Below, in pieces: positions 1 through 64,000 of a stretch of 64,000 nucleotides of DNA. A program made the translations under genes and the position numbers. Each line of letters begins with the position of its first letter. Within the stretch, counting starts at the first letter, position 1. Origin of the DNA: Lacinutrix mariniflava. GTDB lineage: Bacteria; Bacteroidota; Bacteroidia; Flavobacteriales; Flavobacteriaceae. A model generated the notes under the pieces. That model was not told the DNA's origin, searched no databases, and saw only the letters and a list, made by a program, of their open reading frames with translations. The stretch is taken from NCBI RefSeq assembly GCF_001418015.1, contig NZ_LIQG01000020.1, positions 310,001-374,000 of the forward strand, in the 5' to 3' direction.

Positions 1-1
1 T

Positions 2-1042
2 GAAGAAGAAGATGAAAAAACACTTCGTTTAGGACAGAAAAATGTAACAGAATTCGACAGTATTTATAGAACTTCGAGAGACACAAAATTAAAGAAACTT
101 GAAAAATTTGTTATAAAAAATGAAACTTCAAAGTTATTTAATGAAATAGCAGAAGCAAGCATAAACTATGAGTATTATGCACACAAAGAACTGTATCCTC
201 TAGCTAATTATAAAATATCTGAGCTAGATGCTTTTAAAGGTCTTCCTGAAGGTTTCTATGATTATAGAGAAAAAATAGATTACAACAATACTGCATTAAA
301 AGACAACAACCCATATTTATCTTTTTTAAGATTTCATTTCAATAATATTGCATTACAAGAACACTTCTCTCACTCTAAAGATAGTTTGTATAATAAGCTA
401 GACCTACATTACAACCTCGATAAAATGGAGTTGATTAATACTAAAATAAGCAATGAGAGTATTAAAAACGATCTTTTAAAGAATGTGATTCATCAATTTA
501 TTAGTGTTTCTAAAAACACTGACGATTATGATGCAATGTTACAATCCTTTAAAGCAAAAAGTACGAACAAAGTAGACATAGAATTTGCCTCGCAGTTTGT
601 TTGTTCTTACAAAAGATTAAAACTAGGAAACAAAATTCCTCCAGTAACATTATTGGATAAAAATGATGAAGAAATTAGCATTTACGATCTTATAAAAGAA
701 CCAACAATTGTATATTTCTGGTCTAAAAGGAATAAAAACCATCTAATATCATCTCATAATCGCGCAAAAGAATTAGGTGTAAAATATCCTGAATTTAATA
801 TTATCGCTATTAATATTGATGCGGCTTCTTATGACCAACAATTAAAAGTCTTAAACAATAATGGTGCTAGAGTGCATAACGAATATCGTTTTAAATCTCC
901 GAGACAATCTAAAGAAACACTTTCTGTCGAACCAATATTAAAAGTCTTTATCCTTAATAAAAACGGCGAAATTATAAATGCAAAAGCCAATATGTTTGGC
1001 GTAGGTTTTGAGCAAGAGTTGCTTGGTTTACTAAACCAATAA
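2..1042 (+). CDS. TlpA/redoxin-like thioredoxin-fold protein, 5' end outside window
   Basis: The frame is open from base 2 to the TAA at 1040-1042, so 346 codons are visible and the true start lies upstream. The TTG at 386 is only an internal codon. The last ~140 residues have the layout of a TlpA/AhpC-type thioredoxin domain: a lead strand with 'LGNKIPPVTLLD', then 'EPTIVYFWSKRNKNHL', 'FNIIAINID', and a late 'EPILKVFILNKNGEII' strand. Where a working TlpA has WCxxC, this protein has WSKRN, so both redox cysteines are missing. The domain is therefore probably structural or binding, not a thiol oxidoreductase. The N-terminal part resembles the long helical pre-domain of Bacteroidota TlpA proteins. 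Fold assignment is inference; the absence of CxxC is seen directly. Confidence 0.7.
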   Translation, partial: EEEDEKTLRLGQKNVTEFDSIYRTSRDTKLKKLEKFVIKNETSKLFNEIAEASINYEYYAHKELYPLANYKISELDAFKGLPEGFYDYREKIDYNNTALKDNNPYLSFLRFHFNNIALQEHFSHSKDSLYNKLDLHYNLDKMELINTKISNESIKNDLLKNVIHQFISVSKNTDDYDAMLQSFKAKSTNKVDIEFASQFVCSYKRLKLGNKIPPVTLLDKNDEEISIYDLIKEPTIVYFWSKRNKNHLISSHNRAKELGVKYPEFNIIAINIDAASYDQQLKVLNNNGARVHNEYRFKSPRQSKETLSVEPILKVFILNKNGEIINAKANMFGVGFEQELLGLLNQ

Positions 1043-1157
1043 CCTGTAAGTATAAAACTGAATATGTAAATTTATTTGGTTTTATTTTACATAAAAAAAA
1101 AACTGATAAATTATGAATATAGTCTTTTTTTATACACTATATTTTAAACTATTTATC

Positions 1158-1811
1158 TTAGTTTCCTTTTTTATAATCTTCTAAGAATTTAGCTAAACCA
1201 ATATCTGTAAGTGGATGCTTTAATAAACCTTCGATAGAACTTAAAGGCCCAGTCATTACATCTGCACCAAGCTTAGCGCAATCAATAACGTGCATTGTAT
1301 GGCGAACAGAAGCTGCAAGAATTTGAGTTTCAAATGCATAATTATCATAAATTTGTCTAATCTCTGCAATAAGATTTAAACCATCTGTAGAGATATCATC
1401 TAAACGTCCAATAAAAGGAGAAACATATGTTGCACCAGCTTTTGCAGCTAATAATGCTTGACCAGCAGAAAAAACTAGTGTTACGTTTGTTTTAATACCT
1501 TTATCACTAAAGTATTTACAAGCTTTAATACCATCTTTAATCATTGGTAACTTTACAACAATCTGGTCGTGTAAATCGGCTAATGCTTCACCTTCTCTTA
1601 CCATACCTTCAAAATCGGTAGCAATAACTTCTGCACTTACATCACCTTCAACAAGATTACAAATCTTTACGTAATGTTTTAAAATATTATCTGTACCTGT
1701 AATGCCTTCTTTAGCCATTAACGATGGGTTTGTAGTAACGCCATCTAAGATTCCCATATCTTCTGCTTCTTTAATTTGCTCAAGATTGGCTGTGTCAATA
1801 AAAAATTTCAT
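1158..1811 (-). CDS. tal: Transaldolase / fructose-6-phosphate aldolase family (small TalC/FSA type)
   Basis: A 217-residue single-domain class I aldolase of the small transaldolase type, acting in the non-oxidative pentose phosphate pathway in the cytoplasm. The N-terminus '[16 protein letters not shown]' and 'GVTTNPSL' are family hallmarks. The Schiff-base lysine is K87 in 'VVKLP'. At the site where E. coli FSA carries Tyr131, this protein has Phe133 ('SPFIGRLDD'), as in true transaldolases, which favours transaldolase over fructose-6-phosphate aldolase activity. The length is typical. It stands alone on the minus strand; the next gene upstream lies beyond a structured repeat. Confidence 0.93.
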
Positions 1812-1840
1812 ATTAAATATTTAGTTGTGTTTATTATTTT

Positions 1841-1923
1841 GGGCGTTACCTAAAGGTCAGGCTATACGCTATATCTTTTTTGTTTTTAATGACAAAAAAG
1901 GATGCCGCTTCTATCCTTAACGC
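1841..1923. repeat. Structured intergenic element, Flavobacteria-type repeat (Flavo-1-like?)
   Basis: The 83-base stretch opens with GGGCGTTA and closes with TAACGC, so GCGTTA and TAACGC form a closing stem. Inside are GGCTATACGCTATATC and a small GGAT...ATCC hairpin around GCCGCTTCT. I recognise this pattern (GGGCGTT...GGTC-GGCTAT-CGCTATATC...AAGGATGCCGCTTCTATCC-TAACGC) as one that recurs in flavobacterial intergenic DNA. It may belong to a described structured RNA motif such as Flavo-1, but I cannot confirm that by eye. It sits upstream of the minus-strand transaldolase gene. Strand and function are unknown. Confidence 0.45.
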
Positions 1924-1995
1924 AAAGCAAAGTTACGCTTTAAGTTAAACTAGCAGAAAAAATGATGTTAAATGATATTAACAATATCTTATCTA

Positions 1996-2412
1996 TTAAT
2001 TAATAATAATCTCATAGTCCATAGAAGTAGATGTAGAACACATAGAATTTTCATAATCTTCAGTCTCCTCGTCATAGTATTCTGGTGGACCAACATTTAA
2101 GGCTATAGTAAACTCATATCTACCGCTATCATTAGGTGTTCCTTCAATAAAAAGTGTTCTAAAATCAATACTCACCTCTAAACCGTCTGGAATATCTCCG
2201 TAAATCTCAAAATTATAATCATAAATATCGTCGCGTGGTTCATTTTTTATACCTGCCGTTATCTCTTGGAAATATACGTAGCCAACTCTACCAGACTCTA
2301 AATATTTTTCTGGCAGTTCTGGACTTCGGTTAATAATACAATCTAAAAGATCTTCGCAACCTACAAGCGTAATAAGACTAATACAAAATAAAATAGAGTA
2401 TCGTTTTTTCAT
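1996..2412 (-). CDS. Lipoprotein with putative Ig-like (He_PIG-type) domain
   Basis: A 138-residue predicted lipoprotein. The signal peptide ends in a lipobox 'LVGC' with the lipidated Cys at position 19. The mature part contains 'DGLEVSIDFRTLFIEGTP' followed by 'SGRYEFTIAL', which matches the pattern of putative Ig-like (He_PIG) domains ('GL..D...G.I.GTP...G.Y.FTV'). It probably sits in the outer membrane or periplasm and binds something through a beta sandwich. No partner is suggested by the context. The domain call is by pattern only. Confidence 0.6.
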   Translation of the reverse strand: MKKRYSILFCISLITLVGCEDLLDCIINRSPELPEKYLESGRVGYVYFQEITAGIKNEPRDDIYDYNFEIYGDIPDGLEVSIDFRTLFIEGTPNDSGRYEFTIALNVGPPEYYDEETEDYENSMCSTSTSMDYEIIIN

Positions 2413-2458
2413 TGGTTAGTTATTAGGCTTAAACTAACAGCAACAAACATACCAAGAA

Positions 2459-3259
2459 TTATAGCTTATAATGCTTAATTAGCATCTTCTCATACATCTT
2501 ATCGGGTAACAAAAAACGTAATACAATAGAGAATTTTTGCATAAAAGCACCTACTTTATAATGTGTTCGAGGTTTTTTAGTATTAATAACTTTTAAAACC
2601 ATTTTTGCCACAACTATAGGGTCATCACTATTATCAACATGTTCGTCTATATCACTTAAAACACTGCCATACTTTTTATATGGAGACTCTGCTTTTAAAG
2701 GCGCATGATAACGTCCTGCAGCAATATTAGTAGCAAAATCTCCAGGTGCAATGTTCGACATGTTTACATTAAAATCTTTTAATTCTATTCTAAAAGCTTC
2801 AGTTAATAACTCTAATGCTCCTTTACTTGCGCTATAAATACCACGATATGGCAATCCCATAAAACCAGCAATAGAAGTAATGTTAATTATCAATCCACTA
2901 TTCTGCTTTCGCATTTGTGGTAACACAGCTTTAATAACGTTTATTGGTCCAAAAAAGTTAGTATCGAAGTTGTTTTGTATTTCGGATGCAGGAATTTCTT
3001 CAATTGCACCCGTAATACCAACTCCTGCATTATTAATAAGGACATCTAATTTCCCTTCGGCAGCTATTACTTCCGCGACAGCGTTATTAATAGTAGCTAC
3101 ATTTTTAACATCTAAACCTACAATTTTAAAAGGATGATTGTGATATTTTTCTGGACTTCGGCTAGTACCATATACAATAAAGCCATGTTGCTTTAAATAT
3201 TCGCCAATAGATTTTCCTATTCCAGAAGATCCTCCTGTAATTAATATAACTTTAGACAT
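2459..3259 (-). CDS. SDR family NAD(P)-dependent oxidoreductase
   Basis: A 266-residue classical short-chain dehydrogenase/reductase. The cofactor loop 'TGGSSGIG' is at residues 8-15, 'NNAG' at 76-79, the catalytic Ser at 129, Tyr142 and Lys146 in 'YSASK'. 'GTSRSPEK' after the second strand has an Arg that suggests NADP(H) preference. The substrate cannot be read from the sequence; the C-terminal extension to 'MYEKMLIKHYKL' resembles oxidoreductases acting on lipids or steroids. Length is normal and all active-site residues are present. Confidence 0.9.
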   Translation of the reverse strand: MSKVILITGGSSGIGKSIGEYLKQHGFIVYGTSRSPEKYHNHPFKIVGLDVKNVATINNAVAEVIAAEGKLDVLINNAGVGITGAIEEIPASEIQNNFDTNFFGPINVIKAVLPQMRKQNSGLIINITSIAGFMGLPYRGIYSASKGALELLTEAFRIELKDFNVNMSNIAPGDFATNIAAGRYHAPLKAESPYKKYGSVLSDIDEHVDNSDDPIVVAKMVLKVINTKKPRTHYKVGAFMQKFSIVLRFLLPDKMYEKMLIKHYKL

Positions 3260-3398
3260 ATCTTAATAAATTAGACTTTAAAATTTAAAATACAATATAC
3301 TTAAATTATGATATTTATTATTTTTAACGAAAGTATATTAAACTAAAAAATCCTGACTAGCCAAGGCTTTCAAGATTTGAGTTTATTGCATAAAAAAA

Positions 3399-3492
3399 GG
3401 CAAGCTACCTACATCACACTGCTACGACCATTTACCTTTGCTTCGTTCCCGACCTGGAGGATTCAACAGGAGCTAGTTGTGTAGGACTTGCC
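3399..3492 (-). ncRNA. ffs: Signal recognition particle RNA, bacterial small type (4.5S-like)
   Basis: Read on the minus strand, the RNA begins GGCAAGTCCTACAC and ends GTGTGATGTAGGTAGCTTGCC, so its two ends pair (GGCAAG/CTTGCC, TCCTACA/TGTAGG). The apical part contains CCAGGTCGGGAACGAAGCA, the conserved SRP domain IV loop that binds Ffh. A run of seven T follows at once on the minus strand (3392-3398), giving terminator-like U residues after the closing stem. About 94 nt is typical of the Alu-less bacterial form. A near-ideal Bacteroidota promoter lies directly upstream. Confidence 0.9.
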
Positions 3493-3496
3493 GCTG

Positions 3497-3526
3497 CAAA
3501 TATACAATCTTTTAATATTATCACAA
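3497..3526 (-). promoter_or_regulatory. Bacteroidota sigma-ABfr promoter of the SRP RNA
   Basis: On the minus strand the sequence reads TTG (3526-3524), 19 bases, then TATATTTG (3504-3497). This matches the known Bacteroidota consensus (TTTG at -33, TAnnTTTG at -7). Transcription would begin about 5 bases further on, which is the first G of the SRP RNA at 3492. This is the cleanest promoter seen in the window. Confidence 0.8.
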
Positions 3527-3580
3527 TCATTTTTTAAACTGAATTTTAATAAATATCTTGCTTAAAATTACAATAACAAA

Positions 3581-4609
3581 ATGAACGTATTTAAACACCT
3601 TATTATCATATTATTAACTGCCACATTATTTAATTGTGGAAACGGTTCTGATAAAAAAAACTTTAGCATTTCTACAAATGCAACTAATAATACCATTGCA
3701 TTAAACGAAAAACTACAATTAACCATTCAAAATCCTAAGAATCTTGAGATAGAATCGGTTAGTTATGCTTTGGATGGTAAAGAAATTACAGAAGCTACAA
3801 CTCTTACCGGTTTTAAGCTTGGAAATCATGATGTTATCGCTACTATAGACTACGATGGAGAAATAGAAACTGCAATACAAAACATAGCTATTGTTAATAA
3901 TGTTGCTCCTAAAGTATTTGGCTACGAAATTATTAACACCTATCCTCACGATATTACATCTTATACACAAGGTTTAGAGTTTTATAACGGAGAGTTATAC
4001 GAAAGCACAGGACAAAAAGGAGAAAGTAAGCTGCGAAAAGTAAATTATAAAACAGGAGAAGTACTTAAAAATATAGACTTAGCCGATAATTATTTTGGTG
4101 AAGGTTTAACTGTTTTAAACAACAACATCTACCAATTAACATGGTTAAGCGGAAAAGGTTTTGTTTATAATGTAGATACTTTTGAGCGTACTAGTACTTT
4201 TAAATTTGGAAAAAGCCACGAAGGTTGGGGAATTTGTAACGATGGAAAAATGCTTTATAAAAGTGATGGTACAGAAAAAATATGGTATTTAAATCCTGAA
4301 ACTTTAGTAGAAGACGGCAATATTCAAGTCTATACTAATAAAGGAAAAATAGGAAAGCTTAATGAGCTAGAATGGATTAACGGAAAAATTTACGCTAACA
4401 TCTACCAAAAAAACGGAGTAGTAATTATTAATCCAGAAAATGGAGCAACCGAAGCTGTAATAGATTTCTCTCCTTTAAAAGAGCGCGTTACAAAACATAA
4501 AGGTTTAGATGTTTTAAACGGTATTGCTTACAATCCTGAAACAGAAACCATTTTTGTTACTGGAAAACGTTGGGACAAACTGTTTGAGGTTAAAATTATA
4601 AAAGAATAA
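3581..4609 (+). CDS. Glutaminyl-peptide cyclotransferase (glutamine cyclotransferase), lipoprotein
   Basis: A 342-residue lipoprotein with a signal peptide ending 'LFNCGNGSD' (lipidated Cys at 19). Residues ~30-105 form a small beta-rich domain, and from ~115 onward there is a plant/bacterial-type glutaminyl cyclase five-bladed propeller: 'SYTQGLEF', 'ESTGQKGESKLRKV', 'YFGEGLTV', 'YQLTW', 'EGWGIC', 'LYKSDGT', 'LNELEW', 'KGLDVLNGIAYNP', 'FVTGKRWDKLFEV'. The enzyme converts N-terminal Gln to pyroglutamate. In Bacteroidota this protects the new N-terminus of periplasmic or exported proteins. The thioesterase gene starts one base after the stop. Confidence 0.9.
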   Translation: MNVFKHLIIILLTATLFNCGNGSDKKNFSISTNATNNTIALNEKLQLTIQNPKNLEIESVSYALDGKEITEATTLTGFKLGNHDVIATIDYDGEIETAIQNIAIVNNVAPKVFGYEIINTYPHDITSYTQGLEFYNGELYESTGQKGESKLRKVNYKTGEVLKNIDLADNYFGEGLTVLNNNIYQLTWLSGKGFVYNVDTFERTSTFKFGKSHEGWGICNDGKMLYKSDGTEKIWYLNPETLVEDGNIQVYTNKGKIGKLNELEWINGKIYANIYQKNGVVIINPENGATEAVIDFSPLKERVTKHKGLDVLNGIAYNPETETIFVTGKRWDKLFEVKIIKE

Positions 4610-4610
4610 T

Positions 4611-5000
4611 TTGCAAGTATTTACACAAACCTTAACGGTTACAGAAAAGGATCTAGACGAGCTTAATCACGTTAATAACGTACGTTATATAGACTGGGTG
4701 AATAGTGTTGCTAAATCTCATTGGCTAAAAAACGGTCCGAAAAATATTACCGAAAACTTTTTTTGGATTTTATTATCACATACGATAGACTATAAAAAGC
4801 CTGCTTTTCTAAACGATGAAATACTTTTAAAAACCTACGTTATAAACGCAAAAGGTGTTACTTGTAATAGAATAGTAGAGATTTTTAATACAAAAACAAA
4901 CACACTACTAGCCAAATCGGAAACAAAATGGTGCTTTATGTCTTCTAAAACTTTAAAACCTGCTCGTATTACTGAAGAAGTTTCTAAATTATTCTTTTAA
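4611..5000 (+). CDS. Acyl-CoA thioesterase, hot-dog (4HBT) family
   Basis: A 129-residue hot-dog fold thioesterase. 'DLDELNHVNNVRYIDWV' is the typical YbgC/FatM-type active-site stretch, with the Asp/Asn-His pair before the long helix. The family hydrolyses acyl-CoA thioesters. The only plausible start is TTG at 4611, one base after the stop of the cyclase gene, so the two genes are almost certainly cotranscribed. The substrate chain length cannot be judged. Confidence 0.85.
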   Translation: MQVFTQTLTVTEKDLDELNHVNNVRYIDWVNSVAKSHWLKNGPKNITENFFWILLSHTIDYKKPAFLNDEILLKTYVINAKGVTCNRIVEIFNTKTNTLLAKSETKWCFMSSKTLKPARITEEVSKLFF

Positions 5001-5092
5001 ACGCTACTATGGAAGCTGTTAAAAGTTTCATAAACAGCTCTATATACTTTATGATTATTCTATTTTTGAGACACTAACAATAGCCTAATCAT

Positions 5093-5821
5093 TTGAAACA
5101 ATTTTATCTCCTTTTCATTTTATTCAGTTCTATTTCATTAACGGCACAGACTATTAGTGGTGTTATTTATAACGCAACGTCCACTGTAGAAGACATTAAA
5201 ATTGAGAACATTTCCAATAAAAATATAGCTTTTACAAACAAAAATGGCGAGTTCTCCATTATAGCAAAAGTAAGCGATACATTAAAAACAAGTTCTCTTT
5301 TTTACAAATCACAAAACATTATTGTTGAGCCTAGCTACCTAAAGGAACCTTTTGTAATTCAGCTTAAGGAAACAGAAAACACTCTGGAAGAGGTTAAGAT
5401 TAATAGTACTGAGAAAGAAAAAATAGAGTCTAATTTAAAAAATGTTATTTTAGAGGATATAAAAAATAATCCGCATCTCTATGGAAGGATGCCAGCAGGC
5501 GGTTTGGATATTATTAAAATTATTGGCTTGGTTGCTAAGCTGTTTAAAAACAAAAACAAGGCAGAATCTTTCGTTCCAGTTTCTTATGAAAATCTCGATT
5601 CTTTATTTAACGGTAAACATCAACTTTTTAATGATACATTACTAACCGAAACCTTAGAAATAGAAAAAGATAAAAAGTTTTTATTCTTTGAATTTGTTGA
5701 AGCAAAAAGCATCGACAGCAAACTATTAACAGGCCATAAAGACCTTGAGTTTTTAGAAAATATTATTAAAGCCAGCGAAGAATTTAATACAATTGTTAAA
5801 AACTTTAAAAGAGGAGAATGA
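5093..5821 (+). CDS. Carboxypeptidase-like regulatory domain protein, exported
   Basis: A 242-residue exported protein starting at TTG 5093. A signal peptide (residues ~1-18, ending 'SLTAQ') is followed by a CarboxypepD_reg-like beta-sandwich ('TISGVIYNATSTVEDIKIEN ... FTNKNGEFSI') with the strand pattern found at the N-terminus of SusC/TonB-dependent receptors and DUF5686 proteins. The remaining ~140 residues have no recognised domain, and there is no beta-barrel. It is probably periplasmic or outer-membrane attached. Function unknown. Confidence 0.65.
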   Translation: MKQFYLLFILFSSISLTAQTISGVIYNATSTVEDIKIENISNKNIAFTNKNGEFSIIAKVSDTLKTSSLFYKSQNIIVEPSYLKEPFVIQLKETENTLEEVKINSTEKEKIESNLKNVILEDIKNNPHLYGRMPAGGLDIIKIIGLVAKLFKNKNKAESFVPVSYENLDSLFNGKHQLFNDTLLTETLEIEKDKKFLFFEFVEAKSIDSKLLTGHKDLEFLENIIKASEEFNTIVKNFKRGE

Positions 5822-5918
5822 GACTGATCTTTTTATAATTAAACTTAATACATACTAAAACATCAATTCAAAAGTTATATTTTAGTCGCTTAAAGCCACT
5901 ATATACAATTACTTTTCT

Positions 5919-7469
5919 ATGAAACGCATATTTTACTTTATTGCCTGTTTTAGTTTTCTATTATTTTGGAGTTCATGCCGTCAAGATTTTGACTTCGCAC
6001 CAAGTACAGGAAGCCTTGAATTCTCTAAAGATACGGTCTATTTAGATACCGTTTTTACAAATATTGGCTCAAGCACCTATAATTTAAAAGTTTACAATAG
6101 AAGTAATAATGACATCTCAATTCCAACCATTGGTTTAGAACGTGGATCAAGTTCAAATTACAGATTAAATGTGGATGGAAATGCAGGACAAACCTTTAAC
6201 AACGTAGAAATACAAGCAAAAGACAGTCTGTTTATTTTTGTAGAAACTACCATCGATATTGAAGACCAAGGCACATTAAACAACGAATTTCTTTATACAG
6301 ATAAAATTAATTTTGATGCAGGCAGTAATCTTCAATCCGTAGAATTAGTAACCTTAGTAAAAGATGCTGTATTTATTTACCCAGATCGTGATAATACAAC
6401 TGGAATTATTGAAACACTTACTCTAACTGTAGATGGACAAGTAGTAGAAACTGAAATTCAAGGTCGAGAATTATTACCTTCAGAACTAACATTTACAAAC
6501 CAAAGGCCTTATGTTATTTATGGTTATGCTGCTGTACCAAATGGAGAAACATTAACTATAGATGCTGGAGCAAGAGTACATTTTCATGCTAATTCTGGCT
6601 TATTAGTTTCTGAAAATGCTTCACTTCAAGTTAATGGTGATTTAAGCGCAGATCAAGATCTTATGGAAAATGAAGTTATTTTTGAAGGCGATAGATTAGA
6701 AACTGCTTTTGCAAATGTTCCAGGACAATGGGGAAGCATATGGCTTTTCGAAAATAGTGTTAATAATATAATTAACCACGCTACAATTAAAAATGGAACC
6801 GTTGGAATACTAATTGATGGTAACGCAGATGGCGCTCAGGATAAGTTAACAATCACCAATTCTCAACTATACAACTTTAGTAATTATGGTATTTTAGCTA
6901 GAAACACTTCTATTACAGCCGAAAACTTGGTTGTAAATAATGCGGGTCAATCTTCAGTTGCTTTAACACAAGGCGGTAAATACAACTTTACACATACAAC
7001 TATAGCTAATTACTGGAATAACAGTTTTAGACAATTCCCTGCGCTTTTGGTAAATAACTTTTTTATAGATGCTAATAATATAACAAATGTTACTGTTTTT
7101 ACGGAAGCTAACTTTAACAACTCTATAATATACGGTAATGATAATCCAGAATTTATTATTGACGAAGTAACAGATCCTGCTGTAACCTTTGATTTTAAAT
7201 TCACAAATTGCTTAGTAAAATTTGAAGAGTCGTTTAATAATCCAAATGGTGATAATTACGATTTTAATGATACTACACATTACGATAACGTAATCCGTAA
7301 TCAAGATCCAGAATTTAGAGCACCTTTTGATAATGATTTGCTAATAGGTAACGATTCTAATGCAAACGCAAAAGGAACAATATTAAGCACTATTGAAACA
7401 AGCGATATCTTAGGTGTTGAAAGAACAAATCCTTCAGATTTGGGTGCTTATCAGCATATTGATTTTTAA
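5919..7469 (+). CDS. Outer-membrane lipoprotein with right-handed beta-helix-like domain
   Basis: A 516-residue lipoprotein; the lipobox is 'FWSSC' with Cys at 20. Residues ~30-150 form a beta-sandwich ('GSLEFSKDTVYLDTVFTNIGSSTYNLKVYNRS...'). After ~200 come short repeated strands ('GETLTIDAGARVHFHANSGLLVSENASLQVNG', 'NHATIKNGTVGILIDG', 'LTITNSQLYNFSNYGILARN') of the parallel beta-helix type, as in pectate-lyase-like folds. It ends 'LGVERTNPSDLGAYQHIDF'. The 'DLGAYQ' tail is common in this group. Likely surface-exposed, possibly carbohydrate-related, but no catalytic residues are identifiable. Confidence 0.7.
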   Translation: MKRIFYFIACFSFLLFWSSCRQDFDFAPSTGSLEFSKDTVYLDTVFTNIGSSTYNLKVYNRSNNDISIPTIGLERGSSSNYRLNVDGNAGQTFNNVEIQAKDSLFIFVETTIDIEDQGTLNNEFLYTDKINFDAGSNLQSVELVTLVKDAVFIYPDRDNTTGIIETLTLTVDGQVVETEIQGRELLPSELTFTNQRPYVIYGYAAVPNGETLTIDAGARVHFHANSGLLVSENASLQVNGDLSADQDLMENEVIFEGDRLETAFANVPGQWGSIWLFENSVNNIINHATIKNGTVGILIDGNADGAQDKLTITNSQLYNFSNYGILARNTSITAENLVVNNAGQSSVALTQGGKYNFTHTTIANYWNNSFRQFPALLVNNFFIDANNITNVTVFTEANFNNSIIYGNDNPEFIIDEVTDPAVTFDFKFTNCLVKFEESFNNPNGDNYDFNDTTHYDNVIRNQDPEFRAPFDNDLLIGNDSNANAKGTILSTIETSDILGVERTNPSDLGAYQHIDF

Positions 7470-7476
7470 TCTAAAA

Positions 7477-8354
7477 ATGAAATATTTCTTTTTTTAATAT
7501 TACTAAGTTCAAATTTATCAATATCTCAAGCGCACTTTAATATTAAAGACTATAATGGAATATGGATTGCTGAAGATTTTTATAATTCGTTTGAAAAAAG
7601 TAATAGCATTATTAAATCTAAAAAAGCATTTAGCCCAGATGCTCCAGTTGGAATAAGAGTTAATAATGATGAATTAAAAGGTAACATACTAAATATAGGA
7701 TTTTCTTCTCTGCACGATCATTTACTAAGACCTGAAGTTTCTGAGTATTTAGTGAATAAAAAAGATACAATACTTGAACAGGGAAGCTTTAAAATTAATC
7801 TTTCTGAAAATAATGGTTATAATCAATTCAGAACTTCGGAAATTGAATTGTATAACGATTATAAATCCATAATTACTTTTATAGGCAACAGAATAACACT
7901 TTATACTCCTTCCAATAACGAATACAAATCTAAAACTATTAGATATATAAGAGTAAATAAAAGGTTTAAAGCCAATTACAAATATCCAAATCCCATTTAT
8001 TACTACACTAGAAGCAAACTATTAACAGGAACCTATGTTTTAAAAGACAGCTCTGGAACTATAGTATCTAATAATTTACAGATTCAAAATAATGGACTAA
8101 TGTCTGGTTTTCCTTTATTTAATAACAAATACATTTATTACTCAACTGATGTTTTTTGCGGCCCTCCAACTGTAGATAGTTATGTTATTATTTGTGACGA
8201 AATAAAAAGTCTTTTTCAAGACGATTCGTTTGGCTTCGTATTTAAGAAAAAAAATAAAAGCACAATATATCTATACGATACTTATCCCAGAGAAAAGTTG
8301 AAAAAACAAAAAGAAGCATTGGGTATTGAGACCTATAGATTAATTAAAAAATAA
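7477..8354 (+). pseudogene. Exported hypothetical protein, frameshifted in a poly-T tract of the signal peptide
   Basis: An ATG at 7477 starts MKYFFF and then hits TAA because a run of T at 7489-7495 holds seven T. With eight T the frame runs on as 'LILLSSNLSISQ' (a normal signal peptide) and through the whole downstream frame to the stop at 8352-8354, giving about 292 residues. The downstream frame has no ATG before 7752, where a GTG could start only a truncated, signal-less protein. There are no other lesions. So this is a recent mutation, a slippage or phase-variable tract, or a sequencing error. The mature protein ('HFNIKDYNGIWIAEDFY...') is not recognised. It ends in a shared terminator with glyA. 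Confidence 0.7.
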
Positions 8355-8361
8355 ATACAAA

Positions 8362-8397
8362 CAAAAAAAATCCTATTCTAACGAATAGGATTTTTTA
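8362..8397. terminator. Bidirectional intrinsic terminator
   Basis: A 9-bp perfect hairpin, ATCCTATTC (8370-8378), loop TAAC, GAATAGGAT (8383-8391), is flanked by an A run on the left and a T run on the right. It can therefore end transcription from both the plus-strand gene ending at 8354 and the minus-strand glyA ending at 8417. Confidence 0.85.
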
Positions 8398-8416
8398 TAT
8401 TTATTTACCAACATGT

Positions 8417-9691
8417 TTACATCTTGAATAATGGTAAGTCACTCATCATAGCATTTACTTTAACAGCTACTGCTTCAAGTACTTCTTCATTTTCGTGATT
8501 ATTTATTACTTCGTCTATTAAATTAACAATAGCTTCCATTTCAGTTTCTTTTAAACCACGCGTTGTAATTGCGGCAGTACCAATTCTAATTCCTGATGTT
8601 ACAAAAGGAGATTTATCATCAAAAGGTACCATATTTTTATTTACAGTAATATCCGCTTTTACTAGCGCTTGCTCTGCTTCCTTTCCCGTAATATTTTTAT
8701 TTCTTAAGTCAATAAGCATCATATGATTATCTGTACCTCCAGAAATAATTTTGTAATCTCTTGCTACAAATGCTGCTGCCATAGTTGATGCATTCCTTTT
8801 AACTTGTAGCATGTAATGCATAAACTCTTCAGTTAAAGCTTCACCAAAAGCAATTGCTTTAGCAGCAATAACATGCTCTAATGGTCCGCCTTGATTTCCT
8901 GGAAATACTCCAGAATCTAATAAAGAAGACATCATTCTTAATTTTCCGTTCTTTAATTTTAAACCAAAAGGATTTTCAAAATCTTTTCCCATTAAAATCA
9001 TTCCTCCTCTAGGACCACGTAATGTTTTATGCGTAGTAGTAGTTACTATATGACAATGCGGTATAGGATCGTTTAATATTCCTTTTGCAATTAAACCTGC
9101 AGGATGAGAAACATCTGCTAATAATATAGCATTTACACTATCTGCTATAACACGAAAACGTTTAAAATCGATATCTCTTGAATACGCTGAAGCTCCTGCG
9201 ATAATTAATTTTGGTTGTTCGCGAGTTGCTATTTCCTGAATTTTATCATAATCTAAAACGCCTGTCTCCTCTTCTACTCCGTAAAATACAGGATTATATA
9301 ATCTTCCCGAAAAATTTACTGGAGAACCATGAGTTAAATGTCCACCATGAGATAAATCGAATCCTAAAATTTTATCACCTGGTTTTATACATGCATGATA
9401 AACTGCTGTGTTTGCCTGACTTCCAGAATGCGGCTGAACATTAGCATAAGCAGCACCAAACAAGGCTTTAGCTCTATCAATAGCTATTTGCTCTACCTCA
9501 TCAACTATTTCACAACCTCCATAATAACGCTTCCCAGGATAACCTTCGGCGTATTTGTTGGTTAAAACAGAACCTGTAGCCTCCATAACCTGTTCACTTA
9601 CAAAGTTTTCTGATGCGATTAATTCTAAACCCTCTAATTGGCGATTTTTTTCGGCTTCAATTAATTCAAATATTTGTTCGTCGCGTTGCAT
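8417..9691 (-). CDS. glyA: Serine hydroxymethyltransferase
   Basis: A 424-residue PLP enzyme that interconverts serine and glycine with tetrahydrofolate, supplying one-carbon units. '[11 protein letters not shown]' near the N-terminus, '[14 protein letters not shown]', 'PHSGSQAN' and the PLP-binding Lys222 in '[15 protein letters not shown]' are all intact. Length matches the family. The gene is divergent from fahA. On the minus strand a TATTTTTG element lies in the ~140-base intergenic region, which fits a -7 box, though the upstream element is not well spaced. Confidence 0.98.
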
Positions 9692-9834
9692 ATGCTTATC
9701 TTTTGGTAACTTTCGTAATTTCGAAAATTGATTAACGTTAAAAATTTATCAAAAATAAGAAATAACAACGGTAAATAATTCAAAAAACATATATTTACTT
9801 AGAATTTATAAACAACAAATCAACAACTATACAT

Positions 9835-11145
9835 ATGCCATTATCAGCCAATAATCCAGACAGAAAATCGTGGTTACACGTCGATAAAAATTCTGATTTC
9901 CCAATTCAAAATATACCTTTTGGAGTCTTTTTAACTAGAGATGACATTATTACCATAGGTACTAGAATTGGAGATACTGCTATAGACTTAGGTGCTTTGC
10001 ACCAATTAGGATATTTTGAAAATATCCCGTTAACAGATGATATTTTTCTACAAGATACTTTAAACGACTTTATTGCAGATGGACGTAAAACTTGGCGTTT
10101 AGTGCGTAATAGAATTGCTGAAATATTTGATGATGAAAACGAAACCTTAAAAGGAAACCTTAAACATAAAGAAGCCGTATTATTTCGTTTAGATGAAATC
10201 GAGATGCAATTACCTGTACAAATTGGTGATTATACAGATTTCTACTCAAGTATAGAACACGCTACAAATGTGGGAACTATGTTTAGAGATCCAGACAATG
10301 CATTACTTCCAAATTGGTTACACATACCTGTTGGATATCACGGTAGAAGTAGTTCTGTTATTCCTTCTGGAATTCCAGTACACAGACCACAAGGCCAAAC
10401 ATTACCAGCAGGAGCAACAGAGCCTGTTTTTGGACCTAGTAAGTTAGTAGATTTCGAATTAGAAATGGCGTTTATTACTACAGATGCTAACGATTTAGGA
10501 GAACCAATTCCTATTGATGAAGCAGAAGAATATATTTTTGGATTAGTATTATTTAATGATTGGAGTGCTAGAGACATTCAGAAATGGGAATACGTACCAT
10601 TAGGACCATTTTTAGCGAAAAGTTTTGCGTCTTCAATCTCTCCTTGGATTGTTACTTTAGATGCGTTAGAACCTTATCGTGTAACGAGTCCAAAACCTAT
10701 AAAAAAGCAATTAGATTACCTTAAGCAAAAAGGAAAAAAGAGCTTCGATATTAACCTAGAAGTCTCTATACAGCCCGAAAAAGCTAAGGAAACAGTTGTG
10801 AGTCGTTCTAATTTTAAATACATGTATTGGTCGATGGCTCAGCAATTAACACATCATACTATTAATGGTTGCCCTATAAACTCCGGAGATATGATGGGTA
10901 GTGGTACAATTTCTGGACCAACACCAGATTCTTATGGCTCTATGCTAGAGCTATCTTGGAGAGGCGAGAAACCTGTGAAATTAAATAACGGTAGTGAACG
11001 CAAATTTATTAATGATAATGATACAGTTATTATGCGTGGTTATTGCGAAAAAGACGGAACACGTATAGGTTTTGGAGAAGTTTCAACTAAGCTTTTACCT
11101 GTTTATAACGCTAAAAAAATAAATAAACACAATAACATTATTTAA
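9835..11145 (+). CDS. fahA: Fumarylacetoacetase
   Basis: A 436-residue enzyme for the last step of tyrosine degradation: fumarylacetoacetate to fumarate and acetoacetate. It closely follows the eukaryotic-type FAH layout. An N-terminal SH3-like domain is followed by the catalytic domain, with 'DYTDFYSSIEHATNVGTMFR' (metal Asp and the catalytic His), 'VDFELEMAF' (two metal-binding Glu) and 'FNDWSARDIQKWEYVPLGPF' (metal Asp). All key residues are present. It stands alone, divergent from glyA. Confidence 0.97.
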   Translation: MPLSANNPDRKSWLHVDKNSDFPIQNIPFGVFLTRDDIITIGTRIGDTAIDLGALHQLGYFENIPLTDDIFLQDTLNDFIADGRKTWRLVRNRIAEIFDDENETLKGNLKHKEAVLFRLDEIEMQLPVQIGDYTDFYSSIEHATNVGTMFRDPDNALLPNWLHIPVGYHGRSSSVIPSGIPVHRPQGQTLPAGATEPVFGPSKLVDFELEMAFITTDANDLGEPIPIDEAEEYIFGLVLFNDWSARDIQKWEYVPLGPFLAKSFASSISPWIVTLDALEPYRVTSPKPIKKQLDYLKQKGKKSFDINLEVSIQPEKAKETVVSRSNFKYMYWSMAQQLTHHTINGCPINSGDMMGSGTISGPTPDSYGSMLELSWRGEKPVKLNNGSERKFINDNDTVIMRGYCEKDGTRIGFGEVSTKLLPVYNAKKINKHNNII

Positions 11146-11195
11146 AAAAGCCTTTAAACTGACCTAATTCAAACACTAGTGATAGTAGCTTTTTT

Positions 11196-11217
11196 TAAGT
11201 TTGGCACGTTAATTGGA
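11196..11217 (+). promoter_or_regulatory. Candidate promoter upstream of the 11253 lipoprotein gene (sigma-54-like or -7 box)
   Basis: TTTGGCACG (11200-11208) followed by TTGG (11213-11216) gives GG-N10-GG, the exact spacing of a sigma-54 -24/-12 element but with GG where GC is expected. TAAGTTTG (11196-11203), overlapping it, fits the Bacteroidota -7 consensus TAnnTTTG, but no TTG is found 19 bases upstream. Either reading puts transcription start within ~50 bases of the ATG at 11253. Confidence 0.35.
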
Positions 11218-11252
11218 TTTACAGTAGGTATAAACCAATAAAAACCAAACAC

Positions 11253-12434
11253 ATGAAAAATTTTACATTATTAGCAGCACTTCTTCTAATACTAACATCT
11301 TGTGTAGGAAGAAAACAAATTGAAAAGCAATTACATTCTGGAAATTACGATCTAGCTATTAGTAATGCTCTTAAAAAATTAGAAAACAACAAAGACAAAA
11401 AGCGTAAGCAAGATTACATTGTAATGCTTCAAGATGCATTTTACAAAGTTGTTGAAGAAAACCATAATGATATTAACCATTTAAAAAAGGATGGTAACCC
11501 AGAGCAGTATCAACATATATTCAATACTTATTTAGATTTAGAAGATAGACAACGTGCTATAAAAGCAGTGATGCCTCTACATATTGACGGAAAATTATTG
11601 ACTTTAAATTTTAATGATTACACAAATTCTATAGTAGACTACAGAGCAAAATTATCTAACTATAAATATGATACAGCCGTTTCATTAATGCAAAAGGATA
11701 ATAAAACCAATAATAGAATTGCTTTCGACACCTTAGAATATATTGAAAGTATAAATGCAAATTTTAAAGACGTAAGGCAACTAATGGAGATTGCACAACA
11801 TCAAGGAACAAACTATGTTCTTGTAGTTATTGAAAATCAAACTAATCAAATAATACCAGCACGTTTGCAGGACGACTTACTAAATTTCGATACTTATGGC
11901 TTAAACGACTTCTGGACCGTATATCATGCAAAAACAAATCAAAGCATAGATTACGATTTTTCAATGGCGTTGCAATTAAAAAGAATAAACGTATCTCCTG
12001 AACGTATAACAGAAAAACAGTTACTAAGACAAAAGAATATTATTGATGGTTGGGAATATGTTTTAGATGCTAACGGTAATGTTGTAAAAGATAGTCTCGG
12101 TAATGATATCAAGCAAGACAAAATAATTACAGCAAAAGCTAGATTTAACGAATTTAATCAGTTTAAATCTACTCAAGTCAATGCAAATGTTGTCTATAGT
12201 GATTTAAAACAAAATCAAGTATTAGAAAGCTTTCCAATAGATAGTGAGTTTATATTCGATAATCTATATGCTACAGTAAAAGGAGATAAAAGAGCTTTAA
12301 CAAATGAAGATGTTCAAATTCTTAAAAATAGAAGAATTCGTTTTCCTAGTAATGAACAAATGGTTTTCGATACCGGTGAAGACCTTAAGTTTAAACTAAA
12401 AAATATTATAACGCGTTATACTTTTAGAAGCTAA
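11253..12434 (+). CDS. Lipoprotein of unknown function
   Basis: A 393-residue lipoprotein; signal peptide ends 'LILTSCVG' (Cys 17). The N-terminal ~130 residues are helical with a TPR-like feel ('QLHSGNYDLAISNALKKLENNKDKKRKQDYIVML'); the rest is mixed alpha/beta with 'YVLVVIENQTNQIIPARLQDDLLNFDTYGLNDFW' and a late beta-rich part. I know of no named domain. The protein looks like a conserved Bacteroidota envelope protein. A hairpin with a long T tail follows the gene. Confidence 0.75.
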   Translation: MKNFTLLAALLLILTSCVGRKQIEKQLHSGNYDLAISNALKKLENNKDKKRKQDYIVMLQDAFYKVVEENHNDINHLKKDGNPEQYQHIFNTYLDLEDRQRAIKAVMPLHIDGKLLTLNFNDYTNSIVDYRAKLSNYKYDTAVSLMQKDNKTNNRIAFDTLEYIESINANFKDVRQLMEIAQHQGTNYVLVVIENQTNQIIPARLQDDLLNFDTYGLNDFWTVYHAKTNQSIDYDFSMALQLKRINVSPERITEKQLLRQKNIIDGWEYVLDANGNVVKDSLGNDIKQDKIITAKARFNEFNQFKSTQVNANVVYSDLKQNQVLESFPIDSEFIFDNLYATVKGDKRALTNEDVQILKNRRIRFPSNEQMVFDTGEDLKFKLKNIITRYTFRS

Positions 12435-12438
12435 GATT

Positions 12439-12473
12439 AAAAAAAAACTCCAATTAAATTGTGAGTTTTTTTT
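12439..12473. terminator. Bidirectional intrinsic terminator
   Basis: A-run, ACTC-CAAT, loop TAA, ATTG-T-GAGT, then eight T (one bulged T in the right arm). It lies between the convergent lipoprotein genes ending at 12434 (plus) and 12483 (minus) and can serve both. Confidence 0.75.
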
Positions 12474-12482
12474 GTTTGCTAT

Positions 12483-12938
12483 TTATAAATCTAAAGTAAC
12501 AACTAAAATAGTATTTGCATTGCAATCGCAAACTAAGTCTCCATTTAGCTTTTTTGCTTTGTAGCTTGAAACTTGAATAGTACAGTTTACTGTTTCCATT
12601 ATAATGTCATGAAATCCGAAATAAAACTCATTTTCATCATCGTATACAAAACTTACGCTACTCATATTTAGAGCATCGAACTCAATTAACTCAACTCCAT
12701 CTTCTATTGTTTGAACAAAGGCTCGACTAACTATAGCATTACTTATATCCGTCAATTTTAATAAAGAGACATCAAAATCATCGTCATTCAATAAGTTCTC
12801 TCCATCTTCTGAAACCAACTTAACTTTAACTTTGAAATTAACCGGAAGATCATCATCACTGCAAGCATCATCACTACTACATGAAAAATTTGTAGCGAAC
12901 AATATTAGAAATACTATTCTTAAGACTTTTATTTTCAT
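12483..12938 (-). CDS. Small lipoprotein of unknown function
   Basis: 151 residues from the ATG at 12938. I chose this start because it gives a normal lipoprotein signal ('LILFATNFSCSSDD'), whereas the longer frame from 12998 adds 20 residues with no signal character. The mature protein is acidic (runs of Asp) and beta-rich, and has two further cysteine clusters ('DVCDCN'-like 'LVCDCNAN' near the C-terminus). The first Ig-like stretch 'NFKVKVKLVSEDGENLL' suggests a small beta-sandwich. It follows ytxJ and DUF3124 on the same strand. Confidence 0.6.
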   Translation of the reverse strand: MKIKVLRIVFLILFATNFSCSSDDACSDDDLPVNFKVKVKLVSEDGENLLNDDDFDVSLLKLTDISNAIVSRAFVQTIEDGVELIEFDALNMSSVSFVYDDENEFYFGFHDIIMETVNCTIQVSSYKAKKLNGDLVCDCNANTILVVTLDL

Positions 12939-12990
12939 AAATTTAAAATATACCGTGAATTTATAAAAAATAAAACCTCTACAGAAGTTT

Positions 12991-13503
12991 CTACTCATTA
13001 ATCGTTAAACCTTTGGTAGTAAAAGACAAACCTTGTTGCCCATAAGTAGTAATCATTACGCCTTCAAAATAAGGTGCTTTTTCTCTTTTAGGCGCTAACC
13101 AATCAAACACAAAGTTTGCTCCTGTTCCTCCTGTCTTATCTTTCTCGTCTATAACTATTTCAATAGTTTGCATAGGCTTTACAAAAATTGGAGTCTCAAA
13201 ATAGGTCCTTAATAAATCGCCATTAGTATTATAATAATTAGCTTTTTTTATAAAAATTGTATCTTTCTTATTAACGTTTCTTATACTAACAGTTGCTGTT
13301 AGATCGTGTGTTTTATGCTCTGTAGTACTATATATTTGAGAATAAACAGATAAATAACTAGCTCCAGAAACCAAAGAGGAGTCTAGCTTATTATTCCACT
13401 GCATAGCTTTCCAGTTATTAGAAGGTACCACATCACTTTTAGCGCTTTTATCACATCCTAAAGCAAATAAGGTTACTAAAATTAATAACGATACATTTTT
13501 CAT
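12991..13503 (-). CDS. DUF3124 domain lipoprotein
   Basis: A 170-residue lipoprotein ('LFALGCDKS', Cys 17). The mature part, with 'GASYLSVYSQIYSTTEHKTH', 'LTATVSIRNV', 'IFIKKANYYNTNGDLLRTYF', 'PMQTIEIVI' and 'GGTGANFVFDW', matches DUF3124 as I know it: an Ig-like domain of unknown function in envelopes of Bacteroidota and others. It sits between ytxJ and a small lipoprotein gene, 12 bases from ytxJ, which points to one operon. Confidence 0.8.
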   Translation of the reverse strand: MKNVSLLILVTLFALGCDKSAKSDVVPSNNWKAMQWNNKLDSSLVSGASYLSVYSQIYSTTEHKTHDLTATVSIRNVNKKDTIFIKKANYYNTNGDLLRTYFETPIFVKPMQTIEIVIDEKDKTGGTGANFVFDWLAPKREKAPYFEGVMITTYGQQGLSFTTKGLTINE

Positions 13504-13515
13504 TTTTATAAATTA

Positions 13516-13893
13516 TTAAACAAATTTAGCTAAATCAATCTCGTTAATAGCACCATGACTTGCATGAGACACCACTACTCCATTTTTAATAACTAAAAGT
13601 TGTGGCGATTGGTGCATAACCTGAAACTTAAATCCAGCTTCGCTAGATACATCTCTAAAACTTAATAAATCTAGATAATATAAATCTAAATTAGCATCTA
13701 CATCAAATGCCGATACAAATTGATTCATTACCATTCTACTTATACCACAGCGTGTTGAGTGCTTAAATATAACTTGCGTTTTTCCTTTAGATAATTTCTC
13801 TATAACATTAAGTTGATCTACAGTTGTTAACTGCTTCCAAGGTAATATTTTCTCTTCTTTTGGTTCTTTTGAGCCGAATAATTTTTTAAACAT
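13516..13893 (-). CDS. ytxJ: YtxJ family monothiol bacilliredoxin
   Basis: A 125-residue thioredoxin-fold protein of the YtxJ family, proposed to remove bacillithiol from proteins. The single active-site Cys49 lies in 'VIFKHSTRCGISRM', the family signature (monothiol, CG). 'HQSPQLLVIKNGVVVSHASHG' has the cis-Pro loop. Its presence suggests the organism uses bacillithiol, as other Flavobacteriaceae do. First gene of a likely operon with DUF3124 and a small lipoprotein. Confidence 0.88.
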   Translation of the reverse strand: MFKKLFGSKEPKEEKILPWKQLTTVDQLNVIEKLSKGKTQVIFKHSTRCGISRMVMNQFVSAFDVDANLDLYYLDLLSFRDVSSEAGFKFQVMHQSPQLLVIKNGVVVSHASHGAINEIDLAKFV

Positions 13894-14174
13894 AATAATT
13901 ATTTTTTTTAATTAAATCTTTTGAAATAATTATTACAAAAATATTGATTTCATGACAATTATCATTGATTTTGTCGAAAGGTTATCACTAACTTACATCT
14001 GCAATAAAAAAAAGAAGTTACAGACACAAAGTCATGCTTATTTATTGAAAATCAGACTTTTTGTCACCACCTTGTATTTGGTAAGATAATTGAAATATAG
14101 CTAAAAGTAAAAAGAAAAACAATAAGGTTTCTATACTCAAAGTTTCGAGCTTAGAAATCGTAAAACATTATAAT

Positions 14175-16781
14175 ATGAATTTTAATAACTATACAACAAA
14201 ATCGCAAGAAGCCATACAGCAGGCGCAACAGATTGCGCAAGGCTTAGGTAACGGTCAAATAGAAAATGAACATATTTTTAAAGCCATTTTTGAAGTTGAT
14301 GAAAACGTGCTGCCATTCATTTTAAAAAAAATGAATGTAAATGTACCAATGTTAAAACAAATCTTAGATAAACAAATTGAAAGTTTCTCTAAAGTTTCGG
14401 GAGGTGAACTAGGTATCTCTCGCGACGCTTCTAAGGCATTAAACGAAGCATCAATTATTGCTAAAGACATGAACGATGAGTATGTTTCAATCGAACATTT
14501 AATTTTAGCTATTTTTAAATCTAAAAGTAAAATCGCACAGGTTTTAAAAGACCAAAGTGTAACAGAAAAAGCATTAAAAGCAACTATAGACGAGTTGAGA
14601 CAAGGTGATCGTGTGACTTCACAAAGCCAAGAAGAAACATACAATGCATTAAACAAGTATGCAAAAAACTTAAATCAATTAGCAAAAGACGGAAAACTAG
14701 ATCCTGTAATTGGTCGTGATGAGGAGATTAGAAGAATACTTCAAATTCTATCACGTAGAACCAAAAACAATCCAATATTAGTTGGAGAGCCAGGAACTGG
14801 AAAAACAGCAATTGCAGAAGGTTTAGCACACAGAATTGTAGATGGAGATATTCCAGAAAACCTTGTCGATAAGCAAATTTTCGCACTTGATATGGGATCA
14901 CTTATTGCTGGTGCAAAATTTAAAGGTGAATTTGAAGAGCGTTTAAAAGCCGTTATAAAAGAAGTAACAAATAGCGATGGAGACATTGTACTATTTATTG
15001 ACGAAATTCACACATTAGTTGGAGCTGGTGGCGGACAAGGCGCAATGGATGCAGCAAACATTTTAAAGCCAGCATTAGCTCGTGGAGAGCTACGTGCTAT
15101 TGGAGCAACCACTTTAGACGAGTACCAAAAATACTTTGAAAAAGACAAAGCTTTAGAGCGTAGATTTCAGAAGGTAATGGTGAATGAGCCAGATACTGAA
15201 AGTGCTATTTCGATTTTGCGAGGTATTAAAGAAAAGTACGAAACACACCACAAGGTTCGTATTAAAGACGAAGCCATCATTGGTGCTGTAGAATTATCGA
15301 CGCGCTATATTACCAATCGTTATTTACCAGACAAAGCCATTGATTTAATGGATGAAGCTGCTGCTAAATTACGTATGGAAATAAACTCTAAACCTGAAGA
15401 ACTTGATGTTTTAGATAGAAAGGTTATGCAGTTAGAAATTGAAATTGAAGCTATTAAACGCGAGAAAGATGAAACAAAACTTAAATCTTTACGAAGCGAT
15501 TTAGCAAATATAAAAGAAGAACGCAACGAGATTAATGCGAAATGGAAAAGTGAAAAAGCAGTAGTTGATAATATTCAAAATGCTAAGCAGGATATCGAAA
15601 ACTTTAAAATTGAAGCTGAAAGAGCCGAACGTGATGGCGATTATGGTAAAGTAGCAGAGTTACGTTATGGAAAAATAAAAGAAGCTCAAGAAGCACTTGA
15701 GATAATGCAGACAGAATTTAATGCTAAATCTGAAACATCATTAATTAAAGAAGAAGTCACTTACGAAGACATTGCAGAAGTTGTTGCAAAATGGACAGGT
15801 ATTCCTGTTACCAAAATGTTGCAAACTGATCGTGAAAAGCTTTTAAAATTAGAAGACGAGTTGCACAAACGAGTTGTTGGCCAAGAAGAAGCTATTATCG
15901 CTGTAAGTGATGCTGTAAGACGCTCAAGAGCTGGATTACAGAATCCGCAAAAGCCCATTGGAACCTTCTTATTTCTAGGAACAACCGGTGTTGGTAAAAC
16001 AGAATTAGCTAAAGCTTTAGCAGAGTATTTATTTGATGATGAAAGCGCTTTAACACGTATAGACATGAGTGAATACCAAGAACGTCATGCAGTAAGTAGA
16101 CTTGTTGGTGCACCTCCTGGATATGTAGGTTACGAAGAAGGTGGACAATTAACTGAGGCTGTGCGTAGAAAACCATATTCTGTTGTATTGTTAGATGAAA
16201 TTGAAAAAGCCCATCCAGATACTTTTAATATTTTATTACAAGTACTAGACGAAGGCCATTTAACAGACAATAAAGGTAGAACTGCCGATTTTAAAAACAC
16301 AATTATTATCATGACCTCTAATATGGGAAGTCAGTTAATACAAGATCGTTTTGCTGCAACAAAAGATATTGATACTGCCATGGAATTGGCTAAGGTTGAT
16401 GTTTTAGGTTTATTAAAACAAACTGTAAGACCAGAGTTTTTAAATAGAATTGACGATACTATTTTATTTACACCTTTATCTAAAGAGAACATTACAGAAA
16501 TAGTTGGTCTGCAGTTAAAAGGCATTACTAAAATGATTGCCAAACAAGGCATAATATTCGATGCAACACAAGAAGCAATCACCTACTTAGCAGAAAAAGG
16601 TTACGATCCAGAATTTGGAGCAAGACCGGTAAAAAGAGTAATACAGAAAGAAGTATTAAATGCCCTAAGTAAAGAGATTCTCTCTGGTAAAGTAACAACA
16701 GACAGTATTATATTACTTGATGCTTTCGATAAAGAATTGGTATTTAGAAATCAAGGCGATTTGGTTACTGAAGAAGCCTAA
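14175..16781 (+). CDS. clpB: ATP-dependent chaperone ClpB
   Basis: An 868-residue Hsp100 disaggregase working with DnaK. It has an N-domain repeat (residues ~1-145), NBD1 with Walker A 'GEPGTGKT' at 204-211 and Walker B '[10 protein letters not shown]', a coiled middle domain (~410-525, '[19 protein letters not shown]...'), and NBD2 with Walker A 'GTTGVGKT' near residue 602 and '[13 protein letters not shown]'. All motifs are intact and the length is standard. The 281-base upstream region holds no gene; no clear CIRCE element was seen. Two hairpins follow the gene. Confidence 0.98.
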
Positions 16782-16866
16782 TAAAGTGTAATAAGAATAG
16801 AGGCTTCGCTTCTCGCTTAGTGACAAGAAATCATAAAGTATTGTTAAATCAAAATAATACTAAAAT

Positions 16867-16889
16867 AAACGAAGAACAAGTTCGTTTTT
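16867..16889 (+). terminator. Intrinsic terminator after clpB
   Basis: AAACGAA (16867-16873), a 7-base loop, TTCGTTT and a short T tail to 16889. It is a 7-bp perfect stem about 85 bases after the clpB stop. Confidence 0.65.
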
Positions 16890-16899
16890 AAGATGATGG

Positions 16900-16919
16900 T
16901 TAGTTAGTTAGTTAGTTAG
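16900..16919. repeat. TTAG tetranucleotide repeat, five units
   Basis: Five perfect TTAG units sit between two terminator hairpins downstream of clpB. It is noncoding, so it would not switch a reading frame; length may vary between strains. Confidence 0.8.
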
Positions 16920-16923
16920 TTTG

Positions 16924-16963
16924 AAAAAGCGACATAAAACGTAAAGTTTAGTGTCGCTTTTTT
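16924..16963 (+). terminator. Second intrinsic terminator after clpB
   Basis: AAAAAGCGACA (16924-16934) pairs with TGTCGCTTTTTT (16952-16963) across a 17-base loop. Stem and T tail are strong and it precedes the next gene by ~43 bases. Confidence 0.75.
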
Positions 16964-17005
16964 AGTTTAAAAACATTAAATTAGTAAGACACTAATCAAA
17001 CTACT

Positions 17006-17392
17006 ATGGGACTATTTCACTATCACAATCTTGAGGATTCAGAAGTATTTATTTTCGACGACTTTTTAATCACTCAAATCAAAGAAGATGTTTTCGTTGA
17101 AGAAAGACATAACGAAAAATTAAACGAAATTATTCAAAAGTACTTTCTTGGCAAAAACATAGCCTATATTTCTAATCGTGCAAAATCATATTCAGTAAAT
17201 CCATTGGTGTATCGTGAAACTGAAAAAATTCCAAATTTAGTAGCAGTTGCCATTATTCCTGAAACACTTAGCATGCGAAATAGCGCCGAATTTGAAAAAG
17301 AATTTTATGATAAGCCTTATGGTATTTTCGATAATTTATCTCATGCTGTCGAATGGGTACACGCTATCATTAAAGAACATAAAGTTAAATAG
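17006..17392 (+). CDS. Conserved flavobacterial protein, possible SpoIIAA/STAS-like fold
   Basis: A 128-residue cytoplasmic protein without signal or membrane segment. It has alternating strands and helices: 'VFIFDDFLITQI', 'IAYISNRAKSYSVNPLVY', 'LVAVAIIPETLSMRNSAEFEKEFY', 'FDNLSHAVEWVHAII'. This pattern resembles small SpoIIAA-like domains of Flavobacteriaceae, but I cannot confirm the family. The ending 'HAVEWV' helix is typical of that fold. Its 3' end overlaps the convergent mqo gene by 8 bases. Confidence 0.7.
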   Translation: MGLFHYHNLEDSEVFIFDDFLITQIKEDVFVEERHNEKLNEIIQKYFLGKNIAYISNRAKSYSVNPLVYRETEKIPNLVAVAIIPETLSMRNSAEFEKEFYDKPYGIFDNLSHAVEWVHAIIKEHKVK

Positions 17393-18878
17393 CATTTTTA
17401 TTAACTTCTAGCTTTAAACTTTTCTCTGAATTTTCAATAGTTCTTCGGAAGCGCTTTTCATCCATTATAGTTTTCCACATGGGCACAATTTTTTTCAGCT
17501 TACGTTTTCCTTCTTCAGAATTAACAACCTCTGGAAACGCAATTTCAAAAACCTCCAACATAACATGTGTTGCAGTTGAAGCTCCTGGAGAAGCACCAAG
17601 CAAACAAGTAATACTTCCATCTTTACTCCTAACGACTTCTGTTCCAAACTGCAGTTTTCCGCCTTCATATTCGTCTTTTTTAATAATTTGAACACGTTGT
17701 CCAGCTATTAAAAGCTCCCAATCTTCGCTTTTAGCATCTTTTACAAATTTTCGTAAGTTATCCATCCTATCTTCATGAGATGCTGTTACTTGTTCAACTA
17801 GATATTTAGTAAGTGGCAAATTATCCCAAAACGCACTTAGCATTGGTTTTATATTATCGGCTTTTATAGATTTAAACAAATCTAAAGTCGATCCTTCTTT
17901 TAAAAACTTAGGACTAAATCCTGCAAATGGTCCAAACATTAATTGTCGTTTTCCATCTATAAATCGCGTATCTAAATGTGGAGTCGACATTGGAGGATCG
18001 TTTGGTCCTGCTTTACTATATACTTTTCCTAAATGTTGCTTTATTAAAGCCTCATTTTTACAAACCAACCATTCTCCACTTACCGGAAAACCGCCATAAC
18101 CCTCTTTCTCTTCTATTTCAACTTTCTGCAACAACAATAAACTTCCACCTCCTGCTCCGATAAAAACATGTTTAGCATCAAATAGTTGCTTATCTCCTGT
18201 TATTGTGTTTTTCACCTTAACGGACCATTCAACATCATCGTCCGGATCAATATCTAAAACCTCTTCGTTACAATATACAGGCGTATTAAATTTAGTTTCT
18301 AGAATATGAAATAGTTTTTCGGTTAGCGATCCAAAATTCATTTCTGCACCACGTTCTATTCGCGTAGCAGCCATAACCTCATCGTCACTTCTATTCTCGG
18401 TTATTAACGGAAACCACTCTTTCATCTTATCTAAAGACTCAGTAAACTCCATGCCTTCAAACATAAAATGATCTTTTAAGGCTGCGAATCTTTTCTTTAG
18501 AAAATCGACATTATCTTTTCCCGTAACCCAACTATGGTGTGGCACTGGATTTATAAAATCCTCAGGATTTTCAATCAAATGCTCTTCAACTAAAAAACTC
18601 CAAAATTGTTTAGACAACTCAAACTGAGTACAAATTTTATAAGCTTTAGAGCAATCTACGGTGTCTCCTTTTTCTGGCGTATAGTTTAATTCGCATAAAG
18701 CAGAATGTCCTGTTCCTGCATTATTCCATGCAGCAGAACTTTCTTGAGCTGGTTTACTTAAACGCTCTAAAATTAAAATATTAATTTCTGGTTTAACCAA
18801 TTTTACCATTAATGCCAATGTAGCACTCATGATACCTCCTCCCACACAAACTAAGTCGTAATCGTTATTAATAGTCAT
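17385..18878 (-). CDS. mqo: Malate:quinone oxidoreductase
   Basis: A 497-residue FAD-dependent membrane-associated enzyme that oxidises malate to oxaloacetate and passes electrons to quinone in the TCA cycle. The FAD-binding 'DLVCVGGGIMSATLAL' is at the N-terminus, with 'SSAAWNNAGTGHSALCELNYTP', 'FIGAGGGSLLLLQK', 'FPVSGEWLVC' and 'LLGASPGASTATHVMLEVFE' as expected. Length is normal. It is divergent from deoC across an 82-base region that holds an 11-bp perfect inverted repeat. Confidence 0.97.
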   Translation of the reverse strand: MTINNDYDLVCVGGGIMSATLALMVKLVKPEINILILERLSKPAQESSAAWNNAGTGHSALCELNYTPEKGDTVDCSKAYKICTQFELSKQFWSFLVEEHLIENPEDFINPVPHHSWVTGKDNVDFLKKRFAALKDHFMFEGMEFTESLDKMKEWFPLITENRSDDEVMAATRIERGAEMNFGSLTEKLFHILETKFNTPVYCNEEVLDIDPDDDVEWSVKVKNTITGDKQLFDAKHVFIGAGGGSLLLLQKVEIEEKEGYGGFPVSGEWLVCKNEALIKQHLGKVYSKAGPNDPPMSTPHLDTRFIDGKRQLMFGPFAGFSPKFLKEGSTLDLFKSIKADNIKPMLSAFWDNLPLTKYLVEQVTASHEDRMDNLRKFVKDAKSEDWELLIAGQRVQIIKKDEYEGGKLQFGTEVVRSKDGSITCLLGASPGASTATHVMLEVFEIAFPEVVNSEEGKRKLKKIVPMWKTIMDEKRFRRTIENSEKSLKLEVNKNAI

Positions 18879-18908
18879 ATAAAATAATTCTAAAGCCTAA
18901 AGATATAC

Positions 18909-18942
18909 TTTTGTAATAAAAGTAATTATAATACTTTTATTA
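18909..18942. promoter_or_regulatory. Inverted repeat and candidate promoter between mqo and deoC
   Basis: TAATAAAAGTA (18914-18924) and TACTTTTATTA (18932-18942) are perfect 11-bp inverted repeats separated by 7 bases. For deoC, TTTTG at 18909-18913 lies 18 bases before TACTTTTA (18932-18939), close to the Bacteroidota promoter consensus except for the last G. The palindrome overlaps this promoter, so a repressor or activator site controlling one or both divergent genes is possible. No regulator is encoded next to it. Confidence 0.45.
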
Positions 18943-18960
18943 AAACTGTAAATTCGGATT

Positions 18961-19629
18961 ATGAAGTTAAACAAATACATAGATCATACACTTTTAAAAG
19001 CTACAGCTACAAAAAACGATATTATAAAACTCTGTCAAGAAGCGAAGGCACATCAATTTTTTTCCGTTTGTGTAAATTCATGTTATGTTTCTTTAGCTAA
19101 AAAAGAATTATTAGACACAGATATTAAAATCTGTAGTGTTATAGGCTTCCCTTTAGGAGCAATGAGTACCAATACTAAAGTTCAAGAAACCAAACAAGCA
19201 GTATTGGATGGAGCAGATGAAATTGATATGGTTTTAAACATTGGTTTTCTAAAAAGCAAAGATTTTGATGCTGTTTCCGAAGATATTGAAGCCGTAAAAA
19301 AAGAAATGCCCAACAGAACACTTAAAGTAATTCTTGAAACCTGTTATTTAGAAGATTACGAAATAATTAAAGCTAGCGAACTTGCTATAAAATCTGGTGC
19401 AGACTTCATTAAAACATCTACTGGATTTGGAACAGGAGGCGCTACTATTAAAGATATAACACTCATGAAAGGTGTTATTAAAAATGGTACGACTAAAATA
19501 AAAGCTTCAGGCGGTATTAGAGACACTAAAACAGCTTTAGAATATATTAATATTGGTGTAGATAGAATAGGAACTTCTAATGGAATTGCTATTGTAACAG
19601 GAGGTGTTTCCGAAGAAAAAAATTATTAA
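18961..19629 (+). CDS. deoC: Deoxyribose-phosphate aldolase
   Basis: A 222-residue class I aldolase that splits 2-deoxyribose 5-phosphate into acetaldehyde and glyceraldehyde 3-phosphate during deoxynucleoside breakdown. The catalytic residues align with those of E. coli: Asp89 ('DEIDMVLN'), Schiff-base Lys151 ('GADFIKTSTGF') and Lys181 ('KIKASGGIRD'). All are intact. Downstream lies a decayed purine nucleoside phosphorylase gene, so an ancestral deoC-deoD pair has lost its second member. Confidence 0.96.
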   Translation: MKLNKYIDHTLLKATATKNDIIKLCQEAKAHQFFSVCVNSCYVSLAKKELLDTDIKICSVIGFPLGAMSTNTKVQETKQAVLDGADEIDMVLNIGFLKSKDFDAVSEDIEAVKKEMPNRTLKVILETCYLEDYEIIKASELAIKSGADFIKTSTGFGTGGATIKDITLMKGVIKNGTTKIKASGGIRDTKTALEYINIGVDRIGTSNGIAIVTGGVSEEKNY

Positions 19630-19701
19630 ACCTAGAACAACAAATCTCCTTTTAAGTACTTTCATCTTTTAAATCCAACAAAATATCCATACATATTGCA
19701 G

Positions 19702-20046
19702 TCTAAATAAGGCGATATTATTATATAGAAATCGATTAATAACAAAATAGATGGTAGTAACGTTTTTCGGGTTGCCAACAATGGCTCTTAACAAGAACAC
19801 ATAAAAATTAGAGACATTGTTATAAAAGCAGAAAATGTATGTATTAGTGACGCGTTTTATGCAAAGGATTTCGAATCTTATAAAAAATGGAGTAAATTTG
19901 CTGTGCTTGGCGCAGAAATGGAAACCGCCAGATTATACACCGATGTAGCAAAGCATAACGTTAATGCATTGACTTTATTAACTATTTTAGACTCTTTAAT
20001 TGCAGAAAAATCTTCAACCAGTAAAGGACGAGAAAGTACTTTTTAA
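19702..20046 (+). pseudogene. deoD: Decayed purine nucleoside phosphorylase (deoD) remnant
   Basis: One frame carries DeoD-like pieces in the right order: 'SK*GDII' (cf. the AKKGDI N-terminus), 'VFRVANNGS*QEHIKIRDIVI' (cf. [21 protein letters not shown]), then 'ISDAFYAKDFESYKKWSKFAVLGAEMETARLYTDVAKHNVNALTLLTILDS' and 'TSKGRESTF' before a stop. Stops interrupt it at 19708, 19726 and 19789; much of the N-terminal half and a middle section are missing, and the catalytic SD near the end reads LD. It has no start codon. It follows deoC directly. A dead gene, not a small new one. Confidence 0.82.
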
Positions 20047-20092
20047 AACATGACCGAAACTGCATTATAACTTATTCAAATTTATTTTTTTT

Positions 20093-20611
20093 ATGAAAAA
20101 ACTACTCTTAATTTATCTTCTTATTATCACTTTCTCTTGCGCCAAAGCACAAAATGAAACAAAATTAAATGAAGAAACAACCACGTACTACCTTATTCGT
20201 CATGCTGAAAAAGACAAAAGCGACGCTACAAACAAAGACCCAAATTTGATAGAAAAAGGACTAGACAGAGCAGAAAAATGGTCTAATCATTTCAAAAACA
20301 TTGATTTGGATGCTATTTATTCAACCAATTATAATCGTACCATGGCAACCGCTTCTCCTACAGCAACCAATCAAGAGTTAGAAATCACACCTTACAGCCC
20401 TAACACTTTAGATATTAAAACTTTTTTGGATGAAACTAAAAACCAGACCGTATTAATTGTTGGACATAGCAACACAACACCTGCTTTTGTAAATAAAATT
20501 TTAGGTGAAGAGAAATACGAATCCATAGACGAAGCTATAAATAGTAAACTTTTTATTGTTACAATTAATAGTGAAAACAAAATCAACTCTAAAGTAATTG
20601 AGGTTGACTAA
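20093..20611 (+). CDS. Histidine phosphatase family lipoprotein
   Basis: A 172-residue exported member of the phosphoglycerate-mutase-like superfamily. The lipobox is 'TFSCAK' (Cys 16). The catalytic 'YYLIRHAEK' (Arg36, His37) and the late 'VLIVGHSNTTPAF' (second His) are present, with 'IYSTNYNRTMATA' carrying the second Arg. It probably acts as a periplasmic phosphatase; substrate unknown. It overlaps the next gene by 14 bases. Confidence 0.88.
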   Translation: MKKLLLIYLLIITFSCAKAQNETKLNEETTTYYLIRHAEKDKSDATNKDPNLIEKGLDRAEKWSNHFKNIDLDAIYSTNYNRTMATASPTATNQELEITPYSPNTLDIKTFLDETKNQTVLIVGHSNTTPAFVNKILGEEKYESIDEAINSKLFIVTINSENKINSKVIEVD

Positions 20612-21137
20612 TCTTAATAAAAACCTTCAGCTCGAGACTATTACTATAGACTCCCACTCGAAATTAGTTAACCTAATACAACGTATTTATCCTCCTGCTT
20701 ACAAGCATTTATGGAAAAATGAAGATTGTTCCTTTTACATTAACACCTTTTACAATCTCGAGCAATTACAAAAAGAGCTACTAGAAAAAGACGCTGAATA
20801 TTATTTTGTTCTTTATAAAGATAAGCCTGTTGGTATATGCCGAATTCAGTTTCACGAGCCTTTAAACGCTAATAAAAAAGCAACTTACATTCATAGAATT
20901 TATTTAGGTATCGAAGCTCAAGGAAAAGGTGTCGCAAAAACTATTTTTAATTGGATTGAAACAAGAGCTAAAGCAAACAATACTAATTTATTGTGGCTAA
21001 AAGCAATGAATACTCAAGAACAAGCTATAAAATTCTATACAAAACAAGGTTTCCAAATAAGTGGTAAAACAAGTTTAAATTTCGATTTACTACACAAACC
21101 TCTAAGAGGAATGCTAATAATGACTAAGGAAATATAA
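20598..21137 (+). CDS. GNAT family N-acetyltransferase
   Basis: A 179-residue acetyltransferase. 'ATYIHRIYLGIEAQGKGVAKTIFNWIE' is the acetyl-CoA-binding motif A (Q-x-x-G-x-G/A) and 'LWLKAMNTQEQAIKFYTKQGFQ' motif B. The start is TTG at 20598, or TTG at 20604; no ATG precedes the domain. Overlap with the phosphatase gene suggests translational coupling. The substrate is not evident; similar proteins act on small amines. Confidence 0.86.
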   Translation: MRLTNLNKNLQLETITIDSHSKLVNLIQRIYPPAYKHLWKNEDCSFYINTFYNLEQLQKELLEKDAEYYFVLYKDKPVGICRIQFHEPLNANKKATYIHRIYLGIEAQGKGVAKTIFNWIETRAKANNTNLLWLKAMNTQEQAIKFYTKQGFQISGKTSLNFDLLHKPLRGMLIMTKEI

Positions 21138-21171
21138 TAGTTCTTTTAAAAATGTTTAGTTTTGTAACACA

Positions 21172-21633
21172 ATGCAGAAAACCGTAAATATACTTAATAA
21201 AAAAGCTAAATTTCAATACGAAATATTAGACAGATACTCAGCTGGAATCGTTTTATCAGGAACAGAGATTAAATCTATTCGTGATAGTAAAGCTTCTATT
21301 GCCGAAAGTTTTTGTGAATTTAACGAGAAAAATGAGCTATTCGTAATTAACATGACCATACAAGAATACGTTTATGGTAATTACTACAATCATGCACCCA
21401 AAGCAGAACGAAAGCTTCTATTAAATAAGAAAGAATTAAAAAAACTTGAAAAGGAAGTTACAAATTCTGGTTTAACTATTATTCCCTTACGTTTGTTTAT
21501 AAACGATAAAGGGTATGCTAAGCTAGATATTGCTTTAGCAAAAGGTAAAAAGCTTTACGATAAGCGTGAAACTATTAAAGATCGTGATAGTAAGCGTGAT
21601 TTGGCTCGAATAAAAAAAGATCATAATAACTAA
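21172..21633 (+). CDS. smpB: SsrA-binding protein SmpB
   Basis: A 153-residue partner of tmRNA in rescue of stalled ribosomes. 'LNKKAKFQYEILDRYSAGIVLSGTEIKSIRDSKASI' and 'YGNYYNHAPKAERKLLLNKKELKKL' are diagnostic, and the basic tail '(K)LYDKRETIKDRDSKRDLARIKK' is present. No tmRNA gene was seen in the window. The subtilase gene follows after 12 bases. Confidence 0.97.
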   Translation: MQKTVNILNKKAKFQYEILDRYSAGIVLSGTEIKSIRDSKASIAESFCEFNEKNELFVINMTIQEYVYGNYYNHAPKAERKLLLNKKELKKLEKEVTNSGLTIIPLRLFINDKGYAKLDIALAKGKKLYDKRETIKDRDSKRDLARIKKDHNN

Positions 21634-21645
21634 AAAAAATAAAAT

Positions 21646-23271
21646 ATGATAAAGACTCTTAATAAAACACACGTGCTTTTGGGTCTTATAGTATTTTTTA
21701 CAGCATTAAGCGTTTGCGCCCAAACCAATAAGGAATTTGCTCGTTTTTACTTTAAATTAGATGCTGAATTAGAATTCTCTTCACCAAAAGAAGTTTTAAA
21801 TTATTCTGAATTAGTTAATTTAAACGCAAACTATACGTTTGAAATAAAAAAGGCATATGGGTTTACAAAGGCTCAGATTGAAAACCTTAGTCGGTTGTCT
21901 AAAACCAATTTTACTTTAAAAAACACCTTTAGAATAGAAGGTCTTTTTACAGAATCTGAAAGAGAATCTTTTCTTGAAACCTTAAAAAACACCGACCAAT
22001 TACTTTACGCATATAGCGCAATCACAACGCCTATGCAACCTCCTCACGATATTGCTCCTACAACTAGTGATTTAGAAAGCAACCAAGGTTACATAGAATC
22101 TAATCCAGGTGTTAATGTAAGATATGCTTGGGATAACGGCATTAATGGAACAGGAATAAATATTAAAGCTGTAGAATACGGTATTAATACAAACCATGAA
22201 GATTTAGACCATACCAATGCTTCTTTAGCACCAAATACAACTATAAATACTAATGCATCAACTGCTTTTACAGAACATGGTACTGGTGTCGCAGGTATTG
22301 TTTTTGCAGATAAAGGTATTTATGGCGTAAGTGGCTTAGCACATGGTGCAAACGAATATGTACTCTATCCTGAATGGACAGAAGAGTATAATTACAATCG
22401 TGTTTTAGCGACTTCTAATGCCATTGCAGATTCTAGCGCTGGAGATATTATTATTTTCGAAATGCAAACCACTGGCTCTAATGATTTTGTTCTTGCCGAA
22501 TATGAGCAAACTATCTGGGATCTTACAAAAGCAGCTACAGATGCAGGAATTGTAATTGTAGCCGCTGCAGGAAATGGAAACGAAGATTTAGACCATGCTT
22601 CTTACAGCAGCTATACTGCTCGAGGAGACAGTGGAGCTATTATAGTTGGCGCAGGAACTTCAGACTCGAACCATCACAAAATGAGCTTTTCTACCTATGG
22701 TTCTCGCGTAGATGTTCAAGCTTGGGGAGAAAATGTATACACTCTTGGTAACGCTTGTACATCTACAATAGTATTTGGTGGCGAGTTTAACCAAACATAC
22801 AATTCTTGTTTTAGCGGAACCAGTTCTGCTACGGCAATAATAGGTGGTTTTACAGCTGTTTTGCAATCGCATGCTCTAACCCAGAACGGAAGCTATTTAA
22901 CCTCTCAAGAATTAAGAACATTAATGATTAATACCGGAATACCTCAAGGTTCTGGAGGCCATATTGGTCCTTTACCAAATATGCAAGCCGCTATGTTAGC
23001 TTTAGACAACACCTTAAGCGTCGATTCTAAAAGTATTTCAAATTTTATAATGTATCCAAACCCTACTAACGGTGTTTTAAACATTAACTTAAATAGTTTT
23101 AATAACACGGCAAATTTAGAGATTCATAATTTATTAGGACAGCAAGTGTTTACTACTAATTTAACCAAAAGCAATAATAGTGTTTCTGTTAATAATCTAT
23201 CTAAAGGATTATACTTAGTAACAGTAAAAACGAATAACACTACAGCTACAAAAAAATTAGTTATTAATTAA
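21646..23271 (+). CDS. Secreted S8 (subtilisin-type) serine peptidase with T9SS sorting domain
   Basis: A 541-residue secreted protein: signal peptide (ends 'SVCAQ', ~25), a pro-region (~26-135), a subtilase domain (~155-455) and a type A T9SS sorting domain (~465-541, 'MYPNPTNGVLNINL ... LGQQVF ... YLVTVKTNNTTATKKLVIN'). His211 ('EHGTGVAGI'), oxyanion Asn310 ('AAAGN') and Ser393 ('FSGTSSATAI') are clear. Where most subtilases have the catalytic Asp (DTG/DSG), this one reads 'AVEYGINTNHEDL', so Glu177 takes its place. Similar E-type sequences may form their own S8 subgroup, so activity is plausible but unproven. Confidence 0.87.
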   Translation: MIKTLNKTHVLLGLIVFFTALSVCAQTNKEFARFYFKLDAELEFSSPKEVLNYSELVNLNANYTFEIKKAYGFTKAQIENLSRLSKTNFTLKNTFRIEGLFTESERESFLETLKNTDQLLYAYSAITTPMQPPHDIAPTTSDLESNQGYIESNPGVNVRYAWDNGINGTGINIKAVEYGINTNHEDLDHTNASLAPNTTINTNASTAFTEHGTGVAGIVFADKGIYGVSGLAHGANEYVLYPEWTEEYNYNRVLATSNAIADSSAGDIIIFEMQTTGSNDFVLAEYEQTIWDLTKAATDAGIVIVAAAGNGNEDLDHASYSSYTARGDSGAIIVGAGTSDSNHHKMSFSTYGSRVDVQAWGENVYTLGNACTSTIVFGGEFNQTYNSCFSGTSSATAIIGGFTAVLQSHALTQNGSYLTSQELRTLMINTGIPQGSGGHIGPLPNMQAAMLALDNTLSVDSKSISNFIMYPNPTNGVLNINLNSFNNTANLEIHNLLGQQVFTTNLTKSNNSVSVNNLSKGLYLVTVKTNNTTATKKLVIN

Positions 23272-23381
23272 AATTGCGTTAAAACTAAAACCATAATTGT
23301 TTATTTTATTTAAGTTTGGTTAGTCTACAGGCAACCTTTTAAAAAAAAATTGCGTCTATAGTATAAAAACCAACCTTAAGC

Positions 23382-25850
23382 ATGAATAAATACCAACTAC
23401 TCTGCCTTTCTTTTATTATTGCAAATTTTTCTTTTGCCCAAGTTACTGGAATTGTATCCTCGAATACCGATGACACCTTGCCGTTTGTTAACGTTTACAT
23501 AAACGATACCTACACAGGAACAACTACTAATGAAAATGGCAACTACACTTTAGACATTTCTAAAAAAGGAGATTACACCATTGTTTTTCAATATTTAGGC
23601 TTTAAAACACTTAAAAAGAGTATCTCCATAATGTCTTTTCCTTATGTTTTAGACGCTAAACTAGTTGAAGAAAATATATCTTTAAGTGAAGTGGTTATTA
23701 ATTCCGAAGAAAATCCTGCAAACCAAATTATAAGAAACACTATTGCAAAACGTAAAGATGTTTTAGAAAAATTAAGCGAGTACAAAGCCAATTTCTATTC
23801 TCGCGGACTTATTAAAATTAAAGACGCACCTAAAAAAATATTTGGACAAGACGTTGACGAAATGCTAGATGTAGAATTAGACTCTACTAGAAGTGGTATT
23901 ATTTATTTATCTGAAACCATTTCGGAAATTGAATATCAAAAACCAAAACGTTTAAAAGAGAAAATTTTAGCCTCTAAAGTCAGTGGAGATGCTAGTGGTT
24001 TTAGTTTTAATAACGCTACAGATGTTAACTATAACTTTTACCAAAACACATTCGATCTTGGTAACACTGTTATTTCTCCAATAGCAGATTATGCCTTTAA
24101 TTACTACAATTACAAACTAGAAGGTGTTTTTTACGACGATAATAACAACCTCATCAATAAAATATTAATCTCACCAAAGCGCGATAATGACGCTGCTTTT
24201 TCTGGTTACATATACATTGTAGAAGACCAATGGTTACTTTATGCAACAGATGTTACTATTACAGGTAAACGCACTGGTATGGCACCTGTAGATTTATTAA
24301 CCTTAAAACAAACATTCTCCTACTCTGAAACTGACAAAATTTGGGCATTAATTTCTCAAACTATAGATTTTAAATATGGGTTATTTGGTTTTAAAGGAGA
24401 AGGTAGATTTACAGCTATTTACAGCGATTACGATTTTACACCAGAATTTAACGCTAAAAATTTTACTAGAGAAATACTCTCCTTTGAAGAAAACTCTAAC
24501 AAAAAAGACTCTCTTTTTTGGGATACAAAACGACCTGTACCTTTAACAGTCGAAGAATCTACAGATTATGTTAAAAAAGACAGCATACAACTTATAAAAG
24601 AATCTAAACCATACTTAGATTCTATCGATAAGGAGCATAACACATTTAAAATAGGAAATCTCTTAGGCGGTTACAGTTATCAAAACTCTCATAAAAACTA
24701 TCGTTTTAGTATAGATTCGCCAATCGAAAAAATCACCTTTAACACTGTGCAAGGCTGGAACGCAAGTTTAGGCATGCGTTACACAAAAAATTACGATGAG
24801 TACAAGCGCTACTTTAGTATCGCTGGAGATGCAAACTTTGGAGAGGCAGACAATCGCTTACGCGGAACAGTTAATGCCCGCTATAAATTTAACTCAATTA
24901 ACAATCGTATTATATCTCTTTCTGGAGGAGTTAAAACAGAACAGTTTAATAGTTCTAACCCAATTTCTAATACCGAAAACTTAGTGAGTACATTACTTTT
25001 TGAAGATAATTACATGAAACTTTATGATAGAACTTTTGCACAAGGACAATACTATCAAGAGATTATTAATGGTGTTAAATTAAATTCTTCATTAGGTTTC
25101 GAACGTAGAAAAGCATTATTTAATAATACAGACTATGTAATGGTTAACGAAGATCGTGATAATTACACAAGTAATAATCCGTTAAATGAAACAGATTTTA
25201 CCTCTCGACCTTTTAACACTCATAATATTGCGAAGCTTAATGTGATTGCGACTATAAACTTTGCGCAAGATTATTTAAGCTATCCAGATGGCAAATACAA
25301 TATGCCAAATAGTAAGTATCCAACACTGTCTTTTGGTTATGAAAAAGGCTTCGCAGCTACAGATTCTAATTATAACTTCGACCAGTTTAAAACAAGACTA
25401 AGACAACGCATACGCCTTGGCAATAAAGGTGAATTTGAATATAATACGCAAGCTGGTGTTTTTGCAAATGCAGACAACATTGCCTTCATGGATTACCATC
25501 ACTTTAATGGCAACCAAACTAATGTAAAGTTAGATGGCTCTTATTTAAACTCCTTTAAAAACTTGCCTTATTATGCGTTAAGTACTAATGACAGTTATGC
25601 AGAAATACATACTGAATATCGATTTAATGGTTACATATTAAATAAAATTCCGTTAATAAATAAGCTTAACTTCAATCTTATTTTAGGTGCAAAAGCAGCC
25701 TTTACACAAGACAATAAACCGTATTCAGAATACTCAATTGGTGTAGATAATATTGGCTTTGGTAAGTTTAGATTCTTGAGAGTAGATTATGTACGCTCTT
25801 ACCAAAGTGGCTTTGCGAATGACGCTGTAATGTTTGGGATAAGTTTTTAA
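23382..25850 (+). CDS. DUF5686 outer-membrane protein with carboxypeptidase-like regulatory domain
   Basis: An 822-residue protein with a signal peptide ('NFSFAQ', ~19), an N-terminal CarboxypepD_reg-like domain (~20-105, 'VTGIVSSNTDDTLPFVNVYINDT...GTTTNENGNYTL') and a long DUF5686 region predicted to end in a beta-barrel ('...YVRSYQSGFANDAVMFGISF'; the last residue is Phe, as in outer-membrane proteins). It is a core Flavobacteriaceae envelope protein of unknown function. Its end marks the left border of the accessory region before pcm. Confidence 0.88.
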   Translation: MNKYQLLCLSFIIANFSFAQVTGIVSSNTDDTLPFVNVYINDTYTGTTTNENGNYTLDISKKGDYTIVFQYLGFKTLKKSISIMSFPYVLDAKLVEENISLSEVVINSEENPANQIIRNTIAKRKDVLEKLSEYKANFYSRGLIKIKDAPKKIFGQDVDEMLDVELDSTRSGIIYLSETISEIEYQKPKRLKEKILASKVSGDASGFSFNNATDVNYNFYQNTFDLGNTVISPIADYAFNYYNYKLEGVFYDDNNNLINKILISPKRDNDAAFSGYIYIVEDQWLLYATDVTITGKRTGMAPVDLLTLKQTFSYSETDKIWALISQTIDFKYGLFGFKGEGRFTAIYSDYDFTPEFNAKNFTREILSFEENSNKKDSLFWDTKRPVPLTVEESTDYVKKDSIQLIKESKPYLDSIDKEHNTFKIGNLLGGYSYQNSHKNYRFSIDSPIEKITFNTVQGWNASLGMRYTKNYDEYKRYFSIAGDANFGEADNRLRGTVNARYKFNSINNRIISLSGGVKTEQFNSSNPISNTENLVSTLLFEDNYMKLYDRTFAQGQYYQEIINGVKLNSSLGFERRKALFNNTDYVMVNEDRDNYTSNNPLNETDFTSRPFNTHNIAKLNVIATINFAQDYLSYPDGKYNMPNSKYPTLSFGYEKGFAATDSNYNFDQFKTRLRQRIRLGNKGEFEYNTQAGVFANADNIAFMDYHHFNGNQTNVKLDGSYLNSFKNLPYYALSTNDSYAEIHTEYRFNGYILNKIPLINKLNFNLILGAKAAFTQDNKPYSEYSIGVDNIGFGKFRFLRVDYVRSYQSGFANDAVMFGISF

Positions 25851-25892
25851 CAAATTCCTCCATAAGCAGGAATCTTCTGCTATAACATTCTA

Positions 25893-25975
25893 CTTGACTT
25901 TGTCAAAAAAATAATCGAACTTCGTTTAACGTATAAAATAATAAAACGGTTTCATATCAATGACATTAGTCACAA
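25893..25975 (+). repeat. Leader repeat, copy 1
   Basis: Starts CTTGACTTTGTCAAAAAAAT and continues with TCGAACTTCGTTTAACGTAT and AAAACGGTTTCATATCAA. It ends in the inverted-repeat element ACATTAGTCACA (25963-25974), 21 bases before the cargo ATG. Copy 2 at 26772 shares these blocks. Both end right before a cargo gene, so the repeat may carry its promoter. Confidence 0.75.
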
Positions 25976-25995
25976 TATGAACACACACAAACTCA

Positions 25996-26451
25996 ATGAA
26001 AAATAAAACTATCCGAATCGCATTGTCAAGTGTTTTAATATATCTGATTTTCAAAAAATCTTACAACATATTGATTGGATTACTTTTGTGGTTAAATGTG
26101 GAATTAAGAATCGAAAATGAATATGTTTTAATTTCGTTAAACATCATTATCGGAATTTTATCACTCTTGCTTTTGATTTTTTTATATAATCGATTTCTAA
26201 AAAAAGGAAAACTAAAAAATAAAGCAGTTTATACTTTAATTATAATTACAGTTTTTCTGACAATAGTTTTTGGCGGAATTAATAAACTATATTGGAGTTA
26301 TTTAGCAAATATCGAAATGGATGAATCCCGACTCTCATATTTCGAATTTAGTTGGTCAAAAACTTTAGATATTGTTTTTCCCATTTTTGGTTTGATATAT
26401 TTCTTATGGAAACTTAAAACGGATAAAAATACTGTGCCTAACATCGTATAA
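25996..26451 (+). CDS. Small multi-pass membrane protein, cargo of module 1
   Basis: A 151-residue protein with about four hydrophobic segments (~12-35, ~46-66, ~78-97, ~128-142) and basic loops ('KKGKLKNK'). No family recognised. Its last codons and TAA overlap the right inverted-repeat element (TGTGCCTAACAT, 26433-26444), so the coding sequence ends inside the module boundary, as seen in compact gene cassettes. It is specific to the accessory region; a role in defence or membrane integrity is only a guess. Confidence 0.65.
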   Translation: MKNKTIRIALSSVLIYLIFKKSYNILIGLLLWLNVELRIENEYVLISLNIIIGILSLLLLIFLYNRFLKKGKLKNKAVYTLIIITVFLTIVFGGINKLYWSYLANIEMDESRLSYFEFSWSKTLDIVFPIFGLIYFLWKLKTDKNTVPNIV

Positions 26452-26538
26452 AAATAATTGCGGTTTAGTTGCTTAACCAAAGGTAGCTGCTTGCTTGTAA
26501 CTACTCTTGCACGCAAACATTAAACAAACCGCTCAAAA

Positions 26539-26709
26539 AAAATTAATTCTTATCCTCTAAAAGCGGTACAAATCGAAACTCACCATACTCGATTTTATCA
26601 AACTCTTCCACTTCTTTTCTAACAAAAAGTACCGTAGTTTCTACGTAATCCCCTATAGAAACAACTGAACAACCATCAATTTACAATTACATCAATAATA
26701 ATTTTGGTG
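26539..26709 (-). pseudogene. pcm: Fragment of a second pcm gene (3' end only)
   Basis: Read on the minus strand, the frame gives 'PKLLLM*L*IDGCSVVSIGDYV', 'ETTVLFVRKEVEEFDKIEYG' and 'EFRFVPLLEDKN*'. This aligns with the C-terminus of intact pcm ('PKPLLAQLEIGGRLVIPVGENV...' to 'LLEDKN'). Two codons for Gln and Glu have become TAA. The last ~35 codons and the 3' flank are nearly identical to intact pcm, while the upstream part is more diverged. The first ~150 codons are absent. A remnant, not a functional gene. Confidence 0.88.
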
Positions 26710-26771
26710 AATTTAGTAAAACTTGTTCTTTTTTATAGCGAGATAAGAATTTCGTGCTATGCATTTCTAAG

Positions 26772-26882
26772 CTTGACTTTGTAAAAAAAATAGTCGAACT
26801 TCGTTTAACGTATGATATAAAACACTTGTGCTGAACTTGATTCAGTATTAAAACGGTTTCATATCAACGACATTGTGCCAAT
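26772..26882 (+). repeat. Leader repeat, copy 2
   Basis: Matches copy 1 (25893-25975) in blocks CTTGACTTTGT, TCGAACTTCGTTTAACGTAT and AAAACGGTTTCATATCAA, with an extra ~28 bases in the middle (ACACTTGTGCTGAACTTGAT and neighbours). It ends in ACATTGTGCC (26870-26879), an inverted-repeat partner of GGCACAACAATGT after the cargo gene. Confidence 0.75.
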
Positions 26883-26901
26883 ATCCAGAAACTTATATCC
26901 A

Positions 26902-28653
26902 ATGTTTGAAAACTTAGAAAAATATTATGCCTTTTTAGAAAAGGACAACAGTCTGATTAGGAGTTATGGTATATCTAATAAGTTAAACTCTATTATAGAA
27001 AAAACTGAGGACGAGATTGAAAAAAAGATACTGTCATACGAGATGTTTTTCAATGATTTAAATTTTGAAAAAGGCAAATTAATTCCAAAACATTCAATAG
27101 GAGAAAAATCATATCCTGAATTGTCCTTATTTGACGACAACTTTGAGCACATAAAATCTAGAGCAACTTCGGAAGACATTTCAAATCCTCGAAACAAAGC
27201 TAAATACAATCACGTTATTTGGGTAAGCGCTGAGAAGCATATTGACTATGCAAAAAGAGCTATTGATAATTATTTTACATTTCTAAAAAATATAAGTTTA
27301 CCCAAAGATGACAATTTAACTAATCGAGGTTTCGCTTTAAACTATGAAAACTTATTCATTTTAAGTGAAACTATAAACTACAAAAAGAAAGAGATAATTG
27401 AATTTCTTATAAGTCATTTGCATAAAGATGAACTAAACGGATATCAAAAATATTCTATTATGAACTTTATCCTTTCAGAAGGAAAAAAAGTGATTAACAA
27501 ATATGTAGAAGATTTCTTTGACTATTCAAAATCCGTAATTGATAATACTTTGTATCCAGACTTTTCAAAAGAGTATTTAAACTTGTTAATTCGAATTTGC
27601 TCAAAACAAGGCGTTTCCGCTAAGGAATATCAGAATAAACTTGGTGACTTTCATATTATAGATTCTGAAAAACACAAAGAGAGTTTTGCTGTACATGATT
27701 ACTATATTAGAGCATTAAAACAATATCAAAAGGCAGGTAATAAAGAAAAAGTAGAGGAAGTAACTTTATTAATTGAAAAAGCTAAGGACAACCTCAATTT
27801 TAAATCTATTGAGTCTGAACATTCAAGTCCTGAATTACAAAAATGGTGGGATAATCTAAAAGCGTATACAACAGAACTTACAGATAAGGGAGAAAGCAAA
27901 GAAATTTATGAATATCTAATATTAGCTAAAATATTCCCAAAAGCAGATGTGCTTGACAAAAAAGTGAAATCTGTTACGATGGATTTAGTTAGCACTATGA
28001 ACTTTGATATTAATCGTAATGTTAGTAGTTCTGAAAATAATGGAATAAACGAATACAACATTCATATTCAAAATTTTTCCTTGCGTCACTTATGGTTAAT
28101 ATTCACTAAAGGTTTAAAAAATCAAAAGATTGGTTTTAAATCTTTGAAAGACTACTTTGAAAATCACACTTGGTATGGAGAAGATATTATCAGTACAAAT
28201 GCTGATGGAGTAAAAGAAACATTCAATTGGCTTGACCTTTTAATGCCTTCATTTGCGAGTTATTTTTCGCAATCAGAAATTGATTTAAAAGAAAATAAAA
28301 ATAGTGAAACTGGTTACATTTTATCAATTGACTCTTTAGTTTTAAAATTTGAAGGTGTTTTAAGGTCCTTTTCCAGAAATATTGGAGCGCAAACAATTGA
28401 TATTAAAGAAAATGGTACTCAGGAAAGAATTTCATTTGATAAGCTTATTGAAAATGACAAAATTAAAGACATAATACCAGAAAATGATATTGCTTTTTTT
28501 AAATTTATATTCACATCAGAAGGTATGAATTTGAGAAATAATATTGCTCATTGTTTTTACAAACCTAAAAATTATTCAGCTGCTGTGATGTGGTTATTAA
28601 CTTGTGCCTTTTTAAAACTTGGCAATTATAAATTTAATAAAATTGAGAAATAA
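26902..28653 (+). CDS. DUF4209-like protein with RNxxxH (HEPN-like) motif, cargo of module 2
   Basis: 583 residues from the ATG at 26902. A GTG at 26875 would add nine residues but lies inside the inverted-repeat element, so I prefer the ATG. The protein is soluble and mostly helical, with no signal. The C-terminal ~200 residues end in 'GMNLRNNIAHCF' followed by a hydrophobic helix 'AAVMWLLTCAFLKL', matching the end of DUF4209 as I know it. 'RNNIAH' (~545-550) fits RNxxxH, the catalytic signature of HEPN ribonucleases. The N-terminal ~300 residues are tandem helices. Location in an accessory module is compatible with a defence role. Family and activity are inferred. Confidence 0.7.
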   Translation: MFENLEKYYAFLEKDNSLIRSYGISNKLNSIIEKTEDEIEKKILSYEMFFNDLNFEKGKLIPKHSIGEKSYPELSLFDDNFEHIKSRATSEDISNPRNKAKYNHVIWVSAEKHIDYAKRAIDNYFTFLKNISLPKDDNLTNRGFALNYENLFILSETINYKKKEIIEFLISHLHKDELNGYQKYSIMNFILSEGKKVINKYVEDFFDYSKSVIDNTLYPDFSKEYLNLLIRICSKQGVSAKEYQNKLGDFHIIDSEKHKESFAVHDYYIRALKQYQKAGNKEKVEEVTLLIEKAKDNLNFKSIESEHSSPELQKWWDNLKAYTTELTDKGESKEIYEYLILAKIFPKADVLDKKVKSVTMDLVSTMNFDINRNVSSSENNGINEYNIHIQNFSLRHLWLIFTKGLKNQKIGFKSLKDYFENHTWYGEDIISTNADGVKETFNWLDLLMPSFASYFSQSEIDLKENKNSETGYILSIDSLVLKFEGVLRSFSRNIGAQTIDIKENGTQERISFDKLIENDKIKDIIPENDIAFFKFIFTSEGMNLRNNIAHCFYKPKNYSAAVMWLLTCAFLKLGNYKFNKIEK

Positions 28654-28658
28654 TACTA

Positions 28659-28671
28659 GGCACAACAATGT
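28659..28671. repeat. Right inverted-repeat element of module 2
   Basis: GGCACAACAATGT is, reverse-complemented, ACATTGTTGTGCC, which matches the left element ACATTGTGCC (26870-26879) apart from a 3-base insertion. It lies 5 bases after the cargo stop codon. Confidence 0.55.
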
Positions 28672-28872
28672 ATTTAAAGCATAGCTAATATAGGTTTGCC
28701 GAAAGATTTGTGTGTGTTTTCGAAGACCACCAAATTTTTAAATTTGGCTTTTGAGAAAATTAAGTAAAAAGAAATATTTAAAAATTCGGCTCGTGTATAA
28801 TCCAAAACGATAGTGTCTTTTTACACGCTATGTTTCATATACGTAACCATTAAACAAACCTCTCAAAAAAAA

Positions 28873-29514
28873 TTAATTCTTATCCTCTAAAAGCGGTACA
28901 AATCGAAACTCACCATACTCGGTTTTATCAAACTCCTTCACTCCTTTTCTAACAAAAAGCGTCATAGTTTGCACGTTTTCTCCAACAGGTATAACCAAAC
29001 GACCTCCAATTTCTAATTGCGCTAATAATGGTTTAGGCACAAAAGGAGCACCAGCAGTAACAATAATACTTTTAAAAGGCGCTTCTTCGACTAAACCTTT
29101 ATAACCATCGCCAAAAATAAATTTCTTAGCCCTAAAACCAAGTTTTGGTAAAAACTTACTCGTTTTCTTAAACAGCTCTTGTTGTCTTTCTATACTATAC
29201 ACTTTGGCTCCTAAATCGCATAAAACTGCCGTTTGATAACCACTTCCAGTACCAATTTCTAAAACCTTGTCTCCTCTAGTAATTTGCATTAGCTCGGTTT
29301 GAAAAGCAACAGTATACGGTTGCGAAATAGTTTGATCTGCAGCAATAGGAAACGCTTTATCTTGATAAGCATGGTCTAAAAATCCAGAATCCATAAACAA
29401 ATGACGTGGTATTTTACCAATAGCATTTAACACTGCCTTATCAGTAATGCCCTTGTTTATCAATATGCTAACGAGTTGTTGCCTTAAGCCTTTATGTTTA
29501 AAATTATCTTGCAA
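28873..29514 (-). CDS. pcm: Protein-L-isoaspartate O-methyltransferase
   Basis: A 213-residue SAM-dependent enzyme that repairs isoaspartyl residues in aged proteins. 'AFPIAADQTISQPYTVAFQTELM' and the SAM loop 'VLEIGTGSGYQTAVL' are signatures, with 'IIVTAGAPFVPKPLLAQL' later. The start is TTG at 29514. A dead copy of its 3' third lies 2.3 kb away at 26539-26709, separated by cargo genes. The intact gene is complete. Confidence 0.96.
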   Translation of the reverse strand: MQDNFKHKGLRQQLVSILINKGITDKAVLNAIGKIPRHLFMDSGFLDHAYQDKAFPIAADQTISQPYTVAFQTELMQITRGDKVLEIGTGSGYQTAVLCDLGAKVYSIERQQELFKKTSKFLPKLGFRAKKFIFGDGYKGLVEEAPFKSIIVTAGAPFVPKPLLAQLEIGGRLVIPVGENVQTMTLFVRKGVKEFDKTEYGEFRFVPLLEDKN

Positions 29515-29670
29515 AATTATGGAGAGTTTAGAATGCTAAAATTAATAAAGATATTTCGTTTTAAAAGTAAATAGCCAATTTAAATTTTATTGTCAATCTC
29601 AATTAAAATTTTAATCAAATTTGCGAAATTCGTAGCTAAATATCTTATTTTTGAACAAAACGTAAATAGA

Positions 29671-30630
29671 ATGATAAACGCTGGAGTTTTAGGTGCTGGA
29701 CACCTAGGGAAAATTCATTTAAGACTACTTAAACAGTCTGAAAAATATAACCTTATTGGTTTTTACGATTCTAGTGAAGAAAACGGTAAAAAAGTAGAAG
29801 CAGAATTTGGTTACAAATACTTTAACTCTATAGAAGCTTTAATAGACGCTGTAGATATGGTAGATATTGTAACACCAACATTATCTCATTATGATTGTGC
29901 TAGACAAGCGATTGCTAAAGGCAAGCATATTTTTATAGAAAAGCCTATTACAAATACCGTTGAAGAAGCCGAAACGTTAAGAACTTTAGTTGCCGAACAC
30001 GGTGTTAAAGGTCAAGTTGGGCATGTAGAGCGTTTTAATCCTGCATTTATAGCGATAAAACACCAATTGGATAGTCCAATGTTTATTGAAGCACACCGTT
30101 TGGCAGAATTTAATCCAAGAGGAACAGATGTTCCTGTGGTTTTAGATTTAATGATTCATGATATTGATGTTATTTTAAGTGTTGTGCAATCTAAAGTAAA
30201 AAGTGTCTCTGCAAGTGGCGTTTCAGTAATTAGTGATACTCCCGATATTGCAAATGCACGCATAGAATTCGTAAACGGTTGCGTTGCAAATTTAACAGCA
30301 AGTAGAATTTCTTTAAAGAATATGCGTAAAACGCGTTTCTTTCAAAAAGACGCTTACATTTCTGTAGACTTTTTAGAAAAGAAATGTGAAGTTGTAAAAA
30401 TGAAAGATGCTCCAGAAACTCCAGGAGATTTTGATATGATTCTTCAAAATGCTGAAGGTATAAAGAAGCAAATTTATTTCGATAATCCAGACGTTTCTAG
30501 TAACAACGCTATTTTAGACGAGTTAGAAAGCTTTGCTGAAGCTATAAACACCAACACAAAACCAATAGTTACATTACATGATGGTACTGAGGCTTTGCGT
30601 GTTGCAACCATGATTATTGATCAGTTTTAA
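29671..30630 (+). CDS. Gfo/Idh/MocA family oxidoreductase
   Basis: 319 residues from the ATG at 29671. I rejected the longer frame from 29590 because the Rossmann fold begins right after this ATG ('MINAGVLGAGHLGKIHL', NAD(P)-binding GxGxxG). 'IFIEKPITNTVEEAE' is the EKP motif with the catalytic Lys; 'VLDLMIHDIDVIL' is the later His-containing motif. It is typical of flavobacterial core Gfo/Idh proteins of unknown substrate (sugar or polyol type). Confidence 0.9.
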   Translation: MINAGVLGAGHLGKIHLRLLKQSEKYNLIGFYDSSEENGKKVEAEFGYKYFNSIEALIDAVDMVDIVTPTLSHYDCARQAIAKGKHIFIEKPITNTVEEAETLRTLVAEHGVKGQVGHVERFNPAFIAIKHQLDSPMFIEAHRLAEFNPRGTDVPVVLDLMIHDIDVILSVVQSKVKSVSASGVSVISDTPDIANARIEFVNGCVANLTASRISLKNMRKTRFFQKDAYISVDFLEKKCEVVKMKDAPETPGDFDMILQNAEGIKKQIYFDNPDVSSNNAILDELESFAEAINTNTKPIVTLHDGTEALRVATMIIDQF

Positions 30631-30648
30631 TTCCCATGAAAATGGGAA
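30631..30648 (+). terminator. Hairpin after the Gfo/Idh gene
   Basis: TTCCCAT-GAAA-ATGGGAA forms a 7-bp stem right after the stop codon. The following TCTTATAAAAC is only weakly T-rich, so termination efficiency is uncertain. Confidence 0.4.
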
Positions 30649-30739
30649 TCTTATAAAACAAATCGTTATTATTAAGAAACAAATACAGAAGTAATCTCTT
30701 CAAATTATAAAAAATCACATTTAGGTTATTAAACAAACA

Positions 30740-30776
30740 GATTGCCACGACTTAAAAAAGTCTAGCAATGACAAAA
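30740..30776. repeat. Short REP-like palindromic remnant
   Basis: AGATTGCCACGACTT...AAGTCTAGCAATGACA contains the same ends (GATTGCCACG, AATGACA) as the larger repeat at 31721-31817. Its centre is palindromic (GACTT-AAAA-AAGTC). It is probably an internally deleted copy. Confidence 0.6.
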
Positions 30777-30784
30777 AATTATTT

Positions 30785-31675
30785 ATGAAAAACGTAGCAG
30801 TAATTGGAGCAGGAACTATGGGAAATGGTATTGCTCATACCTTTGCACAATCAGGTTTTAAAGTACAATTAATAGATATAAGTGAAGATTCTCTAAAAAA
30901 AGGATTAGCAACTATTGCTAAAAATTTAGACAGAATGGTCGCTAAAGAAAGAATTACAGAAGCTAACAAAGCTGAAACTTTAGCCAACATTACTACCTAT
31001 ACTAGTGTTAACGAAGGTGTTAAAAACGCAAGTTTAGTTGTAGAAGCTGCAACAGAGAATTTAGATTTAAAATTAAAGATATTTAAGCAGTTAGACGAGG
31101 CTTGTGCTCAAGATACTATTCTAGCAACAAACACATCGTCTATCTCAATTACACAAATTGCGGCAGTAACTTCTCGCCCAGAAAAAGTAATTGGAATGCA
31201 TTTTATGAATCCTGTACCAATTATGAAATTGGTAGAGATTATACGTGGTTATAATACAAGCGACGAAGTAACCAATACCATTATGGATTTATCTAAAACA
31301 TTAGGTAAAACACCAACTGAGGTTAACGATTATCCAGGTTTTGTTGCCAACCGTATATTAATGCCAATGCTTAACGAATCTATAGAAACATTATATAATG
31401 GTGTTGCTGGAGTTGAGGAGATTGATACTGTTATGAAATTAGGAATGGCACACCCAATGGGTCCATTACAATTAGCAGATTTTATAGGTTTAGACGTTTG
31501 CTTATCTATATTAAACGTAATGCACGACGGCTTTAAAAACCCTAAATATGCACCTTGTCCTTTACTAGTAAATATGGTTCGTGCAGGAAAACTAGGTATT
31601 AAATCTGGTGAAGGTTTTTACGATTATTCTGAAAGCAGAAAGGCTGAAAAGGTTTCGAAGCAGTTTTTGAAATAA
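30785..31675 (+). CDS. 3-hydroxyacyl-CoA (3-hydroxybutyryl-CoA) dehydrogenase
   Basis: A 296-residue NAD-dependent enzyme of the Hbd/FadB type. 'VAVIGAGTMGNGIAHTFAQSGF' is the dinucleotide fold; 'TNTSSISITQIA' carries the Ser/Asn motif, 'GMHFMNPVPIMKLVEII' the catalytic His, and 'DYPGFVANRILMPMLNE' with 'GMAHPMGPLQLADFIGLD' the C-terminal domain. It oxidises 3-hydroxyacyl-CoA in fatty-acid or phenylacetate breakdown, or the reverse. Single gene between REP-like elements. Confidence 0.94.
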   Translation: MKNVAVIGAGTMGNGIAHTFAQSGFKVQLIDISEDSLKKGLATIAKNLDRMVAKERITEANKAETLANITTYTSVNEGVKNASLVVEAATENLDLKLKIFKQLDEACAQDTILATNTSSISITQIAAVTSRPEKVIGMHFMNPVPIMKLVEIIRGYNTSDEVTNTIMDLSKTLGKTPTEVNDYPGFVANRILMPMLNESIETLYNGVAGVEEIDTVMKLGMAHPMGPLQLADFIGLDVCLSILNVMHDGFKNPKYAPCPLLVNMVRAGKLGIKSGEGFYDYSESRKAEKVSKQFLK

Positions 31676-31720
31676 AAATTGTAGTCACAGTGTTCATTCA
31701 GAGCATCACTCGACAGTAAT

Positions 31721-31817
31721 TGTCATTGCGAAAAGTGACGAAGGAACGACGTGGCAATCTCATAAAAAGAGTTACTTACATTAAGAGATTGCCACGTCCT
31801 TTGTTCTCGTAATGACA
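31721..31817. repeat. REP-like long inverted repeat
   Basis: The left arm TGTCATTGCGAAAAGTGACG...GACGTGGCAATCTC (31721-31761) pairs with GAGATTGCCACGTCCTTTGTTC...GTAATGACAG (31784-31817). A 20-odd-base AT-rich centre separates them. Such GTCATTGCGA...GGCAATCTC palindromes recur in Bacteroidota genomes and resemble REP or MITE elements. A smaller relative lies at 30740-30776. Confidence 0.8.
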
Positions 31818-31839
31818 GTTATATTTTAAAAAAAAATTA

Positions 31840-32469
31840 ATGATTAAGTTTATTACTCTTTGTTTTCTATGTATAACCATTATTTCTTGTAAAGAAGAAG
31901 TTAAAACGAAACAAGTTGTAAAAAACACAACTCAGGTAATAAGTATAGCAAAAGACACTATTAAAAAAACAGACTACAAAATTCTTTTTAAAAACAATCC
32001 CGAATACGTTTCGAACGGTTTCGATTTCCCTGTTGGAAAACCAGATGCTAAAAACTATTACAACGCTCAAAAGTTTCAAGAAAACAACCATTTAGGAGAC
32101 GACTGGAATGGTGTTGGTGGTGGAAATTCAGATTTAGGAGATGCTATTTATGCTATTGGAAATGGTTATATAAGCGAAGTTAAAGATTATAGTGGTGGTT
32201 GGGGAAATGTACTTAGAATCGTTCATTTAAAAAACAATACACTTTACGAATCGCTTTACGCACATTGCGATACTATTTTAGTTTCAGAAAATCAGTTTGT
32301 AAAAAAAGGCGATAAAATTGCAACTATTGGTAATAATAGCGGTCAATATTGGGCACATCTTCATTTAGAAGTTAGAGATTCCGTAAATTTAGATATTGGT
32401 CCAGGTTACTCTAATGACATCTCTGGTTATTTAGATCCTACGCAATTTATAAAAAAGAATAGAAAATAA
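31840..32469 (+). CDS. M23 family metallopeptidase, lipoprotein
   Basis: A 209-residue lipoprotein ('CITIISCKEE', Cys 17) with a LytM-type M23 peptidase domain (~70-205). Zinc ligands are visible in 'NHLGDDWNG' (HxxxD) and 'WAHLHLEVRD' (HxH), with 'YAHCD' and 'VKKGDKIATIGNNSGQ' between. It should cut peptidoglycan peptide bridges in the periplasm. All ligands are present. Confidence 0.92.
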   Translation: MIKFITLCFLCITIISCKEEVKTKQVVKNTTQVISIAKDTIKKTDYKILFKNNPEYVSNGFDFPVGKPDAKNYYNAQKFQENNHLGDDWNGVGGGNSDLGDAIYAIGNGYISEVKDYSGGWGNVLRIVHLKNNTLYESLYAHCDTILVSENQFVKKGDKIATIGNNSGQYWAHLHLEVRDSVNLDIGPGYSNDISGYLDPTQFIKKNRK

Positions 32470-32503
32470 TTAAAACAGATTCCGGCTTTCGCAGGACGTA
32501 AAC

Positions 32504-33742
32504 ATGGCAAAAATAATTCCGTTTCAAGCAGTAAAACCAACGCGAGATAAAGTGAGCCTTGTGGCCTCTCGCTCGTACCAAAGTTACACGCAAGAAGAAC
32601 GCGAAGGACGCTTAAATTATAATCCGTTTTCTTTTTTACACATTGTAAATCCTGGTTATAAGTACGCTAAAGAAATTTCTGGTGAAGCCCGCTATCAACT
32701 AGTAAAGAACAGGTATTTAGAATTTAAAGAAGATGGTGTTTTTGTTAAAGATAAAAAGCCCTCTTTTTACATTTATAAAATTGTAGATCGCGACAAGCAA
32801 ACCTTTAATGGTATTGTTGCCGCTGCAAGTGTAGCAGATTACCAAAATGATATTATAAAAAAACACGAAGACACTATTGCTAGTCGTGAAACCGTTTTTA
32901 AAGACTACCTAAAAACTGTTGGATTTAATGCAGAACCTGTACTCCTAACCTACTCAGATAATGATGCTATTTCAAATATTTTAAAAGAAATACAACAACA
33001 GCGCGCAGAATTTGAATTTACAACAACCTATCGCGACACACATTATTTATGGCAAATAGACAACGAAGCACATATTAAAATTATTACTGAAGCTTTTGCA
33101 AAAATGGAAACGCTTTATATTGCCGACGGCCACCATCGCTCGTCGTCGTCAAACTTACTGTGTAACGCCTTAAAAGCTGAAAACAAAAACCATAAAGGTG
33201 ATGAAACTTATAATTACTTTATGAGTTTTTTAATTCCAGAATCTGAATTACAAATTCATGAGTTTAATAGACTTGTTAAAGATTTAAACGGATTAACTAA
33301 AGAAGAGTTTTTAATTGAATTGGACACCATTTATCGAATAGAAAACAGAGGTATTATGCCTTACAAACCATCGAAAGCGCATCATTTTAGTATGTATTTG
33401 GATGGCGAATTTTATTCTTTATATTTACGAAAAACCTACTATGAGTTTAAAACATCGTTAGACGAACTTGATGCTCAACTACTCTACCAAACTATTTTAA
33501 AACCGCTTTTAGGAATTAGTGATTTACGTAATGATAATCGAATAGATTACCTAAGCGGAAAAAAAGATATTATAAACCTTAAAAGCAAAATAGATAGCGG
33601 TGAATTTAAAGTTGGTTTTGGCATGGTTCCTGCCACAATAGAACAAATGAAACACATTGCAAACGATGGTCTTAAAATGCCACCAAAGAGTACTTATATT
33701 GAACCTAAACTGAGGAGTGGTGTAACTATTTATGAGTTTTAA
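32504..33742 (+). CDS. DUF1015 family protein
   Basis: A 412-residue cytoplasmic protein: 'IIPFQAVKPTRDKV' at the start and 'TLYIADGHHRSSSS' in the middle are hallmarks of DUF1015 (SerK-type ADP-dependent serine kinase relatives). The family includes a kinase making phosphoserine; whether this member does so cannot be read from the sequence. It is followed after 3 bases by a small lipoprotein gene. Confidence 0.9.
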   Translation: MAKIIPFQAVKPTRDKVSLVASRSYQSYTQEEREGRLNYNPFSFLHIVNPGYKYAKEISGEARYQLVKNRYLEFKEDGVFVKDKKPSFYIYKIVDRDKQTFNGIVAAASVADYQNDIIKKHEDTIASRETVFKDYLKTVGFNAEPVLLTYSDNDAISNILKEIQQQRAEFEFTTTYRDTHYLWQIDNEAHIKIITEAFAKMETLYIADGHHRSSSSNLLCNALKAENKNHKGDETYNYFMSFLIPESELQIHEFNRLVKDLNGLTKEEFLIELDTIYRIENRGIMPYKPSKAHHFSMYLDGEFYSLYLRKTYYEFKTSLDELDAQLLYQTILKPLLGISDLRNDNRIDYLSGKKDIINLKSKIDSGEFKVGFGMVPATIEQMKHIANDGLKMPPKSTYIEPKLRSGVTIYEF

Positions 33743-33745
33743 ATT

Positions 33746-34333
33746 ATGAGAGTTTTATTAGTTATAATTTTATTTTATTCATTACTTAGTTGTAAAGAGA
33801 AGGCTGAAAAAAAATTAGAAACTAAAAAAATTGACACTCTGCTTTATTCATATAAACACCATCATGGATTTATGAAACTCATCCTGTTTAGTGACAAAAA
33901 ATTCAAATTTATTAATCAAGTTCATCAAGAATTAGGGATTTCTGAGACTACAGGCACCTATATTCATGAAAATAACGTCCTAAATTTACAACCTCTTCTA
34001 TGTAAAGAATGTGAATTTAATGAAGTAAACGAAATTTATAAATTAGTATGTGATACAATAGAATTTTCTTGCCTTAAATTACAAGTTAAAACTAATTATT
34101 TCACATTTAATTGGAAAAACAATGACTATCTTTTATCGGAAGAATCTGATCAGATTCAAGAAGTTGGTAAAAATCAAAATGATTTTAATCGATTTATTAA
34201 TAATTATAATGAAGGATATGAACCAACAGATCATGGTCGCTATTTAATCTCTAAAACAAATAAAATAATAAATAAGGAATTACCAATTGATTCCTTTCCA
34301 GAAAAATACAGAAATTTATTTCTAACAAAATGA
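33746..34333 (+). CDS. Small lipoprotein of unknown function
   Basis: A 195-residue lipoprotein ('LFYSLLSCKEK', Cys 16). The mature part is Asn/Lys-rich, contains a CxxC pair ('LLCKECEF') and a later 'FSCLKLQV', and has no recognised domain. It overlaps the YggS gene by 4 bases (ATGA) and follows the DUF1015 gene by 3 bases, so the three are an operon. Its insertion between two core genes may be lineage-specific. Confidence 0.65.
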   Translation: MRVLLVIILFYSLLSCKEKAEKKLETKKIDTLLYSYKHHHGFMKLILFSDKKFKFINQVHQELGISETTGTYIHENNVLNLQPLLCKECEFNEVNEIYKLVCDTIEFSCLKLQVKTNYFTFNWKNNDYLLSEESDQIQEVGKNQNDFNRFINNYNEGYEPTDHGRYLISKTNKIINKELPIDSFPEKYRNLFLTK

Positions 34334-34998
34334 CTATAAAACAAAACCTAAACGCAATAAAACAAACACTTCCAGAACACGTAACATTAGTTGCTGTTTC
34401 TAAAACGAAACCGGTTAGCGATTTAATGGAAGCCTACACTACTGGACAACGCATTTTTGGAGAAAATAAAATCCAAGAAATGGCAGACAAGTATGAAGAA
34501 ATGCCTAAAGACATCACGTGGCACATGATTGGACATGTACAACGCAACAAGGTAAAATACATGGCTCCTTTTGTAAGTTTAATTCATGGAGTGGAGAGTT
34601 TTAAGCTCCTTAAAGAAATTAACAAACAAGCTTTAAAACATGACAGAGTTATTGACTGTTTGCTTCAAATTAAAATAGCAGATGAGGATTCTAAATTTGG
34701 AATGACACCAAAGGAAGCTTCAGATATATTACAATCGGAGGATTTTTCAGCATTAAAAAATATTAAAATTAATGGTGTTATGGGAATGGCCACTTTTACA
34801 GAAAACACCAATCAAATTGAAAAAGAATTCAAGTTTTTAAAATCTACTTTCGAGGATTTAAAAGGACTGAATACTCAAAACTGCCAATTGCATACTATAT
34901 CGATGGGAATGAGTGGCGATTACAAACTAGCAATTGACTGTGGTAGTACAATGGTTCGCGTTGGAAGTAGTATCTTTGGTAGCAGAAATTATAACTAG
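34330..34998 (+). CDS. YggS family pyridoxal phosphate homeostasis protein
   Basis: A 222-residue PLP-binding protein of the alanine-racemase-like fold. 'LVAVSKTKPVSDLMEAY' holds the PLP Lys, with 'FGENKIQEMADKYE', 'WHMIGHVQRNKVKYM' and 'LHTISMGMSGDYKLAI' as family motifs. It buffers PLP and affects amino-acid balance. Length is standard. Confidence 0.95.
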   Translation: MTIKQNLNAIKQTLPEHVTLVAVSKTKPVSDLMEAYTTGQRIFGENKIQEMADKYEEMPKDITWHMIGHVQRNKVKYMAPFVSLIHGVESFKLLKEINKQALKHDRVIDCLLQIKIADEDSKFGMTPKEASDILQSEDFSALKNIKINGVMGMATFTENTNQIEKEFKFLKSTFEDLKGLNTQNCQLHTISMGMSGDYKLAIDCGSTMVRVGSSIFGSRNYN

Positions 34999-35021
34999 TC
35001 GTTTAATAAAAAGAATACACT

Positions 35022-36401
35022 ATTTACACAATAATAGACATAGAAACCACAGGTGGTAAGTATAACGAAGAAGGCATAACGGAGATTGCTATTTATAAAT
35101 TTGATGGTCACGAGGTTGTAGACCAATTTATTAGTTTAGTAAACCCGGAAAGAGAGATCCAACCTTTTGTAGTTAACCTTACAGGCATTAACAGTAACAT
35201 GCTAAAGAATGCACCTAAATTTTACGAAATAGCTAAACGCATTGTAGAAATTACAGAAGGTTGCGTTCTTGTTGCACATAATGCACAGTTTGATAATAGA
35301 ATTCTAACTACAGAGTTTAAACGTTTAGGTTTCGATTTCGATCGCGAAACACTATGTACAGTAGAATTAGCAAAAACACTAATTCCAGATCTACCTTCTT
35401 ACAGTTTAGGCAAATTAGTGCGTTCTTTAGGAATACCTGTTACAGATAGACATCGTGCTTCTGGAGATGCATTAGCAACAGTGAAACTATTTGAATTATT
35501 ATTGAGTAAAGATGTTGAGAAAACCATTATACAAACCTTTCTAAAAAAGCATCCTAAACTACAATTAGAGCCAAAACTTACAGACATTATTGCCCAAATG
35601 CCTTCTGAAACTGGAGTGTATTACATTCATAATAAAGAGGGTAATATTATTTACATTGGAAAGAGTAAGAATATTAAAAAACGGATAAACCAACACTTTA
35701 CAGGTAACGATAGGAAATCTAAAAAAATCCAGGTTCAAGTTGCAACAGTAACTTACGATGCGACTGGAAGTGAACTCATTGCTTTATTAAAAGAGAGTCA
35801 CGAAATTAAACAGAACAAACCTATTTTTAATCGTGCCTTGCGAAAAACTAAATTTTCTCATGCATTATACAGTTCAATAGACAGTAATGGTTACATAAAT
35901 TTAACTATTGATGTTTCCGATGGTCGTAAAAAATCGATCACAACTTTTAGTAATAGACAAAGTGCCAAAGACTTTATGCATCGTGCAGTAGAAACGTATT
36001 CTTTATGTTTAAAACTTACGGGTTTAGAAAAAACAGCTGACAGTTGTTTTAGATATGAATTGAAAGAATGTGAAGGTGCTTGTATAAATGAGGAAAACAC
36101 CGATATTTATAACGAAAGAGTTCAGCAGTTTATTGAAAAGTATAGCTATAAAGATCAAAACATGATTATTGTAGACAAAGGTAGAAAGGTTGATGAGCGT
36201 AGTGCTATTTTAATAGAAAATGGTGTTTTTAAAGGCTATGGTTTTTACAATTTAAACCATCAATTAAACAACATAGACATCTTGAAATCTATTATTATTC
36301 CAATGGAAAATAATAGATATACGCAGCATATTATACAAAGCTATCTGCGTAAAAATAAACGCCTTAAGATTTTAAAATTTGAGCCTAATACAAAAGAATA
36401 A
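35022..36401 (+). CDS. Exonuclease (DnaQ-like) fused to GIY-YIG nuclease domain; probable ATT start
   Basis: Domain order: a DEDD 3'-5' exonuclease (residues ~1-160; 'IIDIETTGG', 'VAHNAQFDNRI', 'RHRASGDALAT') then a GIY-YIG domain (~195-275; 'GVYYIHNKEGNIIYIGKSKNIKKR', 'ELIALLKESHEIKQNKPIFNRALR') and a Cho/UvrC-like tail. The first ATG at 35199 lies after the DIE motif, and the frame has stop TAA at 35007 with no ATG, GTG or TTG between. The ATT at 35022 gives (M)YTIIDIETTGG, matching the usual start of this family. It is thus either a rare ATT start or a mutated ATG. About 460 residues. Role: DNA repair. Confidence 0.85.
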   Translation: MYTIIDIETTGGKYNEEGITEIAIYKFDGHEVVDQFISLVNPEREIQPFVVNLTGINSNMLKNAPKFYEIAKRIVEITEGCVLVAHNAQFDNRILTTEFKRLGFDFDRETLCTVELAKTLIPDLPSYSLGKLVRSLGIPVTDRHRASGDALATVKLFELLLSKDVEKTIIQTFLKKHPKLQLEPKLTDIIAQMPSETGVYYIHNKEGNIIYIGKSKNIKKRINQHFTGNDRKSKKIQVQVATVTYDATGSELIALLKESHEIKQNKPIFNRALRKTKFSHALYSSIDSNGYINLTIDVSDGRKKSITTFSNRQSAKDFMHRAVETYSLCLKLTGLEKTADSCFRYELKECEGACINEENTDIYNERVQQFIEKYSYKDQNMIIVDKGRKVDERSAILIENGVFKGYGFYNLNHQLNNIDILKSIIIPMENNRYTQHIIQSYLRKNKRLKILKFEPNTKE

Positions 36402-36423
36402 TCTTTTTTAGTATTTTTGATTT

Positions 36424-37284
36424 ATGAGTAAAACAAGTAAACCTAACTGGAAAAATAAACTCCACGAGATTATCTACGAAGCAGATACTCCTGAAGGGAA
36501 ATTGTTTGATGTTGTATTACTTATTTTTATTCTTGCTAGTATTGCATTAGTTATGCTAGAGAGTGTTAGCACAATAGATAAAAAATATCACAACATATTA
36601 TATATTGGAGAATGGATAGTTACTATCCTCTTCTCAATAGAATACATTGCACGAATAATTACTGTAAATAAGCCTAAAAAATACATTTTAAGCTTTTATG
36701 GAATTATCGATTTATTATCTACCGTACCAATGTATTTATCTTTCTTCTTTGTTGGTGGCCATGCTTTAGTTGCTTTAAGAGCATTGCGTCTATTAAGAGT
36801 TTTTAGAATTTTAAAATTAGCTAGATATCTTGGTGCTTCTAACAAATTAGCTGGAGCTATAAAAGCAAGTCGTGCAAAAATATCTGTATTTCTATTTGCC
36901 GTTATTATTGCTGCTATTATTTTTGGGACCTTAATGTATTTAGTAGAAGGTGAAGAAAATGGCTTTAATAATATCCCAAAAAGTGTCTATTGGTGTATTG
37001 TAACATTAACCACTGTAGGCTTTGGAGATATTGCACCGCAAACACCTTTAGGACAACTTATTGCTACTATTATTATGATAATGGGTTATGGTATTATTGC
37101 TGTTCCTACAGGTATTGTTTCGGCAGAATATACTCGAAGTGCTAATAAAAAAGACGAAGAAAACAAGACAGAGCCAGATAAGATTAATCTTAATTCTCAA
37201 AATTGTCAAAATTGTTTGACAGCTAATCATATAGACGGAGCTGAATATTGCTATAATTGCGGTCACAACCTCCATATAGAATAA
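36424..37284 (+). CDS. Voltage-gated potassium channel with C-terminal zinc ribbon
   Basis: A 286-residue Kv-like channel. S1-S6 are visible; S4 is arginine-rich ('ALRALRLLRVFRILKLARYLG') and the filter 'TVGFGD' is at 197-202. After S6 comes a charged linker and 'CQNCLTANHIDGAEYCYNCGHN', a CxxC-x11-CxxC pattern (Cys 261, 264, 276, 279) that should bind zinc. That tail is unusual for a K+ channel and may sense metal or redox state or aid assembly. It sits 9 bases before miaA. Confidence 0.92.
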   Translation: MSKTSKPNWKNKLHEIIYEADTPEGKLFDVVLLIFILASIALVMLESVSTIDKKYHNILYIGEWIVTILFSIEYIARIITVNKPKKYILSFYGIIDLLSTVPMYLSFFFVGGHALVALRALRLLRVFRILKLARYLGASNKLAGAIKASRAKISVFLFAVIIAAIIFGTLMYLVEGEENGFNNIPKSVYWCIVTLTTVGFGDIAPQTPLGQLIATIIMIMGYGIIAVPTGIVSAEYTRSANKKDEENKTEPDKINLNSQNCQNCLTANHIDGAEYCYNCGHNLHIE

Positions 37285-37293
37285 TTCTACACA

Positions 37294-38208
37294 TTGAATT
37301 CTCAAAACAAATACCTTATTTCCATAGTAGGACCTACTGCCATTGGAAAAACCAGCTTGAGTATTAAACTCGCTAATTTTTTTAATACTGAAATACTTTC
37401 GGCAGATTCTCGACAGTTTTATAAAGAAATGCAAATTGGCACAGCTGCACCAACGGCTGAAGAATTAGCACAAGCGAAACACCATTTTATACATAACAAG
37501 TCTATTGAAGACATCTATAATGTTGGAACTTTTGAAAAAGAAGCTATAGCAACATTAGACACTTTGTTTAAAGCACACGATGTTGTTATAATGGTTGGTG
37601 GCTCTGGCCTTTATGTAGATGCTGTTACAAAAGGATTAGATTACTTTCCTGAAGTAGATAAAAGCATCAGAGAACGCTTGAATTTGGAGTTACTTGAAAA
37701 TGGCCTAGAAACACTTCAGCTACAGCTTAAAACATTAGATATCGATGCTTACAATACAATAGCAATAGATAATCCAAAGCGTGTTATTAGAGCTTTAGAA
37801 ATTTGTATTGGAAGTGGAAAACCTTATTCTTCATTTTTAAATAAAGATAAAAACAATCGTAATTTTAAAACTATAACTATAGGTTTAACTGCAGAAAGAG
37901 CAATAATTTACAATCGTATTAACAAACGTGTGGATATTATGATAGCTGACGGACAGCTAGAAGAAGCCAAATCTCTTTTAGACAAACAACATCTTAATGC
38001 TTTGAATACTGTTGGCTACAAAGAGTTGTTTAATTATTTAAAAGAAGAATGGACGCTTGATTTTGCAATTGAAGAAATGAAGAAGAATTCTCGTCGTTTT
38101 GCTAAACGCCAGTTAACGTGGTTTAAACGAAATGAAGACACCGTCTGGTTTGATTATGAAACCGAATCGCCAGAGATTATCTCCAAAGTACAAAGTAAAA
38201 TGCAATAG
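37294..38208 (+). CDS. miaA: tRNA dimethylallyltransferase
   Basis: A 304-residue enzyme that adds dimethylallyl to A37 of tRNAs reading UNN codons. Start is TTG at 37294. 'LISIVGPTAIGKTSLSI' is the P-loop, 'ILSADSRQFYKEMQIGTAAP' the tRNA-binding DSR motif, and 'MVGGSGLYVDAVTKG' another signature. All are intact. It is cotranscribed with the channel gene. Confidence 0.95.
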   Translation: MNSQNKYLISIVGPTAIGKTSLSIKLANFFNTEILSADSRQFYKEMQIGTAAPTAEELAQAKHHFIHNKSIEDIYNVGTFEKEAIATLDTLFKAHDVVIMVGGSGLYVDAVTKGLDYFPEVDKSIRERLNLELLENGLETLQLQLKTLDIDAYNTIAIDNPKRVIRALEICIGSGKPYSSFLNKDKNNRNFKTITIGLTAERAIIYNRINKRVDIMIADGQLEEAKSLLDKQHLNALNTVGYKELFNYLKEEWTLDFAIEEMKKNSRRFAKRQLTWFKRNEDTVWFDYETESPEIISKVQSKMQ

Positions 38209-38259
38209 AGCACTTTCTACTATTAAACTAATAGTATCTTAGTGTTAAGAATTAACTTT

Positions 38260-39531
38260 ATGAAAGAAAAAATATTACATTTTTTTAGGCTAGTTTATAG
38301 ATTAAAAGATAACATCGCATTCTATCCATCGTTAATAGGATTGGCTGGCTTTACCTTTGCCTATATTATGTTTTACTTAGAAGAGCGCGGTATTTCTAAA
38401 TATTTACTAGATGTAACACCACAATTAGTTATAAATAATACCGAAACTGCACGTGCACTTTTAACCACTTTTATCGCTGGTTTAATATCTATTATGGTAT
38501 TTAGTTTTACTATGGTAATGAGTATATTAAGTCAAGCATCTAGTAATTTCTCTCCTAGATTATTACCCGGATTGATATCTAATAGAAAACATCAAATTGT
38601 ATTAGGTTGCTACCTTGCTTCCATTATTTACTGTATAATTATTTTGGTATATATAGAACCAGATGGTAATAAATACCAGCTCCCTGGATTCTCAGTATTA
38701 TTTGCGATTATAGCTATGCTTATGTGTCTTGCCGCTTTTATATATTTTATACATTCTATTTCTCAAGCCATACAGATTAGTAATATTATGGAGAAGATTT
38801 TTTTATCTTCTAAAAGTCGCTTGGATATTTTAATTAAAAATGAAGATGAGAATGATGATATAAAGAAATTTGAAGACACTAAAAACTGGGAAAGATATCC
38901 TTCTAATATAAGTGGTTATCTACAAGATGTTTCTTTAAAAAATATTGCAAATATTGCAAAAGAGACTAATACAAGAATTCAAGTAACACCTGTAAAAGGA
39001 ACATTTGTTTTAACTGAAGACGATTTATTTAGAGCAGACAAGAAACTTGATGACGAGCAAGTAGAAAAGATTCTTAGACTTTTTGTTTTCGCACAAAGCG
39101 AAATGATAGAAGACAATTATGCTTTAGCCTTTAAGCAACTTACTGAAATTGCGGTAAAAGCAATGTCTCCAGGCATTAACGATCCTGGAACTGCAATTAA
39201 TGCCATAGATTATCTTACGCAACTCTTTGCTGTAAGATTAAGAAAAAACGATGTTACCTATACTAAAATAGATGATGAGATTAGAGCGACCATGAATACG
39301 TTAACTTTTAAAGAATTGTTATTTCAAGTTATGGCTGCTTTAAGAACGTATTGTAAACACGATATTATTATAGTTCAAAAACTTTTAACCATGTTATATA
39401 GCTTAAAATCCATTTGTAAAAATGAAGTGTATAGCGATGCTATTGAGACGGAAACAGAACAATTAAAACGAGATGCTAAAGAGAGTATTAAAAACGAGAG
39501 AGACCTTTCGTTTTTAAGAATTAACACATAA
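38260..39531 (+). CDS. DUF2254 family membrane protein
   Basis: 423 residues from the ATG at 38260 (a GTG 18 bases earlier would add six residues without RBS support). Four membrane segments lie at ~20-40, ~70-95, ~115-135 and ~150-170 ('MVFSFTMVMSILSQASSNFSPRLLPGLIS' is the DUF2254 signature). A soluble C-terminal domain follows, with 'SEMIEDNYALAFKQLTEIAVKAMSPGINDPGTA'. Function unknown; family proteins resemble small mechanosensitive or stress-related membrane proteins. Confidence 0.88.
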   Translation: MKEKILHFFRLVYRLKDNIAFYPSLIGLAGFTFAYIMFYLEERGISKYLLDVTPQLVINNTETARALLTTFIAGLISIMVFSFTMVMSILSQASSNFSPRLLPGLISNRKHQIVLGCYLASIIYCIIILVYIEPDGNKYQLPGFSVLFAIIAMLMCLAAFIYFIHSISQAIQISNIMEKIFLSSKSRLDILIKNEDENDDIKKFEDTKNWERYPSNISGYLQDVSLKNIANIAKETNTRIQVTPVKGTFVLTEDDLFRADKKLDDEQVEKILRLFVFAQSEMIEDNYALAFKQLTEIAVKAMSPGINDPGTAINAIDYLTQLFAVRLRKNDVTYTKIDDEIRATMNTLTFKELLFQVMAALRTYCKHDIIIVQKLLTMLYSLKSICKNEVYSDAIETETEQLKRDAKESIKNERDLSFLRINT

Positions 39532-39549
39532 AAAAATACTTTAACATCA

Positions 39550-39582
39550 CTAAAAACCACTGACATGAGGTGTTTTTTTATG
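39550..39582. terminator. Possible bidirectional terminator between convergent genes
   Basis: AAAAACCACT...AGGTGTTTTTTT is an imperfect hairpin with A and T flanks between the DUF2254 gene (plus, end 39531) and the response-regulator gene (minus, end 39602). The stem has a mismatch, so confidence is moderate. Confidence 0.4.
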
Positions 39583-39601
39583 TAAATTTAAATTTTGTTG
39601 A

Positions 39602-40309
39602 TTACTCTGGAGTTACAACTAATCTAAAACCTTCACCATGAATGTTTAGTATTTCTACTTTATCATCTACTTTAAGGTATTTACGTAATTTAGCGATATA
39701 AACGTCCATACTTCTAGATGTAAAATAATTATCATCTCTCCATATTTTTGTTAATGCTAATTCTCTTGGCATTAAATCGTTTTCATGTAAAGCTAATAAA
39801 CGTAATAATTCATTTTCTTTAGGAGACAATTTTGTTGCTTCACCACCTTTATAAGTAAGAAATCTTAATTTAGAATTAAGGTCGAAATTACCAATTTTAA
39901 ATTCAAATTGCTTACTATCCGCAACTGTATCTGTTGCTTTTCTAGTCATGATTGCTTTAATTTTCATTAAAAGCACCTCACTATCAAAAGGCTTATTAAG
40001 GTAATCGTCTGCTCCTACTTTATAACCTTTAAGTACATCTTCTTTCATTGCTTTTGCAGTAAGAAAGATAATTGGCACTTCAGCATTTTTTTCTCTAATT
40101 TCTTTAGCGAGTGTGAAACCGTCTTTATAAGGCATCATAACATCTAAGATACAAAGGTCATAATCGTCCTTTTTAAACTTTTCGAAGCCTTCCATACCAT
40201 TTTTAGCATGGACAACTGCGTAGTCATTCATCATTAAATAATCTTTTAAAACTGTTCCAAAATTTGGATCATCCTCAACTAATAATATTTTCTTTTCTTG
40301 TTCGTCCAT
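39602..40309 (-). CDS. OmpR-family response regulator
   Basis: A 235-residue regulator: receiver domain (1-120) with the phospho-acceptor Asp56 ('LCILDVMMPYKDG'), acidic residues Asp13/Asp14 and the switch Lys in 'NKPFD', then a winged-helix DNA-binding domain ('LSPKENELLRLLALHENDLMPRELALTKIW...SMDVYIAKLRKYL'). It resembles RprY-type regulators of Bacteroidota. The histidine kinase gene lies 4 bases upstream on the same strand, so this is the pair's regulator. Confidence 0.94.
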   Translation of the reverse strand: MDEQEKKILLVEDDPNFGTVLKDYLMMNDYAVVHAKNGMEGFEKFKKDDYDLCILDVMMPYKDGFTLAKEIREKNAEVPIIFLTAKAMKEDVLKGYKVGADDYLNKPFDSEVLLMKIKAIMTRKATDTVADSKQFEFKIGNFDLNSKLRFLTYKGGEATKLSPKENELLRLLALHENDLMPRELALTKIWRDDNYFTSRSMDVYIAKLRKYLKVDDKVEILNIHGEGFRLVVTPE

Positions 40310-40313
40310 AATG

Positions 40314-41876
40314 TTATGATATTAACGGAAGTTTTATCGTGAAAGCACTTCCTTTTCCTTTTTCACTCGTTACTGATATATGACCACTGTGATCTTCTAC
40401 AATTCTTTTTACATAAGATAAGCCTAAACCATGACCTTTTACGTTATGTATATTACCTGTGTGTTCTCTATAAAATTTTTCAAAAACACGCTTTACAGCA
40501 GCTTTACTCATTCCGCTACCCTCATCTTTAATAGTCACCAAAATATTATTTCCAACATTTACTGATTCGACAGTAATTTTTGGAGCATCTGGAGAATATT
40601 TGATAGCATTATCTAAAATATTTACTAAAACATTTATAAAATGCGTTTCATTAGCTAGTACAGATGATTTAGTTGCCTTTAGTTCTGTTTCTATATGACC
40701 TTGTCTATCTTCCACAATTAACTCGACGTGAGAGATTGCGTCTTCTACTAAGTCGTGTAAACTAACACCTTCCTTACTAATGTTTAACTCGTTTTTTTCA
40801 AGTTTAGATATTCTAAGTACATTTTCTACTTGCGCATGCATACGTTTATTTTCTTCTCGTATCATTTGCAAATAGCGTTTTACTTTCTCTTTATCATTAA
40901 TTATTTTAGGATTCTTAATAGAATCTAAAGCCAGATTTATGGTTGCAATTGGAGTTTTAAACTCATGCGTCATATTATTAATAAAATCTGTTTTAATTTC
41001 GGCAATCTGACGTTGCTTTATAATCTGTGATAATGCCGTTACAAAGGCTATTAGTATTATGGATGTAAATAAAATAGATAAGCCTAACATACCTATTACA
41101 GAAGACCATATAAACCTATTTCTATCTGGAAAATTAACTAGCAAGCGATAATTATAATTACCATTATCCTCAGTAAAAATGGGAAATCCCATTGTTCCTT
41201 GGTTTTCTAACTCAAAATTATCTGTTTGTACTTTTGTTGCTAAATCATTACTATAAATAGCAAATTCGTAATCAATATCGATATCAAACTGCATTAATTT
41301 AAGACTGAGTAATCTCTCTATTTTTTCTTTTGATATTCGTTGGTGTATTGGTGTTCTATAAGCGAAATTTCTGTAATATGGTTCAAACAGAATTTTTTCT
41401 GTTTTCCCATATTCTATAAACGTTTCATTGATCTTTACTTTACCATCAATTTCACTTGTTTTATAGACTTTCGTTTCGTTTTCACTAATAACCTTTTTTA
41501 TACTTATAGTATCTAAACCTATGTCAAAGAGCGCCGGAGATAGTTTATAATTCTCTTCTAATATTCCATTTCTATAAACTAATGTTTCATTTTTAGCTTG
41601 ATCTTCCTGTTTAATATAAAGGTTAATAATGGCCGTTGTATCTTTAATAACATCAATATCTTGCGCCATCAATTTCCTTAAACTATTAACATGATCTCTA
41701 TATTCTTCTGTTTCTACATTTTTAGTAACTTGTATTAAGGCCTGTTTAACGTTAAAGTTAAAATTATCCTCTTTGCTACTAATAGAATTAGAAATATAAT
41801 AGGCTTGCACAAAAATTATTCCTATAAGAGATAGACTCATTAGGGTAGCTAGTACAAAAAACACTTTTTTACTCAT
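40314..41876 (-). CDS. Sensor histidine kinase, partner of the adjacent regulator
   Basis: A 520-residue membrane kinase. One TM segment at ~8-30, an extracytoplasmic region of ~220 residues, and a second TM at ~258-285 precede the HisKA box 'FINNMTHEFKTPIATIN' (H-box). The ATPase domain has 'NILDNAIKYSP' (N-box), 'IKDEGSGM' (G1) and 'GHGLGLSYVKRI' (G2). The sensor region has no recognised domain. It is transcribed before the response-regulator gene and probably resembles RprX. Confidence 0.94.
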   Translation of the reverse strand: MSKKVFFVLATLMSLSLIGIIFVQAYYISNSISSKEDNFNFNVKQALIQVTKNVETEEYRDHVNSLRKLMAQDIDVIKDTTAIINLYIKQEDQAKNETLVYRNGILEENYKLSPALFDIGLDTISIKKVISENETKVYKTSEIDGKVKINETFIEYGKTEKILFEPYYRNFAYRTPIHQRISKEKIERLLSLKLMQFDIDIDYEFAIYSNDLATKVQTDNFELENQGTMGFPIFTEDNGNYNYRLLVNFPDRNRFIWSSVIGMLGLSILFTSIILIAFVTALSQIIKQRQIAEIKTDFINNMTHEFKTPIATINLALDSIKNPKIINDKEKVKRYLQMIREENKRMHAQVENVLRISKLEKNELNISKEGVSLHDLVEDAISHVELIVEDRQGHIETELKATKSSVLANETHFINVLVNILDNAIKYSPDAPKITVESVNVGNNILVTIKDEGSGMSKAAVKRVFEKFYREHTGNIHNVKGHGLGLSYVKRIVEDHSGHISVTSEKGKGSAFTIKLPLIS

Positions 41877-41947
41877 CCATTCAAAATTAATATTTTAACA
41901 TTTAGTAAGCCTTGCTTTTAACCTTACATTAACAAAAATGTTAAAAT

Positions 41948-42541
41948 TTAAAATTTACGCACTTCTTTTAAGAGTTTTGTGTGAGTATTTAACACCTCTT
42001 TTTTAGTAGTTTCGAGGTTAGTATTTACAATTACAAAGTCTGAAAGTTTAACTTTCTCCTCATCTTCCCATTGGTTAGCAATAATGGCTTTCACCTTATC
42101 TACGCTAGCATTATCGCGCTTTAATACACGTTCAATACGCGTTTTTTCTGGTGCTGTAACTGTAATAATATAATCGTAGTTTTTATAACTTCCGTTTTCA
42201 AAAAGAATAGCTGCCTCTTTAATAACATAAGGCGCCTTTTGTTTGTTTTTCCATTTTATAAAATGCTTTCCAACTTTAGGATGTACAATGGCATTCATTT
42301 TTTCTAAAAGCGCTTTATCATTAAAAATGGCTTTTGCTAAGTATGGCCTATTTAATTTGTTGTCTTTGTAAGCAACTTCTCCAAAAAGTGCAATTAGTTT
42401 TCGTTTAATAACTTTAGACGTGTTCATTAACCTTTTAGCTTCATCATCTGCTATATAAATAGGTATTCCTAAAGCTTCGAAGGCTTTTGCAACAGTAGTT
42501 TTTCCACTACCTATTCCGCCTGTAAGTCCAACTGTTATCAT
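41948..42541 (-). CDS. coaE: Dephospho-CoA kinase
   Basis: A 197-residue kinase for the last step of coenzyme A synthesis. The P-loop 'GLTGGIGSGKTTV' is at residues 5-17; 'IYIADDEAKRLM' and 'YDYIITVTAPEKTRIERVLKRD' are family motifs. It overlaps the YbbR gene by 4 bases (ATGA), so translation is coupled. Confidence 0.96.
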   Translation of the reverse strand: MITVGLTGGIGSGKTTVAKAFEALGIPIYIADDEAKRLMNTSKVIKRKLIALFGEVAYKDNKLNRPYLAKAIFNDKALLEKMNAIVHPKVGKHFIKWKNKQKAPYVIKEAAILFENGSYKNYDYIITVTAPEKTRIERVLKRDNASVDKVKAIIANQWEDEEKVKLSDFVIVNTNLETTKKEVLNTHTKLLKEVRKF

Positions 42542-43500
42542 TCTGAAATTATATATTCTATTTTTTGTTCGTGTAAACGTGATGTTTTAATCGCTTTTGG
42601 AGCCCTTATTAACTTTGGTGATAGATAAGTTGATTTACTATTATGTTCTTTAAAGTCGCACACAACTTCAAAGTCGTTTATATCAATAGTATTATAACTT
42701 TCTAGGCTTGTGTAATATGATAAATTAATAGTCTTAGGAAAATAATTAACATTTATATTCTTTGGAATATTGATAATGTTTACGGGTAAACTAAGAGTAC
42801 CTTCAGTAAACTTCTCTGCCTTAACCTGGACATTAACCGTTTTTGTTTTTACGGTAATTTGAGACTCTAAATTCTCTAATTTTAATGCCAGTTGGCTACT
42901 AAACGGTTTATTTACATCGTTCTTGTTTAATACTTCTGTTTCTATCACATCAATTTTAGAAAGTAGAGATTCTGGCCCAATTATTTTTACCGAGTCTGGT
43001 ACGGCAACTATAGTATTTAAAACATTATAACCAGGACTGTAACTAATGTTTAAATTTGGTCTTACTGGTATTGTTTTTACTGCATTAATATCGACTTTAA
43101 ACAAAAGTGTATCTGGATTAATTGTCTTTACAACAATGTCTTTATTAAACTGACCGTTAATTCCTGCATAACCTCTAGACAAAGACCATACGTAAAGAGA
43201 ATCGATTTTTTTAATTTCATTTTTAAAATCGATAACTACAGAAGGTGTCTTAGTATAATATTGCATCCATTCGAAACCATCTGCCGTCATTGTAAAATTT
43301 AATACGTTAGACGAATCGTTAAGCACAATCATTTCGTCTGGAATATTATCTAACGTAACATTAAATTTTACTGTGCTTGTATAGCTTGCAGAAAGTCTTG
43401 CCAACACCAAAATAAAAAAAGCTAGTATAAAAAAGATAAGGAAGACATTAAGCTTCCTGCTTTTTACAAAGTTTTTTAATTTACTAGTGACTACAGACAT
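42538..43500 (-). CDS. YbbR-like domain protein
   Basis: A 320-residue protein with one N-terminal TM segment (~18-40, 'NVFLIFFILAFFILVLARLSA') and YbbR-type beta-sandwich repeats ('VRPNLNISYSPGYNVLNTIVAVPDSVKIIGPESLLSKIDVIET' is the clearest). It is anchored in the cytoplasmic membrane facing the periplasm. In other bacteria YbbR is linked to c-di-AMP cyclase control, but no such gene lies here. It shares one base with the upstream glycosyltransferase stop (TAATG). Confidence 0.86.
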   Translation of the reverse strand: MSVVTSKLKNFVKSRKLNVFLIFFILAFFILVLARLSASYTSTVKFNVTLDNIPDEMIVLNDSSNVLNFTMTADGFEWMQYYTKTPSVVIDFKNEIKKIDSLYVWSLSRGYAGINGQFNKDIVVKTINPDTLLFKVDINAVKTIPVRPNLNISYSPGYNVLNTIVAVPDSVKIIGPESLLSKIDVIETEVLNKNDVNKPFSSQLALKLENLESQITVKTKTVNVQVKAEKFTEGTLSLPVNIINIPKNINVNYFPKTINLSYYTSLESYNTIDINDFEVVCDFKEHNSKSTYLSPKLIRAPKAIKTSRLHEQKIEYIISE

Positions 43501-44507
43501 TATTTAGATTTAAAAAATAATTTTGGAAATTGCTGTTCTGGATTTCGATTTAAAATACCTATAAAAAAAGTAGATTTAAAAAAACCGATGCCATAACCAA
43601 AAAACTGAATTGTTATTGCTATTAAGGATTGAAACGTTACAACTATATTTTTTGTTTGAAATAAAGCTATAATAAACGCCAAGATATAATAACCTAATAT
43701 AAGATATAAAGGTAGTAATACATTAATAAAAGTTAGTAAAACTGAAAGCATAACACCAAAAACAAATACCGAAGGAAACCAATAGGTGATTTTTTTTGTC
43801 TCTGGATGCCATTTATTAAGAATAGGACGTACCATTCCAAATTTATTGACTTGCGTATAAAATTTAGACCACGAAATTCTACGTTTATGGTATACATAAG
43901 CCGTTTGAAAAAATGCTGTTTCAAAACCTAAATTCCATAAACGAATAGACAAATCTGGATCCTCTCCTGGATGAATACGCCCAAAGCCTTGAGTGGCTTC
44001 GAAAGCTTTTTTAGATAAACCCATGTTAAAACTCCTAGGCTGAAATTTATCGACACTATTTTTATTACCTCTTATACCTCCTGTTGTAATAAACGAAGTC
44101 ATACTAAAATTAATAGCCTTTTGTAAATTTGAGAATGAAGCATGTGCTGCATCTGGGCCTCCAAAACAATCGACGTAATTACTATTTAAAGTCTTTTTAA
44201 CTTCTTTTAGATATTGATTAGGTAGAATACAATCACTATCTAAAATAATAAAATAATTGCCTTTTGCCTTTTGCATGCCAAAATTTCTAGAATCTCCTGG
44301 TCCAGAATTTTCTTTAAAGTAATAAGCAATATTTAATTGTGAAGCATAATTTTTTACTACTAGCTCTGATGAGTCTGTAGAACCATCTTCTACAATAACA
44401 ATCTCAAATTCTGTTGTATCTTCTAGTTTTGCAAAACTTTGCAAAAGCTCCTCTATTTCGTTAGGACGGTTATAAACAGGTATAATAAATGAAAATGATA
44501 ATTGCAT
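43500..44507 (-). CDS. Glycosyltransferase family 2
   Basis: 335 residues from the ATG at 44507. The longer frame from 44543 only adds a hydrophobic stub, while 'SFSFIIPVYNRPNEIEELL' is the usual GT2 start. GT-A motifs: 'IVIVEDGSTDSSE', 'YFIILDSDCILP' (DxD) and 'GEDPDLSIRLWNLGFETAF' (ED). The C-terminus has two or three TM segments (~235-300), so it is membrane-bound and probably makes envelope polysaccharide or glycolipid. Confidence 0.9.
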   Translation of the reverse strand: MQLSFSFIIPVYNRPNEIEELLQSFAKLEDTTEFEIVIVEDGSTDSSELVVKNYASQLNIAYYFKENSGPGDSRNFGMQKAKGNYFIILDSDCILPNQYLKEVKKTLNSNYVDCFGGPDAAHASFSNLQKAINFSMTSFITTGGIRGNKNSVDKFQPRSFNMGLSKKAFEATQGFGRIHPGEDPDLSIRLWNLGFETAFFQTAYVYHKRRISWSKFYTQVNKFGMVRPILNKWHPETKKITYWFPSVFVFGVMLSVLLTFINVLLPLYLILGYYILAFIIALFQTKNIVVTFQSLIAITIQFFGYGIGFFKSTFFIGILNRNPEQQFPKLFFKSK

Positions 44508-44528
44508 AATACAAATGTAAAGTAATAC

Positions 44529-44562
44529 AATAAAAAAAGCCACTCAAAAATGAGTGGCTTTT
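44529..44562 (-). terminator. Intrinsic terminator of the 44612 T9SS gene
   Basis: On the minus strand GCCACTCA (44558-44551) pairs with TGAGTGGC (44546-44539), loop of four T, followed by seven T (44538-44532). An 8-bp perfect stem with a strong U tail lies ~50 bases after the stop codon. Confidence 0.85.
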
Positions 44563-44611
44563 AAAATATTTATGTTGTACTAAATTTAGTAAAACACTAT
44601 ATAAGCGATTA

Positions 44612-47578
44612 TTAGTTTTTAATAATTCTTACAGTTTCTACACTTGTTCCAACTGTTACTTGTACAAAGTAAGCTCCAGATTGTAATTTAGCCATATCAA
44701 CACTGTTAGATACTGCATTTGGTGCAGTTCTAATAACTTCTTGACCTAACATGTTAAATACTGCAACATTAGTAATCGCTTGTTGAGCGTTTAATGTTAA
44801 CGTATTATTTACTGGGTTTGGATAATAAGAGAATAAAGACTTAGTATCGAAATCTGTAGTAGATAAAGAACCTTCGTTTAAAGTAATTTCTACTGGTCCA
44901 GCAACTTTCGCTAAGCCTGAATTATAAACTCTAACTAAATAAGTTGTACCATCTACTAACACTGGTGTATTTTCTCCAGTTGCCAAACAAGCTATTTCAC
45001 TAACTGTTGCACAATCTCCTGAATAAACTACCACGTGATCTGCATCTGTTGTAAAACTAGCACCACTTGCAGCCATTGCTGTTGTTGCAGTAAATGAGTA
45101 CCAGATATCTTGATCTCCACCATCTGTTCCACAAGTTCCAGCAGCAACGCCAGAATCTGTAGCATTAGTTGTATTACCATTTGCAAGAACGGCAACCATT
45201 AAAGTCTCAGCACCTGCACATTCGTCGTTTGCTGGAGGAGGAGTAACATCAACAGCAACATTATCTAAATGTAAATAAAATTGATCTGCATCAGAATATA
45301 CTTGGAAACCAAAATGGTAAACTCCTGTTGTAGCAGGTGTAAATGTGTTAGTTGCATTATTTGCAGTTGTTCCAGGAACATCTGGATAATCAGCTAAAAT
45401 AGTAGTCATATCAGCAGAAGTATTACCAGTACCATAAGCTACCTTAAGTTTTTCTGTAAACCCAGCCTTACCATAATCGTAAGATAAATCGTAAGATTGT
45501 CCTGCAGTTAAATTAATACCTTGAGTAATGTACCAGCTATTAGCAGCCTCTGTACCATCCCAACTGTATCTTAAATGATTAGGTGTAAACCCATATGCTG
45601 TAACCGCTACAACTTCCCATTGATTAGCACTAGAACCTTCATTAGTAATAGTACCACATGGGCTATCAAAAGTTTCAATAAAAGGAACTTCTTCTGGAGT
45701 AGATGTATCACATGCTGTAGTAAAAGATACTGGACCTTGAACAGCAGTTGCTGTGCCACCACAGTTACCTGTTACAAAAGTATCGTAAGCAGTACTAGCA
45801 TCTAAACCTGTTGCAGCTTCCATAGTTCCTGTTGCTGCTGCGTTAGTGTAAACTGGCGTATTAGAGCCTGCAGCACTTTCGCCATCTGCATAAATTTCTA
45901 CTAGAAAAGAAGTATTTCCTGTTCCAGAAGTCCAAGTAACATCTGTTCCTGTTGATGTTGTATTTGCTACTGCAACACCACTAGCATCTGTACAAGACGC
46001 TGTAGTAGAAAAAGCAACTTCTTCCCAAGTACTAAAATCTCCACTACCACAATTAGCACGTACATAAAATATGTAATCTGTAGATTCTAATAAAGTAGTT
46101 GTAGAATATGTGTTAGCAGCAATTGCTGTTCCGGCTGTTGGAGCAGGATCTGTATCTAATAATAAAGCATATTCCCAAGCCGTTTCTGCTGTTACATTAA
46201 CTGAAGCCCAGTTAAACTCTGCATTTGTATCTGTAACGTTAGTTGCAGTTAAACTAGTAACTGGTTGACAACTTGGAGGAGAACTTAAACAAAATGTAAT
46301 ATCACCAAGGTCATTATTACTCCAATCGTATAGACGTAATAAGTAAGTATCACCAGCGGTTAAGCCTGTAACAGTATTAGTACCTCCTGCCGTACCTCCA
46401 GATGTACCAGAATATTCTTCAACTAAAGATCCGCAAGCCATTGATTGGTTATAGACTGCAAATATGGTAGTAGAAAATGCAGATGTTGCAACTTCTAAGG
46501 TAACCTCTGTACTCGTTACTGGAACAGTAAACTCATACCAAATATCTCCACCAGCATAATTACCATAAATTGGAGCTACTTCTCCAGAATCTGTTGCGAC
46601 AACATTAGTACCTGTAACAGATGTTCCACACATTCCAACACCTACAGTAACCATTTCTGGTGTTGAACACAAATCATTTGCTGGTGCTGTAAAAGTTGTA
46701 AAACTATATTCAGTACAACCTGTTGCGTTACCAATGGCATTATAAGGTACTATATTTACATAATACATTGTACTTTGTGCTAAAGCACCAAGTGCATACG
46801 TTGTAACATTACCAACATCTGTAGTTGTTAAAACTTCAGATCCTCCCATTGTAGTTCCAACTTTTAAATTATAACCTGTTAACTGTCCTGTAGCTGCACT
46901 CCAAGATAAATCTCCAGAAACTGACGCATCAACAGATCCATCTACTGGACTAGATAATGCTGCATTACAATTAGGTGGCGAGGTTGTTACTAAGCCGTTA
47001 AATATAATACTTGGTGCAAATGATACTGTGCCAGTAGCATCTTCTGGATTTGCAGGATCTGAATTAGTACTATCATTTATATAATAGATACTTCTAGCCT
47101 CGGGTGTAGATGTATTCCAAAAATCATCTACGGAATTATCATAACTTGCCATATTCTCATCAAATGCGATAACAAGGTTATCTGTTCCATTATAAACAAA
47201 TGGAGTATTTAATGTTAACGTTACCCATCCTGCTCCTGCAGAGACATCTATACCTCCTGTGTAAGATGCAGTAAGGCCAGAAACTGGTTCCCAATCTGTA
47301 TTACTAGCAAATGCTGTTTTGGTTGTGTGCCCAATATAAATTGTTATATCTTGACTGTCATCTAAACTAGATGTTCCACTAAAGTAATACTGCAAGCCTG
47401 TAATAGTACCTGAAGTATTAATATCTGTAGCTGTATAAATAGTCTGACTATATGTGTAGCCATAAAAAGGATCGAATGGCAATCCTTGAGTCTCATTAGT
47501 TCCTTCTCCAACTTGAATTTGAGAAAAACTTAACAGACAAAAAAACATCATAAAAAGCGAAAACGTAATTTTTTTCAT
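44612..47578 (-). CDS. Large secreted multi-domain protein with Fn3-like domains and T9SS type A sorting signal
   Basis: A 988-residue secreted protein: signal peptide (1-19), an N-terminal anchor-like beta domain (~20-200), three fibronectin type III-like domains (~205-295, ~440-525, ~530-620), two 'PPANDxC' prepeptidase-like modules (one ~300-430, one ~815-915), a MAM/anchor-J-type region (~625-810, 'PFIETFDSPCGTITNEG...YLHLDNVAV') and a C-terminal sorting domain ('FSYYPNPVNNTLTLNAQQAIT...YFVQVTVGTSVETVRIIKN'). No catalytic domain. Likely a cell-surface adhesin. Its terminator is clear. Confidence 0.88.
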   Translation of the reverse strand: MKKITFSLFMMFFCLLSFSQIQVGEGTNETQGLPFDPFYGYTYSQTIYTATDINTSGTITGLQYYFSGTSSLDDSQDITIYIGHTTKTAFASNTDWEPVSGLTASYTGGIDVSAGAGWVTLTLNTPFVYNGTDNLVIAFDENMASYDNSVDDFWNTSTPEARSIYYINDSTNSDPANPEDATGTVSFAPSIIFNGLVTTSPPNCNAALSSPVDGSVDASVSGDLSWSAATGQLTGYNLKVGTTMGGSEVLTTTDVGNVTTYALGALAQSTMYYVNIVPYNAIGNATGCTEYSFTTFTAPANDLCSTPEMVTVGVGMCGTSVTGTNVVATDSGEVAPIYGNYAGGDIWYEFTVPVTSTEVTLEVATSAFSTTIFAVYNQSMACGSLVEEYSGTSGGTAGGTNTVTGLTAGDTYLLRLYDWSNNDLGDITFCLSSPPSCQPVTSLTATNVTDTNAEFNWASVNVTAETAWEYALLLDTDPAPTAGTAIAANTYSTTTLLESTDYIFYVRANCGSGDFSTWEEVAFSTTASCTDASGVAVANTTSTGTDVTWTSGTGNTSFLVEIYADGESAAGSNTPVYTNAAATGTMEAATGLDASTAYDTFVTGNCGGTATAVQGPVSFTTACDTSTPEEVPFIETFDSPCGTITNEGSSANQWEVVAVTAYGFTPNHLRYSWDGTEAANSWYITQGINLTAGQSYDLSYDYGKAGFTEKLKVAYGTGNTSADMTTILADYPDVPGTTANNATNTFTPATTGVYHFGFQVYSDADQFYLHLDNVAVDVTPPPANDECAGAETLMVAVLANGNTTNATDSGVAAGTCGTDGGDQDIWYSFTATTAMAASGASFTTDADHVVVYSGDCATVSEIACLATGENTPVLVDGTTYLVRVYNSGLAKVAGPVEITLNEGSLSTTDFDTKSLFSYYPNPVNNTLTLNAQQAITNVAVFNMLGQEVIRTAPNAVSNSVDMAKLQSGAYFVQVTVGTSVETVRIIKN

Positions 47579-47746
47579 ATTTGGTTATTTTAGGTAATAA
47601 TTAGTAAGTATTAAATATTTTACTAAAAATATTAATAATAATGACCGTTTTCACCCAAATAACCGACAAATCGTTTACGTGTAACTTTACACCGCCAAAA
47701 GGTTAACACTTTGTTAATTCCATGTGTAAAACCCTAAGTATAAAGC

Positions 47747-47780
47747 AAAAAAAAACCATACATAAAAATATGTATGCTTT
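47747..47780 (-). terminator. Intrinsic terminator of fabI
   Basis: Minus-strand hairpin CATACATA / TATGTATG with a five-base loop (47757-47776), followed by a long T run on the minus strand (47747-47755). It lies about 35 bases after the fabI stop. Confidence 0.8.
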
Positions 47781-47811
47781 TAAATTTTATTAAATAGTAA
47801 GTACTTAGAAC

Positions 47812-48642
47812 TTATTCCTTTAATTTCTCTCCTTCTACAAAAGCTTCCATTACAGCATCACTAACGCCCATGTTACTAAAACCACCATCATTGTAAAGGT
47901 TTTGTAGTGTTACACGTCTGGTTAAATCGCTAAATAAAGTTACGGTGTAATTTGCACAATCCATTGCTGTTGCGTTTCCTAATGGCGACATTTTTTCGGC
48001 ATAAGCAATAAACCCATCGAAACCTTTTACACCACTTCCTGCAGTCGTAGGAGTTGGAGATTGCGAAATAGTGTTAACTCTTACTTTTTTATCTCTACCA
48101 AAGAAATAACCAAAACTTCGTGCTACACTCTCTAAATAGGCTTTATTGTCTGCCATATCGTTATAATCCGGAAAAACACGTTGTGCTGCCATATAGGTTA
48201 AAGCGACTATACTTCCCCACTCATTCATTGCATCTTTCTTATATAAAGTCTGCATTACTTTATGAAAAGACATTGCAGAGACATCTGTTCCTTTTTGCGT
48301 CCAAGCATAATTTTGATCTGTATAAGATTTTCCTTTTCTTACGTTAATAGACATACCAATAGAGTGTAAAACAAAATCAATTTTTCCTCCAAGAATCTCC
48401 ATAGATTTTTCTACAAGATTTTGAATATCTTCCTCGCTAGTTGCATCTGCAGGAATAATTTGAGAACCTGTAATTTTTGCTAACTCATCTATTTGTCCCA
48501 TTCTCATTGCAACTGGTGCATTGGTTAGTACAAATGTTCCGCCTTCTTCGTGAACGCGCACTGCTGTTTTCCAAGCTATAGAATTCTCGTCTAATGCTCC
48601 AAATATAATTCCTTTTTTTCCTTTTAGTAAATTGTATGACAT
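47812..48642 (-). CDS. fabI: Enoyl-[acyl-carrier-protein] reductase
   Basis: A 276-residue enoyl-ACP reductase for the last reduction in fatty-acid elongation. 'LLKGKKGIIFGALDENSIAW' is the FabI cofactor start, 'DFVLHSIGMS' and the active-site Tyr-x6-Lys ('YNDMADNKAYLES') are intact, and 'RVNTISQSPTPTTAGSGVKGF' is the typical Bacteroidota loop. Essential in most species and the target of triclosan-like inhibitors. Upstream lies a candidate promoter with an 8-bp palindrome. Confidence 0.96.
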   Translation of the reverse strand: MSYNLLKGKKGIIFGALDENSIAWKTAVRVHEEGGTFVLTNAPVAMRMGQIDELAKITGSQIIPADATSEEDIQNLVEKSMEILGGKIDFVLHSIGMSINVRKGKSYTDQNYAWTQKGTDVSAMSFHKVMQTLYKKDAMNEWGSIVALTYMAAQRVFPDYNDMADNKAYLESVARSFGYFFGRDKKVRVNTISQSPTPTTAGSGVKGFDGFIAYAEKMSPLGNATAMDCANYTVTLFSDLTRRVTLQNLYNDGGFSNMGVSDAVMEAFVEGEKLKE

Positions 48643-48724
48643 GCTGTTATTTGTTTAACCTTTTAGTTATTAGTTGTGTTAACTTAGCTTAAGATAATTT
48701 TAGTTGTAAGTGCCTCTAAATTAA

Positions 48725-48778
48725 TATAAGCTTCTAAATTTTAGCTTATACAAATATATAAATCAAATATTAATTCAA
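48725..48778 (-). promoter_or_regulatory. Candidate fabI promoter with palindrome
   Basis: On the minus strand TTG (48778-48776), 17 bases, then TATATTTG (48758-48751) fits the -33/-7 pattern, though spacing is two short. Directly after it TATAAGCT / AGCTTATA (48725-48732 and 48743-48750) form an 8-bp perfect palindrome that may be an operator or a 5' UTR hairpin. Confidence 0.45.
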
Positions 48779-50422
48779 TAATTCTTTAGCATGGGCTAGT
48801 GCAGAGTCAGAAACTTCAATTCCTCCAAGCATTTGAGCTATTTCTACTATGCGTTCGTCGTGACTAAGCTTTACAAGGTTGGTTGTTGTTACCTCGTTTA
48901 CATCTTTTTTATACACTTTAAAATGCGTGTGTCCTTTGGCTGCAATTTGTGGTAAATGCGTGATACTAAACACTTGCATTGTTGTACTCATACTAGCCAT
49001 AATATCTGCCATTTTGTTAGATATTTCTCCAGAAACTCCGGTATCTATTTCATCGAACATAATAGTTGGCAACTTTATGTATTGCGTAAGGATAGATTTT
49101 ATGGCTAACATAATTCGGGATAATTCTCCACCAGAAGCGGCCTTTTTTAAAGGTTTAAAATCGCCTCCTTTATTTGCTGAAAACAGAAATTCTAAATCTT
49201 CTTTTCCGTTAGCATAATAAGTATCCGTAATTGTTAACTCTATATTAAACTGAGCGTTTGGCATTCCTAATTGCACCAAAATCGCTTCTAATTTCTTTTT
49301 TAAAGACGGTATTGCTTTCTTTCTTTTATTATGAATCACTAAAGCAACAGCATCTAAATCTTGTTTTACTTTTAAAATTTCGACTTTCTTTTTATCGATA
49401 TCTGCTTCTACATTTTCTGTCGCTGAAACTTTGTCTGAAAGCTCCATATCTATAGTAATTAATTCTTCAATTGAATTGACTACATGCTTTTGAAACAGAT
49501 TATTTATAGTAACTAATCTACTATTTACTTCTGCCAATCTATTTGGATCTGCCTCTAAGTCGTCTTGAAAGCTCTCCAACTCGCTAAATACATCGTCAAG
49601 TTCTATTAAACTGCTATTTGCACGCGTATAAAGATCTTCGTATTTATTTGAAAATCCTGATAATTGTTTCAGCGTATTTTTTAATTCTGTTACATTGGCC
49701 AAAATACCACTCTGTTCTTCACTTAACAACTGGTTTGAAGCTGTCAACTTTTCTTGAATAGCATCAATGTTACTTAATGTTTCTAGTTCCTCTTCTAATG
49801 TTTCTAGCTCTCCTGCTTTTAATTTAGCTTGGGTTAATTCATTTAACAAAAAAGAATTATAATCGTGTTCTTTTATTGCTTCGGTTTGAAAAGTAACAAG
49901 CTTATCTAGCTCTTTATTTAACTTTTTATAATCTCCTCTTTTTAATGTATATTTTTGAATATCGGATTCCGTATTCGCTAAAGCATCTATAACTTGAAAT
50001 TGAAAAGCATCGTCTACCAACTGAAGCGTTTCATGTTGCGAATGAATATCGATTAATCGTGCCCCTAAAAGCTGTAAACTCGATAATTTAACAGGAGAAT
50101 CGTTTATAAAAGCTCTAGATTTTCCGCTTGGCAGAATTTCTCGTCTAATGATAGTTTGTGGTTCGAAATCTAAATCTTCAGATTTAAAAAGGCTTTCTAA
50201 TTTATAATTTGTGATATCAAAATTAGCTTCAATAATACACTTGGTTTCTTTATTGCGAAGACTACTTAAGTCTGCTCGCTTACCCAAAATTAGAGATAAA
50301 CCTCCTAAAAGAATGGATTTACCAGCTCCTGTCTCTCCAGTTATTATAGTAAACCCATTATTAAAATCAACTTGTAAATGGTCGATTAACGCGTAGTTTT
50401 TAATGGATAACGAAGTTAGCAT
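48770..50422 (-). CDS. recN: DNA repair protein RecN
   Basis: A 550-residue SMC-like ATPase of double-strand-break repair. The Walker A 'GETGAGKS' is at 29-36; a coiled coil lies in the middle (~160-370); the late 'ASGGELSRIMLAIKSIL' is the ABC signature and 'PTIMFDEIDTGVSGEIS' Walker B. Length is normal. It belongs to the conserved minus-strand cluster bamD-rpoZ-coaBC-DUF4835-recN. Confidence 0.97.
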   Translation of the reverse strand: MLTSLSIKNYALIDHLQVDFNNGFTIITGETGAGKSILLGGLSLILGKRADLSSLRNKETKCIIEANFDITNYKLESLFKSEDLDFEPQTIIRREILPSGKSRAFINDSPVKLSSLQLLGARLIDIHSQHETLQLVDDAFQFQVIDALANTESDIQKYTLKRGDYKKLNKELDKLVTFQTEAIKEHDYNSFLLNELTQAKLKAGELETLEEELETLSNIDAIQEKLTASNQLLSEEQSGILANVTELKNTLKQLSGFSNKYEDLYTRANSSLIELDDVFSELESFQDDLEADPNRLAEVNSRLVTINNLFQKHVVNSIEELITIDMELSDKVSATENVEADIDKKKVEILKVKQDLDAVALVIHNKRKKAIPSLKKKLEAILVQLGMPNAQFNIELTITDTYYANGKEDLEFLFSANKGGDFKPLKKAASGGELSRIMLAIKSILTQYIKLPTIMFDEIDTGVSGEISNKMADIMASMSTTMQVFSITHLPQIAAKGHTHFKVYKKDVNEVTTTNLVKLSHDERIVEIAQMLGGIEVSDSALAHAKELLN

Positions 50423-50501
50423 GGCAGTGTTTGGTGTTTATTACTTAGTATTAAGCACTTAGTGCAATAAGTAGTTTTGTATTAACTAAAATAAATTCTA
50501 A

Positions 50502-51389
50502 TTAATACTTAATATTTCTCCATTTACTGGCATGCGTTGGTGCTACTCTATTTAATAAATCTACTAAACTAGTAATATCAACATTTGGACCAGCAGAAAA
50601 AATTTGCTCAATCTCTTCTGCCTTAGCGTCAAAAAACACACGAGCTAGATAAGAGTTTGGACGGTTTGCATTCATTTTTTGAAAGTAAGCAAGTGCTAAA
50701 GCTATTTCGTTTTTAGCATCTGTATCGTTTGTACTCATAATATCCATACCCTTTCTATGGTAATTATACATTACAGTTCTAAAATTGCTAAACGTAGGCG
50801 ATAAAATATTATCGATAAGAGCAAACTTACTTTGCAATCCATCTTCTAATTTCCAACCTTTATAATTTTCTTGTTGAGAGTAATTTACAATGCGCTGTGC
50901 TTGTTTAAAATACGTATTACCACCTTCTTTAGAAAAAGATTCTGCATCTAAACCTAAAACCATATTTATATGGAATGCTAGTACAGAAATAAGATTAGAT
51001 TCGTACTGATTATCGTTATACGTTAAATTTTGAAATTCTAAATACTGAAAAGCAAAGTCCTTATCATTTATATTATAAATAGGCGTTGTGTAAGTAGAAC
51101 CAAATACTGGTCTTGAGGATTGTACCTGAACTGAACCATTAAAATTTTCACCATCCTGTCCTGTAACATTAATTACAATGTTACAATCTATACGCTCTTG
51201 AGGTTTAAATTTTCTTTTAGTCCACTGCGTTTTATTTACAAACTCAGTTAATTGTTTTTCTAACGTTTTGAAAACCTGAAGATTCTCGTTACCTGTTAGT
51301 TGCGCATTTACTACTACATTACAATTAAGCTCTTGAGAGAAACCAAAACTTGTTGCAAAAAGGACTAAAATTATAAGTAGATTACGCAT
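50502..51389 (-). CDS. DUF4835 family protein
   Basis: A 295-residue exported protein (signal peptide to ~18, 'SFGFSQ'). 'LNCNVVVNAQLTGNENLQVFKTLEKQL' and 'IDCNIVINVT' are typical of DUF4835, a Bacteroidota periplasmic family of unknown function next to coaBC. It overlaps the coaBC stop by 8 bases. Confidence 0.92.
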   Translation of the reverse strand: MRNLLIILVLFATSFGFSQELNCNVVVNAQLTGNENLQVFKTLEKQLTEFVNKTQWTKRKFKPQERIDCNIVINVTGQDGENFNGSVQVQSSRPVFGSTYTTPIYNINDKDFAFQYLEFQNLTYNDNQYESNLISVLAFHINMVLGLDAESFSKEGGNTYFKQAQRIVNYSQQENYKGWKLEDGLQSKFALIDNILSPTFSNFRTVMYNYHRKGMDIMSTNDTDAKNEIALALAYFQKMNANRPNSYLARVFFDAKAEEIEQIFSAGPNVDITSLVDLLNRVAPTHASKWRNIKY

Positions 51390-52593
51390 TTAATTTTTGT
51401 GTTATAACACTTAATATATCTATTGCTACTTCTGCTTTAGATTTTAATTGATAAGCGTTTATGTTATTTTTATTATCAATAATGGTCACTTTATTAGTGT
51501 CTGTTTTAAAACCAGCACCTTTATCTCTTAACGAATTTAAAACAATTAAGTCTAAATTCTTCTTTTTTAGTTTGCCTTTTGCATATTCCAATTCGTTATC
51601 TGTTTCTAATGCAAAACCTACTAAAAGTTGCTTTGTTTTTATAGCGCCTAGAGACGCTAAAATATCTTTAGTTTTCTCTAACTCTAATGTTAACGTCTCG
51701 CCTTTCTTTTTTATTTTACTTGTAGAAATTTCTTTTGGCCTGTAGTCTGCAACAGCCGCAGAAAGTATAGCAACATCTACAGTATTAAAATACTCATGAG
51801 CTGCATTGTACATGTCTTCGGCACTAATAACCGGTATAACTTGTATTAAACTATGCGTTACTTTTTGATGTGTTGGACCTGTAATTAAAACAACCTCAGC
51901 ACCCAAATTAGCTGAAGCTTTTGCTATTTCGAAACCCATTTTACCACTAGAATGATTACCTATAAATCGCACAGGGTCTAGCGCCTCGTATGTTGGACCA
52001 GCTGTTATAAGTATTGTCTTGCCTTTTAAAGGTAGGTTTTTTAAAATGTCTGCTTCCATAAAAGTAACGATATCTTTTGGTTCTGCAAGACGCCCTTGTC
52101 CTACTAGACCACTTGCTAATTCACCAGAGGTAGCAGGAATCATAATATTCCCAAAACTTTCTAGTTTAGCAAAAGTATTTTTTGTTGATGGATGAATGTA
52201 CATATCTAAATCCATCGCTGGTGCAAAATACACAGGACATTTAGCAGATAAATAAGTTGCAAGCAACAAATTATCGCAAGTGCCATTTGCCATTTTAGAC
52301 AAGGTATTTGCTGTGGCTGGTGCAACTAAAAAATAGTCTGCCCATAAACCTAATTCAACATGATTGTTCCATTCTGCATTTTCATCGTCCTCATTGTAGA
52401 ATGAAGAATGCACTGGATTTTTAGATAGTGTGGAAAGCGTAAGAGGTGTTACAAAGTCTTTAGAAGCAGGTGTCATTACAACTTTTACGTTGGCACCTGC
52501 TTTTATAAACACTCTTACTAATGTGGCTGTTTTGTAAGCAGCAATACCAGCACTAATGCCTAAAAGTATATTTTTGCCGCTTAAAATAGACAT
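51382..52593 (-). CDS. coaBC: Bifunctional phosphopantothenoylcysteine decarboxylase/synthetase
   Basis: A 403-residue fused CoaC-CoaB enzyme of coenzyme A synthesis. The CoaC flavoprotein part (~1-190) has 'ILLGISAGIAAYKTATLVR', 'LVAPATANTLSKMANGTCDNLL' and 'YFAPAMDLDMY'. The CoaB part (~190-403) has 'ILITAGPTYEALDPVRFIGNHSSGKMG' and 'VAILSAAVADYRP'. It lies 5 bases after rpoZ. Confidence 0.96.
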   Translation of the reverse strand: MSILSGKNILLGISAGIAAYKTATLVRVFIKAGANVKVVMTPASKDFVTPLTLSTLSKNPVHSSFYNEDDENAEWNNHVELGLWADYFLVAPATANTLSKMANGTCDNLLLATYLSAKCPVYFAPAMDLDMYIHPSTKNTFAKLESFGNIMIPATSGELASGLVGQGRLAEPKDIVTFMEADILKNLPLKGKTILITAGPTYEALDPVRFIGNHSSGKMGFEIAKASANLGAEVVLITGPTHQKVTHSLIQVIPVISAEDMYNAAHEYFNTVDVAILSAAVADYRPKEISTSKIKKKGETLTLELEKTKDILASLGAIKTKQLLVGFALETDNELEYAKGKLKKKNLDLIVLNSLRDKGAGFKTDTNKVTIIDNKNNINAYQLKSKAEVAIDILSVITQKLNA

Positions 52594-52598
52594 AGTAA

Positions 52599-52928
52599 TT
52601 AGTCTTGGTTTTCTTCTTCTGTACTTCTATGGTAAACTTTACCATCTAACCATTCTTTTACTGCTAAAGCGTGTGGCTTAGGTAGTTTTTCGTAGAATTT
52701 AGAAACTTCAATTTGCTCTTTGTTTTCAAAGATTTCTTCTAAAGAATCGTTATAAGTTGCAAATTCTTCCAACTTTTCGATTAATTCTTTTTTAATTTCA
52801 GAATTAATTTGCTCAGCTCTTTTTGCAATTATTGAGATTGCTTCGTAGATGTTTTCTGTTGGTGCATCAACTTTATTTCTGTCGTAAGTTGTTGTACTTA
52901 AAGGAGCATCGATTTTTTTTAAATCCAT
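52599..52928 (-). CDS. rpoZ: DNA-directed RNA polymerase subunit omega
   Basis: A 109-residue omega subunit of the Bacteroidota type, which is longer than in E. coli. 'YEAISIIAKRAEQINSEIKKEL' is the conserved helix and the acidic tail follows. It aids assembly of RNA polymerase. Between bamD (10 bases) and coaBC (5 bases), matching the usual flavobacterial gene order. Confidence 0.9.
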   Translation of the reverse strand: MDLKKIDAPLSTTTYDRNKVDAPTENIYEAISIIAKRAEQINSEIKKELIEKLEEFATYNDSLEEIFENKEQIEVSKFYEKLPKPHALAVKEWLDGKVYHRSTEEENQD

Positions 52929-52938
52929 AGTTGTTATA

Positions 52939-53739
52939 TTAACTTTTTGTATTGTACTTTTCTAATTGTTTTAAAGCATCTTCATACTTTACTGTCGCTT
53001 CTTCTAAAAATTCTGAAGTAGCATATCCTCTTTTAAAAGAATTATAATTTGTTATTGTAGCTTCTAAACGGGCTTTCTTTTTATATTCAATACTTTTAGT
53101 TGCCAATTTATAAGCCGAATCGAATTTAAGATATAAAGCCTCCTCACGAAGAGAGGATCCAGGGAAATCGATAATAAAATTATCTACTGAAGAAATTGAC
53201 GCCTTAAAATCTGAGATTCTATTATACTGTTTAGCTGTTTCGAATGCTTTTTTCTCTAGCTTAAAACTTAATACTTTTACTAAAGCATTTATTTCTGAAG
53301 CATTTGTAGATTCTGGGTATACATTAATATATTCCTGTAATTTTTCTAATGCCTTATAAGTATCTTCTTGGTCTTTAGAATAAACAGGAGATAATTGATA
53401 GTAACTTTTAGCCGCTTTAAAAAGCGCTTCTTCTTTTTTAGAACTTTTTGGATACGCAGAAATAAAACGTTCGTAATGATAACCTGCAACATAAAAATCT
53501 TCCATTTGATATGAGGCATCTGCATTTAAATACATTAACCTTTCTGCTTGAGGTTTCCCTCTATACTGAGGAATAGCTTGCTCGAATAAACGATTAGCTT
53601 TTGAAAACTTCCCAGCATCATAAAGTGTTTCTCCTACTTTATATTTTGTTGCAGCATCTTCAGACTTTAACGCCTTTTGATACTCGTTACAAGAAGTAAA
53701 TGTTAAGACTAATAATAGTAAATAAAATATGTTTTTCAT
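52939..53739 (-). CDS. bamD: Outer membrane protein assembly factor BamD
   Basis: A 266-residue lipoprotein ('LTFTSCNEYQ', Cys 17) with tandem TPR-like repeats ('AEDFYVAGYHYERFISAYPKSSKKEEALFKAAKSYY...'), the layout of BamD (YfiO). It helps BamA insert beta-barrel proteins. A -7-like TATTTTTG (minus strand, 53823-53816) lies ~75 bases upstream, so it is probably the first gene of the bamD-rpoZ-coaBC-DUF4835 operon. Confidence 0.92.
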   Translation of the reverse strand: MKNIFYLLLLVLTFTSCNEYQKALKSEDAATKYKVGETLYDAGKFSKANRLFEQAIPQYRGKPQAERLMYLNADASYQMEDFYVAGYHYERFISAYPKSSKKEEALFKAAKSYYQLSPVYSKDQEDTYKALEKLQEYINVYPESTNASEINALVKVLSFKLEKKAFETAKQYNRISDFKASISSVDNFIIDFPGSSLREEALYLKFDSAYKLATKSIEYKKKARLEATITNYNSFKRGYATSEFLEEATVKYEDALKQLEKYNTKS

Positions 53740-53815
53740 CAGGTCTTTTTAATGTTTTTTCATCTGTTTTTATGGAATTCGCTAAAGCTTCTTCTATAGA
53801 TTTTTAAACAAGATG

Positions 53816-53823
53816 CAAAAATA
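53816..53823 (-). promoter_or_regulatory. Candidate -7 element upstream of bamD
   Basis: TATTTTTG on the minus strand matches TAnnTTTG. The position 19 bases upstream reads TTT instead of TTG, so only half of the consensus is met. It would start the bamD operon. Confidence 0.4.
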
Positions 53824-53920
53824 CGCTATTAATATGGATTTTAAAAATATAATTTCACTGCTAAAATAAGAGATGAAATTAAGCTACCACACGCTTTAAG
53901 TATTATTTAACGATTGTAAC

Positions 53921-54805
53921 TTATTTATTAAAATTTGATAAGTAGTTTTTAATTTTCTGTTTTAATTCATCAGTTGCAACCACAAGCGGTAAACGCACAG
54001 TGTCATTACATAAATCTAAGGCTTGTAAAACAGCTTTAATTCCTGCTGGATTGTTTTCAGAAAAAATAAGACTTGTTACCTCCATTAATGAAAAATGAAG
54101 CTTATAAGCTTCCTTTGCTTCTCCTGCTCTACCAAGCGCTATCATTTTAGAAAATGCTTTTGGTAAAGCTTGTCCGATTACAGAAATTACACCATCTCCT
54201 CCTGCTAAGGCAATACTTAATGCTAAATCGTCGTCTCCAGAAATAACTCCAAAATGGTCTGGTTTATCTTTTAGCAACTGTAAATATTGTGCTACATTAT
54301 TTCCTGCTTCTTTTACGGCCACAATGTTCGCAAAATCATTTGCCAACCTTAACGTTGTTTCTGGCGACATATTAGAAGCTGTTCTTCCTGGAACATTATA
54401 CAAAATTATTGGCACCGGACAAACATTAGAAATCGCTTTAAAGTGCTCATAAATCCCTTCCTGTGTTGGTTTACTATAATAAGGAGAAACAGATAATATT
54501 CCTGCAAATTCAGTAAAACTTGTAGTCTCTATTTCTTTTATAACTTCTGCTGTATTATTCCCACCTACACCTAAAACTAAAGGCAATTTACCTTTGTTAG
54601 CCTTACTAATTGTTGCGATAATATCTTGCTTCTCTTGCTTAGTAATAGTTACACTCTCTCCCGTGGTACCACTAATTACTATATAGTCTGTACCATTATT
54701 AATATTGAATTCTACAATATTAGCTAACGCTTCATGATCGATAGCACCATTAGTCTTAAATGGCGTTACTATGGCGATTCCTGTTCCTAAAAAAGGGTTT
54801 TTCAT
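53921..54805 (-). CDS. dapA: 4-hydroxy-tetrahydrodipicolinate synthase
   Basis: A 294-residue enzyme for the first committed step of lysine/diaminopimelate synthesis. 'GTGIAIVTPFK', 'ISGTTGES', 'ILYNVPGRTASN' (the catalytic Tyr) and 'IVAVKEAGNN' (Schiff-base Lys) are intact. It follows the DUF6913 gene by 5 bases and is separated by ~180 bases from bamD. Confidence 0.96.
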   Translation of the reverse strand: MKNPFLGTGIAIVTPFKTNGAIDHEALANIVEFNINNGTDYIVISGTTGESVTITKQEKQDIIATISKANKGKLPLVLGVGGNNTAEVIKEIETTSFTEFAGILSVSPYYSKPTQEGIYEHFKAISNVCPVPIILYNVPGRTASNMSPETTLRLANDFANIVAVKEAGNNVAQYLQLLKDKPDHFGVISGDDDLALSIALAGGDGVISVIGQALPKAFSKMIALGRAGEAKEAYKLHFSLMEVTSLIFSENNPAGIKAVLQALDLCNDTVRLPLVVATDELKQKIKNYLSNFNK

Positions 54806-54810
54806 TGTAT

Positions 54811-55329
54811 CTATATTTTATTTAGAATATTGAGATATTTTTTTAATTCTGAAGTAAATGTTTTAAAATCGTTTATTTCAGTTTTAATAATTAAGTCATT
54901 TATACGTTCGTCTGTTTCCAGTATCCCGACTTTAAACTTAGATTTAGATGCAACCGTTAATAATTTTAACGGTGTTGTATCATTTTTATAATAGCTAATT
55001 AAGACATCGAACTCTACATTTAAAAATTGTTTTAATGTCGCTTCCTTAATATTACCTTTCCAACCTAAATGTTTTAATGTATATGTAGGACTAAAAACTT
55101 TTTCTTCTTTATCTACTTGAGACTTAAAAGCAATTACTTCAACATTTGTTTTATTTATATTTAATCCTTCTGCTAAAGTATTAAAAACAGGAACATTAGT
55201 TAATTCTTCAGCATTAAAAAGAACTCCAATACGTTTAACTTTAGAATTCGATTGCGAAACAACTCTATTTCTTAACTGAAAATTAATATAGTTTTTATTA
55301 GATTTTTCTTTAAATCCTTTTAAAATCAT
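54811..55329 (-). CDS. DUF6913 family protein
   Basis: A 172-residue cytoplasmic protein, alpha/beta, with 'KRIGVLFNAEELTNVPVFNTL' and 'FDVLISYYKNDTTPLKLLTVASKSKFKVGI'. It matches the flavobacterial DUF6913 family that sits next to dapA or ligA. Function unknown. It begins at ATG 55329, and a TACTTTTG (55355-55348, minus) upstream fits a -7 box. Confidence 0.82.
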   Translation of the reverse strand: MILKGFKEKSNKNYINFQLRNRVVSQSNSKVKRIGVLFNAEELTNVPVFNTLAEGLNINKTNVEVIAFKSQVDKEEKVFSPTYTLKHLGWKGNIKEATLKQFLNVEFDVLISYYKNDTTPLKLLTVASKSKFKVGILETDERINDLIIKTEINDFKTFTSELKKYLNILNKI

Positions 55330-55399
55330 TTATATTTATGCTTTGTACAAAAGTAGGAAAATCAACCAAATGTTTTCTAAAAAATTCTAAGTATTACAC

Positions 55400-56161
55400 A
55401 TGAAAAATTACCACTTATTAATTTCAGCTTGCTTTCTTGTTAGCATATCCTCTTGTAAGCAAGAGCCACTTGTGCTTTCTAAGATTGAAGGTAAACAAAT
55501 AGGCATAAAAGACAGCCTTGAAGTAGACCAAGATTTTGATGCTATAATAGCACCATATAGAGATAGATTGGAAGCAGATATGCATGCCGTATTATCTTAC
55601 GCTCCAGAAACTTATAATAAATCGGATGGTCACTTAAATACTGCTATTGGAAACTTAATGGCAGATGTAGTTTTAAAAGAAGGCGATAATGTATTTAACA
55701 AAAGAACTAATAAACATATTGATGCCGTTTTACTAAATTATGGAGGTATTCGTTCTATAATCTCTAAAGGAGATATTACTACAGAAACCGCTTTTCAAGT
55801 CATGCCTTTTGAAAATAGCATCGTTGTGATTGCATTAAAAGGCCAGCAGATAGATAGTATGATGCAGTATTTAAGCCATGCAAAAAGAGCACATCCAGTT
55901 CAAGGAATAACGCTAACTTTAGATAAGGATTTTAATATCTCTGAGGCTTTAATTAACGGAAAACCTATTATTAGTGATAAAACCTATTATGTAGCTACTA
56001 ATGATTACTTATATGATGGTGGAGATGGTATGCGTTTTTTTAAACCAAATGATTCTGTTTACCATCTGGATTACAAAATTAGAAATGCTATGATTGATTA
56101 CTTTAAAAAAGTAGATACCATAAACCCGAAGATTGATAATCGCTTTACCCAAACAAAATAA
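55400..56161 (+). CDS. 5'-nucleotidase C-terminal domain lipoprotein
   Basis: A 253-residue lipoprotein ('LVSISSCKQE', Cys 19) made of only the C-terminal substrate-binding domain of 5'-nucleotidases ('NTAIGNLMADVVLKEGD', 'DAVLLNYGGIRSIISKGDITTETAFQVMPFENSIVVIALKG', 'YYVATNDYLYDGGDGM'). The matching N-terminal metallophosphatase is the next gene (56172), 10 bases on. Together they should make one periplasmic nucleotidase from two polypeptides. Confidence 0.9.
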   Translation: MKNYHLLISACFLVSISSCKQEPLVLSKIEGKQIGIKDSLEVDQDFDAIIAPYRDRLEADMHAVLSYAPETYNKSDGHLNTAIGNLMADVVLKEGDNVFNKRTNKHIDAVLLNYGGIRSIISKGDITTETAFQVMPFENSIVVIALKGQQIDSMMQYLSHAKRAHPVQGITLTLDKDFNISEALINGKPIISDKTYYVATNDYLYDGGDGMRFFKPNDSVYHLDYKIRNAMIDYFKKVDTINPKIDNRFTQTK

Positions 56162-56171
56162 TACATACTAA

Positions 56172-57088
56172 ATGAAACGTAGAACATTTATACAACAATC
56201 GTCGGCAGCGACAGCCTTAGTTACTCTTGGCGGATTTGGGTTTCAGTCGTGTAACGCAACTGTAAAAACTAAAAAATAACGATACTACATACTAATGATG
56301 TACACAGCCACATCGATGCTTTTGGACCAGATGATGCTAGAAATGCAAACCAAGGTGGTGTTGCAAGACGTGCGACTTTAGTTGAAGCTATTAGAAACGA
56401 GAACCCAAACACCTTATTACTTGATGCAGGTGATATTTTTCAAGGCACACCATATTTTAACTATTATGGAGGAGAACTGGAGTTTAAACTTATGTCGAAA
56501 ATGAAATACGATGCTGCCACTATTGGTAATCACGATTTCGATAACGGTATTGACGGCCTTTATGCACAATTACCACATGCAAGTTTTCAATTTTTATCTG
56601 CCAATTACGATTTTAAAAACACCGTAATGGATACACACGTAAAACCTTACCATGTGTTTGTTAAAGATGGTTTAAAAATTGGTGTATTTGGAGTAGGAAT
56701 TAAACTTGATGGCCTAGTTAATAAAGGCATGTATAAAGAAACCGATTATCTTGACCCAATAGAAATTGCTACAGATATGTCTCGAATTCTTAAGGAAGAA
56801 GAACAATGCGATCTAATAATATGTTTATCTCATTTAGGCTACCACTACTCTAATAATCCAGACAAAGTTTGCGATCTTACACTTGCGAAAAGCACTAAAA
56901 ATATAGACTTAATAATTGGCGGACATACACATACTTTTTTACCAAAGCCTACTGTTGCACAAAATAGTGAAGGCAAAAACGTATTGGTAAACCAAGTAGG
57001 TTGTTATGGTATTAATTTAGGTAAAATTGATTTTTATTTTGATGCTGAAAAGAACAAAACCGCAGATGGCACTTCTATAATCGTGTAA
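56172..57088 (+). pseudogene. 5'-nucleotidase metallophosphatase domain, frameshifted in a poly-A tract
   Basis: The ATG at 56172 begins a Tat-like signal ('MKRRTFIQQSSAATALVTLGGFGFQ', lipobox 'SC'), then a run of six A (56271-56276) leads to TAA. With seven A the frame continues 'ITILHTNDVHSHIDAFGP', 'LLLDAGDIFQG', 'IGNHDFDNG', 'IICLSHLGYH' and 'IIGGHTHTF', all metallophosphatase metal-site motifs, to the stop at 57086-57088 (~305 residues). There is no second lesion. Either a recent mutation, a slippage site or a sequencing error. Partner: the upstream C-terminal domain gene. Confidence 0.88.
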
Positions 57089-57150
57089 TATAAAATGATT
57101 TATCGCGACCAAACTAGTAGTAACAACTTTCAATAATCAAAACACAGTTT

Positions 57151-57525
57151 ATGAAAACCAAAATACTATTAGGATTACGCATTATTATAGCCCTTATTTT
57201 AATACAAACACTACGTTTTAAATTTACGGCACATCCTGACAGTGTTTATATATTTGAACAGGTTGGCTTGGAACCTTTTGGCCGTATTGGCATTGGCATA
57301 CTAGAACTTATTGCTGGCATCTTACTACTAATACCTAAAACTGTGTGGGCTGGTGCTAGCATTACGCTTGGTGTAATTGGTGGCGCCATTTTTATGCACT
57401 TAACAAAATTAGGAATAGACGTAAATGGAGATGGTGGCGTTTTATTTTTTACAGCGCTTGTAACATTTATACTATCAAGTATTGTGCTTTATTTCTATAG
57501 AAAGGAGATTCCGTTTTTAAAATAA
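57151..57525 (+). CDS. DoxX family membrane protein
   Basis: A 124-residue protein with four TM segments: ~6-20, ~45-64, ~67-85 and ~97-116. 'LRIIIALILIQTLRFKF' and 'GRIGIGILELIAGILLLIP' match the DoxX/SURF4-like group. Its function is uncertain; members have quinone-linked or stress roles. It ends inside the convergent membrane gene by 9 bases. Confidence 0.82.
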   Translation: MKTKILLGLRIIIALILIQTLRFKFTAHPDSVYIFEQVGLEPFGRIGIGILELIAGILLLIPKTVWAGASITLGVIGGAIFMHLTKLGIDVNGDGGVLFFTALVTFILSSIVLYFYRKEIPFLK

Positions 57526-58233
57526 AACTTTATAAAAGGTATTAATTTTTGAAACTATATACACATATATAAGATAAAAGCCCACTATTAAAAGTATAGA
57601 ATAGGTAACACTTAAAATATATTCTGAAGAGACATATATATACGCTACTTGCACCATTTCTGAAAATACAATACATACACTAGCTAAAAAAAGAGTCAAT
57701 CCCTTTTTAGAATCATGGTATAAATAATTTATTAAAGAAAAAGAAAGCACCAATAATATACATATATTGTAGGTACATTCTATAAGAAACTCGAAGGTAT
57801 AAACGGTTATAGTATCATCTGCCAAAATCATTTGATTTAATACAAAAATCAAATAGAAATTAAAGACGGTAAGCACAATAATGGGTATTTTAAACTTTGT
57901 AAAAAGTCTTTCCACCTTAATACTTTGAGCCATATAAATTAGTAAGCTTATATACCCTAAAATATAAGCAATATTACTCACGTTCGCCAGTAGCGGAGTA
58001 TCTAAGTACAATACGACCTTTACTCCTTCCGCAAAAGCACAAAAAATTAAGAATAGAGCAAAAAATTTACTTGTAATTTTAGATTCTGTAAAAAATAAAT
58101 AAACAAAAAAAGGAAGAATAAAAGCTCTAGACAAATTGGCCATTGTTTCTAAGTCTAATAACACGCCAACCAAGAACAAACAAGCAATAACGATAAGCAA
58201 ACCAGTTACTAACCGTAACTTAGTAATTTTCAT
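57517..58233 (-). CDS. Multi-pass membrane protein, paralog A
   Basis: 238 residues from the ATG at 58233 (the frame from 58272 only adds a 13-residue leader). About eight TM helices with few polar residues. It shares with the 58344-59060 protein 'LSFSLINYL' / 'LSFSFLNYL', 'VCIVFSEMVQVAYIYV' / 'VLIAFSELVLIGYYYL' and overall layout, so they are tandem paralogs. It may be distantly like YhhN/TMEM86, but I cannot confirm this. Confidence 0.7.
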   Translation of the reverse strand: MKITKLRLVTGLLIVIACLFLVGVLLDLETMANLSRAFILPFFVYLFFTESKITSKFFALFLIFCAFAEGVKVVLYLDTPLLANVSNIAYILGYISLLIYMAQSIKVERLFTKFKIPIIVLTVFNFYLIFVLNQMILADDTITVYTFEFLIECTYNICILLVLSFSLINYLYHDSKKGLTLFLASVCIVFSEMVQVAYIYVSSEYILSVTYSILLIVGFYLIYVYIVSKINTFYKVLF

Positions 58234-58343
58234 TATAATAAATTTAGGTGCACAAATATAAATCAAATTCACTAATAATCGTCTAAATATGCATTTAATC
58301 GATTAAGAGCACACTAAAAATGAGTCATTCGGAAAAAACAAAA

Positions 58344-59060
58344 CTAAGCTTTACGCTCCTTTTTGATGCTCACCTCTAAGAATGTATGAAAGAACAACAC
58401 AAACATTCCACTAACAAATAATACAGACGACGCATAACTTATTCTAATATCGTCTACAAGATAATAGTAGCCTATTAGTACTAACTCTGAGAATGCTATT
58501 AACACACAAGCAGTAAATAATAAAAGGTTCTTATTATCTGAGTTTTGTAAATAGTTTAAAAAAGAAAAAGACAAAACAGTAATTAGCATTAAACTGTAAA
58601 GAAACTCTACAAACTGGACAACTTCAATAAAATTAGATTCAAAATTTATCGGGTTTATAATATCAATTAAAACATAAACCATATACATCGCTAGAATAAG
58701 TAAGACGATAAAATCTAATCTATATTTTTTTAAGACTAGCTTAAAACTTAAGCCTTTAGTTATATGAAGTACTAAAAAAAGATAAGCCATTGTATAGGAA
58801 AAATTACAGACGTAATAAGACCAGCTTGATTCTGCATTAAAATCCAAAATATTAATAACATCTCCTATTGTATAAAGCACAAAGAAGAATGCTAAATATA
58901 GTTGTCTATTCTTGCCTATAATGAAATACAAAAAAGTAATTAAAGGTACTACAGACAACTCTAATGTAGAAGATAGCAATTCTAAATCAAAATAATCTAA
59001 AGCAATGATCGCTGAAAAAATAGCGACAGCAGCAAAAATAAAAACAATGGGTCTAGGCAT
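58344..59060 (-). CDS. Multi-pass membrane protein, paralog B
   Basis: 238 residues from the ATG at 59060; the frame opens at a TTG at 59081 but the ATG precedes the first TM segment ('MPRPIVFIFAAVAIFSAIIA'). About eight TM helices; see paralog A for the shared motifs ('FSELV', 'LSFSFLNYL'). It lies upstream of paralog A on the same strand with a 110-base gap. Function unknown. Confidence 0.68.
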   Translation of the reverse strand: MPRPIVFIFAAVAIFSAIIALDYFDLELLSSTLELSVVPLITFLYFIIGKNRQLYLAFFFVLYTIGDVINILDFNAESSWSYYVCNFSYTMAYLFLVLHITKGLSFKLVLKKYRLDFIVLLILAMYMVYVLIDIINPINFESNFIEVVQFVEFLYSLMLITVLSFSFLNYLQNSDNKNLLLFTACVLIAFSELVLIGYYYLVDDIRISYASSVLFVSGMFVLFFHTFLEVSIKKERKA

Positions 59061-59171
59061 TAAAAAGCGAGGGATTAACAACCTCCCAAAATAACAACTT
59101 CAAAATTTAGTAAACAAATTTTTGCAATAATAAGTAGGAAATTAACTTCAAATGCTATGTGTTAATATTTC

Positions 59172-61745
<2,574 letters not shown>

Positions 61746-61746
<1 letters not shown>

Positions 61747-62615
61747 TATTTATATGCTTTTATCATTCGGTCTTTACCAAATAAGTCTTTAATTATTTCT
61801 ACATTCTTAAATCCAAAAGTCTCAACTAAAGTTTTCGTTTCCGGTCCTAAATACTCGTTAATTTCGAAGAATAATTGTCCGTTGTCTTTCAATCTATCAA
61901 CAGCAAATTCAGTAATTGCATTATAGAATACTAACGGATTATCATCTTCTACAAACAAGGCCAAATGTGGTTCGTTGTTTAAAACGTTGTTTTGTATTTC
62001 GGCTTTTTCAAGATTTCGTACGTATGGCGGATTAGACACGATTGTATCGAATTTTAAACCTTTAAATAACGGTTCCCATTCTGGTTTATCTAAAATACTG
62101 CCTTCTAAAAAATTGACTTTCACTTTATTTAAAGCTGCGTTTTCTGTTGCTTTTTTTATCGCTTTCGCGGAAACATCCATGGCATAAACTTGAGCATCTT
62201 CAATATTTTTAGCTAATGAGATAGCAATACAACCACTTCCTGTGCCAATATCTAAAATGGACGGTTGAGATTCTTTGCTTTGCTCTGAATGACAATTGAT
62301 AATTAACTCCACCAACTCTTCCGTTTCGGGTCTTGGAATCAAGGTGTTTTCATCTACTTTAAACGGTAAACCATAAAATTCTGTTTCACCTAAGATGTAT
62401 TGAATGGGTTTTTCGTTTTTTAAAGCTTCTAAAGCATCAAAAATAGGCTGTTGTTCTTCTTTTGTAATTGTTAAACTTCTATCTAACGCTAAAGCAAAAC
62501 GTGTAATATTATAGAACGCTTCTGTACACAAAAAGAAAAAGCTCGTTACTTCTTCTTTAACGTAAATTGCATCTAACGTTTCATGAAATATATTTTCTAA
62601 GTCTTTTATTAACAC
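61746..62615 (-). CDS. prmC: Peptide chain release factor N5-glutamine methyltransferase
   Basis: A 289-residue SAM-dependent enzyme that methylates the GGQ Gln of release factors. 'LDIGTGSGCIAISLAK' is the SAM loop and 'FDTIVSNPPYVRNLE' (NPPY) the catalytic site; the N-terminal helical domain ('PIQYILGETEFYGLPF') binds the release factor. Length is normal. First gene of prmC-LOG-ligA. Confidence 0.95.
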
Positions 62616-62768
62616 TATTCTTTCTTATTATTAAGTTCTTTGTTGTTATTGTTAAACCACAGAAAAAGCATCAAAATTCTCTCAACGCTATTCTCGTTTC
62701 TCTTTGCTCTATTCTCTTTCTTCTATTTTCCCTCACCTATTCTCTTTACTTTCTTCTCCATATTTAAA

Positions 62769-63260
62769 CTACAAATCTTTTAGCATCCAAATACCACAAT
62801 TAAAATGTCCTGTTTTTCCCAAAGGCGCCTTTAAATGCTTAAAACCATTCGTTTCATATATATGAATAGCTTCTTTTAACTCGGGAATTGTTTCTAAATA
62901 ACACTGTTTAAAACCTAAAGCCTTCGCTTTTTCTAGACATTTTAAAAACATCTTTTTACCATAGCCTTTTCCACGAACGTTTGATGAAAAGTACATTTTC
63001 TGAATTTCGCAAACATCGTCCTCCATTCCATTTAAAGGTTTTAAACCACCTCCACCTTCTACAACACCATCTACGGTAACCACGTAATACATTTCTCTTG
63101 TTTTACTATAAGACTCAAACATTTTAGGTGTTTCGCTATCTGCGTATGCTGTACCAGCTAATGGTAGCTTATACTCAATAAAAACGGCACGTATAACGCT
63201 TTCAATCTGAGCATTATCTTCCGCTTTAATTTCTCTTATTACAATATTATTATTACTCAC
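62769..63260 (-). CDS. GNAT family N-acetyltransferase
   Basis: A 163-residue acetyltransferase with motif A 'QKMYFSSNVRGKGYGKKMFLKCLE' and motif B 'LETIPELKEAIHIYETNGFKH'. The acetyl-CoA-binding Arg/Gln-x-x-G-x-G is intact. Substrate unknown. A ~150-base spacer separates it from prmC. Confidence 0.9.
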   Translation of the reverse strand: MSNNNIVIREIKAEDNAQIESVIRAVFIEYKLPLAGTAYADSETPKMFESYSKTREMYYVVTVDGVVEGGGGLKPLNGMEDDVCEIQKMYFSSNVRGKGYGKKMFLKCLEKAKALGFKQCYLETIPELKEAIHIYETNGFKHLKAPLGKTGHFNCGIWMLKDL

Positions 63261-63334
63261 GATATTATAGTATTTTTACCCAGTATTTAAAGGTTGAAGA
63301 TACAGTAATACCAAACAAATTAAAAAATTTCAAG

Positions 63335-63790
63335 ATGAAGAAACTCATAATCTTATTAACAATTACAGTTTGTTTTTTAAGTTGTTCTATTAAAGAAAAA
63401 CCAGAATTTTTACGCGTTGAAAACATTGAAGTTGTAGACTCAAATTCTGAATTTATAATACTAACCGCAGATGCTTTTTTTAACAACCCAAATAGTGTTG
63501 GCGGGAAATTAGAAACCGAAGGAATTACTATTACAGCCAATGGCATTGAAGTTGCGACAGTTTCTTCTAAAGCATTTGATGTTCCTGCAAAAAAGGAATT
63601 TTCAATTCCGTTATCGGCTAATATTCCTACCGAAAAATTATTAAACCTCAACAATTTAAGTGGTCTTTTAAGCAGCATGCTTAACAAGTCTATGAAAGTG
63701 CAATATAAAGGTGTGATTAAATATAAAGTATTTGGTTTTTCGCATAAATACGATGTGGATGAAATTGAAGATGTAAAGATTAAATTATAG
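63335..63790 (+). CDS. LEA type 2 family lipoprotein
   Basis: A 151-residue lipoprotein ('TVCFLSCSIKE', Cys 17). The mature part 'FLRVENIEVVDSNSEFIILTADAFFNNPNSVGGKLETEGITITANG' is the LEA2 (WHy) domain, an Fn3-like beta sandwich linked to stress tolerance in plants and common in Bacteroidota envelopes. Role here unknown. The ribD gene starts 3 bases after it. Confidence 0.85.
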   Translation: MKKLIILLTITVCFLSCSIKEKPEFLRVENIEVVDSNSEFIILTADAFFNNPNSVGGKLETEGITITANGIEVATVSSKAFDVPAKKEFSIPLSANIPTEKLLNLNNLSGLLSSMLNKSMKVQYKGVIKYKVFGFSHKYDVDEIEDVKIKL

Positions 63791-63792
63791 CA

Positions 63793-64000
63793 TTGACTAC
63801 GCACCAAACATACATGCAACGCGCAATACAAATTGCGAATAACGGATTAGGCACAACACGCCCAAACCCAATGGTTGGTGCTGTAATAGTACATAAAAAT
63901 AAAATTATTGGAGAAGGTTTTACTAGCAAACATGGAGGTAATCATGCCGAAGTTAACGCCATAAACTCGGTTACAGATAAATCGCTTTTAGCCAAAAGCA
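63793..64000 (+). CDS. ribD: Riboflavin biosynthesis protein RibD, N-terminal part
   Basis: Partial: runs off the window's right edge. TTG at 63793, or ATG at 63814, starts 'TYMQRAIQIANNGLGTTRPNPMVGAVIVHKNKIIGEGFTSKHGGNHAEVNAI'. 'NPMVGAVIV' and the zinc 'HAE' are the deaminase signature of RibD (bifunctional deaminase/reductase). In Flavobacteriaceae it often lies near prmC, as here. Confidence 0.93.
   Translation, partial: MTTHQTYMQRAIQIANNGLGTTRPNPMVGAVIVHKNKIIGEGFTSKHGGNHAEVNAINSVTDKSLLAKS

Follow-up and report, generated by a model that had tools for sequence, protein, structure and literature searches.

Dispersed docking platforms and a main cassette array: a likely integron-like system in Lacinutrix mariniflava

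Known attC sites carry extrahelical bases on the R''-L'' arm (PMC2727003). According to published work (PMC7790495), cassette capture requires the I2 domain of the integron integrase (IntI), a domain unknown from any other protein, and studies of the origin of this enzyme are limited by a lack of intermediates. Clusters of attC lacking an integron integrase are termed CALIN; the first version of IntegronFinder found only In0 elements in Bacteroidetes, to which version 2 adds a complete Salinibacter integron (PMC9024848). Outside integrons, attG insertions have consensus positions widely distributed over many loci (Loot et al. 2024, via PMC12444791). Transposon-derived cassettes (MITEs, mobile insertion cassettes) are bounded by a transposase's terminal inverted repeats and create a short duplication of their target. 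No account of the system described below was found in the literature searched.

The window analyzed here is a stretch of 64,000 nucleotides of L. mariniflava (contig NZ_LIQG01000020.1, positions 310,001 to 374,000). A first-pass annotation had described a plan of leader repeat, cargo bounded by inverted repeats and pcm 3' end, occurring twice between an 822-aa gene, which we take to be DUF5686-like as named there, and pcm, which we likewise take to encode protein-L-isoaspartate O-methyltransferase. This plan held, as did the claim that the cargos differ completely, one being a membrane-like protein and the other a DUF4209-match protein. The proposal of a cargo-exchange hotspot with cassette-like organization was supported, although the mobile unit differs from the one described. 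We consider it likely that the locus comprises two dispersed platforms of a chromosomal integron-like system, each occupied by a single cassette (Table 1); its activity is untested, and no recombination was observed. The system is probably a Bacteroidota variant of the integron, with its main array and a likely recombinase gene elsewhere in the same genome. The DUF5686-like gene and pcm are convergent in 36 of 80 relatives (both genes found in the fetched stretch), separated by 42 to 6151 bp. The window's cargos are not those of relatives; had they been shared, an old local duplication would have been indicated.

Table 1. Features of the pcm locus (window coordinates) and the array-side recombinase gene. 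Platforms and cassettes are named according to the reading considered likely in the text.
Feature	Coordinates	Strand	Remarks
DUF5686-like gene, 822 aa	23382..25850	+	ORF; left neighbor of platform
Docking platform 1	25891..25970	+	leader with imperfect hairpin, ends ..GACATT
Cassette 1	25966..26519	+	TT crossover after leader to TT of TTAAACAAACC
Cargo ORF 1	25996..26451	+	151 aa, small membrane-like protein
attC-like tail of cassette 1	26440..26521	+	model R1, 47.1 bits, E 3.5e-6
Decayed duplicate of pcm 3' end	26511..26720	+	82% to native over 197 nt
Stretch like left flank of platform 1 (weak)	26742..26771	+	local score 11.5; 2/500 shuffles as high
Docking platform 2	26772..26874	+	hairpin with longer loop; leader matches
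Cassette 2	26873..28849	+	TT crossover to TT of TTAAACAAACC, read by eye
Cargo ORF 2	26905..28653	+	582 aa from ATG 26905; 592 aa from GTG 26875
attC-like tail of cassette 2, long form	28664..28851	+	model R1, 26.0 bits, E 0.044 (weak)
pcm	28873..29514	-	ORF; right neighbor
Tyrosine recombinase gene (likely)	C20:20596-21453 = L162:2596-3453	-	beside array start, outside window

The leader together with ACATT/AAACGAA forms a palindromic unit of ~80-110 bp with complementary ends, TTCGTTTAA / TTAAACGAA, which is likely to be a docking platform for cassettes. These ends and the arms of the attC-like tails are the inverted repeats said to bound the cargos. The near identity claimed for blocks of the leaders was confirmed, at 92% for 25893-25941 against 26772-26820 and 93% for 25939-25967 against 26846-26874. 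Since the leader has 34 matches within its own genome, the best non-self match having an E value of 1.4e-22, its repetition is far above chance, and the possibility that it is unique to this locus was rejected. A leader match was present in 16 of 60 genomes, this one counted, and among the loci fetched from its own genome, the platform gave 35 merged matches. Eleven empty platforms were found across this and related genomes (L031 among them), and an Olleya has one of these at its pcm locus; in Olleya and Mesoflavibacter, the leader either accompanies different ORFs or the platform is empty. The copies and empty forms of the platform are thus shown, while it is inferred that it provides a promoter and a secondary site for insertion. 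A promoter in the stretch TTGACTTTG..TTCG is no more than possible. Two related genomes, G004 and G008, have arrays without a platform match; therefore, the system does not need the platform. Duplications of platform and flank were seen at the window locus, L009 and L010.

The pcm ends, also said to be nearly identical around the stop codon, are indeed repeated (26511-26707 against 28841-29037, 82% over 197 nt), but their inclusion in the repeating unit failed. The copy at 28841-29037 is where the genuine pcm gene ends, while that at 26511-26707 is a 3' fragment only, whose best non-self match in a search of the window and the loci of 80 relatives was the pcm of its own genome. An imported pcm 3' end was not seen among these 80 loci. 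That the cassette includes a pcm 3' end was rejected, the copy being closest to its own pcm; it is a decayed local duplicate outside the mobile unit.

The first bases of a cassette match the reverse complement of the R'' box of its own attC-like tail. We scored this in a set of 46 platform units (9 empty, 37 filled), consisting of leader matches with ≤3 mismatches, L147 and L148 by name, and five units added by hand, both window units among them; the rest of the 58 leader matches were excluded. No tail was found by motif in 11 of the 37 filled units. In 26 units, the start matched its own R'' at 136 of 182 positions, compared to 67.0 ± 7.5 for shuffled pairing (0/20,000 as high). A few units scored poorly (L025 and L020, 1/7 each; the second-last unit of L009, 2/7). 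For the 46 cassettes of the main array (the superarray), there were 274 matches out of 322, compared to 118.4 ± 10.6 (maximum 173) upon shuffling. When seven cassettes with repeat- or IS-like starts were set aside, positions 1-7 from the TT matched the cassette's own R'' in 39/39. Furthermore, one cassette is identical over 558/558 nt between a dispersed platform (L010:4393-4950) and the array (L162:11359-11916), and its edges fall exactly at the predicted crossovers, TT..GTT. A second cassette recurs in a congeneric genome, with 94% identity between its two edges. (Superarray cassettes ≥2200 nt were excluded from this search, and only matches covering >70% of the cassette were reported.) The self-complementary ends and the cassette shared between array and platform are thus shown.

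These observations bear on the alternative that the locus arose by old tandem duplication and homologous recombination through shared leaders and tails, taken up by natural transformation, with no site-specific enzyme at the platforms. In its favor, the pcm 3' end was doubled along with the platform, flanks were doubled in L010 and L009, and leaders and tails are shared repeats. However, homologous exchange would not match cassette starts to their own tails, identity would not end exactly at TT, and the empty ..ACATTAAACGAA platforms would be unexplained. We regard this explanation as very unlikely.

The attC-like sites are foldable and bounded by AAC and GTT, as in integrons. Their hairpin is stabler as the bottom strand, and 96.1% of cells are paired, with a covariation score of 0.286 against 0.089 (0/500 shuffles as high), showing that it covaries, although a third measure, further pair types, was not above shuffles (103/500). 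The superarray sites do not meet the integron criterion of extrahelical bases on the R''-L'' arm: their L arms were gap-free in 44 of 46, and an A.C mismatch occurred at both of two fixed columns in 46/46. In a larger set (the best 150 of 165 matches plus the 46 superarray sites), the two mismatches were exactly 5 nt apart in 180 of 196.

The start of cassette 1 in the window, TTAGTCACAATATG, matches the reverse complement of its R'' region, TTAGGCACAGTATT, at 6/7 positions after the TT; its tail is shortened and partly decayed, and cargo ORF 1 had no Pfam match over the cut-off. The start of cassette 2, TTGTGCCAATAT, matches the reverse complement of its R'', TTGTGCCTAGTAT, by eye and with one gap, and was left unscored for want of a motif tail; its tail is 75% identical over 180 nt to a superarray tail. 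Cargo ORF 2, unrelated to ORF 1, matches DUF4209 (PF13910, E 1.4e-8) and was found in 3 of 149 family genomes, its own included; there was no useful R1 match near it in the two others (11.7 bits in one). Both window tails are weak (47 and 26 bits), and therefore these cassettes may no longer move.

The claim that the window holds no integrase held only in part, as a likely recombinase gene lies outside it on the same contig, ~315 kb from the pcm locus. It adjoins the superarray, which has 47 attC-like sites, all on the plus strand, starting at L162:3892 = C20:21892 (two weak minus-strand matches, 31 bits each, overlie plus-strand sites). In this genome, a putative attI-like site, ..AAACG/TTATCTATAA, lies ~80-100 bp upstream of the recombinase start. 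The gene adjoins arrays in many genera: an attC-like site lay ≤2 kb from an intact recombinase gene in 19 of 21 fetched loci, most of which had been chosen because the listing showed the two close together. The genomes of the other two loci (L195 and L196) have no R1 match at all. Five stretches fetched by attC alone contained the gene in two cases (G026 and G036). Among 30 family genomes, 15 had both, one (G290) had R1 matches without this recombinase type, seven had the reverse and seven had neither (Fisher p 0.012); the recombinase cut-off (E < 1e-80) was chosen after the list was seen, and kinship was uncorrected.

The array-side recombinases, of 285 aa in this genome and with a long form of ~380 aa known as well, lack the ~40-residue insertion of IntI that includes the I2 helix region. 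The spacing from KDR to HxxRH was 58-59 residues in 20 of 21 (one not measurable), compared to 100 in 4/4 IntI and 64-66 in 4/4 XerC/D measured. An ordinary IntI integron was rejected, since IntI (TIGR02249) was not found over the cut-off in any of 13 genus genomes or of 30 family genomes in the phylum sample. One could still suppose that the cassettes are CALIN leftovers of such an integron whose integrase was lost, with the adjoining recombinase a bystander. In its favor, the cassettes are built as in integrons, IntI occurs widely in the rest of the GTDB phylum (over the cut-off in 84/296 genomes), and a site next to a true IntI, in G124, is picked up by model R1 too. Against this stand the absence of IntI from genus and family, the recombinase adjoining arrays across genera, and the lack of the A.C pair in L193, the sole IntI-linked site compared. 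The dispersed platforms resemble CALIN in having attC-like sites away from an integrase gene, but the superarray does not, every dispersed site is preceded by a platform copy of its own, and an array beside a recombinase gene is present in the same genome. We consider this explanation unlikely.

It is similarly improbable that XerC/XerD or another recombinase moves the cassettes while the adjoining enzyme has a different role. By sequence, the closest PDB entry is an archaeal Xer (4a8e) and the top NCBIfam model the XerA-type NF040815 (matched also by this genome's XerD); the Xer proteins likewise have no insertion. A predicted-fold search placed 4a8e on top (Z 22.6) with IntI 2a3v tied within about 1, and thus the predicted fold does not tell XerA from IntI. 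However, the gene lies beside cassette arrays in many genera, its products score 181-209 bits on the integron integrase model, compared to 139 bits for the same genome's XerD, and the tree splits the family from XerC/D at 100/100, albeit with long branches flagged. The tree did not resolve the array-side recombinases as one clade apart from IntI (24/75).

Under the integron-like model, cassettes would circulate as circles of an ORF and an attC-like hairpin site, and the array-side recombinase would join the folded attC to the TT of a platform (ACA/TT) or of an array site (ACG/TT). An empty ..ACATTAAACGAA platform would become ..ACATT-cassette-..ACGTTAAACGAA. The bottom strand would be marked by A.C mismatches, present there as G.T pairs, rather than by extrahelical bases, the L arms being equal. 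That this recombinase recombines the cassettes is inferred without an assay, as are its action on single strands and its reading of the mismatches. A bolder reading, which we favor only slightly, is that of a separate Bacteroidota integron lineage that captures cassettes with a recombinase that never gained (or lost) I2, identifies the attC strand by paired A.C mismatches rather than by extrahelical bases, and distributes individual cassettes over dedicated promoter-like platforms across the chromosome.

The case bears on the origin of integrons because the recombinase lacks a protein part thought essential in them, and integron-type arrays beside I2-less enzymes would be natural test cases of whether this is an older form or an alternative solution. 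If the reading is true, we infer that flavobacterial integrons are common and have been overlooked wherever the IntI insertion was a search requirement, and the dispersed platforms would be a second layer, in which cassettes are stored, and perhaps expressed, at a distance from the array.

Like attG insertions, these cassettes sit outside an integron at chromosomal sites, but the target is a conserved hairpin repeat, and such platforms, many elsewhere in this genome, also set the system apart from known integrons. The recombinase gene was oriented like the array in 13 of the relatives examined, another difference from integrons. The likenesses to integrons are the tandem same-strand cassettes with self-complementary ends, the AAC/GTT-bounded palindromic sites with a stabler bottom-strand hairpin, and the tyrosine recombinase gene adjoining the array. 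IS110-family elements target attC, and here an IS110-family transposase gene directly follows an attC.

The first-pass annotation had placed a plan of leader, cargo ORF and pcm 3' end twice between the DUF5686 gene and pcm, and had read it as a cargo-exchange hotspot. The positions of both leaders, both cargos and both pcm ends were confirmed in the window, which corresponds to C20:310001-374000 of G000. The leader also occurs beyond this locus, with 34 matches in the source genome, Lacinutrix mariniflava (G000), and at least one match in 16 of 60 genomes, G000 included (11 of 13 within the genus and five from other genera of the family). Of the two pcm ends, the first is a decayed duplicate, whose nearest relative is the pcm of G000 itself; the pcm protein is 96% identical to that of L. 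algicola. Comparable duplications combine the docking platform (the leader-containing palindrome of ≈80–110 bp) with the 3' end of the downstream convergent gene at locus L010, and with the upstream gene's end and terminator at locus L009. At these two loci, platforms stand in tandem, and between them lie copies of the gene end or terminator that flanks the locus.

When the hits with four leader variants were merged, 35 platform hits were found in the fetched G000 loci. The core ACTTGACTTTGT...TTCGTTTAACGTATGATATAAAA..TTTTATATCAACGAAACATT is kept while the upstream flanks differ, and some copies are partial. Empty platforms, in which the leader directly joins TTAAACGAA or a near form, were found in 10 units, two of them in G000 (L009 and L011), and the pcm locus of L031, an uncultured Olleya, holds an eleventh. 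Such empty copies are palindromic, with a single-strand fold of their consensus at ≈−13 kcal/mol (z −4.6 and −5.1). Inspection by eye of the pcm-DUF5686 site in 16 relatives showed the leader with other ORFs in three (L030, L032 and L036), the empty platform in L031, a decayed copy in L028 and none in 11. Both genes were found within the fetched stretch in 36 of 80 relatives, where the gap between them spanned 42–6151 bp; tail model matches fell in this gap in 3 of 80 loci (L030, L036 and L052). A second platform type shares a TTGACTTT start and has another hairpin.

Coordinates of the features described in the text
Feature	Position	Strand	Remark
Cassette 1	window 25966-26519		start matches R'' at 6/7
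Cassette 2	window 26873-28849		ends pair with one gap allowed (judged by eye)
Cluster of G000 tails	C20 21892 to 72266		
Tyrosine recombinase gene, 285 aa	L162:2596-3453	minus	adjoins first site, directed away from array
IS110-family transposase gene (PF02371, PF01548)	L162:16210-17202 (G000 C20)		directly past attC-like site
Tandem platforms	L009:3996-7323		
Tandem platforms	L010:4311-16314		
Second platform type	L014:4747-4837		
Second platform type	L023:2146-2236		
Second platform type	L026:3221-3301		
Interrupted recombinase gene	G008 C1:834586-835378		stop codons
Interrupted recombinase gene	G013 C13:65417-66367		stop codons

In integrons, the first bases of each cassette are complementary to the R'' box in the attC of that cassette. 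The attC-like tails found here fold into hairpins, with covariation, and we compared the seven bases past TT with the reverse complement of the seven bases preceding the tail's AAC. In the platform units, tails were located with the motif AACACCGTATA and its close variants, independently of the end-pairing expectation; 26 of the 37 filled units had such a tail, and the 11 without one were dropped. End matches numbered 136/182, compared to 67.0 ± 7.5 (maximum 103) for 20000 shuffled pairings; L025 and L020 were among the poorly scoring units (1/7 each). The superarray, a large tandem array of cassettes on contig C20, gave 274/322 matches in 46 cassettes against 118.4 ± 10.6. For a count by position, 7 of these 46 units with IS-like or repeat starts were excluded. 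Positions 1–7 from TT matched in 39/39, position 8 in 38 and position 9 in 26; position 10 matched in only 1/39, with A opposite G in 33, and positions 11–13 matched in 33, 37 and 30. Both window tails scored weakly with R1, a covariance model built from 16 tails (47.1 bits for cassette 1 and 26.0 bits for cassette 2).

R1 tails were present in 39 of 60 genomes, G000 included. The superarray has 47 plus-strand sites with 46 cassettes between them; two weak minus-strand matches overlie plus-strand ones, and no R1 match was found on C20 past 72266 in a search up to 78000. One cassette, with a 133-aa ORF, is common to the superarray and a dispersed platform on contig C32, being identical at 558/558 nt from the first T of the TT past the leader to the GTT of the attC, with unlike flanks. 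The remaining matches between dispersed loci and superarray in the comparison that first revealed it were partial (74–82% identity). A second superarray cassette is 94% identical, edge to edge, to one in another genus genome (L168). In the second comparison, which recovered the identical cassette again, only three matches covered ≥70% of a cassette, the third at 80% identity.

The start of the IS110-family element, TTCCAAGATCAATTCC, follows attC-like sites in 4 of the 46 superarray intervals, and it is possible that this element targets such sites. Three of the 46 intervals start with TTCTGGTTAATGC, a short repeat that replaces the cassette start after some attC-like sites; it also occurs past the tail of L139, where the copy has inverted ends.

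Known attC sites carry extrahelical bases (PMC2727003), whereas the sites described here have A.C mismatches in arms of equal length instead. The L arms were equal in length in the 46 superarray tails, 44 of them gap-free, and A stood opposite C at two columns in 46/46. In a wider set (the 150 best of 165 matches plus the 46 superarray tails), two A.C mismatches lay exactly 5 nt apart in 180/196 tails, and A.C made up 460 of 557 mismatches. These mismatches become G.T pairs on the bottom strand, which folded better at the in-silico circle junction in 39/39 cases (mean −26.0 vs. −21.4 kcal/mol). The only tail compared that lies beside a true integron integrase (IntI), L193, was without the A.C pattern, but a single site is thin evidence; the L186 tail, which neighbours a new-type recombinase, also lacked it, having A.G and A.C instead.

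PF00589 and PF13495 were found in all five array-side recombinases scanned. With the integron integrase model TIGR02249, these enzymes scored 181–209 bits in two pieces, below the cut-off of 265 (139 bits for the XerD of G000). Their top NCBIfam model was NF040815 (XerA type, titled tyrosine recombinase/integron integrase; 205–230 bits), whose cut-off of 220 was passed by two of the five; G000 XerD scores 225. The KDR-to-HxxRH stretch is 58–59 residues in 20/21 array-side enzymes (L194 was not measurable), 100 residues in 4/4 IntI measured (at L178, a fifth locus, no ORF passed the filter) and 64–66 residues in 4/4 XerC/D. Of the catalytic residues, the first R is conserved in 18 of the 19 aligned array-side enzymes, and K, H, R, H and Y in all 19. 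A tree of 29 sequences split array-side enzymes plus IntI from XerC/D (100/100), with long branches flagged by the program, and did not settle whether the array-side enzymes make up a single group beside IntI (24/75). An AlphaFold model of the recombinase (mean pLDDT 82.7, pTM 0.61) matches three structures about equally in fold: 4a8e, an archaeal Xer (Z 22.6; 254 aligned, rmsd 8.8); 2a3v, the V. cholerae IntI (Z 21.6; 258 aligned, rmsd 4.0); and 5hxy, a XerA (Z 21.3; 258 aligned, rmsd 14.8).

TIGR02249 exceeded its cut-off in 0/13 genus genomes and in 0/30 family genomes of the phylum sample, compared to 84/296 across the whole GTDB phylum sample. All but one of the 84 (83) lie outside the class of G000. 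R1 tails were found in 51/296 genomes of this sample and 16/30 in the family; R1 is not variant-specific, as a site in G124 adjoins a true IntI. Recombinases of the array-side type were defined by E < 1e-80 with profile A2, a cut-off chosen after the list was seen. Among the 30 family genomes, 15 had both recombinase and tails, one tails alone, seven recombinase alone and seven neither (Fisher p 0.012). Recombinase and tail lie ≤10 kb apart in at least 14 genomes (G000, G087, G254, G175, G345, G142, G096, G104, G112, G168, G232, G013, G146 and G157). The nearest tail was ≤2 kb away in 19 of 21 fetched loci with an intact gene, most of which had been picked for this nearness; the exceptions, L195 and L196, both come from genomes lacking any R1 match. 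The gene is directed away from the array in G000, G009, G096, G112, G232 and G104, and runs in the same direction in G002, G004, G005, G026, G036, G087, G142, G168, G175, G191, G254, G282 and G345.

Bacteroidota are listed among phyla with integrons (PMC8618304); therefore, the mere presence of integrons in this phylum is not a novelty. No account of flavobacterial arrays of this kind was found among the top-ranked papers of the open-access literature searched, with subscription journals and preprints mostly outside coverage. Further literature cited comprises PMC9024848, PMC2426708, PMC9668308, PMC12444791 and PMC7790495.

Nine array-side recombinases are long (L166, L167, L168, L170, L174, L189, L190, L192 and L197; open frames of 378–411 aa), with an additional N-terminal stretch of ≈100 residues. 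In G008 and G013, stop codons interrupt the recombinase gene, and the arrays persist.
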